From Desulfitobacteriaceae bacterium (GTDB taxonomy: Bacteria; Bacillota; Desulfitobacteriia; Desulfitobacteriales; Desulfitobacteriaceae): a stretch of 33,604 nt of DNA. The notes beneath the pieces are model-generated. The model searched no databases and was not told the DNA's origin. It saw only the letters and a list, made by a program, of their open reading frames with translations. Of the stretch, positions 1 to 33,604 are shown one piece after another (positions within the stretch are counted from its first letter, which is position 1; the number at the start of each line of letters is the position of its first letter). The DNA is taken from the NCBI GenBank assembly GCA_028704155.1, contig JAQVLN010000001.1, positions 64,023 to 97,626 of the forward strand, in the 5' to 3' direction. The position numbers and the translations under genes are program-made.

Positions 1-233
1 TGCTTAAAGAAAAAGGTATTTTTATTGCAATGAAAGGGTCTCAGACAGAAGATGAACTAGCCGAAGCAAAATCAGCTTTGGTAAAACTGGGTGCAGAAGT
101 TGTTAAAGTTGCTAAATTTTCTTTAGGAGTCAAGGCTGAGCATCGTTCGATTATTATAATCCGGAAAACAACTGTTACCCCTGATGAATATCCTCGAAAA
201 CCTGGAATTCCTTCAAAATATCCTCTAATATGA
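1..233 (+). CDS. rsmG: 16S rRNA (guanine-527-N7)-methyltransferase RsmG, C-terminal part
   Basis: Only the 3' end is present; the reading frame enters at base 3 and stops with TGA at 231-233. The visible 76 residues match the C-terminal end of RsmG (GidB): a strand and loop with KGSQTEDEL, an LGAE helix end, an IIIIRK strand, and the basic tail YPRKPGIPSKYPL, which closely resembles the Bacillus protein's tail. RsmG methylates G527 of 16S rRNA using S-adenosylmethionine; the SAM-binding part lies outside the window. Its place just upstream of parA-parB is the usual mnmE-mnmG-rsmG-parA-parB order next to oriC, so the origin should lie to the left of base 1. Confidence 0.93.
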   Translation, partial: LKEKGIFIAMKGSQTEDELAEAKSALVKLGAEVVKVAKFSLGVKAEHRSIIIIRKTTVTPDEYPRKPGIPSKYPLI

Positions 234-283
234 TTTAATCTAATTAATGTACGTACAATAATTTTAGATTTGAATCAATAAAT

Positions 284-304
284 AGCGCACTTGGCGCTTT
301 TTTT
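284..304 (+). terminator. Rho-independent terminator after rsmG
   Basis: A 5-bp stem AGCGC/GCGCT with a 5-nt loop is followed by an unbroken run of seven T. It lies about 50 bp after the rsmG stop and 43 bp before parA. It probably separates the rsmG transcript from parAB, although the stem is short and readthrough is likely. Confidence 0.7.
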
Positions 305-346
305 ATGTCTTAAGTTTTGTTACTATAGAAAAGAGGTAATATCTTA

Positions 347-1126
347 ATGAAAGAGGTGCGCATTTTGACGAGGGTTATTGCAATAGTAAATCAAAAGGGA
401 GGTGTAGCCAAGACAACTACTGCAGTCAATCTAAGCGCTTGTTTAGGTGAACTTGGAAAGTGTGTTTTGTTAGTGGATCTTGATCCTCAAGGAAACGCCA
501 CTAGTGGTTTGGGAATACAAAAACAAAAGCTAAGCCAGTGTATTTATAATGTACTGATTGAAAATATACCAATTGAGAATATTATTCAAAATACGGGTTA
601 TAAAAATTTAGAATTAGTACCAGCTAGAATAGAGTTGGCAGGTGCAGAAATTGAGCTTGTTAACCAAATGTCCAGGGAAGCTAAATTGGCTGAATCTATT
701 CAATATATTAAATCAAACTATGATATAATTTTTATTGACTGTCCGCCTTCTTTAGGATTGCTTACAATAAATGCTTTAACAGCTGCAACAGATGTCTTAA
801 TTCCAGTCCAATGTGAGTATTACGCTTTAGAAGGTTTAACCTTATTAATGAATACATTAGAACGTGTCAGGAAACACCTGAATCCTAATTTAAATGTTCT
901 TGGTGCACTTCTAACTATGTTTGATGCCAGAACAAATTTATCTATCCAGGTCGTGGATGAAGTTAAAAAGTACTTTAGGCAACGGGTTTTCCAAACAATA
1001 ATTCCCCGCAATGTCCGTCTTGGTGAAGCTCCCAGTCATGGTAAACCCATTGTATATTATGATGGTCGTTCTAGAGGTGCTGAAGTGTACAGAGATCTTG
1101 CTGAGGAGGTATTGACGCGTGTCTAA
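347..1126 (+). CDS. parA: Chromosome partitioning ATPase ParA (Soj)
   Basis: Cytoplasmic deviant-Walker ATPase that moves and regulates ParB-parS complexes and influences DnaA in Bacillus. The N-terminus carries the deviant Walker A motif KGGVAKTTT (signature Lys17 and Lys22), with Ala where many homologues have Gly; the KGGxxK[ST] pattern is intact. Walker B is IIFIDCPPSLGLLTINAL, and the C-terminal IPRNVRLGEAPSHGKP block is typical of Soj. The ATG at 347 follows AAGAGG by about 10 nt. A TTG at 365 follows AAAGAGGTG by about 7 nt and would give 253 residues, starting exactly where B. subtilis Soj does. I cannot choose firmly between them. The gene overlaps parB by 8 bp, indicating translational coupling. 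Confidence 0.96.
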   Translation: MKEVRILTRVIAIVNQKGGVAKTTTAVNLSACLGELGKCVLLVDLDPQGNATSGLGIQKQKLSQCIYNVLIENIPIENIIQNTGYKNLELVPARIELAGAEIELVNQMSREAKLAESIQYIKSNYDIIFIDCPPSLGLLTINALTAATDVLIPVQCEYYALEGLTLLMNTLERVRKHLNPNLNVLGALLTMFDARTNLSIQVVDEVKKYFRQRVFQTIIPRNVRLGEAPSHGKPIVYYDGRSRGAEVYRDLAEEVLTRV

Positions 1127-1976
1127 ACGTGCTTTAGGCAGAGGTTTGGAGGCCTTGATTTTTGATAGTTCTGACGAAAAAGGAATTAAGGAAATATCAT
1201 TAACTGAAATAGAGACAAATATTGATCAACCGCGAAAAGAATTCAATATTGATAGTCTGGAAGAACTGGCAGAGTCGATACGTATTCATGGTTTGCTTCA
1301 ACCAATTTTGGTCAGAATAAATGGCCAGAAATATACAATAATTGCTGGAGAACGACGTTTTCGTGCTGCTAAAATGGCTGGCTTAGAAAAGATAGCATGT
1401 CTGGTTCAGGAGTGTTCTCCCCAGGAGAGTGCTGAAAGAGCATTGGTAGAGAATATTCAAAGATCTGATTTATCACCAATAGATGAAGGATTGGCCTATG
1501 TAAGATTAATGGAGGATTATGGACTTACGCAGGAACAAGTTGCGGGTAGAGTTGGAAAAGGACGTCCAACTGTAGCAAATCTAATAAGAGTAATAAAATT
1601 GCCCGAACCAATATTGTCTCTATTGCGTCAGGAAAGGATTACAGTCGGTCATGCCAAATTATTATTAAGTATTGATGATTCTTCTTTGCAAATAATGATC
1701 GCGAAAAAAGTATCTAAAGACGGGCTTTCAGTTCGTGAAGCTGAGAATTTAATTGGTAATCTCTTTGATAAAGAAGACACTAAGACAAAAGAAATAAAGA
1801 AAGTAACAATATCAGAAAATAGTACTATGCAGGTGGTAGAGGAACGGTTAAATAGTTTTTTACAGACTAAAGTAAAGCTTAAAGGGAAACCGGGCAAAGG
1901 AAAAATAATAATTGATTACTTTTCTCAGGAAGAATTGAATCGTTTACTGGAACTTTGGAATATACCGATAGAATAG
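1119..1976 (+). CDS. parB: Chromosome partitioning protein ParB (Spo0J)
   Basis: CTP-dependent DNA clamp that loads at parS and spreads to organise the origin region. The GTG start at 1119 lies inside the parA 3' end and is preceded 8 nt upstream by GAGGAGGT. The 285 residues match the family (B. subtilis 282). In order: an N-terminal ParA-interacting stretch (KRALGRGLEAL), the ParB/Srx domain with the CTP-binding boxes GERRFRAA (about residues 76-83) and ENIQRSDLSP (about 110-120), a helix-turn-helix around 136-160 (LTQEQVAGRVGKGRPTVANL), and a C-terminal dimerisation domain. Two parS sites lie immediately downstream, so the partner sites are local. Transcription is expected to end in the palindrome at 1985-2044. 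Confidence 0.97.
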   Translation: MSKRALGRGLEALIFDSSDEKGIKEISLTEIETNIDQPRKEFNIDSLEELAESIRIHGLLQPILVRINGQKYTIIAGERRFRAAKMAGLEKIACLVQECSPQESAERALVENIQRSDLSPIDEGLAYVRLMEDYGLTQEQVAGRVGKGRPTVANLIRVIKLPEPILSLLRQERITVGHAKLLLSIDDSSLQIMIAKKVSKDGLSVREAENLIGNLFDKEDTKTKEIKKVTISENSTMQVVEERLNSFLQTKVKLKGKPGKGKIIIDYFSQEELNRLLELWNIPIE

Positions 1977-1984
1977 TAAAATAA

Positions 1985-2044
1985 AGCTTTATAGTAAATA
2001 ATGTTCCACGTGGAACATTATTTACTATAAAGCTAACTTTTTTT
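1985..2044 (+). terminator. 50-bp perfect palindrome plus T-run: parAB terminator with parS at its centre
   Basis: Bases 1985-2034 form a perfect inverted repeat: 25 bp per arm, no mismatch and no spacer. Two bases later comes a run of seven T (2038-2044). It starts 8 bp after the parB stop. As RNA it would fold into a very long hairpin followed by U-rich sequence, the pattern of an intrinsic terminator. The innermost 16 bp are an exact parS site. The double role is inferred from sequence only. Confidence 0.8.
2002..2017. promoter_or_regulatory. parS: parS site 1 (exact consensus)
   Basis: TGTTCCACGTGGAACA is identical to the B. subtilis parS consensus as I recall it. It is 25 bp downstream of parB and forms the centre of the 1985-2034 palindrome. 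ParB should nucleate here. Confidence 0.95.
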
Positions 2045-2058
2045 ATGTACAATCAAAA

Positions 2059-2074
2059 TGTTCCATGTGGAACA
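2059..2074. promoter_or_regulatory. parS: parS site 2 (one mismatch)
   Basis: TGTTCCATGTGGAACA differs from consensus at one central base (C to T at 2066), which breaks the perfect dyad. Its centre is 57 bp from that of site 1. Similar near-consensus sites act as parS in other Firmicutes. Confidence 0.85.
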
Positions 2075-2245
2075 TTCAAGGATATGTAATTACTTTCCCG
2101 TTGTGTCAAATGGCAGATGCCATTCATTTGGTGTTTATCAGGTTAGATTACGAATGAACAGATAATACAAAGTAATAATCACGGCATAATTTGAGCAAAA
2201 AAAATAGAAGTTGTTTATAAGGCTCAAGCAGGAGAAAAAAAACAA

Positions 2246-2827
2246 CTAAGTTGATTGCTCCAGCATTCTTGATTGAAAATAGGAGACTGCAATCATCCTG
2301 CTGATTGTTTCAGCCATTTGCCAGACTAAACCCAGCCTGGTATTTTGTAAAACTATATACTCCATAAAGCCACTGATATTTACTGTTCCGGTTAAATGAG
2401 CCTCACCAACTGCAGGAAGTACTTTATGCACGCCTGTTCCAGGTTTAAGTGGACCATTGGCCAGAGTAATGTAACCTACTGAATCTAACCTGCCCAGACA
2501 AGCATCAATAGCGATGATCATTGGATTAACAAATGTCTTTTCAATAAAAAGTATATTTTCAGCTAAGTTTGTCGCATGTACCGGGTCTTTTAAGGTTCCG
2601 ATAACGTTAAGTTTGGGAAGTTCATAATTGATTAATTGTGTACCAACTAGAGGACCTAGTGAATCTCCAGTTGAACGGTCGGTTCCAATACATAATATCA
2701 AGGCAGGGCGCTCAGATGAGACTGTGAATAATTTAGTAAGTCTGGATCTAATCTTGTTTGTGCCTTCATAGTCTTCAATATGCGCTTTGATATTTGACGG
2801 TTTAGTAAAAACAGATAATAGATTCAC
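2246..2827 (-). CDS. yyaC: Sporulation protein YyaC (DUF1256, GPR-protease-like)
   Basis: 193 residues, near the length of B. subtilis YyaC. Family blocks visible are LILCIGTDRSTGDSLGPLVG, a VHATNL segment, MIIAIDACLGRLDSVG and GEAHLTGTVN. The family is related in sequence to the germination protease GPR and is found in spore formers; its biochemical role is not established. The start is a GTG at 2825-2827 (complement) with GGAACGGAG about 8 nt upstream. Location next to parAB on the opposite strand matches the B. subtilis parB-yyaD-yyaC neighbourhood, except that yyaD is missing. It is divergent from the YkvI gene, with about 115 bp between starts. Confidence 0.9.
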   Translation of the reverse strand: MNLLSVFTKPSNIKAHIEDYEGTNKIRSRLTKLFTVSSERPALILCIGTDRSTGDSLGPLVGTQLINYELPKLNVIGTLKDPVHATNLAENILFIEKTFVNPMIIAIDACLGRLDSVGYITLANGPLKPGTGVHKVLPAVGEAHLTGTVNISGFMEYIVLQNTRLGLVWQMAETISRMIAVSYFQSRMLEQST

Positions 2828-2942
2828 TAAGCTAACTCCGTTCCAATTATCAGATCAATCTAAAATATTCCTGATCCAAGGCAAAAATATGCATGTTATT
2901 ACGTTTTCGTAAATATGCATGATGACGAGGAGGGAAATGCAT

Positions 2943-3983
2943 ATGTATTGGAAAACGGTCTTTCAAGTGGCCGCAACTTATGTTGGGGCGGTCATGGGAG
3001 CAGGATTTGCCTCTGGTCAAGAAATACAGCAGTTCTTCGCCCGTTTTGGATATTGGGGATTAGCTGGCATTATAGTGAGTTCCGGATTATTTGCACTCTT
3101 TGGTTGGGTAATGCTGGATATGCAAAAACAATGGAGAGTATCAACATATCCAGATTTCTTCAGGCATTTGTTGGGAGGACACTTGGGTAGATGGGCTGAT
3201 ATTCTAGTTAGTATCCTTCTGTTTATTGGTATGATTGCTATGCTTTCCGGCAGTGGGGCTATTTTTATTGAGTATTTTGGAATGTCTCGCTGGTTAGGCA
3301 TTTCTTTAACCTCGGTTGTCATTGTCCTGGCTCTATGGTACAAAGGTGAAGGTGTGCTTTGGATAAATTCACTTTTGATTCCGCTAAAATTTCTATTTTG
3401 TTTAGGTATTGGTTGTGCAGCGGTATTTCTAGCTGCTTCCGGAGATGGAGAAGGTATTATGATTTTACCTCACCCAATTATCAAACATTGGGTAATCTCG
3501 GCAATATTATATGTATCTTTTAACCTGACTTTGGCCATGGTTGTGTTTGCTTCTTTAGGTCAGGAAGTTCAAAAACCAGGTGCAAAATTGGGAGCGGTTT
3601 GTGGAGGGATATCGCTGGGAATATTTGCCATGGTTATTGGTGCAGGATTATTGCGCTTTCCAGAGGTAATCGGATTTGAAATTCCAATGGTTGCTGTAGC
3701 AGGTAAATTAGGAGACTGGCCTGCTTTTTTTTATGTAATAGTACTTTGGCTAGCTATGGTTACAGCCGCGATTGGTAATGGTTTCAGTTTAGCTTGCAAA
3801 TTTGTGGATTCAAACAAAGTAAGTTATAATAGTGCAACAATTTTGTTATTGATAACAGTTTTTCCTTTAGCCGGTATTAAATTTTCACGTATAATTGGAG
3901 TTGTTTATCCGATATTTGGTTATATCGGCTTAATATTTCTGCCCTCACTACTTTATTGTTGGCATCGAATGGCTAAAAAATAA
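2943..3983 (+). CDS. YkvI-type integral membrane protein, probable transporter
   Basis: About 346 residues and strongly hydrophobic, with roughly ten membrane segments. The N-terminal block ATYVGAVMGAGFASGQEIQQFF is characteristic of the YkvI family, which resembles amino-acid and sodium symporters of the LeuT/APC fold with an unwound first helix (GAGFASG). The substrate is unknown. Upstream in-frame ATGs exist at 2919 and 2937, but GAGGAGGG at 2927-2934 sits 8 nt before the ATG at 2943, so I choose 2943. It stands alone on +, divergent from yyaC and convergent with the small gene at 4051-4356. A short hairpin (TTACG/CGTAA, 2899-2912) between two ATATGCAT copies lies just upstream. Confidence 0.85.
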   Translation: MYWKTVFQVAATYVGAVMGAGFASGQEIQQFFARFGYWGLAGIIVSSGLFALFGWVMLDMQKQWRVSTYPDFFRHLLGGHLGRWADILVSILLFIGMIAMLSGSGAIFIEYFGMSRWLGISLTSVVIVLALWYKGEGVLWINSLLIPLKFLFCLGIGCAAVFLAASGDGEGIMILPHPIIKHWVISAILYVSFNLTLAMVVFASLGQEVQKPGAKLGAVCGGISLGIFAMVIGAGLLRFPEVIGFEIPMVAVAGKLGDWPAFFYVIVLWLAMVTAAIGNGFSLACKFVDSNKVSYNSATILLLITVFPLAGIKFSRIIGVVYPIFGYIGLIFLPSLLYCWHRMAKK

Positions 3984-4022
3984 AATTATCTTATTTCCGG
4001 GTAAAGATTTTAAAATATTTGT

Positions 4023-4040
4023 TTTTATTATATAATAAAA
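4023..4040. repeat. AT-only palindrome between convergent genes
   Basis: An 18-bp perfect palindrome, TTTTATTATATAATAAAA, lies between the convergent YkvI gene and the small minus-strand gene. T-rich sides on both strands could give weak bidirectional termination, but without GC pairs the hairpin would be unstable. Confidence 0.35.
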
Positions 4041-4050
4041 TTAAGTTTCT

Positions 4051-4356
4051 TTAGCTCATAATTAATCTTTTAAATTCATCAGAGTTATTCGACAGTTCAT
4101 TTTTGCCATAACTTGCAGTTATAAGTTTAACTGCATGGGCAAAACCAATGCCATAACATATTTCCTCAACTTCTATCTCTATTGAAGATAAAATATTTTC
4201 GATCTCATAGGCCAGTTCTTTGTTGTTAATTTTATCCAAGAACTCATATAATCTGTAATTTAATTCCTTATAACGTTTATTTTTTTCTATAGCAGAACAA
4301 AGTTCATTAGTAAAGTTTTCGCGTGATTTCATTACTTGTTTAAAAATACTGAACAT
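4051..4356 (-). CDS. Small helical protein, possibly DUF6809-like
   Basis: 101 residues, charged and mostly predicted alpha-helical, with no membrane segment or signal peptide. The complement strand shows AAAGGAG 5 nt before the ATG, a good ribosome-binding site, so I believe it is translated. The pattern YKELNYRLYEFLDKI followed by a helix ending in YGIGFAHAVKLITASY resembles short clostridial proteins grouped as DUF6809; this comes from memory of the pattern and is uncertain. Function unknown. It is more AT-rich than its neighbours. An 18-bp palindrome lies 55 bp upstream of its start and could be an operator. Confidence 0.65.
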   Translation of the reverse strand: MFSIFKQVMKSRENFTNELCSAIEKNKRYKELNYRLYEFLDKINNKELAYEIENILSSIEIEVEEICYGIGFAHAVKLITASYGKNELSNNSDEFKRLIMS

Positions 4357-4410
4357 TTCTACTCCTTTGAGAAAATGTTGGATAAAGCCATTATTAATTG
4401 TGTTCCAGCA

Positions 4411-4428
4411 TATTAATAATTATTAATA
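4411..4428. repeat. 18-bp perfect palindrome TATTAATAATTATTAATA
   Basis: Perfect dyad with no spacer, in the 226-bp gap between the divergent small gene (minus) and the CvpA-type gene (plus). It could be a binding site for a dimeric regulator. An AT-rich background makes chance palindromes more likely, so support is limited. Confidence 0.35.
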
Positions 4429-4582
4429 GTATACCCTTAGAATGTATAGTTAGACATCCTAATAATAGTTTTATTAAAATTAGAAAAACCATGTATTTAA
4501 ATTCTCAGCAGGATTTCACTTAGAAGAACAGAACGGAATAGGATAAGGATATGCATGAAAACAAAATTGTCAGGGGGCAGCT

Positions 4583-5323
4583 ATGAATGTTATTGATATA
4601 CTGATTCTGGTTGTAATTGTACTGAGTGCTTTACAGGGTTATCGAAAAGGTCTGATTAACGGTTTGGGCCAATTTGCCGGGATTATTATTGGGTTTTTTG
4701 TGGCTTCCCTGGAATATATTAATGTCCTGAAATGGCTTGAGCAAACCTTTCCTTTGCAGCGTTGGCTGGAACCGCAAGTTTATAAGTTAGTCCTGCCATC
4801 TTTACAGTCCCAAACCGGAACAATAACTCAGCAGAGTATTGAACGGCTACTTGAGATAATTCCTGCTGAATTGCGGAATTCCTTTGCTTCAGGTAACCTG
4901 ATTGAGGGATCTGCTGCGACAATCACTCAGAGTTATATCGAACAAGCGGCCCGGAATATATCTGGTCTTCTTACAGAGAAAATTTTAGCTCTGTTGACTT
5001 TTGTACTGATCCTTTTGGTAATAATTGCTATTGTTCGGATTATCGTTACAATTTTATTTGCTCCGCTGGGAATTTTTAAAGGTGTTGTTAATCGTGGAGG
5101 CGGCTTATTATTTGGTGGACTATGTGCCTTTCTTTCACTAGCGGTAATTAGCGGCATATTTTTACCGATAATTAAGTTAGATGTCCAAAATTCGGGGCTA
5201 ATGCTTCTGCAGCAGTCTATTTTCCTGCCATATCTGTTGCAGACTTTTCAAATGCTTAGCCAGGTTTTCTCATTGCAGTTAGTACAAACCTCATTAAATA
5301 TAATAAAATGTTGTTTTTCATAA
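4583..5323 (+). CDS. CvpA-family membrane protein
   Basis: 246 residues. The N-terminus VIDILILVVIVLSALQGYRKGLINGL is the CvpA signature: a first membrane helix followed by a conserved G-x-x-[KR]-G turn. Further hydrophobic segments lie near residues 25-45, 140-165 and 175-200. Family members are inner-membrane proteins first linked to colicin V export and later to envelope stress and biofilm; no specific activity is visible here. The ATG is preceded by CAGGGGGC at 5-11 nt. It appears monocistronic, with 226 bp upstream and 208 bp downstream free of genes. Confidence 0.85.
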   Translation: MNVIDILILVVIVLSALQGYRKGLINGLGQFAGIIIGFFVASLEYINVLKWLEQTFPLQRWLEPQVYKLVLPSLQSQTGTITQQSIERLLEIIPAELRNSFASGNLIEGSAATITQSYIEQAARNISGLLTEKILALLTFVLILLVIIAIVRIIVTILFAPLGIFKGVVNRGGGLLFGGLCAFLSLAVISGIFLPIIKLDVQNSGLMLLQQSIFLPYLLQTFQMLSQVFSLQLVQTSLNIIKCCFS

Positions 5324-5531
5324 TTTCTTCGAGCTTTGCTCCCTAATCGAAAATTTGTTAAGATACTAAATAATAAACTGTTAATTTCCTGAAAGAGAAC
5401 AATAATGAATAACTGGATTTTTAAATAATTGAATCCATAAAGCTTTTTTGACTGAGGGAATACCACTCGGTGGCAAGGATATATAAATACAAACTAAAGT
5501 ATTAGACTGTTCCTAAGGAGGTCCCGAAACA

Positions 5532-5723
5532 GTGCAGTTAAATGTAGGTGATCTTGTTCGTTTGCGTAAACCTCATCCCTGTGGTAATACTGATTGGAAA
5601 ATAATGCGGACAGGCATGGATTTTCGGATTCAATGCCTGGGTTGCCAACATCAAGCCTGGATTTCGCGGGTAAAACTGGAACGTCAAATCAAGGAAATAC
5701 TTCATCAAAACGATAAGCAATAA
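5532..5723 (+). CDS. DUF951 small protein (YyzM-like)
   Basis: 63 residues, a full-length member of DUF951: an N-terminal LNVGDLVRLRKPHPCGNTDW, a short strand FRIQCLGCQHQ with a CxxC pair, and a basic helix. The single Cys of HPCG plus CLGC could bind a metal; this is inference. The family sits next to ychF and rpsF in many Firmicutes, with unknown role. The GTG start at 5532 has an excellent Shine-Dalgarno AAGGAGGTCC 7-8 nt upstream. A 6-bp inverted repeat (ACTGTT 5506-5511, AACAGT 5528-5533) encloses that site and touches the start codon, so initiation might be modulated. Confidence 0.88.
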   Translation: MQLNVGDLVRLRKPHPCGNTDWKIMRTGMDFRIQCLGCQHQAWISRVKLERQIKEILHQNDKQ

Positions 5724-5730
5724 GTATTTA

Positions 5731-5758
5731 TTGAGATTAAATGAGCCTGATTTATAAT
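5731..5758 (+). promoter_or_regulatory. SigA-type promoter for ychF
   Basis: -35 TTGAGA (5731-5736), 16-bp spacer, -10 TATAAT (5753-5758). The -10 lies inside the left arm of the inverted repeat 5744-5788. Confidence 0.6.
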
Positions 5759-5788
5759 GCCTTATTAGGCAGCATTGTGAATCAGGCT
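5744..5788. repeat. 17-bp inverted repeat overlapping the ychF promoter
   Basis: The left arm 5744-5760 pairs with 5772-5788: nine perfect outer pairs (AGCCTGATT/AATCAGGCT), then eight inner pairs with two G-T wobbles, and an 11-nt loop. No T-run follows, so it is not a standard terminator. It could act as an operator, or as an RNA hairpin in transcripts reading through from the DUF951 gene. Confidence 0.6.
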
Positions 5789-5807
5789 TATAGAGTGGAG
5801 GCAAATA

Positions 5808-6908
5808 ATGACCTTACATGCAGGAATTATCGGTTTGCCTAATATAGGAAAATCGACTTTATTTAACGCTATTACACAAGCAGGTGCAGATTCGGCAAAT
5901 TATCCTTTTTGTACTATTGACCCAAATGTAGGGATAGTTCAGGTTCCGGATGCCCGTTTGCAGGTTCTGGCCGATATCGTTAAGCCTGGACGAATTGTAC
6001 CGGCAACAGTAGAGTTTGTTGATATTGCTGGCTTGGTTAAGGGTGCCAGCAAAGGTGAAGGATTAGGAAACAAGTTTCTGGCTCATATTCGGGAGGTTGA
6101 TGCCCTTATTCATGTTGTACGCTGTTTTGAGGATACCAATGTCGTTCATGTTGAAGGCCAGATTGATCCCAAAAGGGATATCGAAATAGTTCAACTGGAA
6201 TTAATCCTTGCAGACTTGGAAAGCATTGAAAAAAGAATGGAAAAAAGCGCGAAGCTTTTAAAATCCGGAGACAAAAAAGCTTTCTGCGAAGTTGAGCTTA
6301 TGAAGCGTTTAAGAAAGGCATTTGATGAAGGTCAGGGAGCCGGGACACTTTCTTATAATGAAGAAGAGCGAGATATTTTAAAAACTTGGCCTTTGCTTAC
6401 CCTAAAGCCAACATTGTATGTCGTTAATGTTGGTGAAGAAGAGGCGGCAAATTCAGACAGTAATAACTATGTACAAATGGTCCGGGAAATAGCAGAGGCT
6501 GAAGGTTCGCAGGTTGTAGTCATTTGTGCTAAGATTGAAGCTGAAATCGCCGAACTTGAGGAGGAAGAAAAGGTACTTTTCCTGACTGATTTGGGATTAG
6601 GCGAATCAGGACTGGATCGCTTGATACGAGCAGCATTTGATCTTTTGGGTTTAATGACGTTTTTTACAGCGGGCCCCATGGAAGTCAAAGCCTGGACAAT
6701 TCGTAAAGGGACCAAAGCACCCCGGGCTGCCGGAGTAATCCATACTGATTTCGAACGCGGTTTTATCCGGGCTGAAGTTGTGGCGTATGGTGATTTTGTG
6801 TATTATTCCGGTTTCAATGGTGCTAGAGAAAAAGGTCTGGTACGTTTGGAAGGTAAAGAATATATTGTTGCTGATGGAGATATTATTCATTTTCGCTTTA
6901 ATGTTTAA
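5808..6908 (+). CDS. ychF: Redox-regulated ATPase/GTPase YchF (OLA1 family)
   Basis: 366 residues, the usual length. G1 is GLPNIGKST (residues 9-17), G3 is DIAGLVKGASKGEGLGNKFL, and the G4 position reads NVGEEE instead of NKxD, which is how YchF/OLA1 proteins come to prefer ATP. A coiled-coil insertion sits near residues 125-175 and a TGS domain at the C-terminus (MTFFTAGPMEVKAWTI onward), ending ADGDIIHFRFNV. Homologues bind ribosomes and act in stress and redox responses. The ATG follows GTGGAGG by 7 nt. It lies upstream of rpsF-ssb-rpsR, as in Bacillus, and has its own promoter candidate. Confidence 0.96.
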   Translation: MTLHAGIIGLPNIGKSTLFNAITQAGADSANYPFCTIDPNVGIVQVPDARLQVLADIVKPGRIVPATVEFVDIAGLVKGASKGEGLGNKFLAHIREVDALIHVVRCFEDTNVVHVEGQIDPKRDIEIVQLELILADLESIEKRMEKSAKLLKSGDKKAFCEVELMKRLRKAFDEGQGAGTLSYNEEERDILKTWPLLTLKPTLYVVNVGEEEAANSDSNNYVQMVREIAEAEGSQVVVICAKIEAEIAELEEEEKVLFLTDLGLGESGLDRLIRAAFDLLGLMTFFTAGPMEVKAWTIRKGTKAPRAAGVIHTDFERGFIRAEVVAYGDFVYYSGFNGAREKGLVRLEGKEYIVADGDIIHFRFNV

Positions 6909-6949
6909 GACAAGTATTACTGAAAATTTTGCTTATGATTAGACGAAAC

Positions 6950-6978
6950 TTGAAATACTTAACTTTTAATGCTATAAT
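6950..6978 (+). promoter_or_regulatory. SigA-type promoter for rpsF-ssb-rpsR
   Basis: -35 TTGAAA (6950-6955), 17-bp spacer, -10 TATAAT (6973-6978). Predicted start near 6985, giving a leader of about 65 nt before rpsF. Confidence 0.75.
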
Positions 6979-7000
6979 TCATATCTAGTAGTCATAATAT

Positions 7001-7040
7001 CCCTGCTCTGCATAATTGCAGGGCCGCTTAGTCCGAGGGG
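7001..7040 (+). ncRNA. Candidate S6:S18 autoregulatory leader of rpsF
   Basis: CCCTGC (7001-7006) pairs with GCAGGG (7018-7023). Directly after come two CCG trinucleotides, GGGCCG and GTCCGAGG, just before the rpsF Shine-Dalgarno. Known rpsF leaders bind the S6:S18 dimer through a hairpin with an exposed CCG that mimics 16S rRNA helix 22. Position and CCG content agree; I could not match the full covariance model by eye. Confidence 0.45.
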
Positions 7041-7050
7041 AGGTGCGAAT

Positions 7051-7338
7051 ATGAGAGCGTACGAGGTACTTTATATTATCCGGCCTGATCTGGATGATGA
7101 GACACTTACCGCCAATGTTGACAGGTTTGCTGAAATCGTTACAAACAACGGAGGGGCAGAACTGACTGTAGATAAATGGGGTAAACGTCGCTTAGCTTAC
7201 GAAATTAATGATTTTAAGGATGGCGTATATGTCCTTATGAACTTTAATAGCGAAGCACGTACTGTACAGGAACTTGAACGGGTTATGAAAATATCCGATA
7301 ATGTCCTGCGTTTTCTCACCACGAGAAAGGAAGATTAA
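7051..7338 (+). CDS. rpsF: 30S ribosomal protein S6
   Basis: 95 residues, with the S6 ferredoxin-like fold: [17 protein letters not shown] at the N-terminus, [26 protein letters not shown] in the middle, and a terminal helix and strand ending [10 protein letters not shown]6 binds S18 on the 30S platform, and both are encoded in this operon. GGGGAGGTG ends 5 nt before the ATG. The gene leads the rpsF-ssb-rpsR operon behind a consensus promoter and a structured leader that could mediate feedback by S6:S18. Confidence 0.98.
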
Positions 7339-7354
7339 AGATGGAGGGATTTGC

Positions 7355-7759
7355 TTGTTAAATCGTGTCGTGCTAATTGGCCGATTAACCAGGGATCCTG
7401 AATTGCGTTATACTCCAAATGGTGTAGCGGTAGCTAATTTTACATTAGCAGTTGGCCGGAATTTTAAAAATGCACAAGGAGAAAGAGAAACTGACTTTAT
7501 TCCCTGTGTAGTATTTCGTCAACTTGCCGAGAATGTTACGAATTATTTAGCTAAAGGAAAACTTGCTGCCGTCGATGGACGGATTCAGGTTCGTTCTTTT
7601 ACTGGTCAAGATGGGCAAAAACGTTGGGTTACAGAGATTATCGCCGAAGATGTTCGATTTTTAAGTCCCAAAGACAATAATTCAGTTAATAATACTCCGA
7701 TCGGAGGAGCAGGAACGTTTGGACATGAAGTTACGTTGGATGATGACATCCCATTCTAA
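7355..7759 (+). CDS. ssb: Single-stranded DNA-binding protein
   Basis: Single-stranded DNA-binding protein for replication, recombination and repair. The OB fold begins [32 protein letters not shown], continues with [14 protein letters not shown], and closes with a short linker and the acidic tip DDDIPF that recruits partner proteins. The linker is short, giving 134 residues against about 172 in B. subtilis SsbA. I choose the TTG at 7355: GGAGGG lies 6 nt upstream and it gives the family N-terminus, whereas a longer frame opening at 7301 would run inside rpsF. It lies 16 bp after rpsF, in the conserved operon. Confidence 0.97.
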
Positions 7760-7779
7760 CGGGAAGGGGAGAATTTAGT

Positions 7780-8010
7780 ATGAAACGTGAACGCGGACGC
7801 CGCCCCAGAAAACGGGTGTGCAGTTTCTGTGTTGATAAAGTGCAATCTATTGATTATAAAGAAGCACATAAAATACGTAAATATATTACAGAGCGCGGTA
7901 AAATCTTGCCTCGGCGTATTTCAGGAAATTGTGCTAAGCATCAACGTCGAGTGACGATTGCAATCAAGCAGGCACGTAGTATTGCGTTGTTGCCATATTC
8001 TGTAGAGTAA
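7780..8010 (+). CDS. rpsR: 30S ribosomal protein S18 (zinc-binding form)
   Basis: 76 residues. The core [49 protein letters not shown] is the S18 signature. The N-terminal CSFC pair, with the later Cys and His of NCAKH, forms the C+ zinc-ribbon version; B. subtilis S18 lacks these residues. S18 pairs with S6 in the 30S platform. AAGGGGAG lies about 8 nt before the ATG. It is the last gene of the rpsF-ssb-rpsR operon and is followed at once by a strong terminator. Confidence 0.97.
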
Positions 8011-8014
8011 TACC

Positions 8015-8037
8015 AAGGGAGCATGTGCTCCCTTTTT
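8015..8037 (+). terminator. Rho-independent terminator of rpsF-ssb-rpsR
   Basis: An 8-bp stem AAGGGAGC/GCTCCCTT with a four-base loop (ATGT), running into TTTTT. It begins 5 bp after the rpsR stop. Confidence 0.9.
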
Positions 8038-8058
8038 AGTTCTTTGAGATTTTCCTTA

Positions 8059-8086
8059 TTGACATTATTTATTATCATGGCATAAA
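8059..8086 (+). promoter_or_regulatory. Possible SigA promoter for the MazG-like/DUF2232 pair
   Basis: TTGACA at 8059-8064 and CATAAA at 8081-8086 (4 of 6 matches to the -10), with a 16-bp spacer. It lies in the gap after the rpsR terminator. Confidence 0.4.
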
Positions 8087-8174
8087 CGGGATGGTTGCAG
8101 GAGAGTCATCGTTCTGTAACGAATTATGAAGTGATTGTTTTTCATTTAGGGTAACAATAAGGAGGGGAACATTT

Positions 8175-8492
8175 TTGGATCATGTTGAAGTGGATGTAGT
8201 AAAAGGATTAAAAGCAATTGAGCAGCTTAAGGTAGACTTACTTCAGGCACAATGTCTATTTCAACGTGGGACCTTCAGCGGTTCTGAATCTGAAATGTTA
8301 CAAGGATTAGCTGACCTTGTTGGGATAAGTTATTTACTTATAAAAAGACTTGGTTATGATTATGCGCGACTTGATCGTTTATTATTACAACGTTTGGAGA
8401 TTTGGAAAAATAACGATCTGGTTGATTTTGAAACCCAATGGGGAGATCTAAGTTTGTTGCTTAGTTATCTTGCTCCGGAAGATCAAACTTAG
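8175..8492 (+). CDS. MazG-like family protein
   Basis: 105 residues, all-helical. It resembles the MazG-like family found beside DUF2232 genes in Peptococcaceae: an N-terminal VVKGLKAIEQLKVDLLQ helix, then SESEMLQGLADLVGISYLLIKRLGYDYARLDRLL. True MazG enzymes are NTP pyrophosphohydrolases using an ExxE...ExxD metal site; I do not see a clear complete site here, so activity is uncertain. The start is TTG at 8175 with AAGGAGGGG 7-8 nt upstream. It is 10 bp from the DUF2232 gene, so the two are probably co-transcribed. Confidence 0.7.
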   Translation: MDHVEVDVVKGLKAIEQLKVDLLQAQCLFQRGTFSGSESEMLQGLADLVGISYLLIKRLGYDYARLDRLLLQRLEIWKNNDLVDFETQWGDLSLLLSYLAPEDQT

Positions 8493-8502
8493 GAGAATAG
8501 TT

Positions 8503-9450
8503 ATGTATATTAGTGATAAGAAGGTATTGGATTACTTTACTATTGCTCTGATCTTATGTTTGCCTTGGTTTTGCACGGCTTGGTTTATGTGGGGATGGAT
8601 TTGGGAAGTAATTATTTTACTTTCTGTTCTTTGGACAGGTTTACGTAATGGGCTGAAATCGACGTTAATTGTTCTAATTATTGGTTATAGTGCAGCAGCA
8701 TTGTCTTTTGGTTTACCAGGTCTGCAGCAAATGGGGTATGTTCCGTGGGCCGGGCTTGTTGCAGTAATCGGCTTTAAAAATGATTGGTCTCAAAGGTCTA
8801 CTATTTTGTGGAGTACAGCAGCTGCGGGTTTGTTGGGAGCAGTACCAACTTTTTGGGTTGAAGGATTTGATAGTCAAAATCAGGAACTTATTGATTCCAT
8901 GATTTTTCAATACAAAAATATGGGCTTACTAACAGGTTTGCAGGATCAGGGGATAACCGAGTCAGAATTAAGGATAATTGCAGGACAGACACTGTCATTT
9001 TACACCATGATTATTCCTGGACTTGCAGCTCTAGCCAGTATTTTTGAGTTTGGCATAATCTATTATTTTTTTGTTCGTTGGATTGTTCAAAGCGAAAAAA
9101 GACTAATTTCTTTTTCCTGTTGGCGGTTGCCTTGGTATGCAGTATGGGGACCTATTATAGCCTTGGGATGTTATTTGTTAGGTGACGAATTTTCCTTGGT
9201 TTTACTTCGTGGTTTAGGATTAAATCTGTTGATTATCTGCGGAGCGGTGGCTTTAATTATTGGAATCTCAGTTTATTATTTCTTTTTAAAATCCCCAAAT
9301 GTACTACGTTTAATAAAGTGGATCTTGATTTTAGGGAATATTTTTTATTTCATGCTTAGTTTAATTAGTATTACGCTGTTAGGACTCTTTGATCTGGTCT
9401 TTAATTTTCGTCGCTTGCCAGAGGTTGAAAGCGGGGATCATTTTAAGTAA
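8503..9450 (+). CDS. DUF2232 (YybS-like) integral membrane protein
   Basis: About 315 residues with around eight membrane segments; the N-terminal half has the repeated hydrophobic hairpins of YybS. In B. subtilis the homologue sits in the same rpsR-to-rplI interval. Its function is unknown, although the fold class is often compared with substrate-binding parts of ECF transporters. I use the ATG at 8503, 7 nt after TAGGAG; a TTG at 8470 in frame would overlap the previous gene and lacks a clear ribosome-binding site. Only 48 bp separate it from rplI, so the gdpP gene that lies here in B. subtilis is absent. Confidence 0.85.
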   Translation: MYISDKKVLDYFTIALILCLPWFCTAWFMWGWIWEVIILLSVLWTGLRNGLKSTLIVLIIGYSAAALSFGLPGLQQMGYVPWAGLVAVIGFKNDWSQRSTILWSTAAAGLLGAVPTFWVEGFDSQNQELIDSMIFQYKNMGLLTGLQDQGITESELRIIAGQTLSFYTMIIPGLAALASIFEFGIIYYFFVRWIVQSEKRLISFSCWRLPWYAVWGPIIALGCYLLGDEFSLVLLRGLGLNLLIICGAVALIIGISVYYFFLKSPNVLRLIKWILILGNIFYFMLSLISITLLGLFDLVFNFRRLPEVESGDHFK

Positions 9451-9498
9451 AGACAGGCCAGATATATTACCTTTTGAAAATATCAGGGGGGTGTACAG

Positions 9499-9945
9499 AT
9501 GAAAGTTATTCTTCTGACTGAAGTAAAAGCTCTAGGTAAAAAGGGACAGGTGTGTGAAGTAGCAGACGGATATGCCCGTAATTTTCTTTTGCCCAGAGGA
9601 CTGGCTGTGGAGGCAACTTCCGGAAATATGCAGGATATGGCTCATAAAAAAGCTATAGAGGAAAAACGTAAGGAAAATGAAAAACAAATGGCTCTTGTTT
9701 TGGCCGAAAAGTTAAATAAACTTACTGTTGAAGTAGCAACAAGAATTGGTGAAGGCGGACGTTTATTTGGTTCTGTAACCAATAAGGAAATTGCAGAAAT
9801 GTTGAAGAAACGTTATAGTATTGATCTGGATAAACGAAAGATTGAAGTTAAAGAACCCATTAAAGCCTTGGGAAATTATGTTGTCCAAGTCAGGCTTTAT
9901 CCTGATATTGTGGCAAAAGTACAAATACAGGTTATCGAAGCATAA
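9499..9945 (+). CDS. rplI: 50S ribosomal protein L9
   Basis: 148 residues, standard length. The N-terminal domain [36 protein letters not shown] is diagnostic and binds 23S rRNA. A long charged connecting helix (about residues 45-75) and the C-terminal domain with [17 protein letters not shown] follow. A GGGGGG-containing Shine-Dalgarno lies about 8 nt before the ATG. It is followed 20 bp later by lonC and then dnaB; the rplI-dnaB association is widely conserved, while the intervening lonC is restricted to certain spore formers. Confidence 0.98.
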
Positions 9946-9965
9946 ATTTTTGGAAGGGGACCCTC

Positions 9966-11870
9966 ATGAAAGGGCTATTAACAAAGTGGTTACATCACAA
10001 AAATACAAGTGAACGCTTATTGGATGAGGAACAATGGCGCCTTGATGTAGATTCGTTATATACGCTGTTAGCTAATTTTTTTGGTACGGACAAACTGGTA
10101 CTCAAAGCAAGTAAACTAAATGCTTTGAGTTTAATGCGCTCAGAAAATTTAGCCGAACGAGTGCTGGGTTTAAAAAAAATTATTAATGAAGATCCAATAG
10201 AGTATAAGATACCATCACTCGAAGAGATCCCCGGACTTCTTAACGAAATTGAGGAACGGACTGCCGAGATAATTGCACGACGTTCTGTGGAGGAACGTTT
10301 GGGAAAAGTTGTTGCGGAAAAAATGCAGGAACGGCATGAAGATTATCTGAAAGAAATCAAGCTGCAAGTTCTTAAAGAGAGTGCGGGACCTGAAAATGCC
10401 CATACCCTGAAGAAATTGGCCCAATTAGAAATCATGAATCAAAATAAATTGGCCGGTTCTGCGAGAGAGATCTTGCATCCCAAATCTATCGATGAGATTA
10501 TCGGCCAGGAAGGTGCTCTGCAGACACTGCTGTCTAAACTGGCGACACCTTACCCGCAGCATATAATTATGTTTGGCCCGCCGGGGGTAGGAAAAACGTC
10601 AGCTGCCAGAGTGGCCCTGGAAACAGTAAAAGGACACCCCAATTCGTTGTTTTCCGCTAAAGCCCCCTTCATTGAAGTGGACGGGACAACATTACGCTGG
10701 GATCCCCGCGATGTTACAAATCCTCTTTTAGGCTCAGTACATGACCCAATATATCAGGGTGCAAAGCGTGATTTGGCAGATACCGGGGTGCCGGAGCCGA
10801 AGTTAGGCTTGGTAAGCGAGGCTAATGGGGGAATTCTGTTTATTGATGAAATCGGGGAAATGGACAGCTTGCTGCTTAATAAATTACTTAAGGTTTTGGA
10901 AGATAGAAAAGTTTTCTTTGACTCGTCTTATTATGACCCGGGAGATAAACATGTTCCGGAATATATCAAAAAACTTTTTGAAGAAGGGGCGCCTGCGGAT
11001 TTTGTCTTAATCGGGGCTACGACCAGGGATCCGGCTGAACTGAATCCGGCATTGCGTTCCCGTTGTACGGAAGTTTATTTTGTTCCTTTAGAACCTGAGG
11101 ATGTTCAAAAAATTATTATACAAACTGCCCAGAAGTTGGGAGTGCAGATAGATGATCAGGTTCCGGAGATCATCAGTGAATATGTTATTGAAGGACGTAA
11201 AGCCAATAACATTCTTACTGATGCTTTTGGTTTGGTTAAGTACAGAAAGCCGGATCTAAAAGAAGTGAGGATTACTGCAGTAGATGTTTATGAGGTTTTG
11301 TGTTCCTCCCGTTTAGCTCCTTATTTTTCCCATAAGGTCCAGTCCGGATTGGAGACAGGGAGGATTTTGGGCATAGGTGTTACAGGGTTCTTGGGTTCGG
11401 TTTTAGAGATCGAAGCAATCACTTTTCCCGGAATGAATGGTAAAGGGATTGTACGGTTTAATGAAACAGCCGGAAGTATGGCCCGCGATTCAGTATTTAA
11501 TGCTGCTGCAATGATTCGGGTCCTTACAGGTGAGGATTTGCGTAACTATGATGTTCATGTCAACGTTATTGGCGGGGGGAAAATTGACGGCCCTTCTGCA
11601 GGTTTGGCTGTGACATTGGCTATTTATAGTTCACTGAAAAAACGTCCAATTCAGCAGGATGTCGCAGTAACCGGAGAAATATCTATCCAGGGAAAGGTTA
11701 AACCAGTTGGCGGTATTTATGAGAAGATATTTGGAGCAAAGCAAGCAGGAGCGGTTAGGGTTTTAATTCCTTACGATAATGCTCGGGATGTACCAAAAAG
11801 CTTGAAAGGCATTGAGGTAATACCCATAAAAAATATCGAAGAGGCTCTGAAATTCGTTTTTGGCGAATGA
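9966..11870 (+). CDS. lonC: LonC, spore-former-specific Lon-family ATP-dependent protease
   Basis: 634 residues. The N-terminal ~170 residues are helical and unlike the LonA substrate domain. An AAA+ module follows, with Walker A GPPGVGKTS near 203-211, Walker B GGILFIDEIGEMD near 287-299 and an arginine-finger region LNPALRSRCTEVYF. The C-terminal Lon protease domain has GGGKIDGPSAGLAV with catalytic Ser544 and GGIYEKIFGAKQAG with catalytic Lys587. This architecture fits the family proposed as LonC, limited to a subset of endospore formers and presumed to act in sporulation. The start has GGAAGGGGACC about 4-10 nt upstream. It lies 20 bp after rplI and 22 bp before dnaB. Confidence 0.93.
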   Translation: MKGLLTKWLHHKNTSERLLDEEQWRLDVDSLYTLLANFFGTDKLVLKASKLNALSLMRSENLAERVLGLKKIINEDPIEYKIPSLEEIPGLLNEIEERTAEIIARRSVEERLGKVVAEKMQERHEDYLKEIKLQVLKESAGPENAHTLKKLAQLEIMNQNKLAGSAREILHPKSIDEIIGQEGALQTLLSKLATPYPQHIIMFGPPGVGKTSAARVALETVKGHPNSLFSAKAPFIEVDGTTLRWDPRDVTNPLLGSVHDPIYQGAKRDLADTGVPEPKLGLVSEANGGILFIDEIGEMDSLLLNKLLKVLEDRKVFFDSSYYDPGDKHVPEYIKKLFEEGAPADFVLIGATTRDPAELNPALRSRCTEVYFVPLEPEDVQKIIIQTAQKLGVQIDDQVPEIISEYVIEGRKANNILTDAFGLVKYRKPDLKEVRITAVDVYEVLCSSRLAPYFSHKVQSGLETGRILGIGVTGFLGSVLEIEAITFPGMNGKGIVRFNETAGSMARDSVFNAAAMIRVLTGEDLRNYDVHVNVIGGGKIDGPSAGLAVTLAIYSSLKKRPIQQDVAVTGEISIQGKVKPVGGIYEKIFGAKQAGAVRVLIPYDNARDVPKSLKGIEVIPIKNIEEALKFVFGE

Positions 11871-11892
11871 CATCAGATGGGGGAAAGAGATC

Positions 11893-13224
11893 ATGGAACT
11901 AACTAAAGTTCCACCACAAAATATTGAAGCAGAACAAGCAGTTTTAGGAGCTATCATGCTGGAGTCAGACATGGGGAGTCCAGTGTTTGCAATTCTTCAG
12001 CCTGAAGATTTTTATCGTGATAATCATCGTTATCTATTTGCAGCAATTCGGGATTTATTTGAAAAAGGCGAACCGATCGATCTTGTTTCTGTTGCTGAAT
12101 CTTTGCGTCAGCAAGGCCGGCTGGATTTAATCGGCGGTATAACTACAATTTCTGAAATTGCCCGTTCCGTACCTTCGGCAGCAAATGTAGAATATTATGC
12201 TAAAATTGTGGCGGAAAAGTCCCTCTTGCGTCAGCTTATCAGAACGGCCAACAGCCTTGCCGAAAGAGGCTATGATCCTGGCGAAGAGGCCGTGACCTTG
12301 CTGGCCGAAGCAGAAAAGATGATCCTTGATTTGTCGCAAAGGCAGATTATGGAGGGCTTTGTTTCCATAAGATCTATCCTTTTGGAGACCTTTGAGAAAA
12401 TTGAAACTTTGTATGCCAATAAAGGCAATCTGACGGGGATACCAACTTTTTTTCAACAGTTGGATCGAATAACCTCCGGTTGGCAGCCTTCGGACCTGAT
12501 CATTATTGCTGCTCGTCCATCTATGGGTAAGACTGCTTTAGCCTTGAATATGGCGCAGAATGCTGCAGTAAGAGCTAAAATTCCGGCTGCGCTGTTTAGT
12601 TTGGAAATGTCCAAGGAACAACTTGTGCAAAGAATGCTTTGCTCTGAGGCAATGGTCGATCAGCAACGTGTACGGACAGGTGAACTGCTGGATACCGATT
12701 GGCCTAAATTAACCAGGGCAGTAGGACCTCTTGCCGAGGCGCCAATATTTATTGACGATACAGTTGGCATTACCCTTACTGAACTTAGATCAAAAGTGCG
12801 GAGATTAAAGATTGAAAACAATCTGGGGTTAATCTTAATCGATTACCTGCAGTTAATGTCGGGAAGTAAAAAATCAGAAAACCGCCAACAAGAAGTTGCC
12901 CAGATTTCGCGTGGGCTCAAAGCAATTGCCAGGGAACTAAAGGTTCCGGTGATTGCTCTTTCACAGCTTAACAGGGGAGTTGAGCAACGCCAGGATAAGC
13001 GTCCGATAATGTCTGATTTGTTGGAATCTGGGGCCATTGAGGCAGATGCTGATGTGATATCGTTCATATACAGGGATGAATACTATCATCCTGAATCAGA
13101 TAAGAAAGGTATTGCAGAAATTATTGTTGCCAAACACCGCAATGGACCTGTTGGGACGGTAGAACTTGGTTACTTAAAAGAATTTACCAAGTTTGTTAAT
13201 CTGGAACGTCAGCATTCTGATTAG
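11893..13224 (+). CDS. dnaB: Replicative DNA helicase DnaB (B. subtilis DnaC)
   Basis: About 443 residues. The N-terminal helical domain (PPQNIEAEQAVLGAIMLE) mediates hexamer and primase contacts. The C-terminal RecA-like domain carries Walker A ARPSMGKTALA (Lys213), LFSLEMSKEQLVQRML, Walker B LILIDYLQLM and SQLNRGVEQR, with DLLESGAIEADADVISFIYRDEYY near the end. The ATG at 11893 begins the family N-terminus; an upstream GTG in frame at 11860 lies within lonC. GGGGGAAAGAG is the likely ribosome-binding site. It is probably co-transcribed with rplI and lonC. Confidence 0.97.
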   Translation: MELTKVPPQNIEAEQAVLGAIMLESDMGSPVFAILQPEDFYRDNHRYLFAAIRDLFEKGEPIDLVSVAESLRQQGRLDLIGGITTISEIARSVPSAANVEYYAKIVAEKSLLRQLIRTANSLAERGYDPGEEAVTLLAEAEKMILDLSQRQIMEGFVSIRSILLETFEKIETLYANKGNLTGIPTFFQQLDRITSGWQPSDLIIIAARPSMGKTALALNMAQNAAVRAKIPAALFSLEMSKEQLVQRMLCSEAMVDQQRVRTGELLDTDWPKLTRAVGPLAEAPIFIDDTVGITLTELRSKVRRLKIENNLGLILIDYLQLMSGSKKSENRQQEVAQISRGLKAIARELKVPVIALSQLNRGVEQRQDKRPIMSDLLESGAIEADADVISFIYRDEYYHPESDKKGIAEIIVAKHRNGPVGTVELGYLKEFTKFVNLERQHSD

Positions 13225-13347
13225 TTATCAAATATTTTCCTGGATTTATTTCTTGGTATCCCAAGGTAAGGATCTATTTTTCAATTTATATCAAATTAAT
13301 AATTTTTAAATAAAGATTATATTTCAGATAGAAAATTCGTCTTTTAA

Positions 13348-13376
13348 TTGACAAGGATTGTACTGATTGTTAAGAT
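13348..13376 (+). promoter_or_regulatory. SigA-type promoter for purA
   Basis: -35 TTGACA (13348-13353), 17-bp spacer, -10 TAAGAT (13371-13376). The leader to purA is about 75 nt and contains a small hairpin CTTGC-GATA-GCAAG. I see no purine riboswitch fold and no terminator in the leader. Confidence 0.75.
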
Positions 13377-13419
13377 GAAACTGTTTGTGTAAATAGCCGC
13401 CATTGAAGGCTTGCGATAG

Positions 13420-14742
<1,323 letters not shown>

Positions 14743-14764
14743 AATACCAGTTTTTGCATTGCAG

Positions 14765-14793
14765 TTGATTATAATAATATTTTGAGATATAAT
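14765..14793 (+). promoter_or_regulatory. SigA-type promoter for tRNA-Gly
   Basis: -35 TTGATT (14765-14770), 17-bp spacer, -10 TATAAT (14788-14793), 45 bp before the mature tRNA end. Confidence 0.7.
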
Positions 14794-14838
14794 CTTTTAT
14801 AACAAGAAAATGGTATAAGTAAGGGGTTTTAAAATCAG

Positions 14839-14913
14839 GCGGAAGTGGCTCAGTGGTAGAGCATTGGCTTCCCAAGCCGAGGGTCGCGGGTTCGAATCCC
14901 GTCTTCCGCTCCA
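14839..14913 (+). tRNA. tRNA-Gly(CCC), CCA encoded
   Basis: The acceptor stem GCGGAAG pairs with CTTCCGC, with discriminator T and encoded CCA at 14911-14913. D arm is GGCTCAGTGGTAGAGC; the anticodon stem TTGGC/GCCGA holds the loop TTCCCAA, giving anticodon CCC; the T arm contains GGGTTCGAATCCC. The gene stands alone. A 7-bp hairpin (14928-14934 with 14939-14945, loop GGGT) and CATTTCTT follow, a weak candidate terminator. Confidence 0.97.
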
Positions 14914-14970
14914 TAAAAAGTCCAGACGCTGCAAGGGTTTGCGGCCATTTCTTCCGTTCGGATCATTCGG

Positions 14971-15107
14971 CTAGGAGCCTGTTGCAAAAGTAGTTTCACT
15001 GAAAGTTGATGTCCGTATTTAGTACAAATGGCATATTTATAACACTATATATTGTGGCTTTTAAGACGTGCAAAATTGATTTCTGGTGTTATGAAACAGG
15101 CTCCTAG
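14971..15107. mobile_element. 137-bp MITE-like element with perfect 13-bp terminal inverted repeats
   Basis: The left end CTAGGAGCCTGTT (14971-14983) is the exact reverse complement of the right end AACAGGCTCCTAG (15095-15107). The similarity continues inward imperfectly (GCAAAA against TCATAA, 4 of 6). The CTAG at each outer edge could be a 4-bp palindromic target duplication or part of the repeat. The interior is AT-rich with no coding capacity. Ends of the form GGAGCCTGTTnCAnAA resemble those of some transposon families, so it may be a non-autonomous derivative. Which family is unknown. Confidence 0.6.
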
Positions 15108-15411
15108 AGAAAGCTTTACTGGGAATGGAATCCGAAAGAGTAAAACTACAGTCGAACTGAAACTCCAGGCTGTTTTAAGCCGCTTACGCAAATCTGCGAA
15201 TATTGAACATCGGGAGTACTCATTTCCCATCTCTTCATGTCAGTTTGCTGACTTGCATTTCGAGATTTTGGGGAGGTACTCCTGTTTTAATTAGCCGAAA
15301 TTCCGGATTTATCAAGAGTTTTTTGTTCTGAAACTGATAAAGAATTTGCTTAAAGCCAATAATTTAATTACGTTTTGTGCCTTGAGCGAAGCGAAGGGAA
15401 TGGATATAAAC
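15108..15411. other. Gene-free stretch next to the MITE-like element
   Basis: I see no convincing gene here. Frames on both strands are open for 60-80 codons but lack ribosome-binding sites and recognisable motifs. Minor structure: hairpin GTCAG-TTTG-CTGAC near 15239-15252, enclosed by an imperfect inverted repeat of GGAGTACTC-like sequence. It may be decayed mobile or gene-remnant DNA. Confidence 0.4.
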
Positions 15412-15681
15412 ATGATGAACTTAGTAGGCCAAAAGTGGTCGCAAGTTCCTAAAGAACTACAAGAGGAATTATTAAAAACAGCCAAACCTATTGATCGTAA
15501 AACAGGCGATACTCCCCTTGAAGGTGGAGAATGTGTTGTTGATTTTGATTCGGGTTTAAATGCCGGTAATGATGAATGGCTTTGTATTGATGGACATTGG
15601 AATATCGAAAATAATGAAATTAAAATTTATAATGATGAAGAATTTTACAATCCTCTGCATAAGAATTATTTTACGGAATAA
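15412..15681 (+). CDS. Hypothetical small acidic protein
   Basis: About 89 residues from the ATG at 15412 (MMNLVGQKWSQVPKELQ...). The frame extends upstream to a TTG at 15346 (111 residues) and an ATG at 15400, but neither has a usable ribosome-binding site. AAGGG at 15394-15398 is somewhat far from 15412 and too close to 15400. The protein is soluble, rich in Asp, Glu and Asn, with no signal peptide or membrane segment. It contains PLEGGECVVDFDSGLNAG and ends with WLCIDGHWNIENNEIKIYNDEEFYNP. I do not recognise a family. It lies between the MITE-like element and the DUF1015 gene, in the least conserved part of the window. Confidence 0.5.
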   Translation: MMNLVGQKWSQVPKELQEELLKTAKPIDRKTGDTPLEGGECVVDFDSGLNAGNDEWLCIDGHWNIENNEIKIYNDEEFYNPLHKNYFTE

Positions 15682-16000
15682 GCAAGCAACTATAACCTTT
15701 TAAGAGAGAAAACATGATAGTGTTAAATTTTTGGTAGATTATAAAAGTACGGGAGTTTTTGGTGGAAACAAAAAACCGCCTGAATCAGGCGGTTAAATAA
15801 AGGGAATAGTGAAAGAGTTGAGGAAATACCTTGCTGTTAAAGATTACTATTTAATTATAAGGGTAATTTAGAGCGGTAGCAATGGGGAAAAGATGTCGAT
15901 AATTTCACAAAATTTATATTGATTGTTGAAGCATGTAACAGAACGGAATGGTACCGGACAGGCTTTTTCAAATAGCTAGTATAAGAACAGGAGGGATACA
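15682..16000. other. Intergenic region before the DUF1015 gene
   Basis: 319 bp without a gene. The one clear structure is the GC-rich hairpin at 15774-15794. The remainder is AT-rich, and I see no clear consensus promoter. CAGGAGGG just before 16001 is the ribosome-binding site of the DUF1015 gene. Confidence 0.5.
15770..15794 (-). terminator. GC-rich hairpin, better terminator on the minus strand
   Basis: A 9-bp stem AACCGCCTG (15774-15782) with CAGGCGGTT (15786-15794) and 3-nt loop AAT. The left flank is A-rich, so the minus-strand RNA would end the stem in a run of U, whereas the plus-strand tail is TTAAATAAAGG and weak. It could stop transcripts of the small gene on +, antisense transcription from the lysC side, or both. 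Confidence 0.6.
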
Positions 16001-17245
16001 TTGGCAATTTTGAAACCTTTTAAAGCGATAAGACCTACGCCGAAGTTGGCTGACAAGGTTGCGGCACTTCCTTATGATGTAATAAGTAGTGATGAAGCCA
16101 GGGAACTTATTAAAGGTGATCCTTATTCTTTTCTTCACATTGACAAAGCCGAAATTGATTTGGATCCGGAAACAGATATTTACAGTAAAACTGTGTATGA
16201 GAAGGCCCGAGACACTCTAAAGCAGATGATTAAGGAAGGTATTTTTATTCAGGATAAGAACAATTCTTTGTACATCTATAAACAGGTAATGAATGGAAGG
16301 ACTCAAATTGGGCTCGTAGGATGTACTTCTATTGATGATTACATTAACGATATTATCAAAAAGCATGAGCATACAAGAGCAGACAAGGAATTGGACAGAA
16401 TCAACCATGTAGATTATTGTAATGCGAACACCGGACCAATATTTTTAACCTACAGGGCAAAAAGTACGATTAACGGGATAATTGATAACTGGCTGCAAAA
16501 TCATAAACCAGTTTATGATTTTGTCTCTGCAGACAATATTGGGCATACTGTCTGGCTGATTGACGATTCCAATATTATAAATAAATTGGTAGTCGCCTTT
16601 GTTGGAATCAATTACTTGTATATTGCCGATGGACACCATCGTTCTGCATCGGCGGTAAAAGTTGGTTTGAAAAGAAGAGAGCAGTTTCCCGGATACAATG
16701 GTAATGAAGCTTTCAATTATTTCCTATCTGTACTTTTCCCGGATGAACAGCTCTATATCATGGATTACAACAGGGTTGTAAAAGATTTAAATGGCAATTC
16801 ACAAGCCCAATTTATTAGTAAGGTTAAAGAGAAATTTGACATTGAAGAGTTTAAAGAGAACGGCCAATTTAAACCGGAACAAAAACATAACTTTGGCATG
16901 TACCTTGATGGTAAGTGGTATAAACTGATGGCCAAAGAAGGGACCTTCGATTCTAAGGACCCGGTTGCCCGCTTGGATGTTTCTATAATCCAAAATAATC
17001 TGCTTAGTCCGATTCTGGGAATTGAAGATCCCAGGACTGATAAGAGAATAGATTTCGTGGGCGGAATCAGGGGGCTGCAGGAACTTGAAAGAAGGGTAAA
17101 AGAGGGTATGAAGGTGGCCTTTTCAATGTATCCGACAACGATTGATGATTTAATGGCGATAGCGGATGCCGGAAAAGTAATGCCTCCCAAATCCACCTGG
17201 TTTGAGCCTAAGCTGAGAAGCGGTTTGTTTATTCATCAACTTTAA
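16001..17245 (+). CDS. DUF1015 family protein
   Basis: 414 residues, full length for DUF1015. Conserved features are the N-terminal ILKPFKAIRPTPKLADKVAALPYDVIS, the segment KKHEHTRADKELDRINH, the ADGHHRSASA motif near residue 210, YNRVV, and a C-terminal DPRTDKRIDFVGG block. The family is widespread in anaerobes and often sits near serine biosynthesis genes, but its reaction is not known to me. The HxH/DGHHR pattern suggests a metal or phosphate site (inference). The TTG start at 16001 has CAGGAGGG about 5 nt upstream. It converges with lysC, with only 26 bp between stop codons and no terminator visible there. Confidence 0.88.
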   Translation: MAILKPFKAIRPTPKLADKVAALPYDVISSDEARELIKGDPYSFLHIDKAEIDLDPETDIYSKTVYEKARDTLKQMIKEGIFIQDKNNSLYIYKQVMNGRTQIGLVGCTSIDDYINDIIKKHEHTRADKELDRINHVDYCNANTGPIFLTYRAKSTINGIIDNWLQNHKPVYDFVSADNIGHTVWLIDDSNIINKLVVAFVGINYLYIADGHHRSASAVKVGLKRREQFPGYNGNEAFNYFLSVLFPDEQLYIMDYNRVVKDLNGNSQAQFISKVKEKFDIEEFKENGQFKPEQKHNFGMYLDGKWYKLMAKEGTFDSKDPVARLDVSIIQNNLLSPILGIEDPRTDKRIDFVGGIRGLQELERRVKEGMKVAFSMYPTTIDDLMAIADAGKVMPPKSTWFEPKLRSGLFIHQL

Positions 17246-17271
17246 GAAACGGACGGATATAGTTCTGAATT

Positions 17272-17757
17272 TTAATTAGCGGCGGATAGATCAAATTTTT
17301 TATGAAGGGCGGTAACAGCTTTATGGGTATCTTCAGATCGGATTATGCAGGAAATTTTTATTTCTGAAGTACTGATCATTTCCAGATTGATTCCTTCTTC
17401 GCAAAGGGCTTCAAACATTAAGGCTGCAACCCCAGGATTGCTTACCATACCAGCCCCGACAATGGAAACTTTGGCAACTTTTTCGTCACTGATAAAACCG
17501 TCGGCACCCAATTCACTGAGCTGAGCCTGAATTACTTCAATTGCTTTTCTTACATCGGCTTGATTACATGTGAAAGAAATATCATTTCTATCATTGCGCA
17601 TGGCGCTCTGGATAATCATATCCACGTTTACTTTCTGATCAGAGAGGGATTTAAACAATCTATAAGCTATACCCGGTTTATCCAAAACGTTAAAAATACC
17701 GATCTTAGCTACATTATGGTCATAGGCTACTCCGGTGACGGCTTGGGATCTTTCCAT
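17272..17757 (-). CDS. lysC: Aspartokinase beta subunit from internal in-frame start in lysC
   Basis: Inside lysC, codon 245 is ATG (complement of 17755-17757). It is preceded by AAGGAGGT (complement of 17765-17772) with a 7-nt spacer, one of the best ribosome-binding sites in the window. Initiation here gives a 161-residue protein holding only the two ACT domains, starting MERSQAVTGVAYDHNVAKIG. B. subtilis LysC is known to make an in-frame beta subunit of about 163 residues from an internal start near codon 246, so position and size both agree. Confidence 0.75.
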   Translation of the reverse strand: MERSQAVTGVAYDHNVAKIGIFNVLDKPGIAYRLFKSLSDQKVNVDMIIQSAMRNDRNDISFTCNQADVRKAIEVIQAQLSELGADGFISDEKVAKVSIVGAGMVSNPGVAALMFEALCEEGINLEMISTSEIKISCIIRSEDTHKAVTALHKKFDLSAAN

Positions 17758-18489
17758 CAGATTTACCTCCTTAACAATAGTACCGGGGTTTTGATTAAAG
17801 CTGGAGCGGACAATTAAGGGGATCTTGTATTTCATTGCCAGTTCTACAGAACGGGGGTGAAGAACGGCTGCCCCCAAACTGGCTAATTCCAGCATTTCTG
17901 CGTAAGATACCTCTTTAAGTTTTTGGGCCTCAGGGACTATGCGTGGATCAGTGGTATAAACACCGTCAACATCGGTATATATCTCACATAATGCAGCTTT
18001 TAGAGCAGCGGCAAGTGCAACAGCAGTAGTATCGGAACCGCCTCTTCCAAGTGTTGTTATATCATTTGTCCGGTTTATTCCTTGAAATCCAGCGACTATT
18101 ATTATTTTACCCTGTTTAAGTTCATTTTTGAGACGCTGGGTTTCAATTTTCAAAATTTTAGCCTTTGTATGGCCACAGTCAGTAAAAATTCCGGCCTGGG
18201 GTCCGGTTAAAGAAATGACCGGTTTATCGATTTCTTTAAGGGCCATAGCCAGAAGGGATATTGCAACCTGTTCTCCGGTAGATAAAAGAACATCCATTTC
18301 CCGGTCATCCGGGTTAGCGGTTACTTTTCGAACTAAATCTATTAAATTATCTGTAGTATCCCCCATGGCAGAAACTACTACAACTATACTGTTTCCTTCG
18401 GAATGCGTCCGGGCAACACGTTGAACTACAGAAAGGATCTGTTCAGGAGTGGCAACTGAACTGCCCCCGTATTTTTGAACTATCAGCAT
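17272..18489 (-). CDS. lysC: Aspartate kinase (aspartokinase II type, alpha subunit)
   Basis: Phosphorylates aspartate, opening the pathway to lysine, diaminopimelate, threonine and methionine. 405 residues against 408 in B. subtilis LysC. The kinase domain has QKYGGSSVATPEQI, STGEQVAISLLAMAL, TLGRGGSDTTAVALAAAL and YTDVDGVYTTDPR. Two C-terminal ACT domains (about residues 265-330 and 340-405) would bind effector amino acid. GGAAGGG lies about 10 nt before the ATG on the complement strand. A consensus promoter lies about 80 bp upstream; I see no lysine riboswitch or T-box. Diaminopimelate also feeds spore dipicolinate. A strong internal start yields the beta subunit. Confidence 0.97.
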   Translation of the reverse strand: MLIVQKYGGSSVATPEQILSVVQRVARTHSEGNSIVVVVSAMGDTTDNLIDLVRKVTANPDDREMDVLLSTGEQVAISLLAMALKEIDKPVISLTGPQAGIFTDCGHTKAKILKIETQRLKNELKQGKIIIVAGFQGINRTNDITTLGRGGSDTTAVALAAALKAALCEIYTDVDGVYTTDPRIVPEAQKLKEVSYAEMLELASLGAAVLHPRSVELAMKYKIPLIVRSSFNQNPGTIVKEVNLMERSQAVTGVAYDHNVAKIGIFNVLDKPGIAYRLFKSLSDQKVNVDMIIQSAMRNDRNDISFTCNQADVRKAIEVIQAQLSELGADGFISDEKVAKVSIVGAGMVSNPGVAALMFEALCEEGINLEMISTSEIKISCIIRSEDTHKAVTALHKKFDLSAAN

Positions 18490-18567
18490 TATAAATCGCC
18501 CTTCCCTATAGTTTAATAATTGGGATTTGAGTCTGTAGTGATGGCTGTTTTCACATCTATGGTAGAC

Positions 18568-18596
18568 ATTATAGCATCTGATATTTCTTTAGACAA
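18568..18596 (-). promoter_or_regulatory. SigA-type promoter for lysC
   Basis: On the complement strand: -35 TTGTCT (18591-18596), 17-bp spacer, -10 TATAAT (18568-18573). The leader to the ATG would be roughly 70 nt, too short for a lysine riboswitch. Confidence 0.75.
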
Positions 18597-18600
18597 TCAG

Positions 18601-18658
18601 CTGAATTTTTAGTATAAAATTCAGAGTGAACTCGTTCAACTAAAGTTGAACATCGAGT
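18601..18658. repeat. Two adjacent inverted repeats between lysC and tRNA-Ser promoters
   Basis: First: CTGAATTTT/AAAATTCAG with a 6-nt spacer (about 18601-18624). Second: GTTCAACT/AGTTGAAC with a 2-nt spacer (18634-18651), extended by ACTC/GAGT outside. Neither is followed by a T-run on either strand. They sit directly upstream of the lysC -35, where operators or insulators are plausible. Confidence 0.5.
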
Positions 18659-18728
18659 CTTCGGTGGGGGACTAAGTTAGATATAATTAATTTTTGATAA
18701 GATTAAAAATTTCAGGAGTATTGTTTAA

Positions 18729-18757
18729 TTGACATTAGATGAAGTAACGCTTATAAT
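18729..18757 (+). promoter_or_regulatory. Full-consensus SigA promoter for tRNA-Ser
   Basis: -35 TTGACA (18729-18734), 17-bp spacer, -10 TATAAT (18752-18757), all 12 positions consensus, 70 bp upstream of the tRNA. Strong constitutive expression is expected, as for stable RNA. Confidence 0.88.
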
Positions 18758-18826
18758 ACTATTTGTGCTTTGAACGAAAAACTAACTTTAAGATTTAAAT
18801 ATTTTGAGACTTTACTTTACTGTCAT

Positions 18827-18921
18827 GGAGAGATGGCTGAGTCTGGTTGAAGGCGCTCGCCTGGAAAGCGAGTACATGGGGATAACCTGTGTCGAGGGTT
18901 CGAATCCCTCTCTCTCCGCCA
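18827..18921 (+). tRNA. tRNA-Ser(GGA), CCA encoded
   Basis: Class II tRNA. Acceptor stem GGAGAGA/TCTCTCC, discriminator G, CCA at 18919-18921. Anticodon stem CTCGC/GCGAG encloses CTGGAAA, giving anticodon GGA. A long variable arm (TACATGGGGATAACCTGTGTC) and the T arm with GGGTTCGAATCCC follow. Confidence 0.97.
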
Positions 18922-18939
18922 TGTTATATAACACTGCTG

Positions 18940-18968
18940 CTTTCAAGAAATATTCTTGGAAGTTTTTT
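18940..18968 (+). terminator. Rho-independent terminator after tRNA-Ser
   Basis: Stem CTTTCAAG (18940-18947) with CTTGGAAG (18955-18962), one G-T wobble and a 7-nt loop, then TTTTTT. Confidence 0.8.
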
Positions 18969-19109
18969 ATATTATAAGCTTATTATCAGCAAGCAAAAAA
19001 AGATAATTATGGTTATAAATACTTTTCTGATTTTATGCTTGCCTTATTAAGGTAAGACTTACAGTCTAAAGGATTCGACTTTGGCTGTTTATTTTGCTAT
19101 AATTGTTTT

Positions 19110-19378
19110 GGCTGTGCTAGACGGGGAGGTAGCGGATCCCTGTAACCCGCAATCCGCTATAGCGGGGTGTAATTCCTGAATGAGGGCTTCGCCTGTAGAG
19201 CAGTCCAACGGTTGGTAATGATGAGATTTTGGTCTTGTGCAATGGGACACTTCGAACCGTGTCAGGTCCTGACGGAAGCAGCACTAAGGAGTTCGTTCTG
19301 TGTGCCGCAAGGTTGCCTGAATCGAGTTGCCGGCTTTGAGAACGTCTGGAGGTGATTGTTCGAGTAAAGGTGCACGGT
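19110..19378 (+). ncRNA. ffs: Signal recognition particle RNA, large Bacillus type
   Basis: About 269 nt. The SRP54-binding domain carries the diagnostic GTCAGGTCCTGACGGAAGCAGCA (19260-19282) with GTGCCGCAAGGTTGCCTG on the other strand of the stem. The 5' part GTGCTAGACGGGGAGGTAGCGG and the 3' end AAAGGTGCACGGT match the B. subtilis scRNA Alu-domain ends. The length indicates the long form with an Alu domain. A -10 TATAAT lies at 19098-19103, but no good -35 is visible. Ends are set by similarity and are accurate to a few bases. A terminator follows at 19392. It lies immediately upstream of dnaX, as in Bacillus. Confidence 0.95.
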
Positions 19379-19391
19379 CATAAATTCTTGA

Positions 19392-19415
19392 GGTGGTCGC
19401 GGTACCATCTTTTTT
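19392..19415 (+). terminator. Rho-independent terminator of SRP RNA
   Basis: GGTGGT (19392-19397) pairs with ACCATC (19404-19409), one G-T wobble and loop CGCGGT, followed by six T. Confidence 0.75.
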
Positions 19416-19542
19416 AGTATTTACTTTAATCAATACCTGGTTATTAAATACCTCTGACTGTTTACAATATAAGGAAAAAAGAATGAAGAAAAATAATAGT
19501 TAGGTCGTTTGGATTATACATAAATTTTAGGTGGTTGGTATT

Positions 19543-21210
19543 ATGGCATATTTGGCACTTTATCGTGAATGGCGACCCCGGACTTTTCAGGAAATTGTCG
19601 GCCAAAAACATGTTACCAGAACATTAATGAATGCTTTGGAACAAGATAAGGTTGCACATGCTTATTTGTTCAGCGGGCCGCGGGGAACCGGAAAAACAAC
19701 TACCGCCAAGATTCTCGCTAAAGCACTTAATTGTGAACAGCGTATCGGGGTGGAGCCATGCAATGCCTGTGATTCCTGCAAAGGGATTGATCAAGGTATA
19801 GCTATGGAGGTTATGGAAATTGATGCCGCATCCAATCGCGGTATTGATGAGATCCGGGATTTGCGGGAAAATGTAAAACTCAGTGCTGCCCGGGGAAGAT
19901 TCAAGGTCTATATCATTGACGAAGTGCACATGTTAACATCAGAAGCATTTAACGCTTTGCTTAAAACTTTGGAGGAGCCGCCTCAAAGGGTAATCTTTAT
20001 CCTGGCAACTACAGAAGCACATAAAATACCGCTTACCATTCTTTCCAGGGTCCAACGTTTTGAGTTTTATCGGGTTGCTTTAGAGGATATTAAAAGCCGT
20101 TTGACAGAGGTTGTGAATGTTTTGGGGCGCCAGGTAGATCAGGAGGCTATTCAGGTTATTGCCCTAAAATCAGAGGGGGGCTTAAGGGATGCTTTGAGTA
20201 TTTTGGATCAATGTCTGGTGCAGGATGATCCCCTGGGCGTACCGGAAGTATATCAGGTGTTAGGTATGGTAGGGGAAACATTCAGTTCAGAGATTATGGC
20301 GGCTTTTTTAACTGCCGACTATGGTAAAGCTCTTAATACTCTGGCACAGGGAATAGAACAGGGGAGGGATCCCCGGCAAATCCTGAGGGAACTATCGGAT
20401 TATTTGAGACAGATGCTACTGTTTTTAACGACTGGGCAGACTATGATTTTACCGCATCTTTCGGAGAAATTTAGACAGCAAAGTAAAAGTTGCGGCCTTG
20501 ATCGTTTGTTATTGTGGATAGAAGTTTTGTTAAAGGGAGAAAGCCAATTAAAATATGCCATTAATGCCCGTCTGGCAGCTGAGCTGTTAATTGTGGAAGC
20601 CATGCATAAAAGTGAAAGTATGTTAAATGCGGCCGGACAGGTATTCGATCTAAAATCTGAGACGGGACAAAATAATGTTTCCGTTAATTCGAAGACGTCA
20701 AGGTTTAATAAAACCGGCACTAAGGGTTTAGACAACAGGCGTGTGGTTAAAGAAGGTGCCGGGGAGGAAATTAACTCGCCACACAATAACGGGCAATTAA
20801 TAAAACCGGTAGATAATTCAGGGGCCTTAGGTTCAGGGATCACAATAGACAGTATAGTAAACAAATGGTCTGAAATTTTGGAAAATGTCCGGCAACGTAA
20901 GAAATCCACCCATGCTTTCTTAATGGAAGGCAAGCCCGAAAGATTGGAAGCAGGAACTTTAATTATAGTTTTCAGGAAGGATTTCTCCTTCCATCGTGAT
21001 AAGGTTGAACAAACTGAAAACCGACAAACAATTCAGGAAGCTATAAAACAGCTTTTTGGTGTACAATTGTCTTTGCGGGGAATTATGGAAGATGAACAAA
21101 TCACAAAAGCTGGGCCGGCTACTGCTGAAGAGCTTGACAGGGAAGCTCTGATTAAGCGTACGGTAGATATCTTTGGACCTGAAATAGTAGTGATTAAGGA
21201 AGAGTCCTGA
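19543..21210 (+). CDS. dnaX: DNA polymerase III subunit gamma/tau
   Basis: Clamp-loader ATPase of the replisome. 555 residues from the ATG at 19543, 8 nt after AGGTGG; a GTG at 19531 overlaps that site. Walker A is GPRGTGKTT (about 45-53), zinc ligands are Cys64, Cys73, Cys76 and Cys79, the DExx box is IIDEVHML, LLKTLEEPP follows, and the SRC-type motif reads LSRVQRFEF. The clamp-loader collar covers about residues 240-365. Residues 370-440 are a polar low-complexity linker (NKTGTKG, NNGQL), followed by a tau-like C-terminal domain. It leads the conserved dnaX-ybaB-recR cluster. Confidence 0.97.
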   Translation: MAYLALYREWRPRTFQEIVGQKHVTRTLMNALEQDKVAHAYLFSGPRGTGKTTTAKILAKALNCEQRIGVEPCNACDSCKGIDQGIAMEVMEIDAASNRGIDEIRDLRENVKLSAARGRFKVYIIDEVHMLTSEAFNALLKTLEEPPQRVIFILATTEAHKIPLTILSRVQRFEFYRVALEDIKSRLTEVVNVLGRQVDQEAIQVIALKSEGGLRDALSILDQCLVQDDPLGVPEVYQVLGMVGETFSSEIMAAFLTADYGKALNTLAQGIEQGRDPRQILRELSDYLRQMLLFLTTGQTMILPHLSEKFRQQSKSCGLDRLLLWIEVLLKGESQLKYAINARLAAELLIVEAMHKSESMLNAAGQVFDLKSETGQNNVSVNSKTSRFNKTGTKGLDNRRVVKEGAGEEINSPHNNGQLIKPVDNSGALGSGITIDSIVNKWSEILENVRQRKKSTHAFLMEGKPERLEAGTLIIVFRKDFSFHRDKVEQTENRQTIQEAIKQLFGVQLSLRGIMEDEQITKAGPATAEELDREALIKRTVDIFGPEIVVIKEES

Positions 21211-21250
21211 TTTTTCAATAAACGAATATTGATAAAAGGAGAGTGTTACG

Positions 21251-21589
21251 ATGGCATTCAAGAATGCTGGCGGCGGAATGGGGAATATGAATCAAATGCT
21301 TAAACAAGCCCAAAAGTTACAGGCAGAGATGGCTCGAACACAGGAAGAACTAAAAAACAAAACTGTAGATGCCGCCGCAGGTGGCGGGGTTGTCCGGGTT
21401 GTAGTAAGCGGTAAAATGGAAGTTGTTGAACTTCAGATAAAGCCTGAGGCAGTTGATCCGGAAGATGTGGAAATGTTGGAGGACCTTGTTAAAGCTGCTA
21501 TTAATGAAGGGTTACGTAAAGCCCAGGAGATGATGGCTTCGGAAATGGGAAAATTAACCGGCGGGTTAAAAATACCCGGTTTATTTTAA
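21251..21589 (+). CDS. ybaB: YbaB/EbfC family nucleoid-associated protein
   Basis: 112 residues, usual length. The N-terminus is Gly/Met/Asn-rich (GGGMGNMNQMLKQAQKLQAEMARTQEEL), then comes the central strand VRVVVSGKMEVVELQI and helix VEMLEDLVKAAINEGLRKAQEMM. The protein dimerises in a tweezer shape and binds DNA. AAGGAGAG lies about 7 nt before the ATG. Its place between dnaX and recR is near universal, suggesting a link with recombination or replication. Confidence 0.96.
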   Translation: MAFKNAGGGMGNMNQMLKQAQKLQAEMARTQEELKNKTVDAAAGGGVVRVVVSGKMEVVELQIKPEAVDPEDVEMLEDLVKAAINEGLRKAQEMMASEMGKLTGGLKIPGLF

Positions 21590-21595
21590 GCACAC

Positions 21596-22192
21596 ATGGA
21601 TTTTATATTTTATCCGCAACCATTGGCCAACCTTATTTCCAGTTTTGCCCGCTTACCAGGTATTGGACCGAAAACAGCAGGACGTTTGGCTTTTTATCTG
21701 CTGCAACATCCTCAGCTTGCTGAGGACTTGGCCAAGGCAATATCAGCAGCTAAAAATGATATTCGGAAATGTACCGTATGTTGTAATTTTACGGATAAGG
21801 ATCCTTGTCCTGTTTGTCAGAGTGCGCGGCGCGACCGAACTTTGCTATGTGTGGTAGAACACCCCCGTGATGTAGTTTCACTAGAGAAGACAGGTGAATT
21901 TAAGGGGCTTTATCATGTGTTGCATGGTGTACTTTCTCCGCTGGAAGGAATAGGACCGGATCAGTTAACGATTGAAAAATTGTTATTAAGGCTCGAAGGA
22001 GTCCAGGAAGTAATTATGGCCCTGAATCCAACAGTTGAAGGAGAAGCAACATGTTTGTATCTGTCCAAACTTCTTAAACCTTTGGGATTAGAGGTAAGCA
22101 GACTTGCTCATGGCCTTCCGGTTGGGGGAGATTTGGAATTTGCTGATGAAATCACAATTGCCCGTGCCTTAGAAGGCCGCAGGATAATATAA
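21596..22192 (+). CDS. recR: Recombination mediator protein RecR
   Basis: Acts with RecO and RecF to load RecA onto SSB-coated gaps. 198 residues: an N-terminal helix-hairpin-helix (ARLPGIGPKTAGRLAFYLL), a zinc finger with Cys59, Cys62, Cys71 and Cys74, a Toprim domain (LCVVEHPRDVVSLEKTGEFKGLYHVLHG ... ALNPTVEGEATCLYL) and the C-terminal RLAHGLPVGGDLEFADEITIARALEGRR. There is no recognisable Shine-Dalgarno before the ATG at 21596. Since the ybaB stop is only 6 bp upstream, translation probably depends on coupling to ybaB. Confidence 0.97.
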   Translation: MDFIFYPQPLANLISSFARLPGIGPKTAGRLAFYLLQHPQLAEDLAKAISAAKNDIRKCTVCCNFTDKDPCPVCQSARRDRTLLCVVEHPRDVVSLEKTGEFKGLYHVLHGVLSPLEGIGPDQLTIEKLLLRLEGVQEVIMALNPTVEGEATCLYLSKLLKPLGLEVSRLAHGLPVGGDLEFADEITIARALEGRRII

Positions 22193-22221
22193 TTTGAATT
22201 AAGAACGTTAAATTACAGGTT

Positions 22222-22268
22222 CTTCCTTGTCTGACTTATGCATATCATTGACTAGTTGGACAAGGAGG
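22222..22268 (+). promoter_or_regulatory. Stem that could sequester the bofA ribosome-binding site
   Basis: CTTCCTTGTC (22222-22231) can pair with GACAAGGAGG (22259-22268): 10 bp with one G-T wobble and a 27-nt loop. The right arm contains the whole bofA Shine-Dalgarno AAGGAGG, 10 nt before the ATG. Fold and function are predicted only. Confidence 0.45.
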
Positions 22269-22278
22269 TTGTGCAGTT

Positions 22279-22533
22279 ATGACGCTCGTCTTTTTGGGAT
22301 TATTCGTATTATTATTAATCTTAATTGTTAAGTCTTCATTAAGTCGTCCGGGATTTCTTCTCAAGGCAATAATTCATGTTTTGGGTGGTATAGTTGGGCT
22401 CTGGCTGTTTGATTTGCTTTTCAGTATTCTGGGTTTTGGAATCCCTATAAATTATTTTACTATAATAATTGTAGCCCTTATGGGTTTTCCGGGAGTGCTG
22501 CTCTTAACTGTTCTGCAGATTATTGGAATTTAA
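22279..22533 (+). CDS. bofA: Pro-sigmaK processing inhibitor BofA
   Basis: 84 residues, close to B. subtilis BofA (87). Two strongly hydrophobic segments lie at about residues 2-18 and 30-82, with the conserved NYFTIIIVALMGFPGVLLL near the C-terminus. In B. subtilis, BofA with SpoIVFA holds the intramembrane protease SpoIVFB inactive in the outer forespore membrane until the forespore signals, delaying SigK activation. AAGGAGG lies 10 nt before the ATG within a possible inhibitory stem. It lies after recR, as in Bacillus (recR-yaaL-bofA), with yaaL missing. A strong terminator follows. Confidence 0.92.
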   Translation: MTLVFLGLFVLLLILIVKSSLSRPGFLLKAIIHVLGGIVGLWLFDLLFSILGFGIPINYFTIIIVALMGFPGVLLLTVLQIIGI

Positions 22534-22590
22534 GATTTTTATATTTAGAAGATCTGTAAGAGAAAAATGTTTTAATCTAAAAAGATAAGA

Positions 22591-22636
22591 ATGAAAAAAG
22601 ACAAGTCTAATTGAAATGAGACTTGTCTTTTTTCAT
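22591..22636. terminator. Bidirectional terminator after bofA
   Basis: An 18-bp perfect stem: 22591-22608 (ATGAAAAAAGACAAGTCT) with 22619-22636, and a 10-nt loop. The A-run on one side and T-run on the other make it work in both directions. It isolates bofA from the germination operon. Confidence 0.88.
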
Positions 22637-22733
22637 TAGAAGAATAGTCAGAAACTGAATAACCCGTCAGTGATGGGATAAAATAAGATAAATCCAGATC
22701 TATTCATATTTAGCGAATTTGGGGGAATAAGAT

Positions 22734-24305
22734 TTGCGCAGTTGGTTGAAAATGCTTAAGGAAATAACGATTCGTCCTAAAGACAAAAAAAGGATCCGGA
22801 AACATGACCCCTTGCCGGTTGAGCAAGGATGGTCCCAAACTCTCTCCCTTGACCGGGTGCGCGAGGTCCTATCCAAAAGTAGTGATATTATATTCAGGGA
22901 TTTTATACTGCAGGGGAAAGAGGCAGTAGCTTGTTCTTTAGTTGTAGTTGACGGACTGGTAGATAAACACTTGTTAGATCAATTCATCTTAAAGGCTCTA
23001 ATGGTTGATTCAGCCGGGCATCCGGAATTAGTCCGTATGACCGTTAAAACTGCTTTGGCAACTATTGAAGAAAATTTAGCCCCTGCCAATGAAATAAAAA
23101 AGATCAGCGAAATAGGCGAAGCGATTGATGCCATATTATCGGGAGATGCAGTACTGTTTATTGGACAAACAGAGGAAGCCTTGGTTATCGGAGCCCGCGG
23201 TTGGGTTAACCGGGGAGTAAAGGAACCGGAAACAGCAAGTGTTGTCAGGGGTCCCCGTGAAGGTTTTTCGGAAACCTTACGTATCAACACATCCCTGATA
23301 AGACGTAAGATTAAACATCCTTCCCTCCGTTTGGTCTCCCTGAAAATAGGCGATTTGACAAGAACGGATGTTGTTGTTGCTTATGTGGAGAATGTTGCGA
23401 GTCCAGACATTGTTTCCGAAGTATTGAGGCGTTTAGGCAAGATTAAAGTTGATGGGGTACTGGAAACTGGCAGTCTGGAGATGATGATCGAAGATAATCC
23501 TTATTCACCTTTTCCCCAGATAGGTTATACTGAGCGCCCGGATGATTTGGCGGCAGAACTTCTGGAAGGTAAAGTCGGGATTATTGCGGATGGGACCCCG
23601 ATTGTTTTAACTGTTCCGGCGGTATTTGCCCAATTTCTGCAAGTTAGTGAGGATTATTATGAACGGGCTCTGATTATGGTGCTGGTGCGGTTTATCCGTT
23701 ATGTTGGGCTTGCTTTGGCCCTCTTGGCTCCCAGTGTCTATATTGCTGCGACAACTTTTCACCATGAAATCCTGCCTACTTCCCTGGCTTTAAGTATTGC
23801 GTCCGGCCGGGAGGGAGTTCCCTTCTCGGCTGCGATGGAAGCTTTAATAATGATAATTATTTTAGAAATTCTGCAAGAGGCCGGTTTGCGGCTGCCCAAG
23901 CCGATTGGACAGACAGTCGGGATTGTGGGGGCACTGGTAATTGGAGACGCGGCAGTTAAAGCTAGTTTGGTTAGCCCGATCATGGTAATTATAGTAGGCA
24001 TTACTGCAATATCATCTTATGCCATTCCTGCCTATGATCTGGCTATTACGGTACGTTTACTTCGTCTTCCTTTGATTATAATAGCCGGTACAATGGGGTT
24101 TTTTGGAGTCGCGGTAGCATTATACGGTCTTTTGATCCATGTTTTAAGTTTACGTAGCTTCGGAGTTCCTTACTTTAGTCCTATCGTACCTTTACGCATC
24201 AGGGAATTCTTACAGGATGTGGTGGTTGTTGTACCAATCTGGGGCCAAAAGCACAGGCCGAATTTAATCGATACTGCCGAACCTGAAGCTGGGAGGAAAA
24301 AATGA
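22734..24305 (+). CDS. Spore germination receptor A subunit (GerAA/GerKA family)
   Basis: 523 residues. A soluble N-terminal part of about 300 residues includes SDIIFRDFILQGKEAVACSLVVVDGLVDK, GDAVLFIGQTEEALVIGARGW, the family hallmark VRGPREGFSETLRINTSLIRRKI, and ENPYSPFPQIGYTERPDD-like sequence. Around five membrane helices follow between about residues 310 and 490. GerA-type receptors sit in the inner spore membrane and sense nutrients; recent work describes the A subunit as a nutrient-gated ion channel. The start is TTG at 22734 with GGGGGAATAAG upstream. The stop overlaps the next start (ATGA). A forespore SigG promoter is expected, but I found no convincing match. Confidence 0.93.
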   Translation: MRSWLKMLKEITIRPKDKKRIRKHDPLPVEQGWSQTLSLDRVREVLSKSSDIIFRDFILQGKEAVACSLVVVDGLVDKHLLDQFILKALMVDSAGHPELVRMTVKTALATIEENLAPANEIKKISEIGEAIDAILSGDAVLFIGQTEEALVIGARGWVNRGVKEPETASVVRGPREGFSETLRINTSLIRRKIKHPSLRLVSLKIGDLTRTDVVVAYVENVASPDIVSEVLRRLGKIKVDGVLETGSLEMMIEDNPYSPFPQIGYTERPDDLAAELLEGKVGIIADGTPIVLTVPAVFAQFLQVSEDYYERALIMVLVRFIRYVGLALALLAPSVYIAATTFHHEILPTSLALSIASGREGVPFSAAMEALIMIIILEILQEAGLRLPKPIGQTVGIVGALVIGDAAVKASLVSPIMVIIVGITAISSYAIPAYDLAITVRLLRLPLIIIAGTMGFFGVAVALYGLLIHVLSLRSFGVPYFSPIVPLRIREFLQDVVVVVPIWGQKHRPNLIDTAEPEAGRKK

Positions 24306-25396
24306 TTCAAAGGATTTCCAGTCACCAGTTTATGATCTTAAGTTCAGGGATTCTCCTGGGAACAGCATTCTTGCCTATTGCCCAAATACTTGCCGCAGTT
24401 GCCGGACGGGACAGTTGGTGGTCTGTTATGCCTGGATATCTTATTGCTGTCCCCTATGGATTAATGGTGCTTTCTTTTATGCAAAGATATCCGGGGCAAA
24501 ATCTCTTGCAAATATCCGGAAATGTATTCGGAAAATGGGCTGGAAAGGCTATCGCTGTGTATTATATCCTGGTAGCGGGATATATTGGAGCTTTATATGT
24601 AGCCCGGGCGGTGGATACATATAAAAGGATGATAGCGCCGTTCATGCCTCAGTCTGTTTATACAATAGGTGTGATCTTACTGGTCATTGCCTTGGCTTGG
24701 GCGGGGATAGAGGTTTTGGCGCGGTTTAGTGAGTTTTGTTTTCCTTTGGTCGTAATCGGTTTAATAATTACCATGTTATTGGCAATCCCCCGTTTCGAAT
24801 GGGATCAATTCTTCCCGGTTTTAGCTAATGGAATTAAACCTGTTGTCTTCGGGGCAGTCAAAACACTATCATTTCCTCTGGAATACATTGTATCTCTGAC
24901 GGGGCTTATCCCCTTTTTACCAACAGCTGAACAATCCAGGCTTAGGAGCGGATTGTTGCGGGCGGTTGTCCTGGTGGGAATAATTATGACTTTGGTTACG
25001 CTCACGGAAATCATGGTTTTTGGTCCGATGGAGGCAGCACGTCTTAACTTGGGGATTCTGTCCCTGGGAAAAATGATTGAGATAGCCAAGACCATAGCAG
25101 GTATCGAATCTGTTTTTGAGGGTTTGTGGTTAGGTGCAGCAATCCTTAAAATAACCATTGCTTTTTTCTTAGTTGTTTGGGGGTTGGAATATATTTTTGG
25201 CTTCAGGAAGAAGTTTTGGCTGTATGCTGGGATCGGTTTGATTTTCTTTATCATTGCAATCTTACAGGAAGGCGGGACACAGGTATATTTAGAACTTTCA
25301 ATAGCAGAGAATTATTTTCTTGTACCATTTGCCTTATTATGGGTTCCTTTGCTTTGGTTTGTTGAACGTCTGCGAAGGAGGTTTGGTAAAAGATGA
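24302..25396 (+). CDS. Spore germination receptor B subunit (GerAB/GerKB, APC-type permease)
   Basis: 364 residues with about ten membrane helices and almost no soluble part: the endospore germination permease family, related to amino-acid permeases of the APC fold. Typical segments are ISSHQFMILSSGILLGTAFL, the N-terminal helix pair, and FPLEYIVSLTGLIPFL. The B subunit binds the germinant, in B. subtilis GerAB L-alanine. The substrate here cannot be read from sequence. It overlaps the A gene by 4 bp and the C gene by 4 bp, so the three should be made in fixed proportion. GGGAGGAAAA lies just before the ATG. Confidence 0.93.
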   Translation: MIQRISSHQFMILSSGILLGTAFLPIAQILAAVAGRDSWWSVMPGYLIAVPYGLMVLSFMQRYPGQNLLQISGNVFGKWAGKAIAVYYILVAGYIGALYVARAVDTYKRMIAPFMPQSVYTIGVILLVIALAWAGIEVLARFSEFCFPLVVIGLIITMLLAIPRFEWDQFFPVLANGIKPVVFGAVKTLSFPLEYIVSLTGLIPFLPTAEQSRLRSGLLRAVVLVGIIMTLVTLTEIMVFGPMEAARLNLGILSLGKMIEIAKTIAGIESVFEGLWLGAAILKITIAFFLVVWGLEYIFGFRKKFWLYAGIGLIFFIIAILQEGGTQVYLELSIAENYFLVPFALLWVPLLWFVERLRRRFGKR

Positions 25397-26607
25397 TAAG
25401 AAGAATGACTTGTCTTTTACTATCTCTGCTTATCCTGGTCTTGGCTTTGAGTGGTTGCTGGGGAAAAAGGGAAGTGGAGTCATTAGGCTTTGTCTTTGGA
25501 ATTGGGATCGATAAAGGCAGTAAACCTGGTTCCTATCTCATAACTTTTCAAATTGGATCTCCTAAAGAGGCCGACGAAGGTGGAAACAACATCCAGGACT
25601 ATACGATAAGTGCGGAAGGATCAAGTATGCGGGAGGCTACTGACAAGATTTATAACACTATTATCAAACATCCTTTTGTGGGCACTACTAAGGTTGTTAT
25701 TATTGGAGAAGAACTAGCCAGGGAAGGGATAAATTCTGTTCTGGATTACATTCAGAGATATTATCAATTCCGCCGCTCAACATATTTGGTACTGGCTGAA
25801 GGCTCAGCCAAAGACTTGCTGAATATTAAACTGCGGACAGGCAAACTTGTTTCACTTTCCCTCTTGGATGATATCGAGAAGAATGACTGGCTAGCAAATT
25901 TCCCCAGGGTACGTCTTGGGCATTATTTAACTGAATTGGGCAATGAGAGTACGGCCCCGGTTATTCCCTTGGCTCATGAAATAGCACCTGGCAAAGAGAA
26001 TATCCAATATGAAAGTCAGGACGGGGAAGAGCCGCAAGAGGTCCATATTTCCGGGATGGGGGTATTTGCGGGGGATAAGCTTTATGCGGTACTTGGTGAT
26101 GAAGAGACCAGGGGTTTCATGTGGCTGCAGGGGGAGGTTAAATACCGTGTTTTAAGTACCAAAATAGGGAATGAGCAAGACAATTTTTGGATAAGTGCCC
26201 GGGTAATAAAAGCTAAGACTAATTGGAAATTGCAAAATAACGAAGGGAAGCCCGGGATTCACTATAAGATTGGGATTACTACAGATCTTGACGAACTATC
26301 TGCTGAGCAGCAACAAAGATCGCCTGAGGAGTATCTTCAGTTTGTTAAAAATAGTTCTACAGCTTTTAATGCTTTAGTTAAGGCTGAATGTGATGCAGCT
26401 TTACAAAAAAGTTATGAGTTAGGATTAGACTTTTTAGGTATAGGACGCAAGCTTGAACAGCGCAATTCAAGGTACTGGAAACAAATCAAGGATCAATGGC
26501 AGCAGGTTATGCCGGGTGTTCCGGTAACAGTGAGTATTGATAATAAAGTGGAAAGCGGCGGGTCATCTTTCAATCCTCCGACTAATCCCGTGGGTTCAGG
26601 GCAATAA
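25393..26607 (+). CDS. Spore germination receptor C subunit lipoprotein (Ger(x)C family)
   Basis: 404 residues. The signal peptide MIRRMTCLLLSLLILVLALSGC ends in lipobox LSGC with Cys22, so the mature protein is lipid-anchored. The conserved start of the mature part, WGKREVESLGFVFGIGIDKG, and the C-terminal Ger(x)C domain are present, including the pattern CDAALQKSYELGLDFLGIGRKLEQRNSRYWKQIKDQW. It is anchored on the outer face of the inner spore membrane. The last residues are a Gly/Ser/Pro-rich tail of possible disordered character. It overlaps the B gene by 4 bp; AAGGAGG lies about 10 nt before the ATG. Confidence 0.94.
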   Translation: MIRRMTCLLLSLLILVLALSGCWGKREVESLGFVFGIGIDKGSKPGSYLITFQIGSPKEADEGGNNIQDYTISAEGSSMREATDKIYNTIIKHPFVGTTKVVIIGEELAREGINSVLDYIQRYYQFRRSTYLVLAEGSAKDLLNIKLRTGKLVSLSLLDDIEKNDWLANFPRVRLGHYLTELGNESTAPVIPLAHEIAPGKENIQYESQDGEEPQEVHISGMGVFAGDKLYAVLGDEETRGFMWLQGEVKYRVLSTKIGNEQDNFWISARVIKAKTNWKLQNNEGKPGIHYKIGITTDLDELSAEQQQRSPEEYLQFVKNSSTAFNALVKAECDAALQKSYELGLDFLGIGRKLEQRNSRYWKQIKDQWQQVMPGVPVTVSIDNKVESGGSSFNPPTNPVGSGQ

Positions 26608-26649
26608 TAGGGGTAGTTTCAATTATTTGTTATTTAGGAGGAGGTTAGC

Positions 26650-26868
26650 ATGCAAGGAAATATATATCCTCTTTGTTACCACTGTGGCAAGATACCTGAA
26701 TTAGGCTTATATGATGGTTTCCGTATCCGGGGAAAGTTTTTCTGCTCAAGTTGTGAGCAGGCTATTGTAACTATGGAGACTGGTACCCAGGAATATCAGG
26801 ATACCCTGGCTTGTATCCGTAAGGCAATTTTCGAGGGAATGTCGCGAGTAAAGGTCATTGGTTTGTAA
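26650..26868 (+). CDS. csfB: Anti-sigma factor Gin (CsfB)
   Basis: 72 residues. Two CxxC pairs, Cys9/Cys12 and Cys32/Cys35, form the zinc-binding head of Gin, followed by a helical C-terminus (IVTMETGTQEYQDTLACIRKAIFEGMSRVKV). In B. subtilis Gin inhibits SigG, and also SigE in the forespore, preventing the wrong sigma factor acting early. AGGAGGAGG lies 6-7 nt before the ATG. It lies 42 bp after the germination operon and upstream of the decarboxylase gene, matching csfB-yaaO order in Bacillus. Confidence 0.9.
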   Translation: MQGNIYPLCYHCGKIPELGLYDGFRIRGKFFCSSCEQAIVTMETGTQEYQDTLACIRKAIFEGMSRVKVIGL

Positions 26869-26959
26869 TGGTTTTCACATCCTCTTCGAGCAAAGATGCA
26901 TTCTCCACAAAGATGTGCTAAAATGGTATGGAAATACCCAATGACGAGGGGGCCAGCCT

Positions 26960-28381
26960 ATGCCGGTATTGGGAGAGGATTTACAAAGGTATTGCCGACA
27001 GGGATTTCGCTCTTTTCATACTCCTGGGCATAAAGGGCAACAGGAGTTTTTTCGTGATATAAATTTTCTCAAATTGGATTTGACAGAACTGCCAGGGCTT
27101 GATCAACTATCTTCCGCCAATGGTATAATTGCCCGGGCACAGCAGAGGGCAGCGCAAATTTTTGGTGCTGAGGAAAGTTTTTTTCTCATTAACGGGGGTA
27201 CGGCAGGTAATCAGGCGATGTTTCTGGCACTGGGTGAAGAGGCGGAGAGTAAGAAAGTTCTTGTTGGACGGCAATCTCATAAATCGGTGATGTCAGCTTT
27301 GGTTTTGACAGGATTGGTTCCGGAATTCCTGACTCCGATTATTCACCCGGAGTTTAATTTACCCCTGGGATTAGATTCTGATATTGAAGAGTTGGACTGG
27401 GATACAATAGCAGCTTGCCATATCACTTACCCCGCTTATTATGGGACAATTCCAGATTTGCGCAAGCTTATGGATTACCGGAATAAACAGGGAGCAACCT
27501 GTCCTTTCCTGATAGACCAGGCTCATGGTTCACACTACCTTGGGTCCTTGTTTCCGCCAAGTGCCCTGGCTTTAGGGGCTGATCTGGTCTTGCACAGTAC
27601 CCATAAAACATTAAGTGCCCTGACCCAGGCGGCAATGCTGCATGTTCAAGGAAAAAGTATTTGCCGGAAAAAGCTGTGCCAGAGTTTGGAACTGCTTCAG
27701 TCTTCCAGTCCAAGTTACCTGCTTATGGTTTCTCTGGAATTGGCAGGGGAGTTTGCTTTGGCCAGTGAGCGTTGGGCGGTTTTGAAGGAAGAAGTGGAAA
27801 TTCTTCATACCAAAGTCGGGGGATTTCTGCGTATTCTTAATGATAATGATGCCGGAACCTATGGGATAAAACTGATTGATTGGTCAAAGATTCTTATTAA
27901 CACAAGATCACTGGGAATACCTGCTCCCGAATGTGTTGACTACTTAAGACAAGATCATGGAATCGAACCTGAATTATGGGATCAGGAAAATATTCTCTTT
28001 GTTTTAGGGATTGGAAATACTCGTGAAGACATCAGGGCTTTGACAAAAGGCCTGCAAGGGTTGGCTGAATTAGTTAAAGGATCTGGATCCAGTGATTTTA
28101 AACCGGAAAGACTGCTGCTCAGGGGATATCCTGATGTAGTTCAGCGGATGTCACCCCGTCAGGCTTTTTGTGCTCCGAGGGAGTTTTTGCCTTTGCAGGA
28201 AAGTTTAGGGAGAATCGCAGCGGAAATTATTTCTCCTTATCCACCGGGAATTCCCTTGATTGTTATGGGTGAAGAAATTACAGTTGAGACTATAGAAATT
28301 CTTTTGGCCGGTGTTCAAGGTAATTGGCAGGGTTGGGACGGTTTTAAAAACGGTATGATTTGGGTGGTCCGGGAGATTTGA
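26960..28381 (+). CDS. Orn/Lys/Arg decarboxylase family PLP enzyme (YaaO/SpeA-like)
   Basis: 473 residues. Fold-type I PLP enzyme: FHTPGHKGQ near the N-terminus, NGGTAGNQAM cofactor phosphate loop, FLIDQAHGSHY with the cofactor-contacting Asp, and HSTHKTLSALTQAAMLH with the Schiff-base Lys216. The C-terminal block has SPYPPGIPLIVMGEEI. These match the short Gram-positive group that includes B. subtilis SpeA (arginine decarboxylase) and its paralogue YaaO. The substrate is not certain; the yaaO position makes YaaO more likely than SpeA. GAGGGGGCC precedes the ATG by 5-6 nt. It lies upstream of holB, where tmk usually intervenes. Confidence 0.9.
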   Translation: MPVLGEDLQRYCRQGFRSFHTPGHKGQQEFFRDINFLKLDLTELPGLDQLSSANGIIARAQQRAAQIFGAEESFFLINGGTAGNQAMFLALGEEAESKKVLVGRQSHKSVMSALVLTGLVPEFLTPIIHPEFNLPLGLDSDIEELDWDTIAACHITYPAYYGTIPDLRKLMDYRNKQGATCPFLIDQAHGSHYLGSLFPPSALALGADLVLHSTHKTLSALTQAAMLHVQGKSICRKKLCQSLELLQSSSPSYLLMVSLELAGEFALASERWAVLKEEVEILHTKVGGFLRILNDNDAGTYGIKLIDWSKILINTRSLGIPAPECVDYLRQDHGIEPELWDQENILFVLGIGNTREDIRALTKGLQGLAELVKGSGSSDFKPERLLLRGYPDVVQRMSPRQAFCAPREFLPLQESLGRIAAEIISPYPPGIPLIVMGEEITVETIEILLAGVQGNWQGWDGFKNGMIWVVREI

Positions 28382-28458
28382 TAATGTGATTTTCCTTGCT
28401 TGTTAGCCGTGGTGATCATTATTTTTATATGTACAGGAAAGTTTTCAGGGGTGAAAAA

Positions 28459-29364
28459 ATGGAGTTGAACCTGACGCTAAAGCTTCTTGAGAAAGAAGCT
28501 TATTCCCAACAGATTGCCCATCTGTTACTTTTTCATGGAGGCAGTTCCAAGGACAGGCGGGATGTTAGTTTAAGGTTAGGACAAATATTAAATTGCCGGA
28601 GCCTTAAAGCTTCGGAGCCCTGTCAGCAATGTTCAGCTTGTCATAAAATATTATCTGGTAATCATCCGGATGTTACAAGATTGGAACCTTTAAAGACCAG
28701 TATTGGCATAGAACAAATATTAGCTTGGCAAGAACGCCTGTATCGTAAACACTATGAAGGGAATTATAAAGTATTTTTAATTGAAAAGGCGGATCATTTA
28801 ACAATTCCGGCAGCTAATGCCTTATTAAAGGTTACTGAAGAACCTCCGGAGAGAACTGTTATTATTCTAAGTGCAGAAAATGAAGAGGGGATTTTACCTA
28901 CTTTGAGAAGCAGGGCTCAAAGTACTTATTTTCCCACTGGCAATAAGGAACAATGGCTTGAGAGCTTGGGTGACATTGATCTTGGTGAAGCTGAGCAGGC
29001 TTTTGAGCTAAGTGGACAAAACCCGGATTTAGCTCTGGCAATTATGGAATATGGCGTTAACCCTGTCAAGGAATGGCTGGATAAATTTTGGAGGGTTATC
29101 GAACAGAGTGATTTTTTAGGCCTTTTTCCGCTGTTTCCTCTGAAAAAGGAGTTAGCAGAAATTTATTTGCAGGTTATGGCTGTTCGGATTCAGGCAGGAA
29201 TAAAGGAAGGCCGTTTTTCGGCAACAAACATATTAACTATTAGTTATGCTCTTGAGGGGCTGCGCCAGCAAGCTAACCCAAGATTGGTTATTGAAGTTTT
29301 AGCATTGCAATTATTCCAGCAAGGAGGAACTCTTCATGGTAGAAGTTGTGGGAGTTCGGTTTAA
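28459..29364 (+). CDS. holB: DNA polymerase III subunit delta'
   Basis: About 301 residues. Clamp-loader wall subunit. After the N-terminal helix comes LLLFHGGSSKDRRD where a P-loop would be, so the nucleotide site is degenerate, as expected for delta'. Zinc ligands are Cys46, Cys55, Cys58 and Cys61, then NHPDVTRLEP, VFLIEKADHLTIPAANALLKVTEEPPE, and the SRC-type motif reads LRSRAQS. I start at ATG 28459, a few nt after AGGGGTG; an upstream ATG/TTG frame at 28396 lacks a site. It lies 77 bp after the decarboxylase gene with no tmk between. Its end overlaps yaaT by 29 bp. Confidence 0.93.
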   Translation: MELNLTLKLLEKEAYSQQIAHLLLFHGGSSKDRRDVSLRLGQILNCRSLKASEPCQQCSACHKILSGNHPDVTRLEPLKTSIGIEQILAWQERLYRKHYEGNYKVFLIEKADHLTIPAANALLKVTEEPPERTVIILSAENEEGILPTLRSRAQSTYFPTGNKEQWLESLGDIDLGEAEQAFELSGQNPDLALAIMEYGVNPVKEWLDKFWRVIEQSDFLGLFPLFPLKKELAEIYLQVMAVRIQAGIKEGRFSATNILTISYALEGLRQQANPRLVIEVLALQLFQQGGTLHGRSCGSSV

Positions 29365-30193
29365 GCAGGCCGGTAAGGTTTATTATTTTTCCCCGGGTGA
29401 TTTTAAACTTGAAAAATTTGACAAGGTAATAGTGGAAACAACCAGGGGAATTGAATTTGGGGAATTGGTTATTCCTGCACGTCAAGTTAGCGAACAAGAT
29501 CTTGTTTTACCTTTAAAACTGGTTATTCGTAAAGCTGGGATAGAAGATGAGCAAATTCTTGAGCAAAATAAGGCTAAAGAAAAAGAAGCTTTTCAAGTAT
29601 GTTTAAAAAAAATAACAGAACATCACTTACCAATGAAATTGGTTGATGTGGAATATACATTTGACGGTAATAAGATTATCTTTTCATTTACTGCTGATGG
29701 CAGGGTAGATTTCAGGGAATTGGTAAAAGATCTGGCTTCGGTATTCAGGACACGCATTGAGTTACGGCAGATAGGAGTAAGGGATGAAGCCAAAATGATT
29801 GGTGGTGTAGGATCATGTGGAAGGGTTCTTTGTTGTGCTTCTTTTTTAGGAGATTTTGAACCTGTATCAATCCGCATGGCTAAGGATCAAAAACTTTCGC
29901 TCAATCCTACAAAAATTTCGGGTATTTGTGGACGATTAATGTGTTGCCTTAAATACGAAAATGATGGTTATTGCTGCAATTGCGACTGTGGCAATGAAAC
30001 CTCGAATCTGCTTGCCAAAGACTGGCCGGATATCGATATTGAAGATAGTGATTTTATAATAAAACCTTTAGCTCCAGCCAATCAGCCTGCAATTAGGGAA
30101 GAACAGATTGCAAAGGCTGTACCTGTGACTAAAAGTAAAGGAATTCAATCAAAAAAAGGCGAAAAGCCAAGGGGGAAGAATAAAAAAGTATGA
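29336..30193 (+). CDS. yaaT: PSP1 domain protein YaaT (RicT)
   Basis: 285 residues. The PSP1 domain includes VVGVRFKQAGKVYYFSPGD at the N-terminus and FRTRIELRQIGVRDEAKMIGGVGSCGRVLCCASFLGDFEPVSIRMAKDQ. The Cys-rich part GICGRLMCCLKYE and YCCNCDCG could hold iron-sulfur clusters; in B. subtilis YaaT forms the Ric complex with YmcA and YlbF, carries [4Fe-4S] clusters and helps RNase Y mature mRNAs. The last 40 residues are Lys-rich (KGIQSKKGEKPRGKNKKV). AAGGAGGA lies 7 nt before the ATG inside holB. The stop overlaps yabA (ATGA). Confidence 0.94.
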   Translation: MVEVVGVRFKQAGKVYYFSPGDFKLEKFDKVIVETTRGIEFGELVIPARQVSEQDLVLPLKLVIRKAGIEDEQILEQNKAKEKEAFQVCLKKITEHHLPMKLVDVEYTFDGNKIIFSFTADGRVDFRELVKDLASVFRTRIELRQIGVRDEAKMIGGVGSCGRVLCCASFLGDFEPVSIRMAKDQKLSLNPTKISGICGRLMCCLKYENDGYCCNCDCGNETSNLLAKDWPDIDIEDSDFIIKPLAPANQPAIREEQIAKAVPVTKSKGIQSKKGEKPRGKNKKV

Positions 30194-30501
30194 GACAGCT
30201 CACTCAGGCATTTCTTGAGGTGGAAGAAAAACTCATTTCTCTCTTGGAGGAGGTTCGCAGTTTGATGCCCTATGTACAATCCTTGGAAGATGAAAATCTC
30301 CGTTTGAAGAGGGAATCATGTGCTTTGCCCGAGAAGGAAACCGAACGGGTGATTGCTAACGCAGCCCGTATCGAGGGTGTGGCCCATGATAATTTAGTCC
30401 GTCTGTATAAGGACGGGTTTCATGTTTGCCATCTTTATTTTGGGCAGCCGATGGAAGCAGGGGCTTGTTTATTTTGTGCAGGTTTTTTGCGGAGAGAGTA
30501 A
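30190..30501 (+). CDS. yabA: Replication initiation control protein YabA
   Basis: 103 residues. The N-terminal half is a coiled coil (FLEVEEKLISLLEEVRSLMPYVQSLEDENLRLKRE) for tetramerisation. The C-terminal zinc domain has FHVCHLYFG...CLFC, giving a His/Cys set of metal ligands. In B. subtilis YabA bridges DnaA and the DnaN clamp and restrains re-initiation. The start overlaps the yaaT stop by 4 bp, so translation is coupled. Order holB-yaaT-yabA-rsmI matches B. subtilis. Confidence 0.93.
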   Translation: MRQLTQAFLEVEEKLISLLEEVRSLMPYVQSLEDENLRLKRESCALPEKETERVIANAARIEGVAHDNLVRLYKDGFHVCHLYFGQPMEAGACLFCAGFLRRE

Positions 30502-30531
30502 AGGCAGAATCCTGGTATCGAGGTGAAGGAT

Positions 30532-31371
30532 ATGCTTGAAAAAGGAATACTTTATGTCTGCGCAACACCGATTGGTAATTTGGCTGACATTACGTTGCGG
30601 GTTCTGGATACGTTGCGGCAAGTCGATTTTATTGCTGCTGAAGATACACGGCATTCTCGTAAATTAATGCTGCATTACGGGATAAATACTCCGCTGATCA
30701 GTTATCATCAACATAACGAAAAAACCAGGTCACAAGAGTTTATTTTAAAGCTGAAGGAAGGTTTTACCGTAGCTCTGATTACAGATGCCGGAATGCCCGG
30801 TATTTCTGATCCTGGAAGCGAAATAATTCGCAGTTGTTATACGGAAAATATCAAAGTAGATGTACTTCCTGGTCCCAATGCAGCTTTGACTGCTTTGGTT
30901 CTTTCCGGAATGTCGGGAGGTAACTTTGCTTTTCAGGGTTTTCTTCCGGCTAATTCCGGGGAATCCCGCCGTAAGCTGCAGGAGTGCTGCGAACTGCCGA
31001 TGCCCCAGATTTTTTATGAAGCGCCACATCGTCTGATAGCAACGCTTAAGTTATTGGAAGAGGTTTTTGGTGACAGGTTTGCAGTTGTTGTCAGGGAAAT
31101 AACCAAGTTGAACCAGAGTGTATACAGAGGACCGCTCTCCGAGTTGGTTCGGCAATTTGAGATTAATAATCCCAGAGGAGAATGTTGTATCGTGACATCC
31201 CCTTATTTGGCAGTTATTAAAACAAGTGGTCCGGGAGAATGGGTGCGGGAAGTGCGCGAGGCATTGGAACACGGCTTGAGCAGGCAAGATGCACTGAAGG
31301 AAGTTGCCAAACGTAATGGCATTAGTAAAAGAGAGGTTTATAATGCTTTATTACGTAAACAGAATGATTAA
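30532..31371 (+). CDS. rsmI: 16S rRNA (cytidine-1402-2'-O)-methyltransferase RsmI
   Basis: 279 residues. Tetrapyrrole-methylase fold: LYVCATPIGNLADITLRVLDTLRQVDFIAAEDTRHSRKLM at the start, ALITDAGMPGISDPG, DVLPGPNAALTALVLSGM, FQGFLPA and YEAPHRLIATL. It 2'-O-methylates C1402 in the 30S decoding centre. The C-terminal helix-turn-helix-like end LSRQDALKEVAKRNGISKREVYNALL is typical. I start at ATG 30532, with GAGGTG about 6 nt upstream; an in-frame GTG at 30523 overlaps that site. It lies 30 bp after yabA and is the last gene of this operon. Confidence 0.96.
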   Translation: MLEKGILYVCATPIGNLADITLRVLDTLRQVDFIAAEDTRHSRKLMLHYGINTPLISYHQHNEKTRSQEFILKLKEGFTVALITDAGMPGISDPGSEIIRSCYTENIKVDVLPGPNAALTALVLSGMSGGNFAFQGFLPANSGESRRKLQECCELPMPQIFYEAPHRLIATLKLLEEVFGDRFAVVVREITKLNQSVYRGPLSELVRQFEINNPRGECCIVTSPYLAVIKTSGPGEWVREVREALEHGLSRQDALKEVAKRNGISKREVYNALLRKQND

Positions 31372-31389
31372 AACACCCCCCTTGCGGTA

Positions 31390-31419
31390 AAATAAAAGAC
31401 GAAGGGTCCAGCCTTCGTC
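31390..31419 (-). terminator. Terminator of abrB (minus strand)
   Basis: GACGAAGG (31398-31405) pairs with CCTTCGTC (31412-31419), with a 6-nt loop. On the minus strand it is followed by TTTTATTTT, so it mainly ends the abrB transcript. The plus-strand side (AAATTCCGC) lacks a T-run. An outer TGCGG/CCGCA pair may extend the fold, and it may also slow transcription leaving rsmI. Confidence 0.75.
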
Positions 31420-31493
31420 AAATTCCGCATTTTAGATTGTAATGTAGTAGGTTTTGAGTTAGTCACAGTTAGTTACTTTGTTACTTTTTTTTA

Positions 31494-31775
31494 TTAGCCT
31501 ACTTTGGAATTAGATGATACGCTTATTCCCGCTACTTCTCCCATAGCAGTTGCGCATTCCCTGCAAACATTTTTTCCATGGAATGTTTGGATATCACTGG
31601 CATTACTACAAAAGACACAAGCAGGTTCGTACTTCTTAAGTATAATTTTTTCTTGATCAACATAGATTTCCAGAGCATCTTTTTCGGCAATACCGAGAGT
31701 CCTGCGAAGCTCGATGGGCAAAACAACACGCCCAAGTTCGTCAACTTTTCTTACGATTCCAGTAGATTTCATCAT
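31494..31775 (-). CDS. abrB: AbrB-family transition-state regulator with CxxC-CxxC C-terminus
   Basis: 93 residues from the first ATG of MMKSTG; AGGAGGGG lies about 10 nt upstream on the complement strand. Residues 2-50 are almost the same as the swapped-hairpin DNA-binding domain of B. subtilis AbrB: STGIVRKVDELGRVVLPIEL followed by RRTLGIAEKDALEIYVD. The C-terminal part is different: ACVFC (Cys53, Cys56) and VCREC (Cys71, Cys74) replace the AbrB oligomerisation domain and suggest a zinc ribbon. It probably represses post-exponential genes. Placement between rsmI and metG matches Bacillus. Confidence 0.93.
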   Translation of the reverse strand: MMKSTGIVRKVDELGRVVLPIELRRTLGIAEKDALEIYVDQEKIILKKYEPACVFCSNASDIQTFHGKNVCRECATAMGEVAGISVSSNSKVG

Positions 31776-31827
31776 ATAGCGTAATCCCCTCCTATCCCAC
31801 ATCTTTCGACAAATTTATCTTATACTT

Positions 31828-31856
31828 ATGATACCAATGATGCCATTAAAAGTCAA
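31828..31856 (-). promoter_or_regulatory. SigA-type promoter for abrB
   Basis: On the complement strand: -35 TTGACT (31851-31856), 17-bp spacer, -10 TATCAT (31828-31833). The start site would be about 45 bp before the abrB ATG. Confidence 0.65.
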
Positions 31857-32076
31857 CGTCATATTGTCAGGTATTGAATAAATTTGGAGGATCATGTAAA
31901 ACATAATCAAGATATTGTTTAAATACAAGAATCAGCCAAAAGCTATTCTCTTTTGTTAATTAAATAGTGATATATTTACATTGAAATAATTATAATACTT
32001 AAACATATTATTCAAAATATGAAATAAACGGGAAAATCTATCTCTTAATGAAAATAAATTTAAAGGAAGATGTAAG

Positions 32077-33604
32077 GTGAAATATTACATAACAACGCCT
32101 ATTTATTACCCTAACTCAAGTCCGCACATCGGCACTGCTTATACAACAGTGGCAGCGGATGCTTTAGCCCGTTATCAGAGATTGCGTGGTAATGATGTTT
32201 ATTTCTTAACAGGTACCGATGAAAATGCTCAAAAAATATTACTTACTGCCCAATCCCAAAATATGGACCCTAATGATTATGTTGATGGTATAGTTGAACG
32301 TTTTCAAAGTCTTTGGCAGCAATTGGATATTTCTAATGATGATTTTATCAGAACAACAGAGGAACGTCACCACATTGTTGTTAAAGAGATATTTGCCAAA
32401 CTTTTCGAACAAGGGGATATCTATAAAGCTGAGTACCAAGGCTGGTACTGTACACCCTGTGAGACATTTTGGACCGAGAGTAAACTTATCGGCGGAAAAT
32501 GTCCAAACCTGGATTGCGGCCGCCAACCGGATCTTTTAAAGGAGGAAAGCTATTTTTTTCGCCTTTCTAAGTATCAGGATGTTTTGCTCAAACATATTCA
32601 GGAAAATCCGGATTTTATTCAGCCGGTTTCACGCCGTAATGAAATGATCCGTTTTATCGAAAGCGGCTTGGAAGACCTTAGTGTTTCGCGTACGACATTA
32701 AATTGGGGTATTCGGGTTCCCTTTGATCCCAAGCATGTTGTTTATGTGTGGCTTGATGCACTGGTAAATTATATTTCGGCACTGGGCTATCCGGATAATG
32801 ATAAATATAAAATATTTTGGCCGGCTTCCGTACATCTGATGGGCAAGGATATTGTGCGCTTTCATGCAGTAATCTGGCCGATCATTTTGTTAGCATTAAA
32901 TATTCCCCTGCCGAAAGTCGTTTACGGACATGGTTGGTTTTTGAGCAAAGAGGGTGGAAAAATCTCTAAATCCCGTGGTAATGTTCAAGATTCCTTTGAA
33001 TTAATCAAGCGCTATGGCTCGGATGCAATCCGCTATTTTCTTTTGAGAGAACTTGTTGCCGGCGCGGATGGAATTTATTCCGAAGACGCTTTAGTAGAAC
33101 GATTTAACCGTGATTTGGCCAATGATTTAGGAAATTTCGTTTCCCGAAGTTTGGCTATGCTCGTTAAATATCGTAAAGGTGTAATTCCTCAAGCTGCTCA
33201 GGATACAGAGCTGGAACAAGAGCTTAAGGTTTTAAGTGTTCAGGTCAAGGAAGCTGTCCAGGAACGGATGGAGGCTTTTGATCCGGCAGGGGCACTGGAG
33301 CAGATTTGGCGTTTTGTGGCGCGCTGTAACAAATATGTCGATGAAACAGAAGCCTGGAAACTCGCCAAGGACGAAAGTTCGAAAGATAGGCTTAATACAG
33401 TGCTTTATACTTTTGTAGAGTGTATCAGAATCCTGGGAATTCTCTGTGCTCCTTTTATGCCGGGATTACCGCCTAAGCTTTGGTCACTGTTAGATTGTGA
33501 TGATGATCTACTGAAGTGGGAAGACAGCTCAAATTGGAATGTTTTGACTCCGGGAAAAGTAGTTCATAAAGGTCAGCCGATTTTTCCACGGATCGATATT
33601 TCTA
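32077..33604 (+). CDS. metG: Methionyl-tRNA synthetase, N-terminal 509 residues (cut by window end)
   Basis: Charges tRNA-Met. The gene runs off the right edge. The class I signature is PHIG (residues 16-19, in IYYPNSSPHIGTAYTTVAADALAR). The zinc knuckle has Cys125, Cys128, Cys142 and Cys147. KISKS (295-299) stands for the KMSKS loop, in HGWFLSKEGGKISKSRGN. YVWLDALVNYISALGY and HLMGKDIVRFHAVIWP mark the methionine pocket. The helical anticodon-binding domain begins near residue 350. A C-terminal tRNA-binding domain may lie beyond the window. The GTG start at 32077 has AAGGAAG about 7 nt upstream. The 300-bp upstream gap is AT-rich, and I see no T-box or S-box. Confidence 0.96.
   Translation, partial: MKYYITTPIYYPNSSPHIGTAYTTVAADALARYQRLRGNDVYFLTGTDENAQKILLTAQSQNMDPNDYVDGIVERFQSLWQQLDISNDDFIRTTEERHHIVVKEIFAKLFEQGDIYKAEYQGWYCTPCETFWTESKLIGGKCPNLDCGRQPDLLKEESYFFRLSKYQDVLLKHIQENPDFIQPVSRRNEMIRFIESGLEDLSVSRTTLNWGIRVPFDPKHVVYVWLDALVNYISALGYPDNDKYKIFWPASVHLMGKDIVRFHAVIWPIILLALNIPLPKVVYGHGWFLSKEGGKISKSRGNVQDSFELIKRYGSDAIRYFLLRELVAGADGIYSEDALVERFNRDLANDLGNFVSRSLAMLVKYRKGVIPQAAQDTELEQELKVLSVQVKEAVQERMEAFDPAGALEQIWRFVARCNKYVDETEAWKLAKDESSKDRLNTVLYTFVECIRILGILCAPFMPGLPPKLWSLLDCDDDLLKWEDSSNWNVLTPGKVVHKGQPIFPRIDIS

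Follow-up and report, generated by a model that had tools for sequence, protein, structure and literature searches.

Chromosomal ParABS (Soj/Spo0J) partition systems, intrinsic transcription terminators, and quasipalindrome mutations are the described systems closest to the locus considered here. To our knowledge, the canonical parS site comprises 16 bp, and its flanks have not been described as palindromic. A literature search, thin on subscription journals, found no paper on the extension of palindromes centered on parS or on terminators with parS at their apex. One-step inverted copying through template switching perfects quasipalindromes in E. coli (PMC7202029). Ancestral reconstructions have led to the proposal that template switching also creates hairpins, and restores perfect pairing in them, in a single step (PMC8794818).

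The window, a stretch of 33,604 nucleotides from a Desulfitobacteriaceae bacterium (contig JAQVLN010000001.1), begins with the 3' end of rsmG (positions 1 to 233), followed on the + strand by parA (347 to 1126), an open reading frame for a Soj-type ATPase (Pfam AAA_31, 5e-69), and parB (1119 to 1976). The gene yyaC (2246 to 2827, - strand; TIGR02841 match, spore protease YyaC/DUF1256) is convergent with parB. ParB, encoded directly beside parS, is of the chromosomal ParB/Spo0J type, with the domains ParB_N, HTH_ParB, and ParB_C, as expected of the cognate protein. No Rfam family matches positions 1 to 6000 of the window.

A perfect 50-bp palindrome with 25-nucleotide arms (1985 to 2034) starts 8 nucleotides past the parB stop codon and is centered on the 16-bp parS core TGTTCCACGTGGAACA (2002 to 2017). 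This core matches chromosomal parS with 2 symmetric mismatches to the consensus TGTTTCACGTGAAACA; across the window's order, most genomes carry it unchanged, and the same sequence lies directly 3' of parB in relatives. On these sequence features, the site is judged to be a true chromosomal parS located just 3' of parB. The first-pass annotation had called it a consensus parS; with two mismatches, it is consensus-like. The left extra arm AGCTTTATAGTAAATAA (1985 to 2001, + strand) and the right extra arm TTATTTACTATAAAGCT (2018 to 2034, + strand), a perfect inverted copy of the left, add 17 perfect pairs per side to the core, so that both the exact centering and the number of additional paired bases claimed in that annotation are borne out. 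The seven T residues that it placed directly after the palindrome are present (2038 to 2044, + strand), but a 3-nucleotide AAC spacer separates them from the stem. On the yyaC strand, the tail TTTATTTT (1978 to 1985, - strand) lies immediately past the hairpin. As RNA, the palindrome folds into a predicted 23-bp stem with an ACGU loop (z = -8.6, equaled by no shuffle). With its 17 extra pairs, it is among the longest parS-centered palindromes collected. A second, degenerate parS, TGTTCCATGTGGAACA (2059 to 2074), absent from the first-pass annotation, carries a central C-to-T change and lies inside a segment (2057 to 2076) that is palindromic save at its center. A central change of this kind also occurs at the parB-proximal sites of L011, L117, L121, L127, L138, and L139, and asymmetric parS cores TGTTTCACGTGGAACA are common at many loci in the phylum.

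The extension of parS was measured at each site as the number of perfectly complementary bases outside the 16-bp core. Sites came from 74 genomes of the window's order, 119 genomes across the phylum, 9 genomes termed Heliobacteria-like (a guessed group name), and an Oscillospirales-type sample gathered through a ParB search of named genomes, which returned mainly Oscillospiraceae, and labeled by similarity to named Oscillospiraceae records. Part of the sites in these genomes entered the collection. The counts were compared with a flank-swap null, in which the left flank of one site is joined to the right flank from another locus, preserving flank composition and consensus. Among the 111 parS sites of the window's order, 31 show at least 5 extra pairs (1.28 expected), 18 at least 8 (0.11 expected), and 5 at least 15 (0.04 expected). 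The 142 Oscillospirales-type sites give 21 with at least 5 extra pairs against 0.81 expected and 12 with at least 8 against 0.04. In the phylum sample of 75 sites, 7 reach at least 5 extra pairs (0.61 expected) and none reaches 8. Extended palindromes centered on parS are real and recurrent. Their arms range from 5 to 20 extra pairs, and roughly one in two parS sites of the window's order has fewer than 3. Since related genomes contribute sites that are not independent, as with L105, L108, and L114, which have one common arm, the count of distinct arms is safer than the count of sites. In all groups, the two flank positions nearest the core show elevated pairing, even within the flank-swap null, which indicates that the core-adjacent flanks have a consensus in common and may be of importance.

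In the nine Heliobacteria-like genomes, which have as many as 9 parS sites each, arms show no excess over the flank-swap null. Tandem arrays of 8 to 9 parS sites with a nearly constant spacing of 67 to 71 bp occur in L196, L197, L203, and related genomes (G191, G192, and G196), and other arrays of this group have a spacing of 36 to 39 bp; these are iteron arrays of a centromere-like kind.

Two further kinds of palindrome served as controls. CIRCE, a conserved inverted repeat of the same genomes, shows no excess, with at least 5 extra pairs at 1 of 49 sites compared to 3.65 expected, although it is an imperfect control because its loop spans 9 nucleotides and its promoter flanks are under constraint. 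Across 834 kb of the order's DNA, the window among it, 33 perfect 16-bp palindromes other than parS were found, of which 5 are extended to arms of at least 13 nucleotides; this set is biased to long palindromes, which contain 16-mers by definition. These five indicate that parS is not unique as a seed of palindromes. The LexA/SOS box proved unusable as a control, with 6 matches in 5 of the 74 genomes. Perfect spacerless palindromes of 36 to 52 bp with the common motif TGTCCCA...TGGGACA occur in different genomes of the order (L279, 15016; L303, 475; L304, 14985) and are possibly a mobile or REP-like family.

The letters of the arms differ from site to site. The 18 sites of the order with at least 8 extra pairs carry 16 different 8-nucleotide arms, and 11 of the 12 corresponding Oscillospirales-type arms are different. 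The genus has one other member, G001, in which a parS with a central mismatch occupies the same position, 22 nucleotides after parB, within a palindrome of 8 extra pairs whose arm letters are unrelated to those of the window. This indicates that pairing persists or is restored while the sequence is replaced entirely. The first-pass annotation had held that relatives keeping parS and losing the arms without compensation would speak against a dual role; the many sites of the order with fewer than 3 extra pairs agree with such a loss, and the retained palindrome of G001, with its different arms, does not. Beyond the first mismatch, pairing drops at once to the background of 0.25. Together with the 16 different arms, this gives the abrupt, block-like, flank-specific inverted copy that is expected of a palindrome made by template switching, although selection for pairing could likewise give abrupt arm ends.

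Several observations bear on the source of the copy. In 41 of the 54 loci whose parB end is complete, parS lies at most 30 nucleotides from the stop codon of this gene, and the palindrome reaches back into the stop or last codons of parB, by up to 10 nucleotides, in L007, L105/L108/L114, L106, L141, L145, and others. Because the parB side is coding and comparatively conserved, the opposite arm is most simply the copy in these cases. In the sister genomes L136 and L137, a single case, the left arm of the orthologous parS lies inside an insertion (L137 versus L136), and the right side aligns. In the window, ATAGTAAA of the left arm (1991 to 1998) repeats the 3' end of parB (1973 to 1980); at a mere 8 nucleotides and a shuffle p of 0.026, this repeat is no more than suggestive of the parB end as the arm source. 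No alignable relative was found for the intergenic region of the window, nor a close strain pair with a one-step event at this site; an all-against-all comparison, meant to pair armed with armless sites in close relatives, returned mostly matches in coding flanks.

The reading held with moderate confidence is that the arms of the window arose through inverted copying of one flank across parS, and that some lineages put the hairpin to secondary use as a terminator. Weighing against it are the limits of the CIRCE control and the extension of palindromes other than parS. The naturally palindromic 16-bp parS would have been lengthened to 50 bp by copying one flank in inverted form across the center, presumably through template switching during replication, as in quasipalindrome mutations, with parS itself as the seed. 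The source flank in the window would probably be the 3' end of parB, as would be required where the arm of a relative enters parB. ParB would load at the core as at any parS, and no role of the arms in this loading is indicated. The extension is most likely lineage specific and would have recurred in many lineages, those with a T-tract also using the hairpin as a terminator. A less confident part of this reading is that the hairpin of the window may double as an intrinsic terminator in the gap between the convergent genes parB and yyaC.

The first-pass annotation had instead proposed a single selected element: the intrinsic parAB terminator would carry parS at its apex, and selection for termination would maintain the arms. 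ParB bound there might, in that view, act as a roadblock or feed back on parAB. Terminator potential was assessed with the d'Aubenton-Carafa score, newly implemented with its E. coli calibration, for which values above 0 pass. In the parAB direction (+ strand), the window hairpin scores -23.0, well below the threshold, due to the AAC spacer before T7, compared to +12.5 for the neighboring rsmG terminator (284 to 298). In the yyaC direction (- strand), it scores +15.0 and passes. The hairpin is thereby a plausible terminator toward yyaC and a weak one toward parAB, and its sequence would suit yyaC transcripts better than parAB transcripts. Another possible yyaC terminator (2235 to 2303, - strand; score of 7.5) consists of a T8 just past the yyaC stop codon and a weak hairpin upstream of it, with the candidate placed at 2303 to 2243, so that some transcripts of yyaC may end before the palindrome.

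Among the 31 long-arm sites of the order, the score is passed in at least one direction by 5 (the window, L013, L014, L106, and L145) and failed by 26; T-tracts follow the long arms in 5 cases compared to 2.8 expected. In L013 and L106, the passing hairpin lies 3' of parB. In the Oscillospirales-type sample, 10 of 21 long-arm sites pass compared to 1 of 108 short-arm sites, a contrast that is partly built in, as longer stems score higher. T-tracts are present at 6 of the first 11 sites of this sample, with 1.1 expected, and the hairpins mostly lie 0 to 31 nucleotides past the stop codon of the upstream gene. This gene is noc-like in L034, L041, L057, L061, and L070, of which L034 alone reaches the NCBIfam noc cutoff, and parB in L039. 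Hairpins with parS at the apex and a T-tract occur between the noc-like gene and parA in L034 (2996 to 3039), L041 (2877 to 2916), L057 (2938 to 2971), and L061 (2767 to 2804), from a few to about 30 nucleotides past the noc-like stop codon. By these predictions, hairpins that are centered on parS and resemble terminators recur in some Clostridia.

A combined parS and terminator is thus sound as a type, as the passing Oscillospirales-type sites indicate, while the parAB direction of the window fails to fit it. Selection of the arms for termination is opposed by the failing majority of long-arm sites in the order. Many parB-proximal palindromes of the order stand without a T-tract, and since long arms without one are common there, termination cannot explain the arms in general. 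Even with T7 nearby and the hairpin so close to the parB stop codon, an element selected for both roles is a possible but rather doubtful account of the window. An excess of G.T wobble pairs at the arm ends was also considered as a mark of selection on RNA and was uninformative, the orientation of the sites being arbitrary.

A further proposal, which builds on inverted copying and is unlikely as it stands, makes parS a hotspot at which palindromes grow again and again. Loaded at parS, ParB clamps or SMC would hinder the replication fork near the origin and provoke template switching on the parS palindrome; the flanks would repeatedly be rewritten and made perfect anew, and the hairpin would be adopted in some lineages as a terminator of noc, parB, or a convergent gene.

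Selection of the arms on DNA for ParB, through symmetric clamp loading, a cruciform, or wider ParB contact, is improbable. The extension at parS and its absence at CIRCE would fit such a function, as would the raised pairing next to the core, which hints at a core-adjacent consensus. It is opposed by arms that are unrelated in sequence and of any length, by the sites without arms, about half of the total and found even within one genome, and by the lack of excess in Heliobacteria-like genomes rich in parS. A very unlikely alternative is selection of the arms as a stabilizing hairpin at the 3' end of parB mRNA rather than as a terminator: hairpins without a T-tract lie about 15 nucleotides or less from the parB stop codon in several genomes, but similar palindromes lie hundreds of nucleotides from parB (second sites of L145, L122, L104, and L105). 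Chance, already called very unlikely in the first-pass annotation, or an assembly artifact has a negligible probability in view of the flank-swap nulls, the 0.04 expected among 111 sites for at least 15 pairs included, and of the recurrence in many independent genomes, some on very long contigs.

The findings describe a conserved bacterial centromere site whose flanks repeatedly become long perfect palindromes, with sequences unrelated between lineages, and some of these palindromes have the build of transcription terminators lying 3' of noc or parB. A single site would thereby link a mutational mechanism with transcription termination and the loading of ParB. The window shares with chromosomal ParABS parS sites the 16-bp palindromic core, the position at parB in an rsmG-parA-parB cluster, and a cognate ParB, and differs in that the core lies inside a 50-bp perfect palindrome. 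As in intrinsic (rho-independent) terminators, including bidirectional ones, a hairpin lies 3' of a gene, with U-rich tails on both strands and between convergent genes, whereas the stem of the window is 23 bp long and A/T rich, has a protein-binding site as its apex, and is separated by 3 nucleotides from the + strand T7. One-sided inverted copying, perfect stems, and abrupt ends are likewise features of quasipalindrome or template-switch mutations (the Ripley model; Lovett; Monttinen and Loytynoja), compared to which the copying here appears to have been seeded repeatedly at one conserved functional palindrome, through an event that is itself inferred. Taken by its sequence, the window holds parS, a site of known kind, in a form both unusual and recurrent.
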